A stretch of 64,000 nucleotides of DNA, from NCBI GenBank assembly GCA_001783715.1, contig MFNF01000001.1, positions 248,001 to 312,000 on the forward strand, in the 5' to 3' direction. This DNA is from Candidatus Lambdaproteobacteria bacterium RIFOXYD2_FULL_56_26. Lineage in GTDB: Bacteria > SAR324 > XYD2-FULL-50-16. Below are positions 1 to 64,000 of this stretch, piece by piece. The stretch's first letter is position 1, and every line of letters starts with the position of its first letter. Both the position numbers and the translations under genes were made by a program. The notes beneath the pieces were generated by a model. The model had not been told where the DNA came from and did not search any database. It saw only the letters and a program-made list of their open reading frames with translations.

Positions 1-93
1 GTAGGGCACCAACCGTTTGAGGTAAAGGTTGATTCCCTCCTTGAGGTAGGCCTCCTTGGTGCGGCCCACAAAAAACAGCCGAAAGCTCCTCAC
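1..93 (-). CDS. rlmH: RlmH, 23S rRNA pseudouridine-1915 N3-methyltransferase (N-terminal 31 residues)
   Basis: The reading frame starts at GTG (93-91) and stays open to the left edge, so only the N-terminus is present. It reads as a hydrophobic strand, then GRTKEAYLKEGINLYLKRL, which is the characteristic RlmH opening. RlmH is a SPOUT methyltransferase that modifies pseudouridine 1915 in helix 69 of 23S rRNA. It lies 9 bases downstream of rsfS; the nadD-rsfS-rlmH order is common in bacteria and supports the call. The GTG start is inferred from the alignment to the family N-terminus and the short gap to rsfS. Confidence 0.85.
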   Translation of the reverse strand, partial: MRSFRLFFVGRTKEAYLKEGINLYLKRLVPY

Positions 94-102
94 CGGCGGG
101 GC

Positions 103-444
103 CTAAAGGACCCGACGGAGCTGGGCTTTTTTGTGCAGGTCTTCAATGGCATATTCCTCCCGCAGGTCTTCAAGGAAGATGTGGATGATGATGTCGTTGT
201 AGTCCATCAGAATCCAGTCCCCTTCCTGTGCTCCCTCAACCCCCAGGGGATAAAGCCCCGTTTCCTTGAGGGCGAAGTGCAACCGGTCGTGGATCCCTTG
301 GGCGTGGGCGGTGGAGGTGGCGCTGCAAACCACGATGTAGTCGGCCAAGGAGGATTCGCCCATCAGGTCGATCGAGAGAATGTCCAGGGCTTTGATGTCT
401 TCTAAGGTGGTGATCACCAATTCCAAAAGGGCTTTTTGTTCCAT
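103..444 (-). CDS. rsfS: Ribosomal silencing factor RsfS (YbeB/Iojap family)
   Basis: This 113-residue protein has the full RsfS/Iojap domain. Visible family signatures are the ADYIVVCSATSTAHAQ stretch after a helix of about 30 residues, EGDWILMDYNDIIIHIF, and the terminal REEYAIEDL. RsfS binds ribosomal protein uL14 and blocks joining of the 30S and 50S subunits when nutrients are low. The length is normal for the family. It follows nadD by 5 bases and precedes rlmH by 9, so the three are almost certainly co-transcribed leftward. Confidence 0.95.
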   Translation of the reverse strand: MEQKALLELVITTLEDIKALDILSIDLMGESSLADYIVVCSATSTAHAQGIHDRLHFALKETGLYPLGVEGAQEGDWILMDYNDIIIHIFLEDLREEYAIEDLHKKAQLRRVL

Positions 445-449
445 TCCGA

Positions 450-1040
450 TTACTTATGGGTTGAAGGCTGTTGGAGCCAAACTTCCAGCGCCTTGGGGTG
501 GAGCCAGGGTTTGGTTTTCAGTTCTTCGGCCGACATCGACCGAATCTCGGTGGAGGAAACTTGAGGCAGGTCAAGGTCCATCCACAACAATTTATCCCCA
601 ACCAGGGCTTTGGACCGGGTCAGGTCGGGGGGCAAGGAGGCCCGCCGGTTGACCACCAAAAGCCGGGCCAACTCCAGGATTCGGTCCGTCCGTTTCCATT
701 GGTGGAAAAATGCGAAGGTGTCCGCCCCCAGGATCAGGTAAAGCCGGTCGTCTGGGTAGGCCTGGGCAAAGGCCTCAAGGGTTTCGTAGCTGTAGGAAAG
801 ACCAGCTCTTTCAAGCTCAATCCGGTTGATCCCCACGGGCCCCAACTCTTTGAAGGTCGCCGCCAACATAGCGAGTCTCAACGGTTCGGGCAAGGGGGGT
901 TGGTCCTGTTTGAAGGGATTTAAATAGGCCGGAATCACCTCGATCCGGTCCACCGCCTTGGCAGCCAGAAGCTGGACGGCAATTTGGTAATGCCCCCAGT
1001 GGACCGGACTGAAGCTACCGCCAAAAAGACCTATGATCAT
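450..1040 (-). CDS. nadD: Nicotinate-nucleotide adenylyltransferase NadD
   Basis: The 196-residue protein begins with the nucleotidyltransferase signature GLFGGSFSPVHWGHYQIA (the GxFxxxHxGH ATP-binding motif). It later carries LILGADTFAFFHQWKR, and near the C-terminus an SSTEIR stretch corresponding to the ISSTxIR motif of this superfamily. It adenylates nicotinate mononucleotide to deamido-NAD in the cytoplasm, in de novo and salvage NAD synthesis. It is the first gene of the leftward nadD-rsfS-rlmH operon; its promoter must lie in 1041-1185, shared with the divergent PilZ gene. Confidence 0.95.
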   Translation of the reverse strand: MIIGLFGGSFSPVHWGHYQIAVQLLAAKAVDRIEVIPAYLNPFKQDQPPLPEPLRLAMLAATFKELGPVGINRIELERAGLSYSYETLEAFAQAYPDDRLYLILGADTFAFFHQWKRTDRILELARLLVVNRRASLPPDLTRSKALVGDKLLWMDLDLPQVSSTEIRSMSAEELKTKPWLHPKALEVWLQQPSTHK

Positions 1041-1185
1041 TGGGAGGGCCGGGAGTTTGGTTCTCTTTTTGCTTGGCTGTTACCAGTTTTCCGCCCATTC
1101 TTCGCATTGGGGGCAGGACTCTTTCTCCAGGCCAAGCTCCAGGGCCAAACGGGGAGGGTAGCTACAACTTGTTCTTAAAGGCCAT

Positions 1186-2580
1186 ATGGCAATTTTTGGA
1201 TTCTTGTCAACGATAACCCGGTGGTGGGTCCCTGATCTTTATGCCGCCGTTAGACCGGACGAGGATTTTAACGTAGTTGACCCCAAAATCTTTCACTCTC
1301 CTGTTTCTTACGCCGGAGAGTGGGTTTATCTGGCCATTGCCTTTGGGTTCTTTTTGGTGATGGGGATCGTTTATTCGATCTACCAAAAAATAAAGGCGGC
1401 CCAGCTGGGCAAAAACGTAGAGAAGTACAAAGTCAGGAAAGACCAGACCAAGATGATGGCCCTCAAGATGAACGAGGAGTCCACCGAAGCTTTGCAAGAG
1501 CTGGCCAAAAGAGCGGGCAAATCCACCGATGATCTGTTGAGCGACAACCGAAACTTTGAAAAGGCGGTCAACCAGATCATCGCCAAAAACCCAGCCGACC
1601 CGATTCTGGCCCTGGTCCAGTCGATCCGGGAACAGGCGGATTTTGTTTACTCCAACCACAAGGTCGCCTTTGTGTGCACCCAGATGTTGGAAGTCGGCCA
1701 GGAATTGCGGGTCTTTGTGACCCACAAGGGCAAGGACCACAGCTTTTTGGCCCGGGTCTTGAGAGTGACCCAATCGGAATTGTGGCTCAAGCCGCCCAAG
1801 GCCAAGGGCAAGGTGATCAACCTGACGGTGTTCAAACGGTTTGAAATCCGGCTCTACCGGCCCCAGGACGGAGAGTACCATTTTTTTGTGGATCTGGTAC
1901 GCCAGGTCAAACGGCCGGTCAACGCCCTGATCCTTTCCCATGCCCTGCAGGTCACCCGGCTCAACCACCGGCAGCATGAACGGATTGCAGTGGAGCTGGA
2001 AAAGAAGATCGCCTACCTGATCCCCAAGATTGATGCCCAGTTTACCTTTGGGGAGACCGAGGCGGTCCAGAATACGGTCACCATCATGGACATTTCCGCC
2101 GGAGGCCTGCGGTTTGTGACCGAAGGGTTGCCCAACGGGGTGGAGATCGAAACCCCGGTGGTGACCTTGTTGCCGGAAGTGGGGATCCGCAAAAAGGTGC
2201 GTTCCAAGATCGTGCGGATCGACCACAAGGAAGGGGACAAGCTTTATTTTGTCCATCTGATGTTTGGTAGCCTCACCGAACGGGACCGGCACCTGTTGGA
2301 AAAGTTTATCCACGACACCAAATTGGGCAAAAAACCGGTCAAAAAAGCCGCCGGTCTGCCCAGTCGGGTCAAGGATGCCTTCGCCGGGGTAGGCCCCACA
2401 CCGGGGCTGGAAGGAGCAGCGGAAGAAGCGGCGGCGGCCCCGGAATCGGCCGAGCCGATTGAGCTGGAGGCGGTACCGGACACCGGGTTGGACTTGGACC
2501 AAGACTTGGATTTGGGGTTGGACGAGCCTTCCGAGGCCAAGCCCCAAACGGACGAACTGGATTTTAACGAAGAAGGGTAA
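1186..2580 (+). CDS. Membrane-anchored PilZ-domain protein (YcgR-like)
   Basis: 464 residues. One transmembrane helix near residues 45-62 is followed by a basic coiled segment, then a YcgR-N-like beta domain (about 165-255) and a PilZ domain. The c-di-GMP-binding signatures are visible: RQHER (R262 and R266, the RxxxR motif) and DISAGG (the D/NxSxxG motif) about 50 residues later. The C-terminal 60 residues are Ala/Glu/Asp/Pro-rich and probably disordered. PilZ proteins bind cyclic di-GMP and change motility or polysaccharide output. The gene ends one base before the start of the secreted PgaB-like gene, so the pair may link c-di-GMP to an extracellular glycan. That link is inference; the PilZ call itself is solid. 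Confidence 0.85.
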   Translation: MAIFGFLSTITRWWVPDLYAAVRPDEDFNVVDPKIFHSPVSYAGEWVYLAIAFGFFLVMGIVYSIYQKIKAAQLGKNVEKYKVRKDQTKMMALKMNEESTEALQELAKRAGKSTDDLLSDNRNFEKAVNQIIAKNPADPILALVQSIREQADFVYSNHKVAFVCTQMLEVGQELRVFVTHKGKDHSFLARVLRVTQSELWLKPPKAKGKVINLTVFKRFEIRLYRPQDGEYHFFVDLVRQVKRPVNALILSHALQVTRLNHRQHERIAVELEKKIAYLIPKIDAQFTFGETEAVQNTVTIMDISAGGLRFVTEGLPNGVEIETPVVTLLPEVGIRKKVRSKIVRIDHKEGDKLYFVHLMFGSLTERDRHLLEKFIHDTKLGKKPVKKAAGLPSRVKDAFAGVGPTPGLEGAAEEAAAAPESAEPIELEAVPDTGLDLDQDLDLGLDEPSEAKPQTDELDFNEEG

Positions 2581-2581
2581 G

Positions 2582-4021
2582 ATGAAAAGCATCAAAGGTT
2601 TGTCTCTGGCGGTTTTGGCGCTGACGGTAGGGGCCCCGGCTCTTTGGGCCGCCCACAGGTCCCAAGGGGCCTTGGCCCAAGCTGCAACTGCGGTTCACGC
2701 CGACGCTCCCGCACCGGTCGGCGAGGCCGGGGAGACCGGCAACTTCATCGAAGACAAACTGTTCAAGATCCTGCTCGACACCTATGAACGCCGGGACGAG
2801 CACGAGTTCCTGAAGTTTTACGACTTTTACCTGGAAAGCTTCCCCAACTCCGCCAAAAAAGCCCAGCTCGCCGAATACCGGCAAAAGTTCTTTTACAACG
2901 AAGCCCTGGACGTTTATAAACTGGGCGGGGCCTTGGTCGAAGTCGGCTACCCGGAGGCCAAGAGCTGGGACGAAGCAGCCGAGCTGTTCCGGCAGTTCAA
3001 ACAACGGGGCATGAAGTTCGTCCAGGTCAAGGTGATGCAAAAGGTTGGGGACCCGGTGTTCCTGTTTTCCAAGGGCGGGATCAAACAGGGGTATTTTTTC
3101 CCCAATCCCAATGGCCCGGTGCTGGACAACCTGCTGGACCGTCTGGCCGACTTGGCCCACGACAACGACCTGAAACTCCTAGCCAGCCTGCCGATCCGCA
3201 ATTTTCCGGCCTTGGACCGGTTGCCTTCCTTGGTGTTGGACCAGTCTTTCAACCCGGTCAGCACCGACATGAAGTTCAACGGTCATCTGGACTTGATGCA
3301 CCCCGAGGCGCTGGACTTTCTGCTCAACCTGACCGAGGCGCTTACCAAGACCAAGGTGGACGGCTTGGTCATTGAGAACGACTTTACCTACGAACCGCAA
3401 GAAGGCTTTTCCGAGATGGCCCGCCGCCGGTTTAAGCTGGACAGCGGGATTAGCCTGGACCTGCACAGTCTGGTGGTCTCCTTCCCCTCCAAGGGCGACT
3501 TTGGGGTGGTGGGCCAAGAGGAATACCAGACCTATCTGTTGTGGCGCTCCCGGCAGATCAAACAACTGCTGTGGGAATTGGTGGAGAAAACCAAAAAAAT
3601 GCGGGCGGAATTTTTGGTGGGCATCGAAGTCACCCCCGAGATGCTCGACTCCAACCCCTTGGCTTCCATGTACTGGTATTCCACCAGTCTGGACCTGCTT
3701 TGGGACCTGCCGGTGGACTTTCGGATCTTCTGTTGGGCCAAACGGGGTCACCCGGGCGAATCTGGGACCAAAGACTATTTTTCCGCCGTGGATCGTTACA
3801 CCCAGCGGCTTTCCCCTGGCAGCCAAAGTTTTTTGAAGGTGCCGTTGAACGACCAGACCCAAAACGTGATCCTGCTCAACGACCGGATCAGGCGCAACCT
3901 GGGCTGGATGGAAGACCACGATGGGTTGCTCCATGCCATTGGTCCCCTCGACCGCCGGTACAATTGGAACTTCCTGCAACACAAGGTGGTGGAAAAGTTG
4001 GAGGTGGAAGAGGTCAAGTAA
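2582..4021 (+). CDS. Secreted PgaB C-terminal-like (glycoside-hydrolase-fold) protein
   Basis: 479 residues starting at the ATG one base after the PilZ stop. A signal peptide is clear (basic MKSIKG, hydrophobic core, cleavage near ALWA). The mature part has a helical N-terminal region, then a TIM-barrel-like region with motifs resembling the C-terminal GHL13 domain of PgaB: GYFFPN near the middle, then a helix-strand unit ending in KVDGLVIENDF, where PgaB-type domains have DGILFHDDA. PgaB processes poly-N-acetylglucosamine at export; the deacetylase domain of PgaB is absent here. The call rests on remembered motif resemblance, not an alignment. A role in exopolysaccharide handling is inferred. 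Confidence 0.55.
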   Translation: MKSIKGLSLAVLALTVGAPALWAAHRSQGALAQAATAVHADAPAPVGEAGETGNFIEDKLFKILLDTYERRDEHEFLKFYDFYLESFPNSAKKAQLAEYRQKFFYNEALDVYKLGGALVEVGYPEAKSWDEAAELFRQFKQRGMKFVQVKVMQKVGDPVFLFSKGGIKQGYFFPNPNGPVLDNLLDRLADLAHDNDLKLLASLPIRNFPALDRLPSLVLDQSFNPVSTDMKFNGHLDLMHPEALDFLLNLTEALTKTKVDGLVIENDFTYEPQEGFSEMARRRFKLDSGISLDLHSLVVSFPSKGDFGVVGQEEYQTYLLWRSRQIKQLLWELVEKTKKMRAEFLVGIEVTPEMLDSNPLASMYWYSTSLDLLWDLPVDFRIFCWAKRGHPGESGTKDYFSAVDRYTQRLSPGSQSFLKVPLNDQTQNVILLNDRIRRNLGWMEDHDGLLHAIGPLDRRYNWNFLQHKVVEKLEVEEVK

Positions 4022-4062
4022 CGGTTGGTTTTATTGGCAATGTTGTCTTATAAAAACAGAGT

Positions 4063-4318
4063 TAAACACTTGAATCTTCTGGCCTGACTTTACCCGTTGT
4101 ACCTCCAACCAGGAGCCCCTTGGCAACCCAGCTTCGGGCCAAACGTGACCGGTGGAACCGCCTGCTGTTCACCGCTTTTCCGTTACTGGCGTACCATTCT
4201 TGACCTGAATTTGGCACTGGAGCCGCTTTTAAAGGCAGGGGGGATGAAGGTTCGGCATCAGGAAGAGATGTTGGGGCCCGGCACCTTCGAGGTGTATTTG
4301 GTCCAAAAGACCGGCTAA
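4063..4318 (+). pseudogene. Remnant of a methyltransferase-like gene, frameshifted
   Basis: Two adjacent frames together read like the C-terminus of a class I SAM-dependent methyltransferase. The first frame (about 4063-4202) gives LATQLRAKRDRWNRLLFTAF followed by PLLAYHS and a stop. The second (from about 4190) continues with LDLNLALEPLLKAGGMKV and ends GPGTFEVYLVQKTG at 4318. A one-base shift near 4200 separates them, and no N-terminal SAM-binding half is found upstream. The last four bases overlap the end of gspF on the other strand. The sequence could instead be a real 73-residue protein starting at 4097, but the two-frame continuity favours decay. Confidence 0.4.
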
Positions 4319-5532
4319 AGCAGCTGGTTGAGCTGGAAGAGCGGCAACATCACCGCCAAGACGATAAAGCCGACCATCCCGGCCATGACCAGGATCATAA
4401 AGGGTTCCAAGACCGAGACCAACCGTTCCACCGAAAAGCTGACCTCCTGCTGTCTGCTTTGGGCGACCTTGCCCAACATCGCCTCCAACTGGTCCCCTTC
4501 CTCCCCGACCCGGACCATCTGGACCACGCTGGAAGGAAAGAGGCCGGTCTTCTTGAGGGCCGCCGAAAGGTCCATGCCTCGGTTGGCGATGTCTTGGATC
4601 AATTCGTCAAAGGGGTCCTCAAACACCCGGTTACCCATCACCCCCTTTAAAATCCCCAACCCCTCCTTCAGCTCCACCCCGCTGGAAAGCAAGGTCCCCA
4701 AGGTTTTGCAGAACCGGTACAGGACCATCTCACTGACCAGCTTACCGACCACCGGAAGCTTGAGCAAAAGCTTGTCCCTGCCCAGCTCTCCCTTGGGGGT
4801 CTTGACCCAGGTGCGGGCCGCCCAAACCGCCGTTCCCAGGGCCAAAACCACCAACAGGTAATGGTTGGAAAGCAGCTCGGAAAAAAAGATGACGATCCTC
4901 GTGGGCAAGGGCAGGGCAACGTCAAACTGGGAGAAAATCGGGGTGATTTTGGGCAGGATGAAGGTCATCATAAAAACGATGATCGCCATGGCCAGGACCG
5001 CCATGATCGCCGGGTAGATCATGGCGTTTTGGATCTTGTTGGCCAGCTTTTCGTTTTCCTCCCGGTACCTGGTCAGCTCGTCGAGCACCTGGGGCAGTGT
5101 TCCGCCTGCCTCCCCTGCCCGGACCATGGCCGCATACATCTTGGGGAAATCATCGGGCCGGGATTCCAGGGCGGCGGCGAGGCTGCTGCCTTCGTTGACC
5201 TCCGCCTTGATGTCCGCCAACAGGGGCTGAAAGAGCGGGTCTTGGTTCTCTTGGATCAGGATGTCCAAAGCCCGGTCGTAAGGAATCCCCGAAGCGGCGA
5301 GGACCGAAAATTGGCGGGTGAAGGCGGTGATGGTTCGGGGGTGGACCTTTTGCCGGGGCCGAAACTGCCAGCGGACCCTTTGGCCTTGGGCCTTCGCTTG
5401 GGTGATGGAGACCAGAAAGAGCCCTTGGGACTGGACCCTGGCCGCCGCCTGTTTGAGGTTGGGGGCATCGATCTTGCCCTTGAGGTTCCGGCCTCCCTTT
5501 TCGACCGCTTGGTATTCAAAGAGCGCCAACAA
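4315..5532 (-). CDS. gspF: Type II secretion / type IV pilus inner-membrane platform protein (GspF/PilC family)
   Basis: 405 residues with the duplicated GspF architecture. After the short N-terminal FEYQAVEKGGRNLKGKIDA segment there are two T2SF domains (about 70-195 and 270-395), each followed by membrane segments. The repeats share the LxxALESRPDDFPKM-type and LKKTGLFPSSVVQMV-type signatures with the following GEEGDQL/GEAGGTL turn. It forms the cytoplasmic-membrane platform on which pseudopilins are assembled. The start is a TTG, preceded by AGGGGG. It lies 17 bases after hemN. No other secretion or pilus genes are in the window, so GspF versus PilC cannot be decided. Confidence 0.88.
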   Translation of the reverse strand: MLALFEYQAVEKGGRNLKGKIDAPNLKQAAARVQSQGLFLVSITQAKAQGQRVRWQFRPRQKVHPRTITAFTRQFSVLAASGIPYDRALDILIQENQDPLFQPLLADIKAEVNEGSSLAAALESRPDDFPKMYAAMVRAGEAGGTLPQVLDELTRYREENEKLANKIQNAMIYPAIMAVLAMAIIVFMMTFILPKITPIFSQFDVALPLPTRIVIFFSELLSNHYLLVVLALGTAVWAARTWVKTPKGELGRDKLLLKLPVVGKLVSEMVLYRFCKTLGTLLSSGVELKEGLGILKGVMGNRVFEDPFDELIQDIANRGMDLSAALKKTGLFPSSVVQMVRVGEEGDQLEAMLGKVAQSRQQEVSFSVERLVSVLEPFMILVMAGMVGFIVLAVMLPLFQLNQLL

Positions 5533-5549
5533 GACCCCCTATCGCAAGG

Positions 5550-6929
5550 TCAAATGGTTTTGGAAAACTTCACCTTTGGGGCCTCTTTGCCGGTCAGGTA
5601 GGCATCAAAGCGCATACAGATGTTGCGCACCAGGATCTTGCCCCAAGGCTTGACCTGAATGTGCCCGGCCCCCAATTCCAAAAGCCCCTCTTCAACCATA
5701 TCCCCCAGGCCATCCAGCTCGGTCTTGAAATAGGTAGGGAAGTCTTGGCCAAAGGCCTGGGCGAATTCCTCGAAATCCAAGTAAAAATGGCAGATCAACC
5801 GGATGATGGTCCATTTGCGGATCCGGTCGTCCAAGGAAAGCTGGATCCCCCGTTTCCCCGCCAACCCGGAGGTGGCAATGGCCTTTTGGTATTCCGGCAG
5901 GCTTTTTTCGTTTTGTAGGAAGTAGGTCTCCGTCTCCCCGATGGAGGTGATGCCAACCCCCACCAAATCCACGCCGGACTTGGGGCTGTAGCCCATAAAG
6001 TTGCGGTACAACTGCCGGGACTTTTGGGCCACCGAAAGCTCATCGGTGCTTTTGGCGAAGTGGTCCATGCCGATGTATTCGTACCCCGCCTGGGTAAACC
6101 GCTGGATGGCCTCAAAAAAGATGGCCAGCTTGGTTTTTTCGTCCGGCAGGTCTTCGGGGTGGATCAGCTTTTGGTGGGGCAGCTGTTCGGGCAGGTAGGC
6201 AAAGTTGTACAGAGCTAGCCGGTCGGGGTTCAAGGAAATCACTTGGTCCAAGGTCACCTTCATGGTTTCCAAGGTCTGGTGCGGCAGGCCATACATCAGG
6301 TCCAGGTTGACCCCGCTGAAGCCAAGGGTGCGGGCCAAATCAATGTGTTTTTTGGTGATCTCCAGGCTTTGGATCCGGTTGACCGCCTGCTGTACTTTGG
6401 GGTTAAAGTCCTGCAACCCCAAAGAGAGCCGGTTAAAACCCAAGGCGGCCAACATCTCCATCTGCCCTTCATGGGTCGAACAGGGGTCCACCTCGATGGC
6501 CAGTTCAGCGTTGGGCTCAAAGGAAAACAGCTCCCGGACCTTGCCCAGGATTTGGCCAAATTCCTCGTCCTTCAAAAAGGTCGGGGTGCCGCCGCCGAAG
6601 TGGATCTGCCGGACCTGCTTGTGGCCCAATCCGTAGCTGGCCAAATGGTCCAGTTCCTTGAGCAGGTAGGTGACGTATTCGGTGGCTTTGCCGTGGTTTT
6701 GGGTGATCATGGTGTTGCAGCCGCAATAGCTGCAACGTTCCTGGCAAAAGGGGATGTGAAAGTACAAGGACAGAGGCCGGGGGCTTTTGGCCAACTCCAA
6801 AAACCAGCCGTGCTGGGTTTGGCTGTCCACCGGTCCCCAGACCGGTGCCGTCGGGTAGGAGGTGTACCGGGGGCCGTTGACGTTGTACTTTTGGATCAGC
6901 CGGTCGGGAATCTGGTAGTCGTGATTCAT
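5550..6929 (-). CDS. hemN: Oxygen-independent coproporphyrinogen III oxidase HemN
   Basis: 459 residues, the usual HemN length. The radical SAM cluster motif is at C62, C66 and C69 (CQERCSYCGC), with the extra adjacent cysteine typical of true HemN. It is followed by HFGGGTPTFL and the NRLSLGLQDFN region, and a GVGITSIG segment later. The enzyme decarboxylates two propionates of coproporphyrinogen III to give protoporphyrinogen IX without oxygen, in haem synthesis. It sits between a lipoprotein gene (11 bases upstream) and gspF (17 bases downstream), apparently as one leftward transcript. The CGC triplet argues against the HemW-like paralogues. Confidence 0.95.
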   Translation of the reverse strand: MNHDYQIPDRLIQKYNVNGPRYTSYPTAPVWGPVDSQTQHGWFLELAKSPRPLSLYFHIPFCQERCSYCGCNTMITQNHGKATEYVTYLLKELDHLASYGLGHKQVRQIHFGGGTPTFLKDEEFGQILGKVRELFSFEPNAELAIEVDPCSTHEGQMEMLAALGFNRLSLGLQDFNPKVQQAVNRIQSLEITKKHIDLARTLGFSGVNLDLMYGLPHQTLETMKVTLDQVISLNPDRLALYNFAYLPEQLPHQKLIHPEDLPDEKTKLAIFFEAIQRFTQAGYEYIGMDHFAKSTDELSVAQKSRQLYRNFMGYSPKSGVDLVGVGITSIGETETYFLQNEKSLPEYQKAIATSGLAGKRGIQLSLDDRIRKWTIIRLICHFYLDFEEFAQAFGQDFPTYFKTELDGLGDMVEEGLLELGAGHIQVKPWGKILVRNICMRFDAYLTGKEAPKVKFSKTI

Positions 6930-6940
6930 CTAGGTCCTGG

Positions 6941-7807
6941 TTAAAAGAAGGAGCCGGAGTTTTCAGGTTCGGTGAAGACCACGTCCCCCTTTTTGAGTTT
7001 CTCTTGGTCTTTGGGCTTTATCAGAACCCAGGCATGGTTGGCTGTGACCAAAATGACCTCCCCTTGGCATTGGACCTGGGGGCTGTAGGTGATCAATTGG
7101 CTGTTGAGGCCGTTTTGGAGGCTGGTCTCCACAATGCGGCTCCGAAAGGAGACCTTTTGGCCCACCTTGAGGTCGAGGCTGGCTCCTAAGGAAATCTTGG
7201 CCACCCTACGGTCCCCTCGGGTTTCCAGGACAAACCCCCGCAAGGGAAAGGCGGCCTGGATCTTCGGTTTGAGGCGGGTCCGGGATTCGGTGGGGTCAGT
7301 GCTGTCGTAAACCCAGGGCTCCAAAAAGACCATCCTGCCACTGGCTTGGTGGAAGAGGGTGATCTTGCCTTGGGTTTTGTAAGGGGCATCACTTCGTTTG
7401 ACCGGGGCCAAGGACAGCTCCACCTGGGCGACAAACTCGGCCCCCAAGAGGCTGCCCAGATTCAAGGCCATGGCGATGCTCTCGGGGCGAAACCCCCGTT
7501 GGTCCTCTCGGGCCAAAAGGGCTTTGACCTTGGATTCCGGGATCGGCGCAAAGTCCCCGTACTTGGCCAAGGACTCAGCCAAAAAGGCCAAGGATTCCCC
7601 CGTTTGGGCGGGGCTCAGGTCTTCTTTGGCCGAAGCCACCAAGGTGAGCAGCATCCGGGGCCGGTGGACCAATTCAGATTCGGAAGGGGGAAATTGTGCG
7701 GTCTCCAGATCCGGAGGATTGAGCGGCAAGGACAGCGGATCAACGGTGGGACCGGAACAGGCGACCAGACCGGCACAAAAGAAAAGCAGGCACAGGGAAC
7801 GGAGCAT
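6941..7807 (-). CDS. Outer-membrane-type lipoprotein of unknown function
   Basis: 288 residues starting MLRSLCLLFFCAGLVACSGP, with a consensus lipobox (LVAC) and lipidated cysteine at residue 17. The middle region resembles the nucleotide-independent alpha/beta module seen in curli/flagellar accessory lipoproteins: helix LAFLAESLAKYGDF, then SIAMALNLGSLLGAEFVAQVELSL. The C-terminal 90 residues look like a small beta barrel (LKVGQKVSFRSRIVE, then GEVILVTANHAWVLIKP and KKGDVVF), similar in style to the C-terminal domain of FlgT. No named family is certain. It is the first gene of the leftward lipoprotein-hemN-gspF run. Confidence 0.7.
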   Translation of the reverse strand: MLRSLCLLFFCAGLVACSGPTVDPLSLPLNPPDLETAQFPPSESELVHRPRMLLTLVASAKEDLSPAQTGESLAFLAESLAKYGDFAPIPESKVKALLAREDQRGFRPESIAMALNLGSLLGAEFVAQVELSLAPVKRSDAPYKTQGKITLFHQASGRMVFLEPWVYDSTDPTESRTRLKPKIQAAFPLRGFVLETRGDRRVAKISLGASLDLKVGQKVSFRSRIVETSLQNGLNSQLITYSPQVQCQGEVILVTANHAWVLIKPKDQEKLKKGDVVFTEPENSGSFF

Positions 7808-7871
7808 AACCTTCTTGTAGGAACGGGTGTTTACCCCATTAGGTATATGCCAACCGTCCCTCCAAAGTAAA

Positions 7872-7902
7872 GCCCAAGGAGCTTTTGAATCGCTCCTTGG
7901 GC
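7872..7902 (-). terminator. Intrinsic terminator after the antiporter gene
   Basis: An 11-bp perfect stem (GCCCAAGGAGC / GCTCCTTGGGC) encloses a 9-base loop, eight bases past the antiporter stop codon. On the minus strand it is followed by TTTACTTT; on the plus strand by CTTTTCTCT. It separates the antiporter from the downstream lipoprotein-hemN-gspF transcript. Confidence 0.75.
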
Positions 7903-7909
7903 CTTTTCT

Positions 7910-9595
7910 CTAGCCCAACATCATGAAGGCGCAGCCAACCAGGATCGTGGGGACAATCGCCGCCAAAGCCAAGTTGAGCGGCACCACGCCATCGGGGAAA
8001 TAGCGGTTCAAGATCGATTGCCCCGCCGGGTTGGGCGCATTGGCAATCACGGTCAAACCCCCACCGGTAACCGCTCCGGCCACCACGGCATACTTCAGGG
8101 TCGGGGAGAGGTTGGGCACTAAGGTGCTCAGGTAGGTGATGGCGGCGTTGTCGTTAAAGGCGGTCAGTAACGTGGCCCCCAACATCAAGGGAATCTCCCC
8201 CAACGAAGAAAGAACCGGTTGTAGCCACCAAGCCTGGAGACCTCCATGGGTCACCAAGCCGCCAAGGAAGAAGCCGACCATGATCGGCGGTTTGAGGTCC
8301 AAGCGGTTTTGGTGGTGGGCGGTAGCTTGGTGGAAGCCGATGTAAAACAAAAAGGCCCCGATAAACAAGGCGGGGTGATGGGCGTTGAAGACCGTCCAGA
8401 CCATAAAGCAGACGTGGACCAACATGATCCAGGCAGGAACGTTTTCTTCCCGCAGGTTCCAATCCACCTTTTTGGCTTCTTCTTCAGCGGTCATCCCCTT
8501 TTGGCCGTCCAGCTCCTTAAATTCTTTTTTGAAGATGAAGTAATAAAGCAGGTTGCTGGCCAAGATTCCGACCGCAGCCTTCCAACCAAAGTGGGTGAGC
8601 ATAAACACCAAGTCCCAATTCCACACCCCGGCGACCATCAAGATCGGAGGAGCGGCAAAGTGGCTGGCCGTCCCGCCGACCGAGACGTTGACAAACAAAA
8701 GGCCGATGGTGGCGTACCGGAACTTGAGCGAAGGGTTTTTGGTGTAAAACTGCTTGGCCAAAAGCATGGCCGAAATGGTCATGGCACCCGGTTCGGTGAT
8801 AAAACTGCCCAACAGGGGGCCGACGGTCAAGATCACCAACCACCAGGAAGCAGACTTGCCGCCCAGCATCTGGGAAAAGACCTTGAGGAACTTTTCGGCC
8901 AGCTGGGTAATCGGCCTAGTGGCGGCCAAAGCCATGATCACCACCACAAACAGCGGTTCGGTATAGTTGACTTCCGAGATGTATTCGATCGGGACGTGGA
9001 AGCCCTTGAAGTAGGCCATGGACAAGATTAGGGCCAAGGTCCAGATGCCGAAGACCGCTTCCACTTCTCCGAGGAAGTGAAAGATTTGGGCCTTGAAGCT
9101 GACTTCGTTGACCACTTCACCGGAATAGGTATTAAACCGGTGCTCGTTGATGTCACAAGCTTTTTCGGAATGTTTGTGGGCGATTTCGTGGGCCATGTGG
9201 GTGAACTTGTTGGCCACGAAGGTGTGCAGGATGGCAAACAAAAAGATCAAACTGGCCACCAGGTTCATTGGGTCCACCGAGATCCGGTGGCTCAAGCTGG
9301 CTCCAACCGTCATGGTTGCGTCATCGTATTTGGCCAGGGGGGTCGGGAACTCTTCATGGTCCGGCCCAGAGTGTTCGCCGAGGGTGGCACCCTGGTCGTT
9401 GGACTCGGTGGCGTGCATCTCTTCTAGTACCGGCACAACTGCCGGAACGCCCGCTACTTCAGGGGCGCTGGAGGTTTCAACTGCCGTGGGTGCGGCGGGC
9501 ATTTCACTTTCGTTTGCCCAGGCTGGCATGGCAGCCCAAAGAACAAACAAGCAGAACCACAAGAGGGCAGGGGTTTGCCTGAAAAAATGGCGCAT
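7910..9595 (-). CDS. Putative Na+/H+ antiporter (Na_H_antiport_3-like family)
   Basis: 561 residues when started at the ATG at 9595, which has GGAG seven bases upstream; a TTG four codons earlier is the alternative. A signal-peptide-like N-terminus (cleavage near AWA) is followed by an acidic periplasmic stretch and about 12 hydrophobic helices. Recognisable are the HMAHEIAHKHSEKACDIN region after the first helix, the ITEPGAMTISAMLLA loop and the FNDNAAITYLSTLVPN segment. These match the putative Na+/H+ antiporter family I know as PF07399, distantly related to NhaD. It stands alone between recA (divergent) and a terminator. The sodium/proton activity is family inference. Confidence 0.8.
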   Translation of the reverse strand: MRHFFRQTPALLWFCLFVLWAAMPAWANESEMPAAPTAVETSSAPEVAGVPAVVPVLEEMHATESNDQGATLGEHSGPDHEEFPTPLAKYDDATMTVGASLSHRISVDPMNLVASLIFLFAILHTFVANKFTHMAHEIAHKHSEKACDINEHRFNTYSGEVVNEVSFKAQIFHFLGEVEAVFGIWTLALILSMAYFKGFHVPIEYISEVNYTEPLFVVVIMALAATRPITQLAEKFLKVFSQMLGGKSASWWLVILTVGPLLGSFITEPGAMTISAMLLAKQFYTKNPSLKFRYATIGLLFVNVSVGGTASHFAAPPILMVAGVWNWDLVFMLTHFGWKAAVGILASNLLYYFIFKKEFKELDGQKGMTAEEEAKKVDWNLREENVPAWIMLVHVCFMVWTVFNAHHPALFIGAFLFYIGFHQATAHHQNRLDLKPPIMVGFFLGGLVTHGGLQAWWLQPVLSSLGEIPLMLGATLLTAFNDNAAITYLSTLVPNLSPTLKYAVVAGAVTGGGLTVIANAPNPAGQSILNRYFPDGVVPLNLALAAIVPTILVGCAFMMLG

Positions 9596-9915
9596 TCTCA
9601 ACTCCAAAGAGGGAAAGTTTTCTCTGCCGATGGGAAAATCTGCTTAAACCAAGTGATTTTTAAGGTTTTTGGCTCCCGAAGCGGTTGGCAGAAGTCTCCC
9701 TATATAGCCTGTTTGCCGAGCTGGATTCAAGCAAAAAAAAAGAGACGCTACTATATCTGGTTTCCTAGATATTTAGGGTTTTGCCTAAGTTCGGTCACCG
9801 AATCACCCCTTTTGCTCCGGCTGGAAAAATTGAGGATTGGAGGTAGAATTTTTTTTTAAAGGTGGGTTGCAATTTTTTTTTGGTTCCGCCATATTTGCCA
9901 AAAGGCAGTACAAAT
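9596..9915. other. Antiporter-recA divergent intergenic region with palindromes
   Basis: No gene was found here. The region is A/T-rich with several homopolymer runs. It contains an inverted repeat ATATCT-N8-AGATAT (9753-9772) and a 13-base palindrome TTCGGTCACCGAA (9790-9802). Both could be operators for either divergent gene. No clean -35/-10 pair for recA could be fixed. Confidence 0.4.
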
Positions 9916-9942
9916 GTTCGCTTTAATCGAACCTCCCGGTTC
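9916..9942 (+). promoter_or_regulatory. Candidate SOS (LexA-type) operator upstream of recA
   Basis: Three GTTC/GAAC half-sites lie 21-47 bases before the recA ATG and form two overlapping palindromes. The first is GTTCG-N7-CGAAC (9916-9932). The second is GAACC-N4-GGTTC (9929-9942). Known LexA boxes use GAAC/GTTC half-sites with lineage-specific spacing, so this is a reasonable candidate, but neither spacing equals the Bacillus (GAAC-N4-GTTC) or alphaproteobacterial (GTTC-N7-GTTC) consensus. lexA itself is not in the window. Confidence 0.5.
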
Positions 9943-9962
9943 ACTGACCAAAGAAGGGCCAA

Positions 9963-11006
9963 ATGTGGGATAAAGACAAAACCAAAGCGGTGGAAGCCGC
10001 AGTGTCGCAGATTGATCGCCAGTACGGCAAAGGGGCCATCATGCGCATGGGAGAGCAGGGACTGACCAATTTCCCCTCCATGCCTACAGGAATCTTGAGC
10101 CTGGACGTGGCCATGGGGATTGGTGGACTTCCGGTGGGCCGGGTGGTGGAGATTTATGGCAAGGAATCCAGCGGCAAAACCACCCTGACCCTGCACGCCA
10201 TTGCCGAAACCCAAAGAAGAGGGGGGATTGCTGCCTTCATCGATGCGGAACACGCCTTGGACATCGGTTATGCCCGCAAGTTGGGGGTCAATGTGGAAGA
10301 TCTGCTGGTCTCTCAGCCGGACTACGGCGAACAGGCCTTGGAGATTGCCGATATTTTGGTCCGCTCGGGCGGGGTCAATCTGGTGGTGGTGGACTCGGTG
10401 GCCGCCTTGGTCCCTCGGGCAGAGATCAACGGTGAGATGGGGGATTCCCATGTGGGCCTCCAGGCAAGGTTGATGTCCCAAGCTTTGCGGAAACTGACCG
10501 GGAACCTGAACAAAAGCCACTGTACCATCATCTTTATCAACCAGTTGCGGATGAAAATCGGGGTGATGTACGGCAACCCGGAAGTGACCACCGGCGGCAA
10601 CGCCCTCAAGTTCTACGCCTCCATTCGCTTGGACATTCGGAAGGTCAGCGACATCAAACAAGGGGAGAATGTCGTTGGCAGCCGCTCTCGGGTCAAGGTG
10701 GTCAAAAACAAAATGGCCCCGCCCTTTAAGGTGGTGGAGTTTGACGTGATGTTTGGCGAAGGGGTCAGCAAGACCGGGGACATGTTGGACCTGGGTGCCG
10801 AATCGGGCGTGATCAAAAAGAGTGGTTCCTGGTACAGCTTCGCCGACGAACGGATCGGCCAGGGCCGGGAGAACGCCAAGTCCTACTTGGAAGAACATCC
10901 CGAGTTGGCGGCGAAGATTGAAGGTCTGGTGCGGGCCCAACTGGAAGTGGGCGGCTTGCCCGAATTGGCCGCAGAGGCAGACGAAGCGCCGCAGTTGGAA
11001 GAATAG
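9963..11006 (+). CDS. recA: Recombinase RecA
   Basis: 347 residues, a normal RecA. The Walker A motif GKESSGKT is at residues 66-73, followed by [11 protein letters not shown], the [15 protein letters not shown] Walker B strand, the L1/L2 DNA-binding loops ([40 protein letters not shown]) and an acidic C-terminal tail. RecA coats single-stranded DNA, catalyses strand exchange and triggers LexA self-cleavage. The ATG follows AGAAGGG. Candidate SOS operators sit immediately upstream and a hairpin lies just after the stop. It appears monocistronic; recX is not adjacent. Confidence 0.98.
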
Positions 11007-11016
11007 TTTTGTTTTA

Positions 11017-11051
11017 TGCCCCCTTGGCCCATCGGTTCCGGGCCAAGGGCA
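11017..11051 (+). terminator. Likely recA terminator
   Basis: Ten bases past the recA stop, TGCCC(CC)TTGGCCC pairs with GGGCCAAGGGCA around a 9-base loop, giving a 12-bp stem with a 2-base bulge. The downstream tract is TGTGTGTCTTT, U-rich but interrupted, so termination efficiency is uncertain. Confidence 0.6.
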
Positions 11052-11533
11052 TGTGTGTCTTTGCTCGTAATCTCTTTGCCGGTACGTTTCCCAGTCGAGA
11101 GTGGGGCACAAACGAGAGTAGCGTCCAAGGCGGGTATTCCCGTTCAGGCCAGGGCGGTCGAGAAGGTTCGCTTTGGGAGGCTTTTTTCTTCCACGCCAGT
11201 GCATTGGGACCTCGCCTGCCCAACGTTTTCAAGCAAGTCCAGCCCGGCAGTTTTACCTCTCAAGGACTCAAAGTTGCAGGGTGAGGAGAATACCTGTTGG
11301 GAATGTGGGAAAGTTGGGAATGTCGGAAAAAATTTCTCGCTCACCGGTGCGGGGGCTTTTTTTAACCCACTCCCCGCCAAAGGCCAAAATTCGACTTAGG
11401 GGAGGCTGGGCTGAGGTTTTTTTGTGCCGAGAATTCCTTCCCCAACTTCACCTGTAACCGGGGTGTGCGGCTTTTGGCTTCGCCGATTCTGCTGGGTTTG
11501 GATGTGCCCTTGGGGGGCCCCCAAAAAAGACCC
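11052..11533. other. Long recA-groES intergenic spacer, no gene recognised
   Basis: About 480 bases hold no convincing coding frame on either strand. There are T-runs after GGGGGC (11352-11366), another T-run at 11418-11424, and the small inverted repeat TTGGGGGGCCCCCAA (11510-11524). These could belong to an untranslated RNA. I looked for tRNA, tmRNA, 6S and SRP RNA signatures and saw none. Confidence 0.4.
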
Positions 11534-11562
11534 TTGATCTTCTGGAAGGGAGGCTTTATATT
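11534..11562 (+). promoter_or_regulatory. Sigma-70-type promoter of groESL
   Basis: TTGATC (11534-11539) and TATATT (11557-11562) are separated by exactly 17 bases. The start point would fall near 11569, at the left edge of the CIRCE operator, as expected for HrcA-repressed groE promoters. Confidence 0.8.
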
Positions 11563-11571
11563 GGGTCTTGT

Positions 11572-11598
11572 TTAGCACTCAGGCTAAATGAGTGCTAA
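11572..11598 (+). promoter_or_regulatory. CIRCE operator (HrcA binding site)
   Basis: TTAGCACTC-N9-GAGTGCTAA matches the CIRCE consensus perfectly. HrcA binds this inverted repeat and represses groESL until heat shock titrates GroEL. The hrcA gene is not in the window. The element is 71 bases before groES and would also be present in the 5' leader of the mRNA. Confidence 0.97.
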
Positions 11599-11669
11599 TA
11601 AAGCAACCAAATGTTCTGGATTCCTTTTGTGAATCTACACCAACAACCTATCCAGCAGGGAATTGGACG

Positions 11670-11957
11670 ATGAAAATCAGACCTCTTCATGACCGTGTGA
11701 TCGTCAAACGCAAAGAAGCAGAAAACAAGACCGCCAGCGGCATCATCATCCCCGATACCGCCAAAGAAAAGCCCCAAGAGGGTGAGGTGATTGCCGTAGG
11801 CAAAGGGGTAAGGAAGGATGACGGTTCTTTTGCCGCCTTGGACGTGAAAAAAGGGGACAAAGTGTTGTTCGGAAAGTATTCCGGCACCGAAATCAAGCTC
11901 GATGGTGAAACCCTTTTGATGATGAAAGAGGAAGATATCCTCGGGGTGATCGAGTAA
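11670..11957 (+). CDS. groES: Co-chaperonin GroES
   Basis: 95 residues from the ATG at 11670. [18 protein letters not shown] is the standard GroES opening, followed by the mobile loop [20 protein letters not shown] and the C-terminal strand EDILGVIE. An in-frame ATG 78 bases upstream would start inside the CIRCE element and is rejected. GroES caps the GroEL ring to close the folding chamber in the cytoplasm. It is followed after 54 bases by groEL, under CIRCE/HrcA control. Confidence 0.98.
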
Positions 11958-13661
<1,704 letters not shown>

Positions 13662-13694
13662 GCCCGGAGCCTTGGGGCTGCCAAGGTTCAAAAA

Positions 13695-13735
13695 GGCCGG
13701 ACTCTTCCCTTGGGAAGGCTCCGGCCTTTTTTTTT
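13695..13735 (+). terminator. Rho-independent terminator of groESL
   Basis: GGCCGGA (13695-13701) pairs with TCCGGCC (13720-13726), with a further CTTCCC/GGGAAG pairing inside, followed by nine T residues. It begins 33 bases after the groEL stop. Confidence 0.92.
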
Positions 13736-13907
13736 CCCACCGGTCCTGAGCCTAGGGATTCGTTGTTTCCGCCGCCCTTAAGACTGGCACCTTCCTTGCT
13801 TTTGTAGTTTGTCCCTTTTCGTTTGATTCTTTTGGTTTGTCCACTGAGGGCTGCAACTCGTTGAACCCTACTTTTTTTGGCCCCAGCAACCTCTTTTAAA
13901 ATCCACC

Positions 13908-15578
13908 GTGCCTCGAAACACCAAAAAATCCTCCAGCAAACTCAGTATGGGCAACCTCCGATCCTTGCTGTTGTTTACGCTGCTGGGGACCGGACTCCTG
14001 GCCTTTATGTTTTGGATGGAAGGCCAAATGGACCACCCTTTGTGGGACAACCGCTGGATTTTTTTGGGTTACCAAGCTGTAGCTACCGTGATTTGGATCC
14101 TCTCAGGGGTGCTGGGGATCAAGCTGATCAACCGCAATTTGGTTCCCTTTTGGGTGCACCGTTCTGGCGGGCGGATCGCACCGGCCTTGCTAAGAACCTT
14201 GGTAACCATGGTGATTGGGCTGCTGGTGCTTTCGGCGGTCATGGGGCTGGTTTACCGCCAGACCATCACCGGTCTTTGGGCGATGAGCGGCGGGATCGGG
14301 TTGGTGGTCGCATTTGCGTTACAAAATGTTTTGGGAGACTTTTTTGCCGGGGTAGTGGTCAACGCTGAAGGGGTTTTTAAGATCGGAGATTCGGTTGAGC
14401 TAAACAACAACCGCCTTTCCACCCAGTTGATCCAAGGCAAGGTATTGGATGTAAATTGGCATTCAATCAAGATCAGGACCTCCAGCAACAACCTGGTGGT
14501 GATTCCCAACAAAGTGTTTACCCAAATGATCATCACCAACCTCTCCTCTCCAAGCCCGGAAAGGAATTTGACGGTCTCTCTGCGTTTTGATTTATTGGAG
14601 TCAGCCGAGCGAATCAGAAGGGTTTTGGAGGCAGGGGCGCTGTTGACCCATGAGGCTTGTCGTTTTCCGGGGCCACAGGTTCTGCTTAACGGGATCGACC
14701 ATTTGGGGCAGGAGTATCAGGTAGAAATTTGGTTTGAACAGGGGCGCTTTCGAGAAAAGGATGTACGCTCCGCTTTGATGCTCAAGCTGCAAAGGCAGAT
14801 CGTCCAATCCGGGCTCAAGCTGGCCCATCCGCAAAACGACTTTTATCTGCACAAAACCTTACCAGACAACACCGACCAGCTTTCTGAGCTGGTGTCCCTG
14901 CTGAGTCGGGTGGACCTCTTTGGGGTGTTAAACGCCTCGGACCTTAACCTGCTGGCCGCCAACTTGAAGGTGATTCCCGGACGGAACGGTGAAAAAGTGG
15001 TGACCCAAGGGGAGCCGGGGGACTCAATGTACCTGATCCGGGAAGGGCTGGTTGAGGTAGAGGTGGAAGAGCAGGGGATCATGGCCCAGGTGGCCAAGCT
15101 AGGCAGTGGTGACTATTTTGGAGAGATGTCCTTGTTCTCTGGTGACCACCGCAAAGCCACGGTCACCTGCCGGACCGACTGTCTGTTTTTTGAGGTTACC
15201 AAAGACACCATGACCTATCTGCTGGAGCGCAACCCCAGCCTTTCACGGCGGCTGTTCGTGGAACTGGCGAGGCGAGAGGCAGCCAACCAGGCGGTCATGG
15301 CCCGAAAAAAGGGAGAGCAGTTGGCCGCACCCCTGGAGGTCGAAGAAACCACCTTCCGACGGATCAAAAACTACTTCTCCGCCCTGACCGATTCTATGTT
15401 CCTGGTGGACAGCGAAGCGCAAGACCAGCTGAGCGCTGCGGGCAACTCCCACCTAGGGCTGGTGGCACCCAAGGTGGGGATCGCCAGCCAGCACGAAATG
15501 GCGGTTTGCTCCGTAGTTTTGGGGGTCTCCTCCCAACAGCCCAGGAAGTACTTGGTCCAAAAACAATTTGAGGGATGA
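13908..15578 (+). CDS. MscS-family mechanosensitive channel with C-terminal cyclic-nucleotide-binding domain
   Basis: 556 residues from a GTG start; an ATG 13 codons in is an alternative. Four hydrophobic segments occur before residue 160. Then comes the MscS pore/beta signature GGIGLVVAFALQNVLGDFFAGVV, IKIRTSSNNLVVIPN and the soluble cage domain to about 290. Residues about 330-450 are a cNMP-binding domain: GEKVVTQGEPGDSMYLIREG and FGEMSLFSGDHRKATVTC, with the phosphate-binding cassette. The last 90 residues are unassigned. This architecture is known from the bCNG subgroup of the MscS superfamily, which can be gated by cyclic nucleotide rather than tension. The stop overlaps the next gene by 4 bases. 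Confidence 0.88.
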   Translation: MPRNTKKSSSKLSMGNLRSLLLFTLLGTGLLAFMFWMEGQMDHPLWDNRWIFLGYQAVATVIWILSGVLGIKLINRNLVPFWVHRSGGRIAPALLRTLVTMVIGLLVLSAVMGLVYRQTITGLWAMSGGIGLVVAFALQNVLGDFFAGVVVNAEGVFKIGDSVELNNNRLSTQLIQGKVLDVNWHSIKIRTSSNNLVVIPNKVFTQMIITNLSSPSPERNLTVSLRFDLLESAERIRRVLEAGALLTHEACRFPGPQVLLNGIDHLGQEYQVEIWFEQGRFREKDVRSALMLKLQRQIVQSGLKLAHPQNDFYLHKTLPDNTDQLSELVSLLSRVDLFGVLNASDLNLLAANLKVIPGRNGEKVVTQGEPGDSMYLIREGLVEVEVEEQGIMAQVAKLGSGDYFGEMSLFSGDHRKATVTCRTDCLFFEVTKDTMTYLLERNPSLSRRLFVELARREAANQAVMARKKGEQLAAPLEVEETTFRRIKNYFSALTDSMFLVDSEAQDQLSAAGNSHLGLVAPKVGIASQHEMAVCSVVLGVSSQQPRKYLVQKQFEG

Positions 15579-15991
15579 TGAAAAAAAGCCTGCCGATCAC
15601 CGAAAACTTTGATGGGGTTTCCTACCTGCAAACCCTGATCGCCGTGGCGATGAGCGAGGGGGGGATGAAGCCCGAAGAGATCAATTACATTGAGTTGCAG
15701 GCCAAGCTGCTCAACCTGGACCTGGACCACATGCTGGATCGACCCCAGCTGGACCTCAAGAAGATTGCCCCCAGGCTGAGCGGCAAAACCAAGCGGGTGA
15801 TCATTCGGGATTGTATCACCTTGGCCCACATGGACCGAGACTACGCCGCCTCCGAGCGGCTGCGGATACTGGGGGTGGCCAACGACCTGGGCCTGGGTTC
15901 TAAGGTGGTGGAGCAGATGGAAGAATGGCTCAAACAATACTGGTCCTTGCTCGACCAAGGCGAACGACTGCTCAACGGCCTAGAACCTTGA
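15575..15991 (+). CDS. TerB-like helical protein
   Basis: 138 residues, all-helical in appearance, translationally coupled to the channel gene by an ATGA overlap; a second ATG follows immediately. The pattern YLQTLIAVAMSEGGMKPEEINYIE, then RVIIRDCITLAHMDRDYAASE and ERLRILGVANDLGL fits the TerB/DjlA-N-type tellurite-resistance fold, in which paired acidic helices bind metal or membrane partners. The acidic residues of MSEGG and HMDRDY occupy the expected places. A role as a cytoplasmic partner of the channel is inferred from coupling only. Confidence 0.6.
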   Translation: MMKKSLPITENFDGVSYLQTLIAVAMSEGGMKPEEINYIELQAKLLNLDLDHMLDRPQLDLKKIAPRLSGKTKRVIIRDCITLAHMDRDYAASERLRILGVANDLGLGSKVVEQMEEWLKQYWSLLDQGERLLNGLEP

Positions 15992-16061
15992 CCCCAAAAG
16001 ACTAAAATAGCGAATGCAGTCAAGGAACTCAGTGCACTTACAAAATTAAACTTCTACCTTT

Positions 16062-16189
16062 AGGGTTTCGGCTCGTTTTAAAAGTGACGGTTTGGCAAGG
16101 TTGATTTAGGCTTTCACTTTTAAACTGAACCTGAAATGATCGAACTTGGGTGGCCCTTATCTAAAACACGGCGGACCAGCCGAAACCCT
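16062..16189. repeat. Nested inverted-repeat element at the island edge
   Basis: A 12-bp outer inverted repeat (AGGGTTTCGGCT at 16062-16073; AGCCGAAACCCT at 16178-16189) encloses an 11-bp inner one (TTTAAAAGTGA at 16077-16087; TCACTTTTAAA at 16114-16124). All arms are perfect. The inner hairpin has a 26-base loop, and a further 53 bases lie between the inner and outer right arms. It could be a structured RNA or a MITE-like remnant. It lies in the gene-free 15992-16271 spacer exactly where base composition turns AT-rich. Confidence 0.7.
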
Positions 16190-16271
16190 TGGAAACAGGG
16201 ACTTTGATTTGCAATAGTTTTTTCCGTCTGTTCCTTTTGGTGTTTTCTCCAGCAAAATTAAGCTAAAAATC

Positions 16272-17126
16272 ATGAAAATTCGAATCATCCTGAGCCTTTT
16301 GGTGACCCTGATACTCATAGTGTTTTTTGTGAAAAGCGAGGAAGCGTTAGTCTTTTCACTTGAAGAGCCAGAGATTCAGTTTTCAGAAAATGCTTTGTTC
16401 TACTATCCGCTTTTCAAAAACGTTAAAGATGTTTCAGGGCATTTTGGTAGTCTGGTTTACTATGAAAAATCACATTTTTCCAAAGGTGGTTTTGAACTTA
16501 CAGGCACTACAGTGGACTCAATAGTTTTTGCTTATGAGGAAGCACTTAAGCTTAACCCCAAAGATGATTTCACCTTTTCAATGTGGATTCAGCCCAAGAA
16601 GTCTGAGGAGCCCATAGGCCATCGGCTCCAGAATTTGGTGTATTGGGCTGCGGATTCAAAACCTACATTGCCAAGGGTTTCAATTTGGTTCGACGAAGAA
16701 AGCCGAGGTCTTCACATCAACTGTCAGAGTCTTCGATTTAACCTTCCACTTGAACAAGAAACACTGTTTTCTCAACCAATTCAGATTACTTTGATCGTTT
16801 CCAAGCCAAACCGTTTGCTGGAACTTTATATAGACGGTACCTTAAAACGTCGTTTTGTCTTCAACTTCGATGATTATCCTGATGCTGCAATTTTCCAGAT
16901 TGCCCAGGGGCGAGCCCCACTTACGGGTAAAACAGCAGTTTACTCCAATATTGAGATGTGGGACAGAAGGTTGCGTGACACGGAAATTCAACAGGTTTTT
17001 GACGCAAGGAAAGCGTTTTTTGCGAAGCTAAACACCCAACGAACCCTGTTCAGATGGATATTTCTTCTTTCTATTTTTGGAGTTCTGTTATTGGTTTGGA
17101 AAAAGAAAAAAACTAGACCATTTTGA
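16272..17126 (+). CDS. LamG/concanavalin-like domain membrane-anchored protein
   Basis: 284 residues. There is an N-terminal hydrophobic helix (residues about 5-21), a long exported domain and a C-terminal helix (LFRWIFLLSIFGVLLLVW) followed by lysines. This suggests a periplasmic domain held at both ends. The central region has the beta-sandwich pattern of LamG/laminin-type lectin domains: DDFTFSMWIQPKK, LLELYIDGTLKRRFVF and YSNIEMWDRRLRDTEIQQVF are typical. Such domains bind glycans. The gene is AT-rich and is convergent with the next gene, overlapping it by 39 bases. The ligand is unknown. Confidence 0.65.
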   Translation: MKIRIILSLLVTLILIVFFVKSEEALVFSLEEPEIQFSENALFYYPLFKNVKDVSGHFGSLVYYEKSHFSKGGFELTGTTVDSIVFAYEEALKLNPKDDFTFSMWIQPKKSEEPIGHRLQNLVYWAADSKPTLPRVSIWFDEESRGLHINCQSLRFNLPLEQETLFSQPIQITLIVSKPNRLLELYIDGTLKRRFVFNFDDYPDAAIFQIAQGRAPLTGKTAVYSNIEMWDRRLRDTEIQQVFDARKAFFAKLNTQRTLFRWIFLLSIFGVLLLVWKKKKTRPF

Positions 17127-17969
17127 TGGCCCGCTTCGGACCAGACGAAAACCGATTTCAGGATAACCACGGTCTGTAGAGACGATTTGTCTCGTCCCAC
17201 ACCGTGCATCCGGCAGTTTTGACAAAAAGGAACCACCCAAAGCCAAACCTGCATTCGCTCCCAAAGCCCGGCTTGGCATTGGCAGACTCCACTCGGCGAC
17301 ATTTCCAATCATGTCATACAACCCCCAAGGATTGGCAGCAGTCACTTTAGTCAGATAATAAAATGGGTGAAAATCGTTGCAAGCAAAAGTGTCGCTTTCA
17401 CCAAGATGTAATCTGGCTTGCTCGTCAGCTACCATAGCAAATTCGCAAATTTCCTTTCCCAAAGGCACGAAAGTGGGAGTTGATGTTCCGGCTCTACAAG
17501 CGTATTCCCACTCTGCTTCGTTGGGTATTCGGTAGTCATAACCAGTTTTTTTGCTCAACCAAGCTGCAAATGAAATGGCTTCCTCCAAGGTTACATTATT
17601 TGTTGGCGATCCGGTTTCTTGGGTAAGGGTAATATCACGAAATTTTCCAGGATTATGGTCGGGTCGAAAATTTCTAAATTGCATCAAATTTACTTCGCTT
17701 TCAGAAATCCAGTAATCCTCTAAACATATCTTTTGGAAATTTTCCAGACTCGTATGACCTATCTCATTAGCAGGTGAACCCATTTGAAAGCAGTTGCCCT
17801 TCACATAAACAAACTTTAGGCCGACAGCTTTTTCCTCATAATTCTCGATGTAGAAAAACGAAATAAGCGGAATCATCGCTACTAAAATCAAAAAACAAAC
17901 TAACCCTAGGAGGTTCGAGGGGATTGTTTTTGATTGTTTTACAAGCGGTTGTGATATTTTTTCAGGCAT
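17088..17969 (-). CDS. FGE-sulfatase-fold membrane-anchored protein, probably not a true formylglycine enzyme
   Basis: 293 residues. A transmembrane helix (about 20-40) is followed by a periplasmic SUMF1/FGE-sulfatase domain: YVKGNCFQMGSPANE, then SFAAWLSKKTGYDYRIPNEA, EWEYACRAG, NPWGLYDMIGNVAEWS and the terminal EIGFRLVRS. True formylglycine-generating enzymes carry a cysteine pair before the GFR motif. Here the matching segment reads GGSFLSKLPDARCGTR, with only one cysteine, so a non-catalytic or different oxidase role is likelier. It overlaps the 3' end of the YfhO-like gene by 8 bases and is probably co-transcribed with it. No sulfatase gene is nearby. Confidence 0.72.
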   Translation of the reverse strand: MPEKISQPLVKQSKTIPSNLLGLVCFLILVAMIPLISFFYIENYEEKAVGLKFVYVKGNCFQMGSPANEIGHTSLENFQKICLEDYWISESEVNLMQFRNFRPDHNPGKFRDITLTQETGSPTNNVTLEEAISFAAWLSKKTGYDYRIPNEAEWEYACRAGTSTPTFVPLGKEICEFAMVADEQARLHLGESDTFACNDFHPFYYLTKVTAANPWGLYDMIGNVAEWSLPMPSRALGANAGLALGGSFLSKLPDARCGTRQIVSTDRGYPEIGFRLVRSGPSKWSSFFLFPNQ

Positions 17970-20631
17970 CTGCTTGATTTGGTTCGGTGGTGCGCTCCCA
18001 TGAGCGATACCAGATTAAAAAAGTAAAGATTGGCAAGGCGAAGAGGTGTAATGTGGCAGAAATCCAAAATAGTGTATTGTACCAATTGGTAAAAGTGAAC
18101 TCTACCAAATGAGTTCCCTTTTCTAAGGCAACACCTTGCAAGTTGTAGGGCAACTTTTTGATTTCTGAACTGACCCCATCCACCTTAACCGACCAACCCG
18201 TATCAAAGTTTTCGTATCGGACAAGTGTGCCGGATTGATCCAACGTGACTGTTGCCGCTTTGAAGTTCGGATTCGTGCTGGCAATTGGCTGAATCTCCGA
18301 ATTTATCTTTGGAGGAGGAACTGTTAATGGAGTAAACTTCACGATTTTCGGTATGATTTCAACTGGCTGCTCCAATTGCATTTCTCCAATGCTAACGCCT
18401 TTAGCTGCCCGAAAGGACAGCACCAGAGTGCTGGTCAAAACTGGGTTAGGTATTTCCAGTTCGACTTGAGAATTATTGGCATGAACTACTTTGGCCGCTA
18501 GGGGGGTACGGGTTCCATCAGATTTAGCCGAAAAAAGCTTAAGATATTCCCACGTAAAATTGAAAAGCCCTGATGTCGGTGCCAGCAGTTTGACCTTTGA
18601 TATTTTGGATGAAGGAGTCAAATGAGCATTAAGTTCGGCTTCACTTCCAGGATCAATTCCAGACCAAGCCGAATCCAGGTTGCTATCGGCTACAAAGCTG
18701 GGCAAATTGTCAGTCACCGAATCGGAACTGTCATATTGGATTTCTATAGGTATTTGCGGTTGAGTTGTAGCCTCTGGCGCAGGTGCAGGTGCAGGTACAG
18801 GGTTGGGTAGTCCAAAGCGATTATTCAGGTACTCAAGGTTAAGATTGGCGGGACCTACCTCGAACAAGTCACCACCAAGTCCGGCGACCTCTTCATCGGG
18901 TTTGTGTAGTTTTTGATAAAGCTCGGCGAAGTCTTTTTGGATAAAAAATACAAACTGGTCAGACGGATAGGACCAGATCAACTCTTTGTAGATCAAAGGT
19001 GTAAAGTCAAAGGGTTGAGGCACCCTGTACTTGGAATAGTACGACCATTTGTTTGGGTACTCAATTGGCCGTGGTTCTACATTGAGAAGTGCATTTTTGG
19101 GAAAATACCTTTCTGGCTTATATTCGAATTGAGGTGTTTCGAATAGGGGGTGTTTGTTGGGCTGAAATACATTTGGGATTTTATTTATTTCAACCAAATG
19201 CTCCGCAAAGATCGCAAGCACCAATAACGTTACGCCAATTATTTTTACAGATCTCAAATTAATCGAAATGGCAAAGGCTACCACGCTCATTAAAGTCAGC
19301 ACAATGACCAGCCACAAGGTGCGAGTTCCATCGTTGGGGCTGACAATAGACGGATATATAATATAGATAAAACAGAATCCTATGAAAAGTGTAAACAATT
19401 TTTTGTTAGAATTTACGACTGGGTCTAAGAATATTTTTAGCCCCGCCATCGCACCTACCAGCATTAAAAGCCAAGTTGCTCTGCCAAAATGATAGGAGTG
19501 ACGCAACTGATTGAATGGAGGAATATGGTCCACTAAAAAAAACCAAAGCGGTGTTGCTTTTCCAAGACTCAAGAAAAAGCAAAAGACCGTTACCAGGAAC
19601 AGGGTTTTGTGCCCCTTGGTGCCAAGAGGGCACATAAAAAACAATAGAAGTGGCACCATGCCGAGATAGTTGGCGCCCTGGGTGTCTTGCCAGGGTATTA
19701 ACAACACATTGTAATTAGAAAGTAGGGTGGCAGTTGGAGCTTGAGCTCCATAATTTGTAGAACTTACGGTGCCAGAATGAAACCCACGTGTGGGGCTGAC
19801 GAAGTTGTTTTTCTGCAGAAAAAAATGGAACATCGGTGCCGAAGCTCCAATAAACAAAAGTATGCCAAGGAATAAAATTGTCTTTTTAGCCAAAAGAGGA
19901 AAAGCTTTAGCTTTAATCTGCCCCAACGTATGAGGTGCGAGGGATATGTAACTGACGAAAAAAAGGCAGCAAATGATAGGAATAAAAATAGGGATATACA
20001 AATGGGTAGAAAACCCAAGACTTAAACAGAAACCGACAAAAGACAGGGCATGTCCCTCCTTCCAATAACGAAGAAAGAAGAATGCGACCCAGCTCAAAAA
20101 CAAGATAGACCAGATATATGCGGCTTGGTCGATTTCAATCGAAGGAAGATCGGAGAAAAGAAATAAAAGCAGGCCGAGCAAGGCCAAGCTGCGGTCTTTG
20201 CTAAACTGCCACACCAAAAAAAATATGCCTAGCCCGGACCAAGCGTAGGTTACTAGCAAACCGAAAAAAACGGTACCCTCAAAGGTTGGAAACAGGCCTA
20301 GTTTGTTATTGAGAACAAGCGTCAGGACCGGTAGAAAATGTGAAAACTGATTGTTAAAAACTGACATAGGCATTCCGCCACCCATATACGGTAGCCAGCC
20401 TAGCTTGTTCCCGGAAATCAGCCATTCTGATAACATCAACGCAACACGAGCCAAATTGTAGTGGGTATCTCCTGCAGTGATTCGGTCTAAAAAAAACGTT
20501 TCTCGATACATCAAAAAATATGCTACAAACAAAAAAAAGGTGATCGGTGAGACGGTTCGAGTTTTTTTAAATGCCAGGACAGGCATTGTCAAAAGTAGGC
20601 ACACCACCAGTAAAAAAGTATCCAAGAACAT
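17962..20631 (-). CDS. Large YfhO-like multipass membrane protein with a periplasmic discoidin-like insert
   Basis: 889 residues. About twelve N-terminal transmembrane helices (to about residue 480) contain the GWLPYMGGGMPMSVFNNQ loop and HSYHFGRATWLLMLVGAMAG typical of YfhO/GT-C-like proteins. A periplasmic part follows, with a Pro/Ala linker (PVPAPAPAPEA) and a discoidin-type beta domain (PSFVADSNLDSAWSGID and SKISKVKLLAPTS). The C-terminus has the YfhO-style NFDTGWSVKVDG / GTHLVEFTFTN module and a last helix. YfhO proteins glycosylate envelope polymers; the discoidin-like insert is unusual. The gene is AT-rich and island-borne. Its donor and acceptor substrates are unknown. Confidence 0.7.
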   Translation of the reverse strand: MFLDTFLLVVCLLLTMPVLAFKKTRTVSPITFFLFVAYFLMYRETFFLDRITAGDTHYNLARVALMLSEWLISGNKLGWLPYMGGGMPMSVFNNQFSHFLPVLTLVLNNKLGLFPTFEGTVFFGLLVTYAWSGLGIFFLVWQFSKDRSLALLGLLLFLFSDLPSIEIDQAAYIWSILFLSWVAFFFLRYWKEGHALSFVGFCLSLGFSTHLYIPIFIPIICCLFFVSYISLAPHTLGQIKAKAFPLLAKKTILFLGILLFIGASAPMFHFFLQKNNFVSPTRGFHSGTVSSTNYGAQAPTATLLSNYNVLLIPWQDTQGANYLGMVPLLLFFMCPLGTKGHKTLFLVTVFCFFLSLGKATPLWFFLVDHIPPFNQLRHSYHFGRATWLLMLVGAMAGLKIFLDPVVNSNKKLFTLFIGFCFIYIIYPSIVSPNDGTRTLWLVIVLTLMSVVAFAISINLRSVKIIGVTLLVLAIFAEHLVEINKIPNVFQPNKHPLFETPQFEYKPERYFPKNALLNVEPRPIEYPNKWSYYSKYRVPQPFDFTPLIYKELIWSYPSDQFVFFIQKDFAELYQKLHKPDEEVAGLGGDLFEVGPANLNLEYLNNRFGLPNPVPAPAPAPEATTQPQIPIEIQYDSSDSVTDNLPSFVADSNLDSAWSGIDPGSEAELNAHLTPSSKISKVKLLAPTSGLFNFTWEYLKLFSAKSDGTRTPLAAKVVHANNSQVELEIPNPVLTSTLVLSFRAAKGVSIGEMQLEQPVEIIPKIVKFTPLTVPPPKINSEIQPIASTNPNFKAATVTLDQSGTLVRYENFDTGWSVKVDGVSSEIKKLPYNLQGVALEKGTHLVEFTFTNWYNTLFWISATLHLFALPIFTFLIWYRSWERTTEPNQADA

Positions 20632-21081
20632 CTTAAATCAACCGAATAAGTGGTTCGTTACATTCGACAACGAGGCTTTTTGCAACCTGAAAAACATATA
20701 ACCTAGCCCAGCATAGTAAAACGCAAGTTTTCAATAAATCAAGGGCATTGTCTGGAATGAGCGATCGCAACTTTCAAATCAACGCCTGTCACTTTTTGAA
20801 ACAAAATGAAGGTAAGGTAAAGACAAATTTGAAGACTTCACCTACCAGATTGTCCTGGATCGGGTTAAAAGTGGAATTTTTTCCACCGGGTTTATTGATA
20901 GACCATTTCAAGGTTATCCCGCCGTTATCCCGCCAAAAAGGCGGGATCATCAGCCAGCATTTGTGCTAGATTTTCTTTAGCGGCTTTTGCTCACCTTGCC
21001 ACTTCGGCAGTTTGACCGCTTTTCCCTTGGCGTAAACATCTGTCGAGGCCACAGGGTCCCCGCCTGTTTCGGGAACCTGAG
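20632..21081. other. AT-rich debris, no intact gene
   Basis: Nothing intact is seen. A short hairpin ATCCCGCC-AAAAA-GGCGGGAT lies at about 20927-20947, preceded by a tandem GTTATCCCGCC. On the minus strand a frame open from 21081 to a TAG at 20966 reads AGDPVASTDVYAKGKAVKL then PKWQGEQKPLKKI. It looks like a genuine protein tail, but I do not recognise the family and no upstream part remains. Confidence 0.35.
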
Positions 21082-21304
21082 ATGGCTGAAAAGGGCCGCT
21101 CCATCGACAACATCGGCATTGAGCGGTTATTCATGCCGCTGAAGTACGATGAGGTCTTTATCAACGATTGTCGGAGCGTAGCCGAATTGCGGGCTGGAGT
21201 TCAGACGGTATCTGAACTGTTATCACTACAACCGGTTTCATTTGGCGCTGGGTTACAATATGCCGATGGAAGCTTATCGAACAGCTACGGTGAAAGCAAT
21301 TTAA
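21082..21304 (+). pseudogene. IS3-family transposase (orfB) C-terminal fragment, frameshifted
   Basis: The frame from 21082 reads KGRSIDNIGIERLFMPLKYD, carrying the glutamate of the DDE triad in its usual context, then SVAELRAG. One extra base near 21200-21207 relative to the second copy at 25668-25994 shifts the frame. After this shift it continues RRYLNCYHYNRFHLALGYN and ends at the TAA at 21302. The N-terminal two thirds are missing. The second copy in the same orientation is about 65% similar by eye, and the bases after both stop codons share AAAAGAAC-GAG. Confidence 0.85.
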
Positions 21305-21457
21305 AGAAAAGAACTGAGACCGTTGCACAGGTTCGATTCCAGATTTCCTGCTCCAGGACCGATGGTTTTTCTCGGGTAAACCGGTCTTGTTCTGCTTTGC
21401 GCAGTCCTATTTTCCCCGTTTTGGGGGGCTTTGCCCAGTTTTTGGGCGGACTGCTCC

Positions 21458-21592
21458 CTATGAAACCAATCCAACTGCCCGTTTGAGGTTGTAGGCGAAG
21501 CCGTTGAGGTGGAACTCCAACTCTACCTTGGCCTTGCCCAGATAACGGGTTCGGCCAAAGCTGATGTTGAACCCAACTCTAACATAAAAAAC
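21458..21592 (-). pseudogene. IS1182-type transposase C-terminal fragment
   Basis: On the minus strand a frame ends at the TAG at 21460-21458 and reads FNISFGRTRYLGKAKVELEF then HLNGFAYNLKRAVGLVS. The RGxxKVExxFxLxxxAYNLKR pattern is the usual C-terminus of DDE transposases of the IS1182/IS5-like groups. Homology stops at about 21592, immediately next to a TGTCCAGA sequence that looks like an IS end, so another insertion probably cut this gene. Confidence 0.6.
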
Positions 21593-21827
21593 TGTCCAGA
21601 GAATGGGGCCACGTCAACCAAGAAGGCCGTTCAACCAAGACTTGACGGAATAAATGGGCCTACGCTACGCTGCCAACTTGGAAGTTTTCCGCAGCGCAGC
21701 GTTCTTGACTTTTAAGCTTTTAAGGGCTGTGCAACGTTCGGGGAGCAATTCTTTTCCCAGGTTGTCCGTCCTCTCTGGTGCCGAATCGGTCGGTATTTTT
21801 TAAATAAATTTGGTTGAGACTTAGAAT

Positions 21828-23435
21828 ATGCTTTTGATTTACCCCGCAAAAAAGGATGCCCTTAAAATATTCCAATCTTTTTTGCCTATTTATGTTCCAA
21901 TCGGCTTAGGGCATTTGCTCGCTGTCTGCGAAAAACAGAACTTGCCTGTAGAAATGATTGATCAACAGATAGAAGATGATTTTTTGGGGACTATAGACAA
22001 GTATGTTGCCAAAATGCAGCCGCCCTATATTTTTGGGTTCAGCGTTTTTACCATTGCCATGGGGTCGGCAGTTGAAACAGCAAAATACCTGAAGGCCAAA
22101 TACCCGGACTGTGTTACTCTGTTTGGGGGGATTCATCCTACCGCCATGCCGGAGGAAACTCTCCAAACGTTCCCATCCATTGACTTGATCTTTGCCGGTG
22201 AGGCGGAGGAGCACATTTCCACCATCTATCGCCGCCTTAAAAATCGAGAATCTGTCCATGATGTGCCGGGGATAGGTTATCGCAACGGCGAAGGTGAGGT
22301 AGTAATTAACGAGCGCAGTGCGCTCAACATGAACCTAGATCAATATCCAAGCTTTCCCTATCACAGGTTTGAGTCTCCAAAATACGATCTGGGTTTTATT
22401 CTCAGCTCAAGAGGTTGCCCTTACAAATGCACCTTTTGCTCAAATCGGATTACTACCGGCTTAGCCTATCGCTACCGAGCCCCGGAGGCTCTGGTCGCTG
22501 AAATGAAGATGCTGCATGAAAAGTACGGTTGCAAGAAAGTGCTCTTGCTGGATGATAACTTCTTGGTCAACCGCTCCAGAATTCACAAATTGACCAGTTT
22601 GGTGGTCGAAGAGGGGCTGCACAAAAAAATGAGCTTTGGCTTTCAGGCTCGTGCGGATAACGTGCGCCGTGACCAGATGGTAGAACTCTTTGAGGCCGGT
22701 TTTAACAGTGTGTTTTATGGGATTGAAACCGCTTCCAACCGGATCATGAAAGTAATTCGCAAAGACGAGACAATTGAGGATTGCATTGAAGCAGTGAAGA
22801 TATCCAAAGAACTGGGCTTTCATGTGAGTGCAACTTTTATCTTTGCGTTACCCACTGAAACTTCAGCGGACCGGACCGAGGCGATCCGCCTTACCAATGA
22901 ACTTAAAATTGATATGGTCCGCTATAACAATGCTACCCCATATCCAGGTACCGTGTTTTATAAGGAAGCTCAAGCAGAAGGGTTGTTAAATGTTGTAGGG
23001 TATTACGATAACTTTAACTCGGTTTCTACCTTTATTGAGCCACCTTTCAAAAAAATCCCGTTTTCTTATGTCCCGCAGGGCAGCACGGAAAACGAAATTC
23101 GCAGTCAAATTCTTTGGGGTTACTGGCGCTTTTACATGAATTTGGACCGTCTTAAACAAGTATTGAACCGTCCTGACCTCGGGGTGGGGTGGTTTGATGC
23201 AGGCGGGAATATTAAGGAAAAGCTGGTAAAAATCCCCGCACTGACGTTGTTAGCGTTCAACCTTACCTTGAAGTTTTGTGAAATGTGGTTACAATTGGCT
23301 TTTAGGCCCTTTGTTCCTTTGTTTGCTGGGAAAGCCAAAAATGCCAGCCGTACTTACTTTGAACCGGCAATGAATGAGGATTCAATCGGTTCAGCTACAT
23401 TGGAAAACAAGGCACAAAACGATCAAACCCAATAA
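21828..23435 (+). CDS. B12-binding-domain radical SAM protein (BchE-like architecture)
   Basis: 535 residues. Residues 1 to about 150 form a cobalamin-binding-like Rossmann domain (VPIGLGHLLAVCEKQ, VTLFGGIHPTAMPEET, AGEAEEHI). The radical SAM core follows, with cluster cysteines C197, C201 and C204 in SSRGCPYKCTFCSNR, then LLLDDNFLVN, FGFQARADNV and VFYGIETASNRI. Such enzymes catalyse methylation or C-C bond chemistry on unactivated carbons of lipids, antibiotics or pigments. The C-terminal 150 residues are less conserved and contain a hydrophobic stretch. It is the first gene of a three-gene AT-rich operon. The substrate cannot be read from the sequence. Confidence 0.88.
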   Translation: MLLIYPAKKDALKIFQSFLPIYVPIGLGHLLAVCEKQNLPVEMIDQQIEDDFLGTIDKYVAKMQPPYIFGFSVFTIAMGSAVETAKYLKAKYPDCVTLFGGIHPTAMPEETLQTFPSIDLIFAGEAEEHISTIYRRLKNRESVHDVPGIGYRNGEGEVVINERSALNMNLDQYPSFPYHRFESPKYDLGFILSSRGCPYKCTFCSNRITTGLAYRYRAPEALVAEMKMLHEKYGCKKVLLLDDNFLVNRSRIHKLTSLVVEEGLHKKMSFGFQARADNVRRDQMVELFEAGFNSVFYGIETASNRIMKVIRKDETIEDCIEAVKISKELGFHVSATFIFALPTETSADRTEAIRLTNELKIDMVRYNNATPYPGTVFYKEAQAEGLLNVVGYYDNFNSVSTFIEPPFKKIPFSYVPQGSTENEIRSQILWGYWRFYMNLDRLKQVLNRPDLGVGWFDAGGNIKEKLVKIPALTLLAFNLTLKFCEMWLQLAFRPFVPLFAGKAKNASRTYFEPAMNEDSIGSATLENKAQNDQTQ

Positions 23436-23454
23436 TCTGTCACGAAATCGCAAT

Positions 23455-24564
23455 ATGAATAGCCTTCAAACAAACCGGCCCGCTCATTACAAACAAAATC
23501 GTATGAAGACGCTGTGGGCGCGCGGGCAATATTTTTTGTCCTTATTAAAGGTCAGGTTGCTCAAGCAAGATGTACCGGTGATTTGTGTATTGGTGGTCAA
23601 CAACAAGTGTAACTTTGATTGCAAATACTGCTTTGGCGACTACTATAACCGTCGCAGCGAAGTAGATTATTCTACAGAAGAGTTAAAAGATTTGATTGAT
23701 CAACTTTATACCTTAGGCAACAGGTACTTAAACATTCACGGTGGCGAAACTTTATTGCGAAAAGACGTTGGTGAGATTGTCGATTACATTAAATCCAAGG
23801 GGATTTACTGCTGCTTGATCACCAATGGAGCGTTGCTCCGCAAAAAAATTGACGAAGTACGTCAGGTTGACAATATCACCATCTCCCTTGACGGCACCAA
23901 GGAACATAACGACATCAATCGAGGCGCAGGGGCTTATGATGCGGCAATGGATGGAATCAAGGCAGCCCAAGAAGCGGGTATACCGGTCAGGGTTTCAGCT
24001 ACGTTAACGGCACACAGTTACCAAGACATTGGTTATTTGTCGGAACTTGCAAAAGAGATGAATTTTAGCCTTTTCTTTTCAATTCTTTTTAAACCTTTGC
24101 CTCGGGCCAAAGACTGCGAGATGAGCAATGAGCAGATTGCTTGGTCAATGGACGAAATCTTGCGCTATAAAAAACTGGGCTACCCAGTTTTTACCAGCGA
24201 AATGGCATTAAATTTTGCCAAAGCCTGGCCATACTCTCAAAATGACGTACACTTCATGCGGGAAGAAGATGTCAAAAAGTTGGATGGGTTTAAACCAATC
24301 AAGTGTTTCTATGGCAGCATCAAGTTCACCATTGAAGCCGACGGGAGGGTCTATCCTTGCTTTTTGTGGACCGATGACTTTGATGCTCTGAACTGGAAAG
24401 AAGTAGGGGTAAAAAAGGCCATTGAACATGTTCGCAAAACAAACGATTGTGTTTCCTGCCCGGCCCTATCCCAGAATGACCACAACCTGTTGTTAGGTTT
24501 GAATTTTAAACAAGTGGTTTTGATTATCAAGGATCAGTTCTTAGAAGCGTTCCGTCGTACCTAA
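23455..24564 (+). CDS. Radical SAM protein with SPASM-like C-terminus
   Basis: 369 residues from the ATG at 23455, 19 bases after the previous stop; an earlier in-frame start would lie inside the upstream gene. The cluster motif is C52, C56 and C59 (NNKCNFDCKYCFGDY), followed by the SAM-binding NIHGGETLLRKD and ITISLDGTKEHND. C-terminal cysteines occur at IKCFYGSIKF, YPCFLW and DCVSCPAL, the spacing expected for a twitch/SPASM auxiliary cluster. SPASM enzymes often modify peptides or act in lipid or sugar maturation; HpnH-like proteins look similar near the N-terminus. No precursor peptide gene was found beside it. Confidence 0.85.
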   Translation: MNSLQTNRPAHYKQNRMKTLWARGQYFLSLLKVRLLKQDVPVICVLVVNNKCNFDCKYCFGDYYNRRSEVDYSTEELKDLIDQLYTLGNRYLNIHGGETLLRKDVGEIVDYIKSKGIYCCLITNGALLRKKIDEVRQVDNITISLDGTKEHNDINRGAGAYDAAMDGIKAAQEAGIPVRVSATLTAHSYQDIGYLSELAKEMNFSLFFSILFKPLPRAKDCEMSNEQIAWSMDEILRYKKLGYPVFTSEMALNFAKAWPYSQNDVHFMREEDVKKLDGFKPIKCFYGSIKFTIEADGRVYPCFLWTDDFDALNWKEVGVKKAIEHVRKTNDCVSCPALSQNDHNLLLGLNFKQVVLIIKDQFLEAFRRT

Positions 24565-24603
24565 TCCAAGCGTTTACACCTCGCTGTACTTTTCGTTGTT
24601 TTG

Positions 24604-25647
24604 ATGAATAAAATTGGCCCTCTGACCTTCTCAAAGTCTGGCTTGGCGATCTTCCTGGTAAAGGTAGTTTTACTTTTTGGTGCGTTTTATTACCTCATTA
24701 AAACTGGTTTACTGGACCTCAATAAGGTGATGCTGCTTTTCCAACGGCCTGAGGTCACAATTGGCCTTTTGTTGGTCATGCTGATTCCGGTGGCAGGTTT
24801 TAACGTGCTGCGCTGGCAACTTTTGCTCCGAACGCTCGAATTTAGAGTCCCCTTCCGCAGGGTGTACGCTATTTCGTCAATTTCCTTATTTTTTGCAACT
24901 TTTTTGCCCGGCACGGTAGCGAGTGATCCGCTCAAGATGCTTTATTTGGTGCGTCAATCTCCAGGAGCCAGTAAATCAAAACTTGGTGCTTCTTTGATTG
25001 TAGATCGGGTGATGGGCTTAAGTGGCATGTTGTTTCTTCCGATTGTTGCTTGGTTGATTCGACCTGAGCTTTTTAGTTCACCAGCCATGCAGAGCTTGCT
25101 GTTTATGGTGTTGGCTCTGAGCATTGGGGTTGCAGGATTTTTAGGTTGGGTAGTGTTGCACATTCCAGAACACCGTGATCCCTTTATCAAACTGTGCCGT
25201 GCTCTTCCATTGAGCAACTTTACTCTTAAAGTTTATCGGGCATTCAAGTCATATCAAGGGCACTACAAGGTTTTTTTGCTGGCATTTGTGTATTCGCTGC
25301 TTTTACATCTGAGTATGATCTTTATCTATTTGGTGTTGACTCTTGGTCTGGTTACAGATGTTTTTTCAAGTGTCGCATTGTTGATGATTGTCCCTTTGGG
25401 AGAACTAGCGGTAGCTCTGCCGGTGGCTCCAGTGGGGATTGGAGTGGGACATGCTGCCTTTGAGTCGTTGTATTCTATTGCCCAAATACCCTCGGGGGCC
25501 AACGTCTTTAACCTTTATACGGTTTTGAGGATCATTAGCTCTTTGAGTGGTGGTTTTGTTTACTTTTTCTATCGTAGTCGAGGCGAAGGTCGCAAGATGT
25601 TGGAAGATTTGTCCGAAGTTTCAGAAATGGAAAAAATACTCCATTAA
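24604..25647 (+). CDS. UPF0104/lysylphosphatidylglycerol-synthase-TM-like membrane protein
   Basis: 347 residues from the ATG at 24604; a TTG one codon earlier is possible. Eight or so hydrophobic helices carry the family marks FNVLRWQLLLRTL, LFFATFLPGTVASDPLKMLY and GASLIVDRVMGL. The PLGELAVALPVAPVGIGVG region follows. The family includes the flippase half of MprF and AglD-type proteins that move or modify membrane lipids. It ends the radical SAM operon, 39 bases after the second radical SAM gene. This suggests the three act on a membrane-bound product (inference). Confidence 0.82.
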   Translation: MNKIGPLTFSKSGLAIFLVKVVLLFGAFYYLIKTGLLDLNKVMLLFQRPEVTIGLLLVMLIPVAGFNVLRWQLLLRTLEFRVPFRRVYAISSISLFFATFLPGTVASDPLKMLYLVRQSPGASKSKLGASLIVDRVMGLSGMLFLPIVAWLIRPELFSSPAMQSLLFMVLALSIGVAGFLGWVVLHIPEHRDPFIKLCRALPLSNFTLKVYRAFKSYQGHYKVFLLAFVYSLLLHLSMIFIYLVLTLGLVTDVFSSVALLMIVPLGELAVALPVAPVGIGVGHAAFESLYSIAQIPSGANVFNLYTVLRIISSLSGGFVYFFYRSRGEGRKMLEDLSEVSEMEKILH

Positions 25648-25667
25648 ACTGGCAACAGGTGTCTTGA

Positions 25668-25994
25668 AAAGAAGCTCTAGAACGGTATGGAAAGCCAGAA
25701 ATCTTCAATTCCGACCAGGGTTCTCAATACACCAGTGAAGAGCATACACAGCTCCTAAAAGACCACAAGATCACGATCTCTATGAACGGCAAGGGCTGCT
25801 CCATCGACAATATCGCCATTGAGCGGTTCTTTAGGACGCTGAAGTACAACGAGGTCTGCATCAACGACTACCAGAGCGTTGCCGAACTACGGGCTGGGAT
25901 CAGGCGGTACATAGACTTTTACAACCACAACCGGTTTCACTCGGCGCTGGGCTACAAGAAGCCGATGGAAGTCTATCGGAAAGCAACGCTGTAA
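25668..25994 (+). pseudogene. IS3-family transposase (orfB) fragment, 5'-truncated
   Basis: The frame is open from just after a TGA (25665) to the TAA at 25992. It reads ALERYGKPEIFNSDQGSQYT, containing the second catalytic aspartate, then SIDNIAIERFFRTLKYNEV with the catalytic glutamate, and ends RFHSALGYKKPMEVYRKATL. The first catalytic aspartate and the DNA-binding part are missing, so it is inactive. It is the better preserved of two same-orientation copies; the other is at 21082-21304. Confidence 0.88.
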
Positions 25995-26015
25995 GTAGCC
26001 AAAAGAACGGAGCGT

Positions 26016-27191
26016 TTACAACTGAAAAGTTGTCTGGACAAATCGGTCCACTTTACCCAGCGCTGCTTGGGCGGCTTGGACCAGTTGTTGGGCCGCCGGT
26101 TCCGGTTCTTGGGTCAGTTCGAGGGGGCTCAGGGAGAGGCGGATGGTGCCTCGGATCTCTTCGTCGGTGAGGCCCAAGGCCTTGAGTGCCAAGGAGAGCT
26201 TTTTGGACCGGGCTTGGCAGGCGCTGCCCTGGCTGGCCAAGATTCCACGGGCGGCCAGATGGTGCAGCCAAACCTCTCCCAACAGCCCGGGCACCTGCAA
26301 AGAAAGAATGTGGGGAACCTGGAACCCGGTTTCCAGCCGCCGCAAGGAGGGCATCAGGCCCTTGGCGGTCAGCCAGAATCGGTCGCCCCAGGCCTGGACT
26401 GCCTGCCAATGGTCTTGACGGTGGGCCTCGGCCCAGTCGGCGGCCCAAGAGAGCCCCAGGCAGGCGGGGACGTTTTCGGTGCCCGAACGGAGCCCTCCTT
26501 CTTGTCCGCCCCCGTGGAGCAACGGTTCCAAAAGAAGGGGTCGAGTCAGGACCAACGCCGCACCGCCCCAAACCCCGTGGACCTTGTGCCCACTTACGCT
26601 GTAAAGATCAACCCCCCACAAGCCCAGCTCCGGCTTCAACTTGCCCAGGCCCTGGACCCCGTCGCTGTGAAACAGGGTCTTGGGGTTTTGGGCCTTGATC
26701 AGTTGGCCCAACGCCTTAAGGTCCTGGGTGGTCCCGGTTTCTCCATTGACCTGCCCGATCGAAACCAACCGGGTTTCTGCGGTCAGCTTGGCCTTGAGGT
26801 CCTCTGGGTCCACCTGTCCGGTCTTGGGGTGGATCCGGACCCAGTCCACCGGCCCGCCACGGTCTTGGTACCATGCGGCACATTCGGTGACCGCCTTGTG
26901 CTCCAAGGGACTGGTCAAAAAACGGCCCAGGTTTTTGGCCCCTCGGACCAGGGTCCCCTTGATGGCTAGATTGTCGGCCTCCGTGCCGGACCCACAAAAA
27001 ACGATCCCCTCCAAAGGCACCGAAAAAAGCCGGGCCAGGTCCCGGCGGGCCCAGTCCAATTCCTTTTTTTGGGTCATCCCCCAAGGGTGGACGGAGCTGG
27101 GGTTGGCGTGGGGCAATTGGGCATATCCGGCCAAGCGGGCCAGCAGGTCCGGGTGGGGCCTCGTGCTGGCGGCTGCGTCCAGGTAAAGCAT
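26016..27191 (-). CDS. Cysteine desulfurase (NifS/IscS family)
   Basis: 391 residues. A fold-type I PLP enzyme with YLDAAASTRPHPDLL at the N-terminus and CGSGTEADNLAIKG. The PLP lysine is in YSVSGHKVHGVWG, followed by GGGQEGGLRSGTEN; the active cysteine is in ASQGSACQARSKK. It takes sulfur from cysteine for Fe-S clusters, thiouridine or molybdopterin. It starts 2 bases after purQ ends. The last codons (VQTTFQL and stop) lie inside an IS-end-like sequence, so the natural C-terminus has probably been replaced by a few foreign residues. The catalytic core is complete, so activity is likely retained. Confidence 0.9.
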   Translation of the reverse strand: MLYLDAAASTRPHPDLLARLAGYAQLPHANPSSVHPWGMTQKKELDWARRDLARLFSVPLEGIVFCGSGTEADNLAIKGTLVRGAKNLGRFLTSPLEHKAVTECAAWYQDRGGPVDWVRIHPKTGQVDPEDLKAKLTAETRLVSIGQVNGETGTTQDLKALGQLIKAQNPKTLFHSDGVQGLGKLKPELGLWGVDLYSVSGHKVHGVWGGAALVLTRPLLLEPLLHGGGQEGGLRSGTENVPACLGLSWAADWAEAHRQDHWQAVQAWGDRFWLTAKGLMPSLRRLETGFQVPHILSLQVPGLLGEVWLHHLAARGILASQGSACQARSKKLSLALKALGLTDEEIRGTIRLSLSPLELTQEPEPAAQQLVQAAQAALGKVDRFVQTTFQL

Positions 27192-27193
27192 GG

Positions 27194-28003
27194 TCAGGAC
27201 TTCAGGTAACGGTAGGCATTACGGAAAAAGACCAGCCCTTCCCCTTCCTCTTGGCCTTGGGGCAGGCGGGTCCAGTGGGGGTGGTTGGTGTAATGGTTGT
27301 AGGCCTCCGGGTGGGGCATCAGGCCCATCACGTTCCCCCGAGCGTTGGTCAACCCGGCGATTTGCTTCCAAGAGCCGTTGGGGTTCTCCGGGTAATGGTC
27401 GGTCCGCTGGCCTTGGTCGTCAGTGTAATACAGCAGGTCCAGGTTCTGGGAGAGCAGCTTGGCTTCCGCCTCCGGGCTCCCCACCACGATCTTGCCTTCC
27501 CCGTGCCGGATGGGGAGGTAGAACCGGGAGCAGCCCTCGGTAAACACCGACTTGGACTTGGGGTTGATCCCCAGGTGCACCCACCGGTCTTCAAAAATGC
27601 CGCTGGAATTGTGGGTCAAACTGACCGACTGCCCGCCGGTCGCCAGTTCCTCAAAGGGCAACAGACCCAGCTTGACCATCAATTGGAAGCCGTTGCAGAT
27701 CCCCAAGACCAAGTTTCCGGCCTGGGAAAACTCGGCCAGCTGGTCCTTCAGTTCCCCCTCTCCATTGGCGCTGTACTTGTACCGGTTGGCCCCGACCCGG
27801 CCACTGCCCAAGTAGTCGCCGTCCAAGAATCCGCCGATAAAGATCAGGAAGTCGTAGTCTTGAAGGGAAACCTTGCCGCTTAAAAGGTCCAGGCTGTGGC
27901 GCACCTCGACCCTGGAGCCCCCCGCAGCGGTGCAGGCATAGGCGGTTTCCCGTTCGCAATTGAGGCCCAGTCCCGAGAGGATCAGGGTTCCTTTGTCATT
28001 CAT
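27194..28003 (-). CDS. purQ: Phosphoribosylformylglycinamidine synthase glutaminase subunit (PurQ-like)
   Basis: 269 residues from the ATG at 28003. It is a class I glutamine amidotransferase: GGFLDGDYLGSGRVGANRYK forms the oxyanion region, the nucleophile cysteine is in LVLGICNGFQLM, and the His-Glu pair is in GLMPHPEAYNHY. PurQ releases ammonia from glutamine for FGAM formation in purine synthesis. The length is somewhat above the usual 220-230 residues, with the longer C-terminal part seen in alpha/delta lineages. Its partners purL and purS are not in the window. It forms a leftward pair with the cysteine desulfurase and is divergent from glnD. Confidence 0.85.
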   Translation of the reverse strand: MNDKGTLILSGLGLNCERETAYACTAAGGSRVEVRHSLDLLSGKVSLQDYDFLIFIGGFLDGDYLGSGRVGANRYKYSANGEGELKDQLAEFSQAGNLVLGICNGFQLMVKLGLLPFEELATGGQSVSLTHNSSGIFEDRWVHLGINPKSKSVFTEGCSRFYLPIRHGEGKIVVGSPEAEAKLLSQNLDLLYYTDDQGQRTDHYPENPNGSWKQIAGLTNARGNVMGLMPHPEAYNHYTNHPHWTRLPQGQEEGEGLVFFRNAYRYLKS

Positions 28004-28128
28004 GGTCTTCCTAGTCTTTGGGGTTCGCCTCTTTTGTAACCGCTCCGGTTGATTCTGAAAAGCCCCGGCTTGACTTCTCCTTTGGCCCGGTAGAACAATG
28101 GCTAAACCCTTCACTTTTCCTGTTGTTC

Positions 28129-31100
28129 ATGAAAAATCGTTTTCTCTCCGCCGACAATCCTTTTGTCCAAGAATTTGACTGGACCCATGCTGCCACCTTG
28201 AACCTTAAGGAGCGGAAGGGATTTTTTGCGGAATTCTTTTTAAAGCAATGGGATAAGTTTTGTGCCCAAGAAGCAAAGCTGACCTTAAAACGGGGCAACG
28301 CCCTGGTCCAGGTGGAGCGGATCAGTGATTGGATGGACCAGTGGGTGATCTTCAGTTGGGCGGTGGTGCGCTCCGAAGAGCGGGAGGTGGTCCGGGAGCT
28401 GGCCAAGGAGAGTCAGTCCAAGCTGGGCTTTTTGCGTTCCGGGCTGCCGGCCAAAGAGATCAAAGTGGAGGAACTCCAGGGGCTGTTGTACCTGCCCGAC
28501 GGCAGCCGCTCCCCTATGGACCCTGCGGAATATGCCTACTACGACAAGCTGCTCCTGGAGCTGACCCAGGAGGTTGCTGGCGGGACTGAGGAACTGGAGT
28601 TGCTCGAAGAGACCCTGCCCAGCCTGAAAGACTACAAAAGCAGTGCTTCCGCCTACGACCGATGTTTTGCCCTGGTCGCCCGGGGCGGGTTTGGCCGCCG
28701 GGAATTGACCTTTTCTTCCGATGTGGACCTCGCTTATCTGGTGGACCCCAGCCGGTGCAGTCGGCTGATCCTGATGGTTTTGCAAGAGCTGATCCGCCGG
28801 TTGCAGGAACTGTTTGTGGAGATGCCGCTGGACATGGCCAGCCAGTACTTTGAGCTGGGCGAGGACCTGAGCCGGTTTGCGGAGACCGATGCACTGCACA
28901 CCATTCCCTCGATCCTGGAAGCCCGGGTGATCCAGGGCAGTCAGAAGACGCTCAAGGCCTTTCAGGACCAAATGCGGGCGATGTGCCCCCAGGAAAAGAT
29001 GGTCCGGTACCTCAAGTCCCAGGTGGGGGTTTTGCACCAGGACCGGTTGGACGAATTGGAGATCAAGGAAGGCCGGGGCGGGCTGCGACACATGCAGTAT
29101 GCCAACTGGATGGTTTTGGTCCTGCTCAACCCCAAAAAGACCCGGTCCCTGGAGATCGCCCAAGGGCTGTTGGCGATGGGTTGGATCACCAAGGTCGAGG
29201 CGGAGCTGTTGAGCCAGGGGCTGGAATTCTTTTTGGACCTGCGCAACTTTCTGGGCCTCTTTGAACGGTACAAACCCCAGTTGACGGCAATGGGGGAAGT
29301 GCAGTTGGCCAAGGAGTCCCTCAAGGTGGACCGGTTCAACGACCGGGCGGCCATGGCCTACCTGAAGCTCAAAGACCGGTTCACCACCGTGGACCAGCTG
29401 GACCGGTTCCGGCTCAATACGGTCACCCAGCTGGACCGGATCGCCGACAAGATTATGTCTCGGGTGCTCGACCGGAACATTGAGGAACGGTTGGAAGGCT
29501 TTTTGTTGGTCAAACACCTGGGCTCCAACGAGGTGCAGAAGCTGTTGCCCTATTCGGCCTCCAAAAAGCGAGCGTTGGGGGAAAATCTTTCGCTCTTTTT
29601 GGACTGGGACAACCTTTACGAGCTGTTTTTGTACCTAGCCAAAAACGGCAACAACCTCAGCCCCCAGTTGGCCGAAGACTTTTCGGGGCTTCTGGGTGAG
29701 CTTTGGTCCCAGCGGGCGGAGATTCCCCCGGGGCCGCTCAAGGTCTTTATTTACGAATTTTTCCAGGCTGAATACACCGCCCAAGCGGCCAGCCAGATGT
29801 TGGAAATCGCCTTGCCCTTAGACTCTGAAGGCCGGGCTCGGACGTTTTTGGGACTGTTCCTGCCCGAGGTCAACCAAATGCGATACCTGCTGCGCAACAC
29901 CGAGGTGCACCAGTACCCCCTGTGCCTGCACTCCCTGAAGGCGCTGCGGCAGATGGAGCTGGAGATGGCCCGGTTCAGGAAGCGGGAGCCGGAACTCTGG
30001 CGCTTTTTGACTCGGGAAGACTTTTTTGCCCTCAAGTGGTCGGTGCTGTTCCATGACCTGGGCAAGATCAACCCCTACAAGGACCATGAGGAGCAAGGCC
30101 CCAAGCTGGCCAACCTGATGTTGGGGCGGTTGGGGTTCGATGAGAACTCGGACCTGCTCGACCAGATCAGGCTTTTGATCCAGCACCACCAATCCATGGT
30201 CCGGTTTGCCAAACTTTCGACCCACATGGACTTGGGGATCCTCAAGTTTTTTGAATTGGCCCAACGGGACCCCAGGCGGTTGATCCTGCTTTATCTGGTC
30301 AACCTTTCGGACTTTAAGTCGGTCAACGACAAGATGGCCGAAAAGGCGGGGTTCCTGGAGGACTTTTTTGAACGGACCTTGAGCATCTTGGAGGAGTTCC
30401 GCCGCCGGGGCAACCAGAGGAGCCTGACCCAGATCACTAACGACTTTTTGGACCGGAAGGTGGAGGAGCAAAAGGAACTGGTGGTGCTGGACCTCTTGCT
30501 GCGCCAGTGTTGCCACAAGAGCCTCGATGAGGTGGTCTTGACCCCGCTGGCGAGTCTGGCCCCCAAGGCGGCCGAAGGGCTGGGGAAAAACCGCAAGGAA
30601 TTGGGCAGCTCGATCCACTACCTGAACCTGGGAGAATTGGACGTTAAGTCACTGGAAAAACATTATTTCAGATTCGTCCGCCTGCTCAAGGACCACCTCA
30701 ACCCGGAAGAACGGTTTCAGCTGGCCCAGCCTTATGTCAGCGACTGGGACTGGTTTTTTGCCACCATCCCCAACCGCTACCTGTTGAGCGCCGACCCCCA
30801 ACGGTTGGCAAGGCAGTTGATCGACTTCGACGGATACAACAAATCAGCGCTGCGGTTTTCTTTTGTCAAAGGGGATGCCGGTGAGTACGATAGCTTTTTG
30901 TTTTATGCGATGAACGACTTGAGCCTCCAGGCAAAGATCGCCTTTGCCCTGAACTCCAAGGGAATCAACCTGGAGCAGGGCAAGATCAATCAGGTCCGTT
31001 ACGCCGGGGGACAAATCGGGATCGTCGGCTTTTTCCAGGGTACCAACAGCCACAAAGCGGAAGTGACGGCGGTCGAGCTGGAATCGACCATCGCCAACCT

Positions 31101-31473
31101 GGTGCTGCCCGACCTGGGCAGGCCCAGTTGGGCCCACAAGACCCCCTCGAAGATCCAGGTCCAATATATGTTGGAACGGGAGAAGGGGTATGTGGTGGTG
31201 GAACGGGAAAAGGGCCGCTTTGAACGGGTCACCCAAGAAGTTTGGGCGGTCAAGGTCAGTATGCTTGACACCACCTACGGTTACTTTAAGATCATGGCGG
31301 CTCTGGACTCTTTGGGTGTAATGCCGCTGCAGGTAACGGTCAACACGGTGGGCAACCAGATTGTGGACTACTTTTACGTCTCCACCCCAGACCGGACCAA
31401 GTTGGTGGACCAGGACTTTGAAACCGTCTTGGGCCGCTTTTTGAACTCCGAGATCCAGTCCCAAGGGATTTAG
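28129..31473 (+). CDS. glnD: [Protein-PII] uridylyltransferase/uridylyl-removing enzyme GlnD
   Basis: 1114 residues from the ATG at 28129; the frame is open back to a TTG at 28018, so up to 37 more residues are possible. The nucleotidyltransferase domain shows ARGGFGRRELTFSSDVDLAY. A GlnD-type helical linker follows, then the HD hydrolase (LFHDLGKINPYKDHEEQG, LLIQHHQSM) and two C-terminal ACT-like regions (about 930-1010 and 1050-1110). The enzyme uridylylates PII proteins under nitrogen limitation and reverses it when glutamine is high. The protein is longer than the E. coli enzyme (about 890 residues). It heads a rightward run with hom. Confidence 0.88.
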   Translation: MKNRFLSADNPFVQEFDWTHAATLNLKERKGFFAEFFLKQWDKFCAQEAKLTLKRGNALVQVERISDWMDQWVIFSWAVVRSEEREVVRELAKESQSKLGFLRSGLPAKEIKVEELQGLLYLPDGSRSPMDPAEYAYYDKLLLELTQEVAGGTEELELLEETLPSLKDYKSSASAYDRCFALVARGGFGRRELTFSSDVDLAYLVDPSRCSRLILMVLQELIRRLQELFVEMPLDMASQYFELGEDLSRFAETDALHTIPSILEARVIQGSQKTLKAFQDQMRAMCPQEKMVRYLKSQVGVLHQDRLDELEIKEGRGGLRHMQYANWMVLVLLNPKKTRSLEIAQGLLAMGWITKVEAELLSQGLEFFLDLRNFLGLFERYKPQLTAMGEVQLAKESLKVDRFNDRAAMAYLKLKDRFTTVDQLDRFRLNTVTQLDRIADKIMSRVLDRNIEERLEGFLLVKHLGSNEVQKLLPYSASKKRALGENLSLFLDWDNLYELFLYLAKNGNNLSPQLAEDFSGLLGELWSQRAEIPPGPLKVFIYEFFQAEYTAQAASQMLEIALPLDSEGRARTFLGLFLPEVNQMRYLLRNTEVHQYPLCLHSLKALRQMELEMARFRKREPELWRFLTREDFFALKWSVLFHDLGKINPYKDHEEQGPKLANLMLGRLGFDENSDLLDQIRLLIQHHQSMVRFAKLSTHMDLGILKFFELAQRDPRRLILLYLVNLSDFKSVNDKMAEKAGFLEDFFERTLSILEEFRRRGNQRSLTQITNDFLDRKVEEQKELVVLDLLLRQCCHKSLDEVVLTPLASLAPKAAEGLGKNRKELGSSIHYLNLGELDVKSLEKHYFRFVRLLKDHLNPEERFQLAQPYVSDWDWFFATIPNRYLLSADPQRLARQLIDFDGYNKSALRFSFVKGDAGEYDSFLFYAMNDLSLQAKIAFALNSKGINLEQGKINQVRYAGGQIGIVGFFQGTNSHKAEVTAVELESTIANLVLPDLGRPSWAHKTPSKIQVQYMLEREKGYVVVEREKGRFERVTQEVWAVKVSMLDTTYGYFKIMAALDSLGVMPLQVTVNTVGNQIVDYFYVSTPDRTKLVDQDFETVLGRFLNSEIQSQGI

Positions 31474-31523
31474 ACAGTCTTTACGATACAACGGCAGAAC
31501 AACCCAGGATGGGAGGAACCCCC

Positions 31524-32828
31524 TTGAAGCAAATTAAAATCGGGATCTTTGGTTTGGGCACCGTCGGCGGCGGTGTGGTGGAACAGTTGCGGGAAAACCG
31601 GGAGTTGCTCAAGGCGAGAACCGGGACCGATCTGGTCATCCTCAAGGCGGTGGTCGCCAACCCCAGCAAGCCACGGCCCTTTGACCTCGGCCCGATCGAG
31701 GTTTCCGGGGACCCGAATTTTATTTTGGACGACCCGGAAATCGATGTGGTGATCGAACTGATGGGCGGGGTCACCTTGGCCAAGGAGATTTTGCTGCGGA
31801 GCTTTGTTTCGGGCAAGACGGTGATCACCGCCAACAAGGCGCTGCTGGCCGAATGTGCCGAAGAGGTCTTTGAAGCGGCTTATGAGCACCATGCCCTGCT
31901 GGGGTTTGAGGCAGCGGTGGCCGGGGCGATTCCGGTGATCCGGGTGATCAAGGAAGGGCTGGCCGGGGACCGGATCACCGAGGTTTCAGGGATCATCAAC
32001 GGCACCGCCAACTACATCCTGACCTCGATGAGCAAAAAGGGAGAGGACTTCCAAAAGGCCCTGGGCAAGGCTCAGGAGAAAGGTTACGCCGAAGCGGACC
32101 CGACCTTTGACGTGGAAGGGGTGGATACGGCCCACAAGCTACTGGTGCTTATGTGCATCGCCTTCGGGGGGATTTTTGACTTCAAGGAATTGTACACCGA
32201 AGGGATCACCAAGATCGAGCCGGTGGACATTGAGATTGCTGCCGGGTTTGGCTATGTGATCAAGTTGCTGGGCAAGGCCAAAGAAGTGGGCGGCAAGGTG
32301 GAAGGCCGGGTGCATCCGACCTTGGTCCCCGAAGACCAGATGCTGGCCAGCGTGGACGGAGCCTTTAATGCCGTCAAGCTCTCGGGGAACTTTTCGGGGC
32401 CGATCGTCTCTTATGGCCGGGGAGCCGGGGCCAGACCCACCGCTTCGGCCGTAGTGGCGGACTTGGTTTCTCTGGTCCGGCAGCGGGAAAGCGAGACTTC
32501 GCCGGTGCCGCCCTTGTCCTTGATGTCCGAGAAGCTCAAACACCGCAAACTGATGCCTATGGCGGAGGTGTTGTCCGAATATTACCTGCGGTTTTCGGTG
32601 GAAGACAAGGTGGGGGTTTTGGCCGAATTGACCCGAGTGTTGGGCAGCCACAACATTTCGATTGCTTCGATGATCCAGCGCAGTCGCTCCGAAGAGGGTG
32701 GCCCGGTGTTCGTGGTGTTTTTCACCCACGAGGCCTTGGAAAGGGACGTGGTCGAGGCGCTTAAGACCCTGGACCAGTTGCCTTTTATCGCCCAGCCGAC
32801 CCGGATGATCCGGGTGGATCCATCTTAA
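31524..32828 (+). CDS. hom: Homoserine dehydrogenase
   Basis: 434 residues from the TTG at 31524. GGAGGAA lies 5 bases upstream of that TTG and inside the longer alternative frame that starts ATG at 31509, so the TTG is preferred; it also gives the family-like MKQIKIGIFGLGTVGGG. The NAD(P)-binding domain is followed by KTVITANKALLA, the catalytic SGIINGTANYILTSM and EADPTFDVEGVDTAHKL, and a C-terminal ACT domain (VEDKVGVLAELTRVLGSH) for threonine feedback. It reduces aspartate semialdehyde to homoserine for Thr and Met synthesis. Confidence 0.96.
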   Translation: MKQIKIGIFGLGTVGGGVVEQLRENRELLKARTGTDLVILKAVVANPSKPRPFDLGPIEVSGDPNFILDDPEIDVVIELMGGVTLAKEILLRSFVSGKTVITANKALLAECAEEVFEAAYEHHALLGFEAAVAGAIPVIRVIKEGLAGDRITEVSGIINGTANYILTSMSKKGEDFQKALGKAQEKGYAEADPTFDVEGVDTAHKLLVLMCIAFGGIFDFKELYTEGITKIEPVDIEIAAGFGYVIKLLGKAKEVGGKVEGRVHPTLVPEDQMLASVDGAFNAVKLSGNFSGPIVSYGRGAGARPTASAVVADLVSLVRQRESETSPVPPLSLMSEKLKHRKLMPMAEVLSEYYLRFSVEDKVGVLAELTRVLGSHNISIASMIQRSRSEEGGPVFVVFFTHEALERDVVEALKTLDQLPFIAQPTRMIRVDPS

Positions 32829-32859
32829 AATTTAAAAGCCTAGGCCTTGGGGGAGGGGA

Positions 32860-34836
32860 ATGAAGCTTCTGGTTGTTGATGACAGCGCCATGATGCGCAA
32901 GATCATTCGGACCGAATTGGAGTCTGCGGGCTACCAAGTGGCCGACGCTCAAGACGGTGTCGAAGCCTTGGCCAAGGTGCTGGAATTTGGTCCCGACTTG
33001 ATTACACTGGACGTGGACATGCCCAAGCTCAACGGGTATGACACCTGCTTCCAACTTCGTACCCAGCCGCTTTACAACCAATATGCCACCGTTCCGGTGG
33101 TCTTTGTTACCGCCAATGACACCTTTGAAGGCCGCAACAAGGGCTTTGAGGTTGGAGGATCCGAATTCATCACCAAGCCCTTTTTGCGGGGGGAAATCAG
33201 CAGTACCGTGGACCGGATCCTCAACCCCAAGTCCCACATGGAAGGGGTGCGGGTGTTGGTGGTCGAAGACAGCCAAGTGGCCAGACAACTGCTGGACAAC
33301 CTGCTGCGTGCCGAAGGGATCAAAACCGTATTGGCCCAAAACGGGGTTGAGGCGTTGGAGTTGCTCAAAAAGGAGCACCAACGGATCGATTTGGTGATCA
33401 CCGACTACATGATGCCCGAGATGCAGGGGGACGAGCTTTGCATCAAGATCCGCAACGACCTGGGCAACAAAAGCCTGCCGGTGATTTTTCTCTCCGCCAT
33501 GGGCGAGCGGGATTCGATCCTCAATATCTTCAAGGCCGGGGCCAGTGACTATATAGTCAAGCCCTTTGCCAAGGAAGAACTTTTGGCCCGGATTCGGGTG
33601 CACCTGGAGGCAAGGCGGCTGAATAAACTGCTGGAAAACCAAGTGATGGAGCTTAAAAAGCTCAACAAACTTAAAGACGAGTTTTTGGCCATCACCTCCC
33701 ACGACTTACGGGCGCCGCTCAACGGGATCATGGGCTTCAGCCAACTGCTGGCCGAGGATGACAACCTGACCGACCTGCAAAAGGAGTTTTTGGGTCACAT
33801 CTTCAGTTCCGGGGAATTTTTGCTGGAGCTGATCGGCGACATCCTCTACCTGGGCCGGATCAACTCCGAGACCGGGGACTTGGACTTCAAGCCGATCAAC
33901 CTGCAACAGGTGATCGAATCCTCCACCCAAACCCTGCGGCACATGGCGACCCCCAAGGGGCAAAGCTTGGTGATCCTCAACGAAACCACCCAGGCCCCGA
34001 TCATCTCCGGGGATTCCGGTTCCTTGATGCGGGTCTTCAACAACCTGCTTTCCAACGCCATCAAGTTTACCCCCAACGGCGGGGAGATTCGCCAGATCAT
34101 TAAGACCCTGCCCGGCGGTGCGGTTGCGGTTTCGGTGATCGACAGCGGGATCGGGATTCCCCCAGAAAAGATTCCTCTTTTGTTCGACAAGTTTTCCAAA
34201 GCCAGTCGGGCGGGAACCGCCGGAGAAAAAAGCACCGGCTTGGGGCTTTCGATCACCAAGGAACTGGTCGAACGGCACCTGGGCCAAGTGGAGGTATATT
34301 CGGTGGTTGGCGAAGGCACCCGTTTTACCGTCACCTTCCCGGCTTACAAGACCCCCGGCTCCCAGATCCAGGCCCCGGTTGCGAGCCTGCCGCCTGCGGA
34401 GGTCAAAAACGTTGCCCCCGACCAGCCCCAACTGGACCCTTTGGTCAAAACCCACTGTTTGCTGGTCGATGACAACCAGTTGAACCTCAAGCTGGGCTCC
34501 ACGGTATTAAAAAAGATCGGCTTTACCGTTGATCTGGCTAAGGACGGGCAAGAGGCGGTGCTGAAGTACATCGAATACAAGATGCAAAACCGGCCGCTGG
34601 ACTTGGTGTTTATGGACATCCGTATGCCGGTCTTAGACGGGCTGGAGGCGACCAAACGGATCCGGGAATTTGAGTCCCACAAAAAGTTGACCCCCACCCC
34701 GATCTTCGCCATGACCGCCGGGACCACGGATGGGGAAAAGCAACGTTGCATGGAAGTGGGGATGACCGAGTTTTTGAGCAAACCGATCAATCTGGTCCAG
34801 CTCAACGAGGTGGTTGCCCCTTGGCAGAAGAAATAG
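32860..34836 (+). CDS. Hybrid histidine kinase: REC-REC-HisKA-HATPase-REC
   Basis: 658 residues, no transmembrane helix and no sensor domain. Domain order: receiver 1 (1-122; phospho-acceptor D51 in LDVDMP), receiver 2 (about 128-250; VVEDS and TDYMMPEM), HisKA with the phospho-histidine at H281 (SHDLRAPL), HATPase (N box NLLSNAIKFTPNG, G1 DSGIGIP, F FDKFSKAS, G2 GLGLSITK), linker, receiver 3 (about 525-655; MDIRMPVLDG). Input must come through phosphorylation of the N-terminal receivers by other kinases. The organisation suits a phosphorelay hub controlling motility, biofilm or development. It is 31 bases after hom. Confidence 0.93.
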   Translation: MKLLVVDDSAMMRKIIRTELESAGYQVADAQDGVEALAKVLEFGPDLITLDVDMPKLNGYDTCFQLRTQPLYNQYATVPVVFVTANDTFEGRNKGFEVGGSEFITKPFLRGEISSTVDRILNPKSHMEGVRVLVVEDSQVARQLLDNLLRAEGIKTVLAQNGVEALELLKKEHQRIDLVITDYMMPEMQGDELCIKIRNDLGNKSLPVIFLSAMGERDSILNIFKAGASDYIVKPFAKEELLARIRVHLEARRLNKLLENQVMELKKLNKLKDEFLAITSHDLRAPLNGIMGFSQLLAEDDNLTDLQKEFLGHIFSSGEFLLELIGDILYLGRINSETGDLDFKPINLQQVIESSTQTLRHMATPKGQSLVILNETTQAPIISGDSGSLMRVFNNLLSNAIKFTPNGGEIRQIIKTLPGGAVAVSVIDSGIGIPPEKIPLLFDKFSKASRAGTAGEKSTGLGLSITKELVERHLGQVEVYSVVGEGTRFTVTFPAYKTPGSQIQAPVASLPPAEVKNVAPDQPQLDPLVKTHCLLVDDNQLNLKLGSTVLKKIGFTVDLAKDGQEAVLKYIEYKMQNRPLDLVFMDIRMPVLDGLEATKRIREFESHKKLTPTPIFAMTAGTTDGEKQRCMEVGMTEFLSKPINLVQLNEVVAPWQKK

Positions 34837-34913
34837 GGCTTGGCAGACTGGTGATAAATCGATAGCCTGAGAAAATATTCTAGGTGCTTACCCTATTTCC
34901 TACTGAGTCGCTG

Positions 34914-35585
34914 ATGAGTCAATCCCCTGAAATCATAAAAGCAGTGAGCCAAGGTGCGGAAACCTCCAAGCCTCCGATGGACGACTTTTTTTTCCATGCG
35001 GTGGGCTATGTGGACCGGCACAAGCCTGTTTTTATCGGAATCGCCGTCGCCCTGTTGGTTGTACTCCTGGGGGGGATCGGCTTTTTTGAGTGGAGCAAGA
35101 CACAGACCCAAAAGCGAAGCGAAGCGCTCTACGAACTGGAAGCCCTGGCCAGAACTCCGGCCAAGGTGGACGCAGCCTTGAACGGTTTGGAGCAGTTCGC
35201 CAAAGAGAACTCCGGCAGCCCCCAAGCCCACATGGCCCGCCTGTTGACCGCCAACCTTCGAGTCCAAAAAAAGGACTTCCTCAAAGCCGGGTTTGAGCTG
35301 GAACAGCTGTTGAACGAGCTTTCGCCTGAAAACGGGATGTACGTACTGGTCCAGATCTATCTGTCGAACCTGCTCCGGGACCAAGGCAAGCCACAAGAGG
35401 CGTTGGCCGTCCTGGAACGGGGCAAGGGCCAAGTGATGGAAGATGCGCTGCTGCTTGAAAAAGGGGAAACCCTGATGGTTTTGGACAAAAAAGCCGAAGC
35501 CAAGACCCAACTCACCCGCCTTATGCAGGCCTATCCCGACTCGTTGTACAAACAACGGGCCCAACAACTGCTCGAACTGCTCTAG
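34914..35585 (+). CDS. TPR-containing single-pass membrane protein (YfgM-like)
   Basis: 223 residues from the ATG at 34914. About 35 polar residues precede one transmembrane helix (PVFIGIAVALLVVLLGGIGFF), after which the chain is helical with TPR-like repeats (ALNGLEQFAKENSGSPQAHM, ARLLTANLRVQKKDFLKAG and AEAKTQLTRLMQAYPDSLYK). The layout of N-terminal helix and periplasmic TPR domain matches the YfgM/tetratricopeptide family, which assists the Sec translocon with chaperones. That assignment is by architecture. It sits 3 bases before rpoZ. Confidence 0.68.
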   Translation: MSQSPEIIKAVSQGAETSKPPMDDFFFHAVGYVDRHKPVFIGIAVALLVVLLGGIGFFEWSKTQTQKRSEALYELEALARTPAKVDAALNGLEQFAKENSGSPQAHMARLLTANLRVQKKDFLKAGFELEQLLNELSPENGMYVLVQIYLSNLLRDQGKPQEALAVLERGKGQVMEDALLLEKGETLMVLDKKAEAKTQLTRLMQAYPDSLYKQRAQQLLELL

Positions 35586-35588
35586 CCC

Positions 35589-35855
35589 ATGAAACTCAAA
35601 CACAATTACCTGGATTTGGTGGAAGAATACGGCAAGGAAACCCCGATCAACCAGTTTGAAAAGGTGCTGGTTCTGACCAGCCGGGCCAAGGACCTTTATG
35701 CCGGGAAGACCTGCCGGGTCGATGGTTTGGACGGACGCAAGCCGACTACTATGGCCCAGTACGAGATCCTCAACGACCTGATCGAGCCGACCATTTCCGA
35801 GAAGGTCCCCGGCGAAGACAACCACTTCGACGACTTCGAGGAAGAAGACGTTTAA
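35589..35855 (+). CDS. rpoZ: RNA polymerase omega subunit
   Basis: 88 residues. It shows the omega pattern: an N-terminal segment, the helix INQFEKVLVLTSRAKDLYAG and the conserved KPTTMAQYEI strand-helix, followed by an acidic tail. Omega wraps the beta-prime C-terminus and stabilises RNA polymerase; in proteobacteria it is part of the ppGpp site. The insert between the two signature helices is slightly longer than in E. coli. The gene lies between the TPR gene (3 bases) and ispG (13 bases). spoT and gmk, common neighbours elsewhere, are absent. Confidence 0.85.
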   Translation: MKLKHNYLDLVEEYGKETPINQFEKVLVLTSRAKDLYAGKTCRVDGLDGRKPTTMAQYEILNDLIEPTISEKVPGEDNHFDDFEEEDV

Positions 35856-35868
35856 CCCAGAGCTGCCG

Positions 35869-37560
35869 ATGATTGGTTACCCCCTCGGACTGGCCAAGGG
35901 ACCTTGCCGCAAGGTTTGGGTCGGTTCGGTCGCTTTGGGCGGGGGGGAGCCCCCGGTCCTCCAGTCGATGATCACCGCTTCCGCCGTCCAATTGGCGCAA
36001 GCGGTGGCCCAAATCCAAGAGTTGGACCAAGTCGGTTGCCAGCTGATCCGCCTTTCGATCCCCAGCAAAAAAGAATTGGATGCCATCCCGGCCTTGCGCC
36101 TGGAGTTGGAGCGCCTGGGCATCAACCGCCCGCTGGTGGCGGACGTACATTTCTCCCCCGCCCTGGCCATTTTGTCCTGCCAATGGTTTGAAAAGGTACG
36201 GATCAATCCGGGCAACTTTTCCGACAGCCCCAAAAATTCCGGTTCCGCTCCCATTGACCCGGCCGCCTTTGAAGCGGGCAGATTGCGGCAAAAAGAGGCG
36301 CTGGCACCCTTGGCCCAAGAGCTGCTCAAGTACGACCGAGCGGTACGGGTGGGGGTCAACCAAGGCTCCTTGTCGGAACGGATGATGAACCGTTATGGCG
36401 ATTCCCCCTTGGGGATGGTCCATTCCGCCTTGGAAACCGTGGACCTGCTGGAGGAATTGGGGGTCCAAAAGATCGTCATTTCCCTCAAGTCCAGCAACCC
36501 TTTGGTGGTCCAAAAGGCCTACCGCCTGCTGGCCCAGTTGCGGGCCCCCAAGGAGCCCTTGCCGCTCCACCTGGGGGTCACCGAGGCGGGGGACGGGGTG
36601 ATGGGCCGGGCCAAGAGCTTGGCCGGAGTGGGGCCTTTGTTGTACGATGGCCTGGGTGAAACCCTCCGGGTCTCGCTGACCGAGCCCTGCAAAAACGAAA
36701 TCGCTTATGGCAGGACGCTGCTGGACTCGCTGGCGGTTCGGGAGACCTTGGCCCCGGAAAAACCAAAACGTTGGTTTCGGGAACTGGACCATCGACGGGT
36801 GCACAACCAAACCGGAGTCGGGCTGACCGGCCTGGAACTGCCGCTGGGCCAAGGGGCTCCGGTGCTGTTGTTGGGTTTGAGGCCGGCGGTTGAATATTCG
36901 GGGCTGGAGACCAACGGTTGGCTGGAATTCAAAGAAGGGAAGTTGGTTGGCTTTGAGGGGACAGTTTGGCCGCAGATCACCGACCCGGCCCAAGTTCTAC
37001 CCCCGGCCCCCGGATTGGTGCTGGACCTGGAGCAGCCCTTGCTGCCTCTACGGGAACTTTATTCGAGGTTGGGCCAAGCCCCCGCCCCCTTGGGGCTGTG
37101 GGTCAAGCCGCACCACTTGCACAGCCCCCTGGCCCAAACCGAACTGGCCGCCTTGTTGGGGGAAGGGCTGGTGGATTTTTTGCTGCTGGATTCGGGGCTG
37201 AGCCTTGAGGACCAACTGTGGGTAACCCACCTCCTGCAAGCGACCAGGACAAGGATCAGCCTGACCGACTACATCGCCTGCCCTTCCTGCTCCCGGACCC
37301 TGTTTGACCTGGAGAGCACTACTGCCAGGATCAAGGCCAAAACCGGGCACCTCAAGGGGCTCAAATTGGGGATCATGGGTTGTATCGTCAACGGACCGGG
37401 GGAAATGGCGGATGCCGACTTCGGGTACGTTGGCAGCGGTCCGGGCAAGGTGGACCTGTACCGAGGGCAAGAGCGGGTGGAAAGAAACCTGCCCGAAGCC
37501 CAGGCGGTAGAGGCCTTGTTGGAATTGATCCAAAAGTCCGGTTTTTGGCGGGAACCTTAG
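35869..37560 (+). CDS. ispG: 4-hydroxy-3-methylbut-2-enyl-diphosphate synthase IspG, long three-domain type
   Basis: 563 residues, about 190 more than E. coli IspG. The N-terminal TIM barrel is clear (VGSVALGGGEPPVLQSMIT, VADVHFSPALA, KVRINPGNFSD). After about residue 300 comes an inserted domain, then the Fe-S domain with C471, C474 and C505 (ACPSCSRTLFDLE and GCIVNGPGEMADADFG) plus the catalytic glutamate of NGPGE. The insert matches the long IspG form known from chlamydiae and plants. The enzyme converts MEcPP to HMBPP in the MEP pathway using reduced ferredoxin or flavodoxin. The stop overlaps the convergent gene by 4 bases. Confidence 0.93.
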   Translation: MIGYPLGLAKGPCRKVWVGSVALGGGEPPVLQSMITASAVQLAQAVAQIQELDQVGCQLIRLSIPSKKELDAIPALRLELERLGINRPLVADVHFSPALAILSCQWFEKVRINPGNFSDSPKNSGSAPIDPAAFEAGRLRQKEALAPLAQELLKYDRAVRVGVNQGSLSERMMNRYGDSPLGMVHSALETVDLLEELGVQKIVISLKSSNPLVVQKAYRLLAQLRAPKEPLPLHLGVTEAGDGVMGRAKSLAGVGPLLYDGLGETLRVSLTEPCKNEIAYGRTLLDSLAVRETLAPEKPKRWFRELDHRRVHNQTGVGLTGLELPLGQGAPVLLLGLRPAVEYSGLETNGWLEFKEGKLVGFEGTVWPQITDPAQVLPPAPGLVLDLEQPLLPLRELYSRLGQAPAPLGLWVKPHHLHSPLAQTELAALLGEGLVDFLLLDSGLSLEDQLWVTHLLQATRTRISLTDYIACPSCSRTLFDLESTTARIKAKTGHLKGLKLGIMGCIVNGPGEMADADFGYVGSGPGKVDLYRGQERVERNLPEAQAVEALLELIQKSGFWREP

Positions 37561-39188
37561 TCCTTTTTTCCTGATCCCCGTTGGAACTTGCTGATATTCA
37601 GCTCCAGCCGCTCCATTACCTCATTCAGCTCTTCCTTGTTCATCAGGATGTTGCCTCGGTCAGGCATGACCGCAAAGATATATTTGAAGTATTCGGGCAT
37701 CAGGTGTAGCAGGAGGTTGTTTTCAGGGCTCCTGATCTGCTTGTTGACGAACGAAGTCATCTGTTCGGGGCTCATTTTGCGGAAAATCGGGGTAAAGACC
37801 CCCACTTCCTCTTCCAGGTTCGCCGTTACGTCTTTGGGATAAAAGGCGATAAAAAAGAACTTGGAACAAAACAGTTTGGAGTAAACCATCATCTGGGCGG
37901 TGATCAACAACCCTTCGACCAAACTCAAGGGCAAGGCCTGGAGGTAAGAGGCCCCCACGGACACCAAACCCATCAAAAAGCCGATCACCTGCAAGGTGAT
38001 GCGCACCTTTTCCACCGCCAGGTATTTAAAGTTGTACCGTTTCTCGACCCAGTAAAGGTAAAGCCCGTGGTTGAAGGGCTTGGCGGCGATGATCACCTCT
38101 TCGGCCGAAGCCTCCCGTTCCCGCAATTCTTTTTCCAGCTGCTTCTTTTTTTCCAGGGACTGGCGGTTCATGATGTCTTGGATCACGTACCGGCGGGTGC
38201 TGCGCATCCGGTCGGCCAAGACGATGATGAACTCGTTGGGGTTTTTCTGGTTGAGGTTGTCGGACCGAAAGTCCCCTTTGAGGGAGATAAAGTCGATGAT
38301 GTCGTCGTACAGCTTTTTGGGGTTGAAGTTGCGCTTTTCTTCCTTCTTTTTGGGCTGGTTGCGCTTTTTTTTGTCGTCGTCGTCTTTTTTGTTGAAGTCC
38401 CTGGCCATTTCCAGGCGGATGATCAGGGTATAGATGTCGGTGATCAGGTCGTAGAGGTCCGAAGAGATTTTCATCATCTGGACAAAGACCTCGCCCATGT
38501 TCACCGCAAAGGCGGAAAACCACTTCCCGGTGTCTTCGTGTTCCACTCCGGGGCGGCTGTTGATCAAGTGGCCGTCGGCCATGGATTTGATCAGACTTTC
38601 GAGCATGTCCCGGTATTCCCCGTGGGTCTCTTCGTGCCAAATCAGGGAGGCCCAGGCGGTGGCGGCGTATTTTTCGGTGTCTTCGTTGCTCAAGAGGATG
38701 TTGACCACGTCCATGAAATGCATGTGCATGTCCGGGTCGTGCATGTTGCGGTACAGGAGGTCCGCCACCCTGCCTGAAGACAAGGAATCGTCCATCTCCC
38801 GTTCGCAAATGGAGGTGATCTTGGTGGCGACCCGCAGGGCAAAGTCCCTTGGCACCGCTCTGGCTTCGGTTTCCCTGACTTCGGTGTTGTCCTTGTCATC
38901 GATTTCCTTACGCTTGGACTTGTCGTTGGGATCCCGGGCGGCCTTGGCGGCGTGCCGCTTGGTCATGTTGGCCATTTCCTGGTCTTTGGCGGCCTTTTTT
39001 TGGTCCTGGGGGGAAGACTTCCCATTTTGCTGTGCCTGTGGCTGTGCTGGGGAAGTCTGCCCCGTAGGCTCGCCTGGCCCTTGGGCCGCTTCGGTGGTGC
39101 TCGCCGAGTCGGAAGGGTAGGCGGCCGACTCGAAGGCGGCCGGGCCTGCTTCAAATTGGGTGTCCCCGGTGGGGGATTCCATGTTCAT
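37557..39188 (-). CDS. Unknown large protein with disordered N-terminus and two hydrophobic segments
   Basis: 543 residues; no family recognised. Residues 1-100 are Ala/Gln/Ser/Pro- and then Lys/Asp-rich, and probably disordered. A helical region (110-260) includes RDFALRVATKITSICERE and LIWHEETHGEYRDMLESLIK. A highly charged DDDDKKKRNQPKKKEEKR stretch follows near residue 280. Two hydrophobic segments at about 400-450 (VIGFLMGLVSVGASYLQALP and the following LVEGLLITAQMMVY) could be membrane hairpins. The HEETH string resembles a zinc-protease HExxH motif, but the following helix gives no second ligand, so I do not call it a protease. The gene is monocistronic and convergent with ispG. Confidence 0.75.
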   Translation of the reverse strand: MNMESPTGDTQFEAGPAAFESAAYPSDSASTTEAAQGPGEPTGQTSPAQPQAQQNGKSSPQDQKKAAKDQEMANMTKRHAAKAARDPNDKSKRKEIDDKDNTEVRETEARAVPRDFALRVATKITSICEREMDDSLSSGRVADLLYRNMHDPDMHMHFMDVVNILLSNEDTEKYAATAWASLIWHEETHGEYRDMLESLIKSMADGHLINSRPGVEHEDTGKWFSAFAVNMGEVFVQMMKISSDLYDLITDIYTLIIRLEMARDFNKKDDDDKKKRNQPKKKEEKRNFNPKKLYDDIIDFISLKGDFRSDNLNQKNPNEFIIVLADRMRSTRRYVIQDIMNRQSLEKKKQLEKELREREASAEEVIIAAKPFNHGLYLYWVEKRYNFKYLAVEKVRITLQVIGFLMGLVSVGASYLQALPLSLVEGLLITAQMMVYSKLFCSKFFFIAFYPKDVTANLEEEVGVFTPIFRKMSPEQMTSFVNKQIRSPENNLLLHLMPEYFKYIFAVMPDRGNILMNKEELNEVMERLELNISKFQRGSGKKD

Positions 39189-39267
39189 CTAGTGTGGCTC
39201 AAGTTCGAAAGTAAAGAACCGGACTCTCTCCCTGGGGTTTAATGCAGGAATGATGCACGAAATCTTT

Positions 39268-40465
<1,198 letters not shown>

Positions 40466-40472
40466 GGAAACC

Positions 40473-41078
40473 GTGACCCAAGCTGCCCCCAAAGCCCCCA
40501 AGACCCGTAGCCAAACCCGCTACGATCACGCCTACATTTCCTTGAAGGTGGAGGTAGGGGGGCAGTGGCATTGGGTCAAGGCGCTGCACTGGAACGAGAT
40601 CGGGTTCAATTTCTTTTTTCCCGAAGCCTTGGCCACCGGTGTGGAGTTGAATTTCAAAAAGGGGTTAAACCAGTTTTCCGGCAAGGTGGTTTGGCAGCGC
40701 CAGGAAGTCAACGGTGCCGACCTGATCGAAATGGCGGTGAACATGATCTTGATGGAGCGGGTGATGGCCCACCAAGATGATTTGGTTCTGGTCCACGATG
40801 TGCTCGGCATGATCCGTCGTGGCTCCAGCGCCAAGGAAAAGCTGTCCTATTCGGCGGAAAACTTGGATCTGGTGATCACCGAAGACCACCTACGCCAAAA
40901 GATCGCCGGGAACCATTGGGCCGAACTGGGCCAAGTGGGGGTGGAGTCGGTCTCTTCCAGTTGGGCCGAAGTGGTGGCCGAATCGTTGCGCCAGTCCGAA
41001 GGGATCTTGGCGTTGGAACAGAAACAAGTCAAGTCGATCGACCAACTGCTGGGCGGACTCAACCAACTCAAAGGTTAA
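40473..41078 (+). CDS. Small PilZ-like domain protein
   Basis: 201 residues from a GTG start 7 bases after gap. The N-terminal 100 residues read like a PilZ-type beta barrel: RSQTRYDHAYISLKVEVGG, WVKALHWNEIGFNFFFPE (where a D/NxSxxG motif would be, here NEIGFN) and GVELNFKKGLNQFSGKVVWQ. The RxxxR motif is reduced to TRYDH, so c-di-GMP binding is doubtful. The C-terminal 100 residues are helical with no recognised domain. It is probably co-transcribed with gap. The family assignment is moderate; calling it a hypothetical protein would also be fair. Confidence 0.6.
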   Translation: MTQAAPKAPKTRSQTRYDHAYISLKVEVGGQWHWVKALHWNEIGFNFFFPEALATGVELNFKKGLNQFSGKVVWQRQEVNGADLIEMAVNMILMERVMAHQDDLVLVHDVLGMIRRGSSAKEKLSYSAENLDLVITEDHLRQKIAGNHWAELGQVGVESVSSSWAEVVAESLRQSEGILALEQKQVKSIDQLLGGLNQLKG

Positions 41079-41158
41079 GTCCCGGTAGGGTTCTCCTCTT
41101 TTACTCCCCCGCAGCTTTCACCCACAACCCAGCCGTCCGGCGCTCTTTTGCCTTCTTT

Positions 41159-42094
41159 TCAGCTCCTCCGGGCCAGGGTCACAGCCTTGCCCTGGGCCGT
41201 CAGCTCCAAGTTGGGTTCTTCGGTCGCCTTGGTGCTGAGGTAGGCGAGGTGGTAATGGCCCTGTCCGGTTTGGATCAACGAAGTGCTGGTGACCGAGCCT
41301 ACCTCTTGGCCTTGGGCGAACAGCTTCTCCCCCGGCTCCAGCGGCTGGGCACAGATCACCTGTTCGAGCCGGTTGCGCACCTTGCCCCGGAAGGCAACCC
41401 GGCTGATCGGTTCCTGGCCCAGGTAACAGCCTTTCTGGAAGGCCATAAAGGGCTCCAACCCCGCCTCTTGGGGCAGTTGGTGGGCCCCGAAGTCCACGCC
41501 GGAACGGGCGATTTTGTAGATCGGCCGCAACTGTTCATACAGCTCAAAGCCAATGGGGCTCAAGCCCAGGTCGGCCAACTGGGCCAACATCCCTTCGCCC
41601 CCAAAAACCACCTCAAACCCGGCCCCCACCTCCAGACTGTAGGCCCCCAAGCATTGGGAGGCCTCTGGGAGACCAAAAACCACCGCCAATTCAAAGGCCT
41701 CGCCCAGATCGGCAAAGGTCACCTGCTCCATGATGGCGTTAAACTCCAGGTGGGCCAAAAGCTTTTTTTCCTCTCCCGGCTCGGGGAAAAGCACCAGTCG
41801 GTCTTCAAATCCATAGAGGTGGGTGTCGAAGATTACGTGGCCATGGGCGTTGGTCAAGAGGCACCGGGTCCCTTGTCCGGCCTTGAAGGTCCGCAGATCT
41901 GTGGGACCCAAGCCGTTGAGGAAGCCGGTCCGGTCTTCCCCCTTGAGCTCAATGGCGCTCCGGGGGTAGGGGAAAAACACCTTGGACCGGTCGGTCAACT
42001 GGGAAGGAGCGGTCAATTCCAAAGGAATCAGGTGTCCTTCGTGCGGTAAAAAGGTTCCTTGGGGAAACCGGGCAAAAAATTGGGCAAAGCTCAT
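41159..42094 (-). CDS. ygfZ: Tetrahydrofolate-dependent Fe-S maturation protein YgfZ (GcvT-like)
   Basis: 311 residues from the ATG at 42094, which overlaps the lpdA stop by 4 bases; a longer frame would begin inside lpdA. The diagnostic YgfZ motif KGCYLGQE is present (in MAFQKGCYLGQEPISRVAFRG) together with a GcvT-like N-terminal fold (IELKGEDRTGFLNGLGPTDL). YgfZ/IBA57 proteins use folate to help build or repair [4Fe-4S] clusters. The motif separates it from GcvT proper. It is the last gene of the trkA-trkH-galE-lpdA-ygfZ operon. Confidence 0.88.
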   Translation of the reverse strand: MSFAQFFARFPQGTFLPHEGHLIPLELTAPSQLTDRSKVFFPYPRSAIELKGEDRTGFLNGLGPTDLRTFKAGQGTRCLLTNAHGHVIFDTHLYGFEDRLVLFPEPGEEKKLLAHLEFNAIMEQVTFADLGEAFELAVVFGLPEASQCLGAYSLEVGAGFEVVFGGEGMLAQLADLGLSPIGFELYEQLRPIYKIARSGVDFGAHQLPQEAGLEPFMAFQKGCYLGQEPISRVAFRGKVRNRLEQVICAQPLEPGEKLFAQGQEVGSVTSTSLIQTGQGHYHLAYLSTKATEEPNLELTAQGKAVTLARRS

Positions 42095-43482
42095 TGGTGC
42101 AGGGATTGATGGTTGCAGGCATCCAAGGCCGCTTCTTTGATCGCCTCGGCGAAGGTGGGGTGGGCAAAACAAAGTTGGCCCAATTCCAAGGCGCTGTGCC
42201 CCTGGGCCAAGGCCAAGACCCCCTGGGCAATCAGGTCTGTGGCCCGTTCGCCGATCAGGTGGATCCCCAAAATCTTAAAGCTTTCCGGCTCCACCAGGAC
42301 CTTGGCAAACCCGTCCAACTCCCCGGCGGCCAGGGCTCGGCCCAGGGGCCGAAAGTTGAACCGGCCCACTTGGTAGGCTTTTCCCTGCGCTACCAACTGC
42401 TCTTCGGTCAGGCCCACAGAAGCCACCTCAGGATGGGTATAAACCGCCGCCGGGATGGGGCTGCGGTGGGCTGGTTTGCCGACCATACCCTCCACCGCCC
42501 AAACCCCTTCCTCGCTCGCCTTGTGGGCCAACATCATCCCGCCGGTCACGTCGCCGATGCCGTAAACTCCGGGAACCGAGGTTTGGAAGTCCGGGCCGAC
42601 CGGCACAAACCCTTGGGGGTCTAAGGCCAAACCAATTTTCTCCAGCCCCAATCCCTGGGTATAAGGCCTTCTACCTACCGCCAACAGGCAGAGGTCCGCT
42701 TCCAGTTGTACCGGTGCATTTTTTTTGTCGGTCAGCTGGGCCACCACTTGGTCCCCAACCGTAGCCAGCGCCGTCAGCCGGTGCTCCAGCTTGAAGGACA
42801 GGCCCGCTTTTTTAAGGCACCGGAGCAGTTCCTTGCCCAGGTCTTGGTCCATGCCCGGCAGCAGTCCGGCGGTCAATTCCAGCACCGTGACCTTCACCCC
42901 CAACCGGGCCAGGACTGAACCCAACTCCAGCCCGATCACCCCGCCGCCGACCACCAAAAGGGAGGAGGGCAGGCTTGGGAGGTCCAAAAGCTCGGTGCTG
43001 GTCAAGATTCTTTTTTTGTCCGGCTGGGCAAAGGGCAGGGAGGCGGGTTTGGAGCCGGTGGCGACCAAGACCCGGCGGGCTTTGATGGACTGCTCCGTAC
43101 CTTCCCCGGCCACCTCCACTTCCTGGGCCGACACAAAGGAGGCTTGCCCCCAGTACAGATCAATCCCCCATTTTTTGAACAAAAAGAGCAGTCCCTTGTG
43201 GCTTTGGCTGACCACTTCATTTTTTCGGGCCACCATGGTCGGCCAGTCCGGCTTGAGCCCTTGGGCCAAGACCCCCATTTGGGGGCCGTTTTTGACCAAC
43301 TGGGCGTAAAGCCAACTGGACTCCAGCAGCGCCTTGGAGGGGATGCAACCCACGTTCAGGCAGGTTCCACCGGGGGTTTTGTACCGCTCCACCAAGGCAA
43401 CCTTCATCCCCAACTGAGCGGCTCGAATCGCCGCCACATATCCACCGGGGCCGGAGCCGATCACCAACAGGTCATAGGTCAT
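42091..43482 (-). CDS. lpdA: Dihydrolipoamide dehydrogenase
   Basis: 463 residues. It has the FAD-binding GSGPGGYVAAIRAAQLG, the redox-active disulfide GGTCLNVGCIPSKALL, the NAD-binding VVGGGVIGLELGSVLARLG and GVYGIGDVTGGMMLAHKASEEG. The C-terminal catalytic HPTFAEAIKEAA supplies the active-site His-Glu pair from the partner subunit. It reoxidises lipoyl groups of pyruvate and 2-oxoglutarate dehydrogenases or the glycine cleavage system. None of those complexes is encoded nearby. It overlaps galE by 4 bases upstream and ygfZ by 4 bases downstream, so translation is coupled. Confidence 0.96.
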   Translation of the reverse strand: MTYDLLVIGSGPGGYVAAIRAAQLGMKVALVERYKTPGGTCLNVGCIPSKALLESSWLYAQLVKNGPQMGVLAQGLKPDWPTMVARKNEVVSQSHKGLLFLFKKWGIDLYWGQASFVSAQEVEVAGEGTEQSIKARRVLVATGSKPASLPFAQPDKKRILTSTELLDLPSLPSSLLVVGGGVIGLELGSVLARLGVKVTVLELTAGLLPGMDQDLGKELLRCLKKAGLSFKLEHRLTALATVGDQVVAQLTDKKNAPVQLEADLCLLAVGRRPYTQGLGLEKIGLALDPQGFVPVGPDFQTSVPGVYGIGDVTGGMMLAHKASEEGVWAVEGMVGKPAHRSPIPAAVYTHPEVASVGLTEEQLVAQGKAYQVGRFNFRPLGRALAAGELDGFAKVLVEPESFKILGIHLIGERATDLIAQGVLALAQGHSALELGQLCFAHPTFAEAIKEAALDACNHQSLHQ

Positions 43483-44459
43483 GGTAAGTTTTTGTAACAG
43501 TTCCAGGTGCTCTCAATCATGTTGGAAAGGTCCGATTCACGGGCCTGCCAGCCTAACGTTTCTTTGGCCAACTGGGCCGAGGCATAGACCTCGGGCGGAT
43601 CCCCTTCCCGGCGGGGGACCACTTCATGGGGAATCGGTCGCCCGCTGACCCTTCTGGTTTCTTCTATTACCTCGAAGACCGAATAACCCTTTCCGGTGCC
43701 CAGGTTGACCGTCAGGTTGCCGGGCGTTTCAATCAACCTACGGTAGGCGGCCACATGGGCCCGACCCAAGTCGGAAACATGGATGTAGTCCCGGACCCCG
43801 CTGCCGTCGCTGGTGGGGTAGTCATTCCCAAAGACCTGCAGATTTTTGCGCCAGCCTTTGGCTACCTCCATCACCACCGGGATCAGGTTCTGGGGGTTTT
43901 TCTCCAACCCCTGGATCCGCCCGAGGGCATCGTAACCGGCGGCGTTGAAGTACCGAAGAGCCGCAAATTGCATCCCTCTGAGCCTTCCGTACCAATCCAG
44001 GTACCCTTCGATGGCCAGCTTGGTGAAACCGTAAAAGTTGACCGGAGCCGTCGGGTGGGTTTCGTCCATCGGCAGGCGGACCGGGTTGCCGTAAACCGCA
44101 GCGGTGGAGGAAAAGATCAACCGGGACTGGGGTTGTTTGGCGTAGGCCTCCAAAAGGTTGAGGCTGCCGATCAGGTTTTGCCGACTGTAAAGTTCTGGCT
44201 TGACCATCGATTCTCCGGCCGCCTTTTGGGCCGCCAGATGGATCACCCCGTCAAAGTGCCCCCGGAAGAGGTCGGCCAAAAGCCCCGGCAGCTGGAGGTC
44301 CCCTTCGATCAACTCCATCCCCGGCTGCAGGTTTTCCCGCCTGCCGGTACTCAGGTTGTCGAGCACCACCACGGTGGCCCCGGCCTCTTGGAACGCCAGG
44401 GCTACATGGCTGCCGATGTAGCCAGCCCCCCCGACAATCAGGATTTTGTGCCCCTTCAT
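43479..44459 (-). CDS. galE: UDP-glucose 4-epimerase
   Basis: 326 residues of the extended SDR type. The NAD-binding GGAGYIGSHVALAFQEAG motif is followed by VIHLAAQKAAGESM, FSSTAAVYGNP, the catalytic NFYGFTKLAIEGYL (Y-x3-K-type, here YGFTK) and ALRYFNAAGYDA. The GSGVRDYIHVSDLGRAH motif is also present. It interconverts UDP-glucose and UDP-galactose for surface polysaccharides. It begins 7 bases after trkH ends and overlaps lpdA by 4 bases, an odd mixture of functions in one transcript. The YxxxK spacing is standard for GalE. Confidence 0.94.
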   Translation of the reverse strand: MKGHKILIVGGAGYIGSHVALAFQEAGATVVVLDNLSTGRRENLQPGMELIEGDLQLPGLLADLFRGHFDGVIHLAAQKAAGESMVKPELYSRQNLIGSLNLLEAYAKQPQSRLIFSSTAAVYGNPVRLPMDETHPTAPVNFYGFTKLAIEGYLDWYGRLRGMQFAALRYFNAAGYDALGRIQGLEKNPQNLIPVVMEVAKGWRKNLQVFGNDYPTSDGSGVRDYIHVSDLGRAHVAAYRRLIETPGNLTVNLGTGKGYSVFEVIEETRRVSGRPIPHEVVPRREGDPPEVYASAQLAKETLGWQARESDLSNMIESTWNCYKNLP

Positions 44460-44466
44460 TGAAAAC

Positions 44467-45915
44467 CTATTTTAACCAAGTTTGGGGAAGAAACAGGACC
44501 AGCAAGGTCAGGATCTCCAACCGGCCCAAGACCATGTTGATCGACAAAACCCATTTGGTAAAGTCTCCCAAGTGGGCAAAGTTTTCGGTCGGCCCCACGG
44601 TGCCCAAGCCTGGGCCGACGTTGCCCAGGCTGGTGACCACCGAGGAGATGGCGGTCAAGATGTCTGGGGCCTCGAAGCTGACCAGCAGGATCGAAACGAC
44701 CAAAACGGTGAGGTACAAAAACAAGAAGCTCAAGATGGAACTCAAGACCGACCGCTCCACCACGGTGTCGTGCATCTTAACATCCCGCACCAAGTTTGGG
44801 TGTAGCAATTTGACCATCTCGACATACACATACTTGAGCACCAACATTATCCGCACCGACTTCACTCCGCCCGCCGTACTGCCTGCACAGCCACCCATGA
44901 CCATCAACAGAAGCAACATCAGGTGGGAGAAGATCGGCCAGAGCTCGTAGTCATCCGTAGCATAGCCGGTAGTGGTGATGATGGAGGTGACCGTAAAGGT
45001 AACTGCCCGGAAGGTTTCCGAAAAAATCCGGTCTTCTTTCCACAGGATCAGGCCAGTGATCGAGGCAACCGAAAACAGAATCATGGCCAAATAAAACATG
45101 GCCTCTGAGTCCTTCAGGTAGGTTTTTGGCTTAAAGCGGCCAAACAAAAAATGGTAATGGAGGGCAAAGTTCATCCCCGCCAGAGCCATAAAAAGAATAA
45201 CAATCCATTCAATCAAAGGACTGCGGTAAAACAGGATCGAGGCGTTTTTGGTGGAAAACCCGCCAGTGGCCATGGTGGTGAAGGCGTGGTTGATCGCATC
45301 AAAAACCGTCATCCCTGCCGCCCAAAGGCTCACCATTAAGGCCAAAGTCATGATCACATAAACGATCCACAAGACCTTGGCGGTGTCTTCCACCTTGGGG
45401 GTCAGTTTGTCGGCGGTCGGCCCCGGCACCTCGGCCTGAAAGATCGACATTCCGCCAATGTCCATGTAGGGCACGATGGCCAGCGCCAAGACGATGATCC
45501 CCATGCCGCCGAACCATTGGGTCATGCTCCGCCACAAAAGGACGGGCAGGGGTTTGTCCTCAATCACCGTAAAGATTGAAGCCCCGGTGGTGGTAAACCC
45601 GGAGACCGACTCAAAAAAGGCATCGGTAAAGCTGGGGACCACATCGGCCAAGAGGTAGGGCAACCCACCCACCACCCCGGCGGCCAACCAGCCGAAGGAA
45701 ACCAGGGCGAATCCGTCACGGGTCCTTAAGCTGTACTGGCTTTTGGGGATTAACAGCAACAGGCCACCGGTTCCGATCGTGTAAACGGCGGAACGCAAAA
45801 AGGCCTCCAGGTCGGGAGAGTGAATGGCCCAAGCGTAAAGGGCGGGTACCAGCAAGGTCAGCCCCAGGATCAGCAGGATCACCCCCAAGGCCCTCAGGAT
45901 GGAACGGAAATACAT
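44467..45915 (-). CDS. trkH: Potassium uptake channel subunit TrkH
   Basis: 482 residues with four repeated M-P-M units and extra N-terminal helices. Selectivity-filter-like turns are visible in the first repeats (SVSGFTTTGASIF; FTTMATGGFSTKNASI), the third (TVTSIITTTGYATDDYE) and the fourth (SVVTSLGNVGPGLGTVGP). The WRSMTQWFGGMGIIVLALA loop is also typical. TrkH conducts K+ across the cytoplasmic membrane and is gated by TrkA. Its start overlaps the trkA stop, so the two are translated together. The pore glycines are intact in all four units. Confidence 0.95.
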   Translation of the reverse strand: MYFRSILRALGVILLILGLTLLVPALYAWAIHSPDLEAFLRSAVYTIGTGGLLLLIPKSQYSLRTRDGFALVSFGWLAAGVVGGLPYLLADVVPSFTDAFFESVSGFTTTGASIFTVIEDKPLPVLLWRSMTQWFGGMGIIVLALAIVPYMDIGGMSIFQAEVPGPTADKLTPKVEDTAKVLWIVYVIMTLALMVSLWAAGMTVFDAINHAFTTMATGGFSTKNASILFYRSPLIEWIVILFMALAGMNFALHYHFLFGRFKPKTYLKDSEAMFYLAMILFSVASITGLILWKEDRIFSETFRAVTFTVTSIITTTGYATDDYELWPIFSHLMLLLLMVMGGCAGSTAGGVKSVRIMLVLKYVYVEMVKLLHPNLVRDVKMHDTVVERSVLSSILSFLFLYLTVLVVSILLVSFEAPDILTAISSVVTSLGNVGPGLGTVGPTENFAHLGDFTKWVLSINMVLGRLEILTLLVLFLPQTWLK

Positions 45916-47270
45916 TAAAAGGCCCTCCCAAACAACTCCAGCACCTTGGCCCGGTCTAGACGGTGGACCAGCAGCAGGACCAAATCCTGGTTTTGCAGTT
46001 TAAAATTGGGCCGAGGGCTATGGTACTGCCCTTCCCTGGCCACCAACCCCACCGCCGAAGCATCGCCCAGGTCCAGCTCGGCCAGGGTCTTGCCAAGCAA
46101 GGGGCAGTTGGCGTTGAGGTGGATCTGGAGGACCTCGGTGTGGGCGACCGAAAAAGAAGCCTCCACCCGGTCCCCCCGGATGAACCGGCTCAGGTGTCGG
46201 GCGGTCAGGATCCTAGGGCTCACCGCCCGGTCGATCAAGGTGCCCTCTTCCACGATTGGCAGCCACTCCTGCTGCATCACCAGACAAATGGCCCGAGCGT
46301 GGCTGTTGACCTTGGCCAGCAAGCAGGCGGTAAGGTTGATCTGTTCCGAAGAGGTGACCGAAAGAAAAAAATCGGTGTCGGTCAATCCTTCGGACTTGAG
46401 GCTTTTGAGTTCGGTGCCGTCAAAGTGCAGCACCAGGGCCTTGGAAAGCCGACCGGCGATGTTTTGGGAGCGAAAGGCATCTCGTTCGATCACCTTGACC
46501 TGGTGGTGGGTTTCCTCCAGCCGCTTGGCCAGCCGAAAACCGATGTGCCCTCCGCCGTTGATCATCACCCGCTTCTTTTTTGCCGCCGCCCGGGCGTAGC
46601 CCATGATCTCCCGCAAGGTGGTGTGCTTTTGGAGCGGACAAAGAAAATAAAGCACATCATGTTCTTCCAGACGTTGGGCCAACTTGGGCAGAAAGCAGCG
46701 GCCTTGGCGAAGCAATAGGGCGGGTAGGATGCCGTAGGGCTCCAGCTGGCCCTTGACCTCTTCAACGGTTTGGTTGAAAAACTGGCAGTAGGTTTGGATC
46801 CGGTAGCCATACAAAAAGAGCCGACCTTCATCGAAGGCGTGGCTTTCGATCAGGTTGGGGGTCATCACTCCTTTGAACAGCTCATCGGCAACCAACTCGA
46901 CCGGATTGATGATGTGATCTATGCCCAAGGACTGGAGGGACTCTGCTTTTTTGGCCCCTTCCAGATGGACGGTCCGGATCCGGCAAACCGTCTTGCCCAC
47001 CCCGGCGGCAGAGGCGATTTTGCAGGCGATCATGTTGGTTTCGTCCGAGTTGGTGATCGCCAGAAACAAGTCGGCATCCTTGAGGTGGGACCGGGAGAGG
47101 AACCTTGAGTCCACCACGTTCGACAGGTCGGTCGTCACCCCAAATTGGTCTTGCAATCGCTTCAGGACGACCGGATTGGTGTCCACTACAAACAGTTGGA
47201 CCGGCTCTTTGGAAAGCCGTTCGATCAAGTTGTAGCCGACCTCTCCGGCTCCGGCGATGACGATTTTCAA
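45915..47270 (-). CDS. trkA: Trk potassium regulator TrkA
   Basis: 451 residues from a TTG start (KIVIAGAGEVGYNLIERL). There are two tandem RCK modules: RCK_N1 with the Rossmann GAGEVG motif and the acidic VVDTNP ribose site, RCK_C1, then RCK_N2 (MINGGGHIGFRLAKRLEE) and RCK_C2 (about 370-451). TrkA binds NAD(H)/ATP on the cytoplasmic face of TrkH and gates the channel. It is the first gene of the five-gene leftward operon; its promoter must lie in 47271-47459, facing away from yajC. Confidence 0.95.
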   Translation of the reverse strand: MKIVIAGAGEVGYNLIERLSKEPVQLFVVDTNPVVLKRLQDQFGVTTDLSNVVDSRFLSRSHLKDADLFLAITNSDETNMIACKIASAAGVGKTVCRIRTVHLEGAKKAESLQSLGIDHIINPVELVADELFKGVMTPNLIESHAFDEGRLFLYGYRIQTYCQFFNQTVEEVKGQLEPYGILPALLLRQGRCFLPKLAQRLEEHDVLYFLCPLQKHTTLREIMGYARAAAKKKRVMINGGGHIGFRLAKRLEETHHQVKVIERDAFRSQNIAGRLSKALVLHFDGTELKSLKSEGLTDTDFFLSVTSSEQINLTACLLAKVNSHARAICLVMQQEWLPIVEEGTLIDRAVSPRILTARHLSRFIRGDRVEASFSVAHTEVLQIHLNANCPLLGKTLAELDLGDASAVGLVAREGQYHSPRPNFKLQNQDLVLLLVHRLDRAKVLELFGRAF

Positions 47271-47385
47271 ATAACGACTCTGGTCTTGGGTGGCTTTGGG
47301 TACCTCTGCCCTTCTAACCTGCCTTGGCCTCTCTTGGCAAGAGCGCTTAAAAAGGAGGCGGCTTGAATGGCCGGGAAGTTAGCGG

Positions 47386-47414
47386 TTGACGGTACCCCAA
47401 GGCCAAGGTATGAG
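47386..47414 (+). promoter_or_regulatory. Sigma-70-type promoter for yajC-secDF
   Basis: TTGACG (47386-47391) and TATGAG (47409-47414) are 17 bases apart, placing transcription start near 47421, about 40 bases before the yajC ATG at 47460. A Shine-Dalgarno AGGAGG at 47352-47357 upstream of an in-frame ATG at 47367 competes as an alternative start but would need a promoter further upstream. Confidence 0.55.
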
Positions 47415-47459
47415 GTTAGACTACTTCGGAATTTAGACAACCTCTTTGACCTGAGCCCT

Positions 47460-47870
47460 ATGTTCTCTTTGATCCCCAGCCTCTATGCCATGTCCCCCTC
47501 CTCGGGCGGTGGCGGCAACAGCGAAATGGTCAGCCAATTGGTTATGTTTGGTGCCATTTTCGGTATCTTTTACTTTTTGGTCATCCGGCCCCAACAAAAA
47601 AAGGCCAAGGACCATGCCAAGATGGTGGAATCCCTCAAGGTGGGAGACGAGGTCATCACTGCCTCGGGCATTTACGGCAAGATCAAAAAAACCGCTGAAG
47701 CCAAAGAATACTTTGAGCTGGAAATCGCCTCCGGCGTTGTGGTCAAGGTGATCAAGTCCCAGATCACCGAACGGGCCAGAGCCCCCAAGGCCGAAAAACC
47801 GGAAAAAGCCGAAAAGACCGACAAGGTTTCCAAGGCCGAGAAAAACGACGAAGCCGAATCGGCAGAATAA
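47460..47870 (+). CDS. yajC: Preprotein translocase accessory subunit YajC
   Basis: 136 residues from the ATG at 47460. A short N-terminal segment precedes one transmembrane helix ending in the family hallmark FYFLVIRPQQKKAKDH. The cytoplasmic domain carries SLKVGDEVITASGIYGKI. The tail is a repetitive Lys/Glu/Ala sequence built on KAEK units. YajC associates with SecDF in the inner membrane. An alternative ATG at 47367 with a strong AGGAGG would add 31 residues. The secD gene starts 27 bases later, and the run continues to hisI. Confidence 0.92.
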   Translation: MFSLIPSLYAMSPSSGGGGNSEMVSQLVMFGAIFGIFYFLVIRPQQKKAKDHAKMVESLKVGDEVITASGIYGKIKKTAEAKEYFELEIASGVVVKVIKSQITERARAPKAEKPEKAEKTDKVSKAEKNDEAESAE

Positions 47871-47897
47871 CAAATATAACCTCAAGACCCGACCCAG

Positions 47898-49922
47898 ATG
47901 AGCCTCCCTGTCAAAAGCCTCCTGATCTTGGCCGTTTTGGCGGCTTCGGTTTTTTACAGCCTGCCGACGTTGCGGACCTTCATGCCCAAGGAGCCGGGAG
48001 CCCAAGCCCGGCTTATCGAATCCAGGTTGACCGAAATCAAGGACTTGATAGAGCCGGTCAAGGCTTTGCAGCTGGCCCTGGCTGAAGCGCCGGAAAACCG
48101 CATCCAGTTGCTGGTGGAAACCGGCAATCCGGTGCCCATGGAAAACCCGATCTTAAAAAACATCCTTGCCGACCGGTTTGAGCACAAGGAAATCGGGAAC
48201 AACCATTATCTGGTCCTCAGGCCGGAACACCAAAAAGAGACCTTTGTCTCTAAAGTGGCCGAAGAGCTGGACACCCTGTTCACCAACCTGCGCAAGATCG
48301 ACGAAATCAAACTGAGCACTGGTGGAGATGCAATCCAGGTGACCTTAAAAAAGGGACGGCGGCTTTCCGAAATCACCGAGCCCTTAAAATCCATGCTGGG
48401 CGGGGACCTGGAAGCCTTTTACAAGGAAGGGCAGGACCAATACCTGCTTCGGCCCAAGGGGCTGGCCAACGTGATCTCCCTGGGGCTTGACCTGCAAGGG
48501 GGGATGTACCTGGACATCGGGGTTGAGTCGGAAGTGGTGATCGAAGACGTGGTCCACCGGACCTCCGAGGCTCTGGAAGCGGCGCTTTTGGACGGTCACA
48601 TCAACTACGACAGCATTCGGGTCAACGAAGAAAACCAGATTGAATTGCAGCTGGAGCCGGGCGAATCGGTGGACCTGGCTGCCGACCCTTACTGGGGATT
48701 GGTGGAACGGGACTATGAGGTCACCAAAAACGGTGCCTTGGTGCTGCTGACCCTCAAGCCCGATGAAGCCAAACAGATCCGCCAAAGGGCGGTGGAGCAG
48801 GCCCTGGAAACCATCCGCAACCGGATCGACCAGCTGGGGGTCAAAGAACCCCAGGTCCAACGGCGGGGGGACGATTCGATCATCATCCAGCTGCCGGGCC
48901 TCCAAGACCCGGACCAAGCGAGAAGGGTGATCGGTCAGGTGGCGGTCTTGAACTTCCAACTGGTCGCCCAAGACGGGACCCCCGAATCGCTCAAGGAAGA
49001 CCAAGTCGTTTTGTACGAAGAAGTGAAGGACCCGACCACCAAAGAAATGGTGGACCGGGTGCCTTATGTTTTGGAGAAAAAGGTGCTGCTCCAAGGGGAC
49101 ATGATCCGGGACGCTCGGGTCGCCTTCTCCCAGACCGGGCAGGCGCACGTCTCCATGTCCTTTGACACCGACGGCAAAGAGGTCTTTGCCAAGGTCACCG
49201 AAGGGGCGGTAGGCCGCAGGTTGGCCATTGTCCTTGACGGCAAGGTCCAGTCCGCCCCCCGGATCAACGAGAAAATCGGCGGCGGCGAAGCCCAGATCAC
49301 CGGCAGCTTCAGCCCCGAAGAAGCCTCAGAACTAGCCTTGGTGCTCCGTAGTGGGGCCCTGCCTGCCCCGATCATCGTCCACGAAGAACGGACGGTCGGC
49401 GCTTCCCTGGGGGAAGACAGCATCCGCCAAGCCTTGCTGTCTCTGGCCATTGGCTTTGTGGTGGTAGTGGTCTTCATGGTGGTTTATTACCAACTCTCCG
49501 GGCTGTTCAGCGTCTTGGCCCTGGTGGCCAACATCTTCCTGATCGGTGCGGCCCTGGCCTACTTCCAGGCAACCCTGACCTTGCCGGGTATGGCGGGGAT
49601 CATTTTGACCATCGGGATGGCGGTGGATGCCAACGTTCTGATCTTTGAACGGATCAGAGAGGAAATTCGCAAAGGGTGTAATCCTCGTAACGCCATTGAT
49701 TTGGGCTTTTCCAAAGCGATGCTGACGATCTTTGACTCCAACATCACCACTCTGCTGGCGGGAATCATCCTCTTCCAGTTTGGGACCGGGCCGATCAAAG
49801 GCTTTGCCGTGACCCTGTCCATCGGGATCTTGGCTTCGATGTTCACGGCGGTGGTGATGGTCAAACTGCTTTTTGAGTTGGTTTATCTGACCCGCTCCAA
49901 ACTCCATAAGATTTCGATCTAA
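47898..49922 (+). CDS. secD: Protein translocase subunit SecD
   Basis: 674 residues. One N-terminal helix is followed by a large periplasmic P1 domain (GLDLQGGMYLDIGVESEVV, RNRIDQLGVKEPQVQRRG and IIIQLPGLQDPDQARRVIG). Five C-terminal helices carry the RND-type segment GMAGIILTIGMAVDANVLIF, with its proton-relay aspartate, and ERIREEIRKG. SecDF uses the proton gradient to pull secreted proteins through SecYEG. The region between helix 1 and GLDLQGG is about 180 residues, longer than in E. coli, with an extra beta/alpha segment. The secF gene follows 6 bases later. Confidence 0.97.
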   Translation: MSLPVKSLLILAVLAASVFYSLPTLRTFMPKEPGAQARLIESRLTEIKDLIEPVKALQLALAEAPENRIQLLVETGNPVPMENPILKNILADRFEHKEIGNNHYLVLRPEHQKETFVSKVAEELDTLFTNLRKIDEIKLSTGGDAIQVTLKKGRRLSEITEPLKSMLGGDLEAFYKEGQDQYLLRPKGLANVISLGLDLQGGMYLDIGVESEVVIEDVVHRTSEALEAALLDGHINYDSIRVNEENQIELQLEPGESVDLAADPYWGLVERDYEVTKNGALVLLTLKPDEAKQIRQRAVEQALETIRNRIDQLGVKEPQVQRRGDDSIIIQLPGLQDPDQARRVIGQVAVLNFQLVAQDGTPESLKEDQVVLYEEVKDPTTKEMVDRVPYVLEKKVLLQGDMIRDARVAFSQTGQAHVSMSFDTDGKEVFAKVTEGAVGRRLAIVLDGKVQSAPRINEKIGGGEAQITGSFSPEEASELALVLRSGALPAPIIVHEERTVGASLGEDSIRQALLSLAIGFVVVVVFMVVYYQLSGLFSVLALVANIFLIGAALAYFQATLTLPGMAGIILTIGMAVDANVLIFERIREEIRKGCNPRNAIDLGFSKAMLTIFDSNITTLLAGIILFQFGTGPIKGFAVTLSIGILASMFTAVVMVKLLFELVYLTRSKLHKISI

Positions 49923-49928
49923 GGGAAC

Positions 49929-50828
49929 ATGCAAATTTTTCAAGACCAACCCAATCACAACATCATGGGCCGGATGCGGCTCTTTGTCAGTGCATCCGTG
50001 TTGCTGGTTTTGCTGAGCATTGGGCTTTATTTTGCCAAAGGCATCCATTATGGGATCGACTTCAGCGGCGGAACCCTGATCCAGGTGCGGTTCCAAAGTA
50101 CCCCGGAAATTGGGGTGGTGCGGGACCTGTTCAGCCAAAAACTCAAAACCTCGGTGTCGATCACCAGCTTTGGGGACCAGGCGAACAATGAGATCCTGAT
50201 CACCTTGCCCCAAGGGGCGTTTGGAGAGAAGGCCAACATCGGGCTAGAGATCCAGTCCCTGTTGGACGGCCCCTACAAAGGCTATGAGATACGCCGGATC
50301 GAATCGGTTGGAGCCAAGGTGGGCGATGAACTCAAAACCAAAGCCTTGGATGCCGCCCTGTTTGCCATGTTGGGGATCTTGATTTACGTCGGTTTCCGGT
50401 TCCAATTCAAATACGCCTTTGCAGCCGTGGCGGCGCTGTTTCACGACGTGATCATCGCCATGGGCTTCTTCATCGTCTTTGACAAGGAATTCAGCCTGAC
50501 CATCGTGGCGGCGATCTTGACCCTCATTGGATATTCTCTAAACGACACCATTGTGGTTTTTGACCGGATTCGGGAAAACGTCGCCCGGCTGCCCAAGACT
50601 CCGCTCCTAGAAGTGATCAACCGGAGCATCAACGAAAGCCTCAGCCGCACGGTACTGACCTCTCTGACCACTTTCTTTGTGGTGGCAGTGATGTTTGTGA
50701 TGGGCGGGGAGATCATCCACGACTTCTGTTTTGTGATGGTCGTGGGCCTGGTGGTGGGGACCTATTCCTCCATCTTTGTGGCCAGCCCCATCGTCTGGTG
50801 GATCGACCAGAGAAAAAGGGCCAAATAG
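49929..50828 (+). CDS. secF: Protein translocase subunit SecF
   Basis: 299 residues, six transmembrane helices. Helix 1 is followed by GIDFSGGTLIQVRFQ and the short periplasmic P4 domain (RRIESVGAKVGDEL). The C-terminal five helices contain LTLIGYSLNDTIVVFDRIRE, the SecF counterpart of the SecD proton-relay motif, and NRSINESLSRTVLTSLTT. It completes the SecDF-YajC complex. The stop is immediately followed by the argS ATG with no gap. Confidence 0.97.
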   Translation: MQIFQDQPNHNIMGRMRLFVSASVLLVLLSIGLYFAKGIHYGIDFSGGTLIQVRFQSTPEIGVVRDLFSQKLKTSVSITSFGDQANNEILITLPQGAFGEKANIGLEIQSLLDGPYKGYEIRRIESVGAKVGDELKTKALDAALFAMLGILIYVGFRFQFKYAFAAVAALFHDVIIAMGFFIVFDKEFSLTIVAAILTLIGYSLNDTIVVFDRIRENVARLPKTPLLEVINRSINESLSRTVLTSLTTFFVVAVMFVMGGEIIHDFCFVMVVGLVVGTYSSIFVASPIVWWIDQRKRAK

Positions 50829-52598
50829 ATGGACCGGGACAACCTCTTTGGGCTGTTCAAAGAATCCATCCAGGGCCAAGTTGAACACCACCTGAAGGCG
50901 GAGTTCGGTGCCCAAGAAAACCTGACCTTCAAGTTTGAAATTCCCCCCGAACCCAGCCTGGGCCACTTGGCCCTGGCTTGTTTCCCCTTTGCCAAGGCCA
51001 CCAAACAAGCGCCGCCCAAGATCGCTCAACTCTTGGCCCAAAAGATCGAGCCCAACCGGGCTTGGGAGCGGGTGGTCGCCTCTGGTCCCTACCTCAACTT
51101 CTTTTTGAATCCTAAGGAACTGGCCAGTCTGGTTTTTCCTCAAGTTCTAAAGCCGGACTACGGCTGTTCGAGCTTGGGCAAAGGGCAGAAGGTGATGCTG
51201 GAATATTCCAGCCCCAACACCAACAAACCCCTGCACCTGGGTCATGGGCGCAACAACCTGCTGGGCATGGCGTTGTCTCGGTTGTTGGAAACCGCCGGGT
51301 ACCAAGTGATCAAGGCCAATCTGGTCAACGACCGGGGGATCCACATTTGTAAGTCCATGTTGGCTTACCAGGAGCGGTGGGTTTACGCCGAGCTGCCCTT
51401 GCCCCCGACCCCCCAAAGTACCGGAAAAAAAGGGGACAAGCTGGTCGGGGATTTTTATGTTGCCTATGACAAAAAATCCAAGGAAGACCCCACCGTCGCC
51501 GACCAAGCGGCCCAACTGCTCCGGGACTGGGAGCTGGGCAAGCCCGAGGTGCTGGCCTTGTGGCGGCAGATGAACGATTGGGTGCTCAAGGGCTTTGAGG
51601 TGACCTACCAACGGTTGGGCTGCGAGTTTGACCGGTTTTACTTTGAGTCCAAGACCTACCAATCGGGCCGGGAGATCGTCTTAAAGGCCTTTGGACAAGG
51701 ATTGTGCGGCAAGGAGGACAACGGGGCCATTTCGGTGGAGCTAGACGACCCCAACCAGCCCAAAAAGATTTTGCTCCGTGGGGACGGGACCAGCATGTAC
51801 ATCACCCAAGACCTGGGCACCACGGTCCAAAAGTTTCAGGACTATGCGCCGCTCGACCGCTGCCTGTTTGTGGTGGGCAACGAACAGGACCAACATTTTA
51901 AGACCCTCTTTGAGGTGCTGGGCCGTTTTGGTTATTCCTTTGGGCTGGAACACATCAGTTACGGCATGATCACCCTGCCTGAAGGGAAGATGAAAAGCCG
52001 GGAAGGCACCGTGGTGGACCTGGACGACCTGCTGGACGAACTCAAGGGCATGGCGGCTGAAGAAATTCTGGCACGGGAGATGTTTGACCCCCAGACCCAA
52101 GGGCCACAGATTGAGTTTACCGCCGAAGCGATTGGCCAAGGGGCCTTGAAGTTCCTGATCCTCAAGTCCGGGGCGGCCAAGGAGATCACCTTTAACCCCA
52201 AAGAGTCCTTGAGCTTTGAAGGGGCCACCGGGCCTTATCTCCAGTACACCCACGCAAGGATCAGCAGCCTGTTGGCCAAGGCGGCCACGGAGCCCGCAGT
52301 AGAGCCTAAACTGGAGATTGGGGCCGACTGGAACGAAGGGGAGACCGGGCTTTTGCTGGCCCTGGCCAAGTACTACGAGGTCTTGCTTGCCTCGGTGACC
52401 GACCGGAACCCGGGGGCGCTGTGTAACTACCTGTTTGAACTCTGCCGGTCCTTCAACAAATATTATTATGACACCCCGGTCCTCAAAGCAGAAACCAGAA
52501 CCCTAGTGGAAGCCCGTCTGGGCCTCTGTTTGGCGGTACAGGCCGTTTTGGCCAAGGGCCTCCGGCTCTTGGGCATTGAACCTTTGACCAAGATGTGA
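50829..52598 (+). CDS. argS: Arginyl-tRNA synthetase
   Basis: 589 residues, a class I synthetase. The N-terminal additional domain reads [20 protein letters not shown]. The HIGH motif is in [18 protein letters not shown] connective region follows with [15 protein letters not shown], then the KMSK-like loop in [20 protein letters not shown] and the C-terminal anticodon-binding DALR domain starting at [18 protein letters not shown]. It charges tRNA-Arg. It starts directly at the secF stop and is followed by glyS after 2 bases, within the yajC-to-hisI operon. Confidence 0.97.
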
Positions 52599-52600
52599 GC

Positions 52601-53992
52601 ATGGCAACCGAAACCACGATGGACAAGATCATCTCCCTGGCCAAGCGCAGGGGCTTTGTATTCCCAGGCAGCGAGATCTACGGCGGCCTTGCCAACAGCT
52701 GGGACTACGGCCCCTTGGGGGTGGAGCTCAAAAACAATGTCAAAAAACTTTGGTGGAAGTCCTTTGTTTCCAGCAGACTTGATGTGGTTGGCCTGGACAG
52801 CTCGATCTTGATGAACCCCCAGGTTTGGGCCGCATCGGGCCATTTGGCCGGGTTTTCCGACCCTTTGATGGACTGCAAAAAATGTAATGTCCGGCACCGA
52901 GCGGACAAGCTGATCGAAGAGCGGCTGGAGTCCTTGGGCCGGGAAGTCAGCGAGGCGGCAGGCAAGAGCCACACCGAGCTCAAAGGCATGATCGACGACC
53001 TCAAGATCGACTGCCCCAACTGTGGTGCCCACGACTACACCGAGATCCGGGAATTTAACCTGATGTTCAAGACCTTCCAAGGGGTCACCGAAGACCAAAC
53101 CTCAGTGGTTTACCTGAGGCCCGAGACCGCCCAGGGGATCTTTGTGAACTTCAAGAATTTGGCCACTACGACCCGCAAAAGGGTGCCCTTTGGGGTCGCC
53201 CAGGTGGGCAAGGCCTTCCGCAACGAGATTACCCCCGGCAACTTCATCTTTCGGACCCGTGAGTTTGAGCAGATGGAGCTGGAATACTTCTGTAGGCCTG
53301 AAGAAAGCTTGGCCAGCCATGAAAGCTGGAAAAAGTTTTGTTTCCAATGGCTGCTGGACTTGGGGATGAAGCCGGAACTGCTACGGATGCGGGACCACAA
53401 CGCCGATGAGCTTTCCCACTACAGCAAGGCTACCAGCGACATTGAGTTCCAATTCCCCTTTGGTTGGGGTGAACTTTGGGGCATCGCCCACCGAGGGGAC
53501 TTTGACTTAACCCAACACCAAGACCACAGCAAAAAGGACCTGACCTACCACGATCCGGTCAGCAACGAAAAGTTTTTACCCCATGTGATCGAGCCCAGTT
53601 TGGGGGTGGACCGGGTGTCCTTGGCCTTCCTGCTTTCCGCTTATGATGAGGAAAAGGATGAAGAGGGCGAGGTCCGGGTAGTGCTTCGGCTGCACCCCAG
53701 GTTGGCTCCGGTCAAGGTGGCGGTGTTGCCTTTGTCCAAGAAGCTCAATGAAAAGGCCTTGGAGGTTTACCAACAGTTGGCCCCCCATTGGCCTTGTGAT
53801 TTTGATGAAACCGCCAGCATCGGCAAGCGGTACCGTAGGCAAGACGAAGTGGGCACCCCTTATTGTGTCACCTTCGACTTTGAATCGGAAAACGACGGTG
53901 CCGTCACGGTGCGAGAAAGGGACAGCATGACCCAAGAACGGGTCAAGATCACCGATTTGATCGGTTATTTCCACCAACGAGGGTTGTTTTGA
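52601..53992 (+). CDS. glyS: Glycyl-tRNA synthetase, homodimeric class II type
   Basis: 463 residues from the ATG at 52601, 2 bases after argS; a GTG two codons earlier overlaps the argS stop. Class II motif 1 contains [20 protein letters not shown]. Motif 2 includes [15 protein letters not shown] with [19 protein letters not shown]. Motif 3 contains [14 protein letters not shown], and a C-terminal anticodon-binding domain follows. A CxxC-type pair in [10 protein letters not shown] and CPNCGAH may bind zinc. The single-chain alpha-2 form is shorter here than many (about 460 against 480-690 residues). It charges tRNA-Gly. Confidence 0.96.
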
Positions 53993-54405
53993 TGGGCAAG
54001 GAACTGGAAGAGGGGCGCAAGCTCCAGTTGGATTTCTCCAAACTCAAGAAAGTGGCCAAGTGCGGGGTCGAAGTGATGCCCGCTGTGGCCCAGGATGCCG
54101 AGACCGGCGAGGTTTTGATCGTCGCCTACGCCAACCGGCAGGCCTTGGATTACAGCCTAGAACACCAAGTCGCCGCCTTCTGGTCCACCAGCCGCAACGA
54201 GCTTTGGATCAAAGGGGCCACCAGCGGGGAATTTTTGGATTTGGTGGAAGTGTTGGTCAACTGCGAGCAAAACTCACTGCTTTACAAGGTCAAGGTCCGT
54301 AATGTCGGTGCCTGCCACACCAAAAACACCCAAGGCCAACCCCGCAAAGGCTGCTACTACCGGCGGATTGACAAACAGGGACGGTTGGAAAACTTGGACG
54401 CTTGA
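53992..54405 (+). CDS. hisI: HisI-family phosphoribosyl-AMP cyclohydrolase with atypical metal motif
   Basis: 137 residues; the ATG overlaps the glyS stop by one base. The HisI frame is clear: VLIVAYANRQALDYSLEH, AFWSTSRNELWIKGATSG and VGACHTKNTQGQPRKGCYY with the zinc-binding cysteine and histidine. The magnesium-binding DxDxD-like segment of canonical HisI reads VNCEQNSLL here, so the acidic residues are Asn, Glu and Asn. HisI opens the adenine ring of PR-AMP in histidine synthesis. With these changes and no other his gene nearby, it may belong to a divergent subfamily with another substrate. Confidence 0.75.
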   Translation: MGKELEEGRKLQLDFSKLKKVAKCGVEVMPAVAQDAETGEVLIVAYANRQALDYSLEHQVAAFWSTSRNELWIKGATSGEFLDLVEVLVNCEQNSLLYKVKVRNVGACHTKNTQGQPRKGCYYRRIDKQGRLENLDA

Positions 54406-54418
54406 CCTGGTCTAAAGG

Positions 54419-55027
54419 CTATGTCTTCAAAGCGTTATACATTGCTTTTGCAACAGAATCGATAAAAGCAACTGTTTCGTCAATCTGCCCTGAATCTATT
54501 GGCCACCGAAAGCCTGGATTTACAGGGTCGAGATCCGCTTCATGTGCAATTTTATTACGACGATCAACGATAAGTTCCAGCCTCTTTACAATATCAACTT
54601 CGGGAAAATTTAGTTCCTTTGCCACTTTTTCCCAAATATCTCCTTTGGAAATTAAAGAAAAGCCCTCAGCTATCTTTTTAGGGCGCTGGAAAGTTTTGTA
54701 CGAGTGTAACTCTCTGATGCGAGCATCAAGTTGATTGAGTTCACTTATACCAATTTCAGTTTGTGTATCGATGACTTGAAATTCTGAAAATCGGCGATTT
54801 AAAAGGTCACATTTTACCCTGATACCTGAAAAGCTTTCTATGATCCCAACACGAATAAACTCATGCACGACTTGGTCTAAGGCACTAACAGTAAAAACTA
54901 CTTGCGCCCGAAGTAAATCAGAAAGATCAAGGCTACCATGAGTAAGAATTCCAACAGCGTTTGCTATCCCCCCAAGATCACAAACTTTTTTTAGATTCTC
55001 ATTAAATTGTAAGAGAGCTTTCTCCAT
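54419..55027 (-). CDS. HEPN-domain protein (RiboL-PSP-HEPN-like), putative RNase effector
   Basis: 202 residues, all-helical and AT-rich. The C-terminal half holds a HEPN signature DRRNKIAHEADLDP, with R157 and H162 forming the Rx4H ribonuclease motif, followed by a helix (DETVAFIDSVAKAMYNAL). The N-terminal helix LLRAQVVFTVSALDQVVHEF suits the first HEPN helix of the RiboL-PSP group. HEPN proteins commonly cleave tRNA or mRNA in toxin-antitoxin and antiviral systems. The start overlaps the upstream ParA-like gene by 26 bases, so the two form a coupled pair. The gene stops 13 bases from hisI on the other strand. Confidence 0.72.
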   Translation of the reverse strand: MEKALLQFNENLKKVCDLGGIANAVGILTHGSLDLSDLLRAQVVFTVSALDQVVHEFIRVGIIESFSGIRVKCDLLNRRFSEFQVIDTQTEIGISELNQLDARIRELHSYKTFQRPKKIAEGFSLISKGDIWEKVAKELNFPEVDIVKRLELIVDRRNKIAHEADLDPVNPGFRWPIDSGQIDETVAFIDSVAKAMYNALKT

Positions 55028-56069
55028 CTTTCACAATCCCTATGATGCGGGTAGCCAGCTCAGAAAATATCGAGTGGAATTCCTCTTTTTTGTTAATATC
55101 CTGTTCTAACACTACTCCAGTGTGTCCTATCATGTCGTCAGTTAAAGCAAATACAGGTGTTTGATGGGTCTGTGAAGCTGTAATAAGAGTGTTGAAATCT
55201 GGAATTTGGGCGAGGCAATAAGCAGTGTCTTTTATGGTGTTGTTTTCATAGGTTGCTGCATCAAGCAATAATTGCGTTTGTGAAAGAGACGGAACCAAGC
55301 GTCCCTTTACCTTTGTATTAATCTCGCTAAACCAATTCTGAAAGCCAACAGTAGGTTTCTTTTTTCTCTGTCGATATCTTTGAATAACAGTTCCGATAAA
55401 CTTGAGCTTCGTATCAGGAAAGGGATATGTCGCAGTCTTTAGCGTTTCCGAATTTGCGGCTTTGTGCGCCCAAGCTACCCACTTCGGCAAAGTTGTGGCG
55501 AGTGATTCAATTGCCATAACACTAAAATAATCCGGGGCTGTTGGAATTAAAAAATAGTCACTCGTCACTAGTATATTTTGATTCATGGAACTGAGGCTTG
55601 GACTCATATCAATTAAAACAAAATCAGCATCGTATTTTTTAGCCACTTTATTTATGAAATAATGAAAAGCTCCTGGAACATTTCGTAGAGCCTGAATTGA
55701 GCTAGAGAGTTCTTGCGCAACTCCTAACGTAACTTCATATTCGCTGAAATTGATATGCCCAGGCACAAGAAATAATCCATTCCGAGTTGGAACCTCAACA
55801 CAATCTATGGCATCAATTAGCATAGGTTGTGACTCATATGCGGGAGCTAAAGCTGCCTTTATGTTTTGTTGCGGGAAGGTAGTGTAAAAATTATCTAGAT
55901 CAATGGACTGGCTGTAGTCCATAACAAGACCTGTTAAATTACATTGAGGGTCTGTATCAACCATGACCACTCGAAATCCTTTTTCGGCCAGCATCCAACT
56001 TAGGTTAAAGGTGGTTGTTGTCTTGCTTACTCCGCCTTTATGATTAAAAAGTGCTATTGTTTTATGCAT
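55002..56069 (-). CDS. ParA/Soj-like ATPase of the HEPN-associated module
   Basis: 355 residues, AT-rich. The deviant Walker A motif is in NHKGGVSKTTTT (K11 to T17), with the A-prime aspartate in VVMVDTDPQCNLT and Walker B in ADFVLIDMSPSLS. The protein is about 100 residues longer than chromosomal ParA and has a basic RYRQRKKK segment in the second half. No ParB gene or parS-like repeat is nearby, and it is translationally coupled to a HEPN protein, so a chromosome-partition role is unlikely. A sensing or regulatory role in a defence or toxin-antitoxin-like system is inferred. A TATAAT hexamer lies upstream at 56132-56127. Confidence 0.85.
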   Translation of the reverse strand: MHKTIALFNHKGGVSKTTTTFNLSWMLAEKGFRVVMVDTDPQCNLTGLVMDYSQSIDLDNFYTTFPQQNIKAALAPAYESQPMLIDAIDCVEVPTRNGLFLVPGHINFSEYEVTLGVAQELSSSIQALRNVPGAFHYFINKVAKKYDADFVLIDMSPSLSSMNQNILVTSDYFLIPTAPDYFSVMAIESLATTLPKWVAWAHKAANSETLKTATYPFPDTKLKFIGTVIQRYRQRKKKPTVGFQNWFSEINTKVKGRLVPSLSQTQLLLDAATYENNTIKDTAYCLAQIPDFNTLITASQTHQTPVFALTDDMIGHTGVVLEQDINKKEEFHSIFSELATRIIGIVKDGESSLTI

Positions 56070-56133
56070 TTAACGAGCTCCAAATAAATAAACAGTTAGC
56101 CTTGCGGTATGGGTGAATTCTGGTAAATTATAT

Positions 56134-57381
56134 TCAAGAAGTCAAAAACCCGTGGTGTTCTTTTTTGGCGATGCTGATTTTGACGGTGGAGCCGGAGAGC
56201 GGCTCGGGGTCGGGTTGCGCTGAGGGTGAAGGGCTAGTGGTAGGCTGTGCACTGGTGGTTGAGCCGTTGGCGGCGGAACCGGGAGAAGACAAGGCACCGG
56301 GACCGGTACTGCCGGCCATGACGTTGGTCAGGCGGTTGCGGCTCAAGCGCCGTTCGGGGCCGGAGAGCAGGTCTTTGTATTCCACCTTCATCCGTTCCAG
56401 TTCGCCGACCAGCTGGCTTAAAATTGCTACTGAGTCACGGGTTTCCTGGGGGTCCACCGAGAGGTGGCTGTTGGCGGGTAGGGCCTCGATGGTCTTGGTG
56501 AAGCGCTTGAGGTAGTTGTTGAGTACCGGCTTGGGCAACTCTTGGGACTGCTGTTGCTGGACCACTTCCATTACAAACTTGACCAAGGTTTCCCGTTTGA
56601 TCACATCAATGCTCAGGTAGTCGATCAGCCTAGCAAAGGGCTCGGCGGTATCCTGGGGCAGGACCAGGGTGAAATGGACCGGCTGGGCGGCCTCAAAGGT
56701 CAGGACTTCCAAGGGCCGCAGGGCTTCAGGCTTTTTGCCCATCACCTCAGAGGCAAATTCGTAAGCCAACCCAAGCAGAGCGGTCACTTGGCCCGCTTGG
56801 TCCAGCCCAAAGCCTTGGGCCTGGGGCAGGTGGAAATAAACTTTGACCGTGGCAAGGCCGGGAGCGGCAGGGGCCGTTTCGGCGAAGCCCAGGATGTGGG
56901 TGGCGGCCAGGTATTTCTCTACATAAGAATCCCAGCAAATCCCGATCCGTTCAATCTCTTGGATAAAGGCGACCAAAAGCCGGTCATTGGCCACGGACTT
57001 TTGGTACTTGTAAAACTCCCAGTGGCTTTGCAAAAGCTCATAGATCGAATCGGCAATGCCTTTGAGCGCCGCTAGATCGTTGAGTTTGGCCAGGGCTTGG
57101 GGGTGGTGGGGCAGAAACTGCTCCAGCTTGATGATCTCGCCTAAAAAGGCTTTTTTGAGTGGTTCGATCCCTTTGCAGACCTCTTCGTCAAAAAGCTTGG
57201 GGCGAATCTCTTCCTGCAAGTACCCATGCAGGCCGTTTTGTTCGATTTTTTGGCCCAAGGAGGAGTAAAACTGGTTGCACAGTTGGGCGTAAAAGCCAAA
57301 GTTCGACTTCATCAACCGGAAGAACCCTTCGGAAACCGGCAGGCTCTTCTTAAATTCGGCACGCAACTGGTGTAGAAACAA
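56134..57381 (-). CDS. Unknown protein, conserved-looking, with low-complexity C-terminal linker
   Basis: 415 residues from a TTG start preceded by GGGGGAG. No family recognised. The N-terminal 170 residues are helical (FGFYAQLCNQFYSSLGQKIE; LLVAFIQEIERIGICWDSYV). A beta-containing module follows at about 180-275 (VKVYFHLPQAQGFGLD and PVHFTLVLPQDTAEPF), then another helical part. After residue 345 comes a Ser/Thr/Pro/Gly linker ending in VKISIAKKEHHGFLTS. The last 20 residues look structured and may be a short interaction motif. It follows ndk by 27 bases and borders the ParA-HEPN insert on its 3' side. Confidence 0.75.
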   Translation of the reverse strand: MFLHQLRAEFKKSLPVSEGFFRLMKSNFGFYAQLCNQFYSSLGQKIEQNGLHGYLQEEIRPKLFDEEVCKGIEPLKKAFLGEIIKLEQFLPHHPQALAKLNDLAALKGIADSIYELLQSHWEFYKYQKSVANDRLLVAFIQEIERIGICWDSYVEKYLAATHILGFAETAPAAPGLATVKVYFHLPQAQGFGLDQAGQVTALLGLAYEFASEVMGKKPEALRPLEVLTFEAAQPVHFTLVLPQDTAEPFARLIDYLSIDVIKRETLVKFVMEVVQQQQSQELPKPVLNNYLKRFTKTIEALPANSHLSVDPQETRDSVAILSQLVGELERMKVEYKDLLSGPERRLSRNRLTNVMAGSTGPGALSSPGSAANGSTTSAQPTTSPSPSAQPDPEPLSGSTVKISIAKKEHHGFLTS

Positions 57382-57408
57382 GGCTCACTCCCCCAAGGGG
57401 TTTTTGGA

Positions 57409-57831
57409 CTAGTTGACCAGTTCGGTCTCAGCAAAGAAATAGGCGATTTCGGTTTTGGCGGTATCGGCACCGTCAGAACCGTGGACCGTGTTTTCGCCGA
57501 TCGAGTTGGCCAAGTCTTTGCGGATGGTACCGGCATCGGCCTTGGCCGGGTCGGTAGCGCCCATCAATTCCCGGTTTTTGTTGATGGCGTTTTCCCCTTC
57601 TAGCACGCTGATCACCACCGGCCCGCTGGCCATGAACTCACAAAGTTCGCCGAAAAAGGGCCGAGCTTTGTGAACGGCATAAAAACCTTGGGCTTCCGCC
57701 ATGGAAAGTTGGACCAACTTCATGGCCTTGATCCTGAGGCCCGCTTTTTCAAAGCGGTTGAGGATGTTGCCGATAGCGTTTTTTTTCACGCCGTCGGGCT
57801 TGATGATGGAAAGGGTGCGTTCGATAGCCAT
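57409..57831 (-). CDS. ndk: Nucleoside diphosphate kinase
   Basis: 140 residues. It begins with the [18 protein letters not shown] segment. It ends with the catalytic region in which the phospho-histidine sits in [20 protein letters not shown], preceded by [19 protein letters not shown]. It transfers the gamma phosphate of ATP to other NDPs through phospho-histidine. Length and motifs are standard. It lies between a nuclease-fold lipoprotein gene and an unknown gene in a leftward run. Ndk is often next to sucCD or rlmN elsewhere; neither is here. Confidence 0.97.
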
Positions 57832-57874
57832 GGTTCCTTATGGATTGGTTTGCCGCTGGGCAGGGCCACTTGCC

Positions 57875-58567
57875 CTACTGCTGGTATTTCCATAACCCTG
57901 CGCCATGCTCTTTGGCAAGGGCTTGGGCTGCCGAGTAGTCTTTGATTTCCTCGGGAGTTGCGTCTTCAAAGTAGAAGTAGCTCAACCCCTGTTCGATCAT
58001 CCAACGGTTGAGGTTGCGGTCCGTCTCTTTGCCGTCCTTGTCTAACGCCTTTTGGAATAGGTAGCCAAAAATCTGTTTGGATTCCTTTTGGTAATGCGCT
58101 TCAGCAAAGACTTGGCGATTGAGAAGTTGAGTTTCTAAAACCTGAGTGGTATAATCCGCCCAGGTCTGTTTGAACTTTTTCTCTGCCACCGAGGCCAAGG
58201 GGGAAACAAACTTGAGCTGGACCCGGAGCCTCTTTTCCCGGTCATCCCGGTTTTCGGCGGTCAGGTCCGATGCCAGCATTTGGTAGCTCTGCCGGTCCTC
58301 AAAGGCCAGCCACACACTTTTGAGGTCCTTGTCGATCCTGCCGACCTTGGCTGAGATCATTTGAGGTTCGTTGGGCCGCAGACGGCGGTTGGCGTTTTTG
58401 TAGCCGCTGGGGGGCAGGTGGCTGGGCCGAACGTAAATGTACCGGTTGGTCCTTTGGTCGATGTAACCGCCGTCCTTGTCCAACTGCTGTTTGTTGCAGC
58501 CGACCACCCACAAGAGAGCCAGGGGAAAGGTCAGGTACCAAAGTTTAGAGAGGGAACGTCGCCGCAT
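57875..58567 (-). CDS. Lipoprotein with degenerate staphylococcal-nuclease-like domain
   Basis: 230 residues. The N-terminus MRRRSLSKLWYLTFPLALLW is followed by VVGC, giving a lipobox with C24. The domain from about 70 to 230 follows the thermonuclease layout: strand RLRVQLKFVSPLAS, helix EKKFKQTWADYTTQVL, LLNRQVFAEAHYQKESKQIFGYLF, NRWMIEQGLSYFYFED and the closing AAQALAKEHGAGLWKY. The catalytic Glu after the first strand and the Arg before GYLF (R87 of the S. aureus enzyme) appear missing. It is probably a non-catalytic SNase-fold lipoprotein of the periplasm. Confidence 0.7.
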   Translation of the reverse strand: MRRRSLSKLWYLTFPLALLWVVGCNKQQLDKDGGYIDQRTNRYIYVRPSHLPPSGYKNANRRLRPNEPQMISAKVGRIDKDLKSVWLAFEDRQSYQMLASDLTAENRDDREKRLRVQLKFVSPLASVAEKKFKQTWADYTTQVLETQLLNRQVFAEAHYQKESKQIFGYLFQKALDKDGKETDRNLNRWMIEQGLSYFYFEDATPEEIKDYSAAQALAKEHGAGLWKYQQ

Positions 58568-58632
58568 GGGGTATAAACCAGAGGGATGTAAAGGTTCAGC
58601 CGCAAGGAGCCAAGGCTCAAGGAGTATAGCGA

Positions 58633-59190
58633 ATGGGGACTAAAAAAGCCAGCTTTCTGATTGCCATGCCTTCTCTTCAGGCCTCCATGTTTGCCCATTC
58701 GGTGATCCTGATGGCCGAAAACAATGAGGACGGGGCCTTGGGCTTTATCGTCAACCAAGAGACCGGGGCCAAACTGGACGAGGCCTTGGCGCTGCTCAAC
58801 CTGCACTCTGTCGGTGGGGAAGCGGTGCCGTTGCTCTTGGGCGGGCCGGTGCAAACCGACTTTTTTTGGCTGCTCCACGAACCTACCTTGGTCAGCAAGC
58901 AGTCGATGTTGGTTTCCCAAGACTATGTGGTCAGCTCTGCTTCCGAGGTCCTGGCAATTGCCGAGCCTAAGGAGCGGCCTTTGATTTACTTGGCCGGCAT
59001 TGGATACGCCGGATGGGGGCCGGGGCAGTTGGAGCGGGAGATTGAAGAAGGCGCTTGGTGGCAGGCGGAACTGGGCCTGGACCTGCTTTTGGAAACCCCC
59101 TTGGCCGACCGTTGGCAAAAGGCCTTTGAAGCGTTGGGGGTGGAGCATCTGATTGACAACAGCGATTTCCGGGACCCGGTGGTCAACTGA
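58633..59190 (+). CDS. algH: YqgE/AlgH family protein (UPF0301)
   Basis: 185 residues. Family signatures are present in order: SFLIAMPSLQASMFAHSVIL, ENNEDGALGFIVNQ, PLLLGGPVQTDFFWLLH, PLIYLAGIGYAGWGPGQLER and EGAWWQAELGLDLLLETP. The protein is a small cytoplasmic alpha/beta fold; its biochemical role is not settled, though AlgH was named for effects on alginate genes in Pseudomonas. Its usual neighbours ruvX/yqgF are absent. It is divergent from the nuclease-fold lipoprotein and is followed by an AHSA1 gene. Confidence 0.93.
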   Translation: MGTKKASFLIAMPSLQASMFAHSVILMAENNEDGALGFIVNQETGAKLDEALALLNLHSVGGEAVPLLLGGPVQTDFFWLLHEPTLVSKQSMLVSQDYVVSSASEVLAIAEPKERPLIYLAGIGYAGWGPGQLEREIEEGAWWQAELGLDLLLETPLADRWQKAFEALGVEHLIDNSDFRDPVVN

Positions 59191-59271
59191 ATCCGGGTCC
59201 TGCAATAGGCCGGACTCCGGCGAACTAAACCCTTGGGCCAGAAGGCCCTGACCCCAACCAGAGGGAAAAAA

Positions 59272-59766
59272 ATGAGCCAAGATGCCTTTGACCCCACTTT
59301 GGACCTAGTCTTGGAACGAGTGGTGGAGATCCCCAAAGAATGGATTTGGGAAGCCTGGACCGAGCCGAAGCACCTGATCCACTGGTTTACCCCGGTTCCT
59401 TGGCAAACCACCCAGGCCGAAATCGACCTTCGCCCCGGAGGCCTGTTTCGCACCACCATGCGCTCCCCGGAGGGACAGGACTTCGACAATTCCGGTTGTT
59501 ACCTGGAAGTGGTCAAAAACCGGCGGCTGGTCTGGACTGATGCCTTGGTGGCTAACTACCGGCCCGCTACCAAAACTTACCTGGAAAGCTTCAACTTTAC
59601 CGCCCGATTGACCCTGGAAGACCACCCCAAAGGCACTTTGTACAGGGCGGTGGGGATGCACAAAGACGCAGCGGACCGCAAAAGGCATGAGGAAATGGGC
59701 TTTGAAACCGGTTGGGGCAAGGTCTTGGAGCAGCTGATCGCCTACATGAAGGGAGTCAAGGGGTAG
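59272..59766 (+). CDS. SRPBCC/AHSA1-family protein
   Basis: 164 residues from the ATG at 59272, preceded by GAGGGAAAAA. The AHSA1/START pattern is clear: LERVVEIPKEWIWEAWTEPK then HLIHWFTP, AEIDLRPGGLFRTTMRSPEG, GCYLEVVKNRRLVWTDAL, and the closing GFETGWGKVLEQLIAYM. Members bind small hydrophobic ligands or modulate Hsp90; no specific ligand can be named. It is 81 bases after algH and may share its transcript. A bidirectional terminator follows. Confidence 0.88.
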   Translation: MSQDAFDPTLDLVLERVVEIPKEWIWEAWTEPKHLIHWFTPVPWQTTQAEIDLRPGGLFRTTMRSPEGQDFDNSGCYLEVVKNRRLVWTDALVANYRPATKTYLESFNFTARLTLEDHPKGTLYRAVGMHKDAADRKRHEEMGFETGWGKVLEQLIAYMKGVKG

Positions 59767-59789
59767 CGGCCCCAGGGCGGAAAAGGGGC

Positions 59790-59819
59790 AAAAAAAAGGG
59801 AGCTTTGGGCTCCCTTTTT
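59790..59819. terminator. Bidirectional terminator between convergent genes
   Basis: GGGAGC-TTTGG-GCTCCC is flanked by eight A residues on the left and five T residues on the right, so it works in both directions. It lies between the AHSA1 gene and the leftward SLH lipoprotein gene. Confidence 0.88.
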
Positions 59820-59839
59820 CTTTTGTAACAAGCGGTAGA

Positions 59840-61048
59840 TCAGTAGTTCTTCAAGACCGACTTGAGGTTACGGATCGCCAACAGGGCATCGGCTCCCGAA
59901 ACCTTGCCCATCGGGTTAAACTTCCCGGAGGCATCGGGCTGCATCAGGCCACGGGTCACCACCGTTTGGGCGGCGTTGTAGTACCAGAGGCTGTCCGCCA
60001 CGTCCGAGAAGGGGCTGGGCTCACCGATGAACTTGCTTTCCAAGGTCTCGTCCTTGGTGATCTTGACCAGCAGGTCTTGGATGACCATGGCAAATTCCGC
60101 CCGGGTCAAGCTCTCGCTGGGGTGGAACTTGTGGGCGGCATCAGGCTCAAGTCCTTTGAGTCCCAACCGGATCACCATTTCCACCGAATCCTTGAGCGGG
60201 TGCCCGGTCAGGTCGGTGGCATCGGGCATCCTTTGGCTGGGGGCCAGTTTCAGGCCCTGCTGCCCGGCGGGGGGCACAAAGGAAGGGCTGGATTGTTTGG
60301 ACTGGGAGACATAAAGCCGGTCCAACCGCAGTTCGGCCAACAACAAGGCCGCAGTGTCCGCACGGGTGATCGAGGCCAAGTTGGCGATCTTCTCCCCAAA
60401 CCTACTGCCCGGCAGAGCCCGTTGGATCTGCTGGATCCGCTTGAGTTCCTGGTCCGCTTCTACGTCATAAGCCCGGCCAATGGACAGCACCCTCTTGTAC
60501 AAAACGGTCGCCTCTTCATAGTTGAGCCTTCCCGCTTCGGCGCTGGCCATAAAAAAGTAGGGTTCCGGGTCGTCTGGGGTCAGGCTTTTGGCATCGTCAA
60601 AATGGTCCTTGGCCTTGTCGTACCATTTGTCCGCCGGTCGTTCGGTGACCACATAAAACCGGACGGCATTAACATGCGCCTTGGCGGTATCCGCCTCGGT
60701 CTTGGCGTTGCTCAGGGCGTTGTCCAAAAGGTCTTGGCCCTTTTCAAAGGTTTCCTGCTTGGTTTCTTCGGTAATGTCTCCACTGGCTAAGTAGGCGAGG
60801 GCAACCGCAAGGCCGCTTTGGCTTTTGGAATGTTTGCCGTCCAGCTCCAAGGCCAGATTGTAGGCCCGTTTGGCTCCCTCGTAGTCGCCTTCCAAGAGGT
60901 GCTTGTCCCCTTGGGTTTGGTGGAATTCGGGGGTGTCCATCTGGCCCTTTTGGGCCCTTGGTTTTTGTGCTGGACCGCTACAGGCCGCAAAGGCCAGACT
61001 GATCGTCAGGGCAATCAACCCTTGGGTCAAGTTTCTTGGGTACATCAT
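59840..61048 (-). CDS. Lipoprotein with TPR repeats and S-layer-homology (SLH)-like domains
   Basis: 402 residues. A signal peptide with lipobox (FAAC, C23) is followed by TPR-like repeats (about 40-210, for example FHQTQGDKHLLEGDYEGAKR and ANLASITRAD at their end). SLH-like units follow: NLASITRADTAALLLAEL, FHPSESLTRAEFAMVIQDLL and FSDVADSLWYYNAAQTVVTRG then MQPDASGKFNPMGKVSGADA. SLH domains anchor proteins to cell-wall polymers or, in Gram-negative phyla, to peptidoglycan. The combination suggests an envelope scaffold lipoprotein. It is 21 bases upstream of... its neighbour on the same strand is the LPP20-like gene, whose stop lies 16 bases before this start. Confidence 0.78.
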   Translation of the reverse strand: MMYPRNLTQGLIALTISLAFAACSGPAQKPRAQKGQMDTPEFHQTQGDKHLLEGDYEGAKRAYNLALELDGKHSKSQSGLAVALAYLASGDITEETKQETFEKGQDLLDNALSNAKTEADTAKAHVNAVRFYVVTERPADKWYDKAKDHFDDAKSLTPDDPEPYFFMASAEAGRLNYEEATVLYKRVLSIGRAYDVEADQELKRIQQIQRALPGSRFGEKIANLASITRADTAALLLAELRLDRLYVSQSKQSSPSFVPPAGQQGLKLAPSQRMPDATDLTGHPLKDSVEMVIRLGLKGLEPDAAHKFHPSESLTRAEFAMVIQDLLVKITKDETLESKFIGEPSPFSDVADSLWYYNAAQTVVTRGLMQPDASGKFNPMGKVSGADALLAIRNLKSVLKNY

Positions 61049-61064
61049 TCCTCTGGGACTTGGG

Positions 61065-61970
61065 TTATAAGACGATCAGGACCCGGCCTTCCCGCAGGAA
61101 GGCTTGGGTTTGTTCCAGTTGCTTGAGCAGCTCGGCGTCTTGGTTGGAAATTTTCAGGTCGGATCCTTTGTTGCCCCCGGCCGGTTCGGCCTTGATGACC
61201 AGGGGGTTGCCCTTGACCCGTTCGTTGCCTTTGCCTTGGGCCAGATCCTTGACGTACCCGGCAATGCCGTACTGCAAGGCAAAATCCCGGTCCACCTGGG
61301 CGGAGCCGTAGATTTCGGTGCCATCAGCGTTGAACACTTTGGGGCTCATGGCAGGTTTCACCCCTAAACCTTTGGCATCAATAATCAATCCAGAGTAAAC
61401 GGTTTTGGCATCCCCTCCGTAGGCCGGGGCGTTGGTCGCCGGAGCAGAGGGAGCAGGGCTAAGGGTCTTGGGGATTTCCTTGTCCATCAGCTCAAAATGC
61501 TCGTTCTTGGCCAAAATCGACATGATGTCCCGCAGATGCATCTGCATGGTGACAAAGGTCGAACCGTCGCTGGCCACCTTTGGTTTGCCGACCTCGGAGA
61601 CGTTTTTGACGGTGCCGTGGATCTGGAGGTTGATTTCATCATTTTCCAGCATCCCCATCTTGACGGTCTGGGTCGAATCGATCTGGACCTCTTCGATCAT
61701 TTGCAGCAAGTTCCGCTGGGCCACAACCCGAGCCGCCTGGTAGGCGGAGTAACGTTTTTGGGCGGCAGAGGTCAACTTGTCGTTGGGTACCCCCATCCCT
61801 ACGGAATAAACGATCCCGTTTTCCCAATCGATACAACCAGAAACCGTTTCAACGGTACAGGAGTTTTTGATCTCCTTGGGCATACAGTCGTTGCCGGTAC
61901 AATCCTCTGCGGCGTAAATGGCCGGGCTGACTGCCAGCATCAAGCAGGCGAGAAGGGAAGCTCCTTTCAT
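61065..61970 (-). CDS. Secreted LPP20-like protein
   Basis: 301 residues from the ATG at 61970, which gives a clean signal peptide (MKGASLLACLMLAVSPAIYA, then mature AEDC). A longer frame lacks this. Mature cysteines cluster at the N-terminus (ECTG-type, CMP, CTVETVSGC), probably disulfides. The segment KRYSAYQAARVVAQRNLLQM, then VQIDSTQTVKMG, fits the LPP20 domain found in envelope lipoproteins with curli/flagellar links. The cysteine is not placed as a lipobox, so this is likely soluble periplasmic. It is 16 bases before the SLH lipoprotein and co-transcribed leftward. Confidence 0.7.
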   Translation of the reverse strand: MKGASLLACLMLAVSPAIYAAEDCTGNDCMPKEIKNSCTVETVSGCIDWENGIVYSVGMGVPNDKLTSAAQKRYSAYQAARVVAQRNLLQMIEEVQIDSTQTVKMGMLENDEINLQIHGTVKNVSEVGKPKVASDGSTFVTMQMHLRDIMSILAKNEHFELMDKEIPKTLSPAPSAPATNAPAYGGDAKTVYSGLIIDAKGLGVKPAMSPKVFNADGTEIYGSAQVDRDFALQYGIAGYVKDLAQGKGNERVKGNPLVIKAEPAGGNKGSDLKISNQDAELLKQLEQTQAFLREGRVLIVL

Positions 61971-62161
61971 GGTTTTTCCGTAGGAAGAGTTGACACAACC
62001 GGTCCCGGCCAAAGGGGGACCTTGAAAGCATATCTATCAGAAGGGTAATGCAAAGAAAACGCAAAAACCTGAAGTTTGACCAAATTATTTCGCAAGCAGG
62101 TTTGCATCCAACTGTCCGGCAAGGGGATTCACTCCAAAGTATGGGGGGCAACACAAAAAGG

Positions 62162-62205
62162 TTTTTTCCCCTGGCTGGCGGCAATTGTCGTCCAGGGCAA
62201 AAAAA
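62162..62205. other. Long imperfect hairpin upstream of hcp
   Basis: TTTTTTC-CCCTGG (62162-62174) pairs with CCAGGG-C-AAAAAAA (62192-62205) apart from one C:C mismatch, enclosing 17 bases. It looks like a bidirectional terminator but sits between divergent genes, where none is expected. It may end a leader or small RNA. Confidence 0.45.
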
Positions 62206-62207
62206 GG

Positions 62208-62236
62208 TTGCCAGTAAATAATGAATATATTATTCA
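62208..62236 (+). promoter_or_regulatory. hcp promoter with overlapping palindromic operator
   Basis: TTGCCA (62208-62213) and TATTCA (62231-62236) are 17 bases apart. A perfect palindrome TGAATA-TAT-TATTCA (62222-62236) covers the -10 region, the usual place for a repressor. NsrR, HcpR and FNR-type regulators control hcp in other bacteria; the motif does not match their consensus as I know it, so the regulator is left open. Confidence 0.55.
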
Positions 62237-62269
62237 GAAATTCACTTTAACTCTATCCGAAGGAAACCA

Positions 62270-63586
62270 ATGCAGATGTTTTGTAACCAATGTGAGATGA
62301 GCGTTCCCGGTGGGTGCGGCTCGAAAGGCCGTGATATTGGCACTTGCGGCAAAGATGCCAACCTGACCCGCCTTCAGGACGTGATGGTGTATGGCCTCAA
62401 AGGGTTGGCCGCCTACAGGGAACATGCCCGCCAGTTGGGTGCGCCTACCCAGGAAGTGGACGATGTCATTGCCGACAGTCTTTATTTCACCATGACCAAC
62501 GTCAACTTCAACTTCGGAGAGCACATTGCCCAGTTGATGAAGATCGGCCAAGCCGGGGTCACGTCCATGAACCTGCTCAGCGAAGCCCACACCAAACGCT
62601 TGGGTGTCCCGACCCCGGTCAAGGTCAGCCAAAACCATGCCGAAGGACATGGAATCCTGGTCAGCGGCCACAACCTGGATATGTTGCAAAAACTCTTGCA
62701 AGACACCGAAGGCAAAGGGATCAATGTTTATACCCACTCGGAGATGCTCCCGGCGCACGCTTACCCGGAGCTGAAAAAATTCTCCCACCTCAAGGGCAAC
62801 ATCGGCAAAGCTTGGCATGACCAAGGCAAACTGTTCAACCACTGGCCAGGGACCTTGGTGGTCAACACCAACTGTATCGTCCCGCCCGAAGTCGGCAGCC
62901 ACTACCTGGACCGGTTGTTTACCTACAAAAACGTCGGCGTGGAAGGGGCCCACAAGATCGAAAACGACGATTTCTCCGCCTTGATCGCCAAAACCCTTGC
63001 CAGCCCCAAGATCACCGGTTTTGATTCGGAAGAAACCCTGGTCACCGGTCACCACTACCAAACCGTTTTGACCTTGGCCCCGCAGATTTTGGAAGCGGTC
63101 ACGGCAGGGAAGATCAAAAAGTTTTTTGTCATCGCCGGTTGTGATGCGCCGGGCAAGCCGGGGGAATACTACCGGGAATTGGCTTTGAGCCTGCCCAAGA
63201 ACTGTGTGGTGGTCACCAGCAGCTGCGGCAAGTTCCGGTTCAACGACCATGACTTCGGCAAGGTCCCCGGCACCGAGATCCCCAGATACTTGGACCTGGG
63301 CCAGTGCAACGACTCCAACGGAGCGGTGCACATTGCCTTGGCCCTTTCGGGAGCCACCGGCCTGCCGGTCAACGAACTGCCGATCAAGATCGTTTTGAGT
63401 TGGATGGAGCAAAAGGCGGTGATCATCCTGCTGGCCCTGTTCAGCCTGGGGATCCAGAACATCACCATTGGCCCCAAGCCCCCACAGTTCGTCAACCAGG
63501 ACATCATGGACTTCCTGGTCCAGCAGTTCAATTTGAGCCTGACCGGTGAAGCCAAAGACGATCTCAAGGCCTTCCTGGCCGCTTGA
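62270..63586 (+). CDS. hcp: Hybrid cluster protein Hcp, short (class III-like) form
   Basis: 438 residues against about 550 in E. coli. N-terminal cysteines C5, C8, C16 and C26 (MFCNQCEMSVPGGCG and IGTCGKDA) hold the Fe-S cluster. Hybrid-cluster ligands are present: QNHAEGHG, NTNCIVPP, AGCDAPGKP, SSCGKFRFN, DLGQCNDSNGA and SWMEQKA. The region between the N-terminal cluster and QNHAEG is shortened, as in class III Hcp of archaea and anaerobes. Hcp is a nitric-oxide reductase or S-nitrosylase acting in anaerobic nitrosative stress. An adjacent hcr reductase gene is absent. The AAGGAA before the ATG is a fair ribosome site. Confidence 0.93.
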   Translation: MQMFCNQCEMSVPGGCGSKGRDIGTCGKDANLTRLQDVMVYGLKGLAAYREHARQLGAPTQEVDDVIADSLYFTMTNVNFNFGEHIAQLMKIGQAGVTSMNLLSEAHTKRLGVPTPVKVSQNHAEGHGILVSGHNLDMLQKLLQDTEGKGINVYTHSEMLPAHAYPELKKFSHLKGNIGKAWHDQGKLFNHWPGTLVVNTNCIVPPEVGSHYLDRLFTYKNVGVEGAHKIENDDFSALIAKTLASPKITGFDSEETLVTGHHYQTVLTLAPQILEAVTAGKIKKFFVIAGCDAPGKPGEYYRELALSLPKNCVVVTSSCGKFRFNDHDFGKVPGTEIPRYLDLGQCNDSNGAVHIALALSGATGLPVNELPIKIVLSWMEQKAVIILLALFSLGIQNITIGPKPPQFVNQDIMDFLVQQFNLSLTGEAKDDLKAFLAA

Positions 63587-63603
63587 TCGGAATTTCTTTC
63601 CCC

Positions 63604-63630
63604 AAGGGGTGGCCCCGGCGGCCACTCCTT
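63604..63630. terminator. Hairpin between hcp and the convergent right-edge gene
   Basis: AAGGGGTGGCC pairs with GGCCACTCCTT (one G:T pair) around CCGGC, 17 bases after the hcp stop and 7 bases before the end of the convergent gene. There is no clear T-tract on either side, so it may be a weak or Rho-assisted terminator. Confidence 0.5.
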
Positions 63631-63636
63631 GTGTAC

Positions 63637-64000
63637 CTACTGCCGGTTGACCAAAAAAAGAGTTACGTCTGGACGGGTTGAGAACAATTTGAGGCAGGAA
63701 TAGTCCGCCAAGTTGTTTGGCAAGGGGTGAATCCTGGTTTGCCAATAAACCGCTTCTACGTTGTACTCTGCCAGAAATTCACAGCTTTGGGTCGGCGCAA
63801 GGCTGCCAGAGTAAAAGGTTTCTACTTTCTCAAGTAAAGGCAGGTAGGTAGCTTCGTCTTGGTTGATCGCCCCGGTTTGGAAGTTACTTACCAGGGAATG
63901 CCGTCCGGTCAGTCCCACAAAACTCCACAGTTGTCGAATTTTGTAATAGTTACTCAGCACGTACCCGTTGCTGGAGGTTTGGTGTCTGACTTCCCTGATC
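63637..64000 (-). CDS. C-terminal part of a probable membrane glycosyltransferase-like protein
   Basis: The frame is open from the right edge to a stop at 63637, giving at least 121 residues with no start needed inside the window. It lacks a transmembrane helix and reads as a soluble C-terminal domain: GYVLSNYYKIRQLWSFVGLT then GRHSLVSNFQT, AEYNVEAVYWQ and LFSTRPDVTLFLVNRQ. The pattern of a GR-S motif, a buried strand with a tyrosine/tryptophan and a final short strand is common in periplasmic C-terminal domains of GT-C (ArnT/YfhO-type) proteins. The call is by resemblance only. Confidence 0.45.
   Translation of the reverse strand, partial: IREVRHQTSSNGYVLSNYYKIRQLWSFVGLTGRHSLVSNFQTGAINQDEATYLPLLEKVETFYSGSLAPTQSCEFLAEYNVEAVYWQTRIHPLPNNLADYSCLKLFSTRPDVTLFLVNRQ

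Follow-up and report, generated by a model that had tools for sequence, protein, structure and literature searches.

Passenger genes are flanked by IS copies in compound and pseudo-compound transposons (PMC7986276). In mobile insertion cassettes and solo IRs, IS ends lie around unrelated genes without a transposase (PMC3129680). The locus described here is a radical SAM operon in a 64,000-nucleotide stretch of DNA (the window, meaning the whole stretch that was analysed), and a preliminary description presented it as an IS-derived unit with inverted ends. It is most probably (with a probability of roughly 0.7) a dead, IS3-scarred, horizontally acquired island that carries the operon, rather than an inverted-ended cassette. 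In kind, it is an ordinary genomic island with IS remnants.

The operon and its flanking IS3 remnants

The operon contains three genes on the forward strand. The first (21828-23435) encodes a 535-aa B12-binding radical SAM protein with the Pfam domains Radical_SAM (E-value: 8e-25) and B12-binding (E-value: 3e-13) and the motif CPYKCTFC. The second (23374-24564) encodes another radical SAM protein (Radical_SAM E-value: 1.4e-25) with CNFDCKYC in its translation; a start at a later ATG gives a protein of about 375 aa. The third (24601-25647) encodes a flippase-like membrane protein with the domain LPG_synthase_TM (PF03706; E-value: 2.8e-26). As was first reported, these are AT-rich genes (43-47% GC, compared with about 56% in the surrounding DNA) with functions other than transposition. 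A peptide-pattern scan of named genomes detects no close homologues of the first gene, which has its best match among relatives at 33% identity and matches plasmids only at less than 60% identity. The three genes are not found as a conserved set in the relatives, where only some of the gene families co-occur. The operon and the island around it probably function in surface-glycan or membrane-lipid biosynthesis.

A 5'-truncated IS3 remnant (25650-26055, forward strand) borders the operon on the right and matches the copies on contigs C52 and C44 up to the tip. Its transposase, correctly described as truncated and just inside the right end, starts directly after the stop codon of the third gene. 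The surviving C-terminus (25671-25994) covers positions 305-368 of the 369 in the NCBIfam model transpos_IS3 (E-value: 8.9e-20) and is also matched by Pfam rve_3. Profile and pattern matches, read against the anatomy of an intact IS, place the 25-bp right end (IRR) at 26031-26055 on the forward strand, with the tip at 26055 or a few bases inside.

The left copy is more damaged. A transposase 3' fragment (21091-21296, forward strand) is 80% identical to 25791-25995 in the same orientation, and its reading frames are broken by frameshifts. At 21316, the end fragment of a different repeated element interrupts the copy (21316-21559, from repeat matches), beyond which an IRR remnant resumes (21585-21616, forward strand). 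Matches to the inserted element on contigs C40, C18, C15, C31 and C35 all start at the same base. Contigs C31 and C35 both end within it (77-85 bp, 99% identical), which suggests a recently active, multi-copy element that was collapsed in the assembly. The left and right IS3 copies are not sisters: they share 72% identity, and the right one shares 79% with the copy on C52. Only right ends are found in the window, and no IRL. All 12 IS3 transposase hits in this genome are fragments and none exceeds the family cut-off, in an assembly (97% complete, 68 contigs) from which an intact copy may have been lost.

An intact relative of these copies occurs in the same-family genome G005 (contig C19, region L208, about 73925-75235). 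Its transposase matches positions 1-368 of the family model and exceeds the cut-off. The element begins with the IRL TATAATGGACCCAAAAATTTAGACAGG at about 73925 and ends with an IRR that reads, tip first, TATAGTGGACCCAACTGTCCAGACAGG. By comparison with this element, TGTCTGGACA is the inner part of a right end of about 25 bp that continues as AATGGGGTCCACTTCA, and the true terminus lies about 15 bp outside the motif taken for the IS end. The IRL of the G005 element differs from the left motif of the window. The ends of the full IS are therefore different from, and longer than, those proposed in the preliminary description, an outcome that it had itself named as contrary to its reading. In genome G003, two contigs break just inside such right ends and have unique sequence on the tip side, in agreement with the right-end orientation. 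The G005 element can serve as a reference for the window remnants, with which it shares the right-end sequence type and a transposase C-terminus at 75% identity (80/107 residues). Unlike it, both copies in the window are missing the 5' half and the left end, and the left one is frameshifted as well.

The two motifs from which the inverted-ended unit was deduced do exist, TGTCCAGAGAA at 21593-21603 and TTGTCTGGACA at 26030-26040, and their inverted match at 10 of 11 positions is real; the motifs are not, however, inverted IS termini. When the two 200-bp end zones are shuffled, 11-mer pairs with 10 or more inverted matches also turn up in 19.5% of the zone pairs. The right-end core TTGTCTGGACA matches its own reverse complement at eight of 10 positions. 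Read directly, the left site can be aligned with four IS3 right ends from different copies over 25-41 bp (shuffle p of 0.002 or less), and 21585-21616 tracks the right remnant and the C52 and C44 copies through the motif and past it. In inverted orientation, only 11-14 bp align to three copies of the same IS type (p 0.005-0.10); the alignment to the more distant end on contig C16 is longer, but gapped (p 0.019). The left motif is another right end in direct orientation, which seems inverted because the core is nearly palindromic, and the inverted match is a product of this core in direct copies. The left site spans only about 30 bp, and its assignment is supported by the match to other ends and by the adjacent transposase piece. 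As the site aligns better directly and the two transposase pieces are also direct, the operon is bracketed by two direct, 5'-truncated IS3 right-end remnants. A near-palindromic IS core can easily make directly repeated remnants resemble an inverted-ended cassette.

The AT-rich island and its junction with nifS

The AT-rich block starts near 16.0 kb, not at 21.6 kb, and the putatively acquired island (16000-26055; 41-48% GC, compared with about 56% around it) is larger than the 21593-26040 unit first proposed. Its left border is approximate and is defined by the GC change only. Three further genes are present in its left part. A LamG-like protein of 284 aa (16272-17126, forward strand) has no Pfam match itself, but its tblastn homologues in gene clusters of G003 carry Laminin_G_3. 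It is followed on the reverse strand by an FGE-sulfatase domain protein (17088-17969; PF03781, E-value: 8.5e-25) and a YfhO-like membrane protein (17962-20631; Pfam YfhO E-value: 2e-5, 23.7 bits, below the curated cut-off), which resembles a YfhO-like gene in G003. The left IS3 copy separates the YfhO-like gene from the operon. There is no tRNA in the window that could anchor the island. A second AT-rich patch of the window (54422-56069) encodes a HEPN_RiboL-PSP protein and an overlapping ParA-like ATPase and is possibly a small defence or toxin-antitoxin module.

Homologues of island genes (LamG, YfhO, B12 radical SAM and LPG_synthase_TM) occur together on contigs C49, C14 and C54 of G003, in clusters of a surface-glycan or lipid type. 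Although this co-occurrence resembles the window, the G003 clusters differ in having mostly 23-31% identity, another gene order and many extra glycosyltransferase, epimerase and methyltransferase genes, as seen on the annotated contigs.

The right border of the island, where IS3 sequence was already placed by the preliminary description, is an IS tip that abuts host DNA. The gene on its far side encodes a host nifS-like cysteine desulfurase (26016-27191, reverse strand; Aminotran_5 E-value: 1.4e-44). The tip falls at the nifS stop codon. A C-terminal alignment shows that the NifS proteins of relatives end at this point and that the window NifS is extended by about 10 residues read from the IS end. 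Across the tip, the GC content rises from 0.46 to 0.65. On the left, groEL (12012-13661, forward strand; Pfam Cpn60_TCP1 E-value: 1e-75) is a conserved landmark that lies near nifS in several relatives.

The comparison set comprises eight same-family genomes, none of them of the same genus. In all eight, nifS neighbours amidotransferase (purQ/purL-like) and glnD-like genes, and in none of the eight are island genes found beside nifS. The groEL-nifS interval of G005 is 2.1 kb long and contains two unrelated genes, and several other relatives hold different gene sets there. Relatives carrying the operon at this locus without IS sequences had been named as evidence against the proposed unit; the relatives examined have no operon there. 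With its alien base composition and its absence at the locus from the eight genomes, the region has the features by which genomic islands are recognized.

IS3 right ends at other cargo borders

A profile search for the IS3 right end identifies about 20 ends in this genome, nine in G003 and few or none in the other relatives; the survey combined this search with selected regions, and some ends may have been missed. Ten of the 20 ends lie at GC steps of 0.10 or more, compared with 6% of random positions, and the mean GC step at the ends is 0.099 compared with 0.036 (permutation p 2e-4), where the null was drawn from the same contigs and the tested regions were chosen for holding ends. Eight pairs of neighbouring ends lie within 7 kb of each other, whereas 0.94 are expected. 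An accumulation of IS copies in dispensable DNA would by itself lead to clustering; it is less easy to dismiss that the ends coincide with GC steps. Ends of this family occur at the borders of other alien cargo in the genome with a frequency above chance.

Convergent pairs of ends enclose a type II restriction-modification system (contig C62), a DUF4238 gene (C45), an unassigned gene (C16) and an AcrB-family efflux operon (C11). The methyltransferase and restriction enzyme on C62 are identified by PADLOC (E-values: 5.5e-185 and 3.2e-120, respectively). This complete pair occupies an AT-rich segment of 2.45 kb (region L153, 1501-3998) flanked by convergent IS3 ends, the arms of which are 94 nt long and 84% complementary. 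On C55, a second AT-rich radical SAM/LPG_synthase_TM cluster lies between direct right ends, as in the window. This cluster (region L111, 9230-15554) encodes a glycosyltransferase, an asparagine synthase, a radical SAM protein, an epimerase and an LPG_synthase_TM protein, and its left end shares the variant AAATCGG with the right end of the window. The geometry of the ends is mixed, with tips toward the cargo in the convergent pairs and toward the host in the window, at the right end of C55 and on C66. In several of the end modules, the truncation lies at much the same position upstream. For the C16 cassette, a comparison with relatives for an empty site finds only the left flank syntenic.

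Other repeats accompany some of these ends. The AcrB-family efflux operon (region L155 on C11, 769-7069) and a type I restriction system (region L154 on C9, 899-8127) have the same flanking repeats on both sides. A repeat of about 900 bp (L150 on C52, 13586-14485; L155, 7043-7932; L152 on C5, 14121-14913; L153, 3974-4736; L154, 899-1219) adjoins IS3 ends in several of its copies and lies directly behind a tRNA-Leu or tRNA-Arg gene on C5, C9 and C11. Some IS3 ends elsewhere in the genome are also near tRNA genes.

A literature search for a recurrent pattern of IS3 ends at cargo borders yields no match beyond general IS reviews. The presence of IS3 ends at other cargo borders hints that the ends may be more than scars, and this recurrent pattern is the part of the analysis worth following. 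In this poorly sampled lineage, acquired clusters can be found simply by looking for IS3 right-end remnants at the borders of alien cargo. Should the ends turn out to be active borders, biosynthetic and defence genes would be moved here by an unusual route.

Origin of the locus and comparison with known systems

Three other explanations may be weighed against an island with IS remnants. If 21593 and 26040 were the true inverted ends of an IS-derived element in which the operon has replaced the transposition genes, the 10/11 inverted match and the AT-rich cargo would be accounted for. Such an element is most improbable: 19.5% of shuffled zones contain a match this good, the motif belongs to the inner part of an IS end, the left site fits the direct orientation better and there is no target duplication (AAC precedes 21593 and AAT follows 26040). 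This reading was rejected on the direct alignment, the intact IS termini and the shuffle statistics. The suggestion that an IS-derived unit with inverted ends moved the biosynthetic operon is likewise not supported, given the different true termini, the direct left end and an IS3 transposase repertoire with no member over the cut-off. A classical compound transposon, in which two direct full IS3 copies moved the operon as one unit and then decayed, is unlikely. It is consistent with two same-orientation copies of one IS type at either side of the operon and with the same direct arrangement on C55. However, since the copies are not sisters by their identities (72% to each other, 79% between the right copy and C52), they speak against one recent composite transposition. 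Of its outer ends, the right one is present at nifS; left ends and a target duplication were not found, and alien DNA extends to the left of the left copy.

It is quite unlikely that the operon is one product of a transposase-less cassette system. In such a system, cargo (type I and II restriction systems, metal efflux operons and radical SAM/glycan clusters) would be captured between short IS3 right-end modules by recombination or one-ended transposition. The pairing of the ends (eight pairs within 7 kb against 0.94 expected), the position of 10 of 20 at GC steps of 0.10 or more, the convergent pairs around cargo on C62, C45, C16 and C11, the direct ends around the second radical SAM cluster on C55 and the similar truncation point of several modules all argue for it. 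No single geometry fits, however, because in the convergent pairs the tips point to the cargo, whereas in the window, at the right of C55 and on C66 they point to the host. Dispensable islands in which IS copies gather would also produce clustering, and target duplications and empty sites were not found.

The proposed history of the locus as an acquired island with IS remnants is as follows. The operon would be the right half of an AT-rich island of about 16.0-26.05 kb, with genes similar to those of surface-glycan or membrane-lipid clusters in the same bacterial family. Ordinary IS3-family copies may have arrived together with the foreign DNA, or they may have inserted into it and at its border. 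The right tip of the right copy is at the nifS stop codon, and the left copy, between the YfhO-like gene and the operon, was itself hit by another repeat element. Both copies lost their 5' halves, which leaves only 3' ends in direct repeat. The operon probably entered with the IS copies or recombined through them, in a composite-like event or one based on IS homology. A horizontal origin is likely, as is participation of the IS copies in the acquisition rather than their later arrival. The structure is now dead and unable to move on its own.

The locus has only part of what defines the known systems, among which partial IS copies left behind as scars also count as close counterparts. From the IS3 family, it retains an integrase-core transposase (C-terminus only) and does not have both terminal repeats. 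Like mobile insertion cassettes and solo IRs (PMC3129680), it has transposase-less IS ends around unrelated genes; in contrast to mobile insertion cassettes, its ends are direct rather than inverted, the genome has no cognate full IS3 transposase, and outward inverted terminal repeats and a target-site duplication are both lacking. The flanking copies of compound transposons are nearly identical, whereas those of the window are 72% identical. Compared with compound and pseudo-compound transposons (PMC7986276), the window copies are unlike fragments, for which no active transposase, outer left end or duplication was found, and they belong to IS3 rather than to the IS6 family. What the window has in common with these transposons is its cargo between two direct IS copies, both of them partial.
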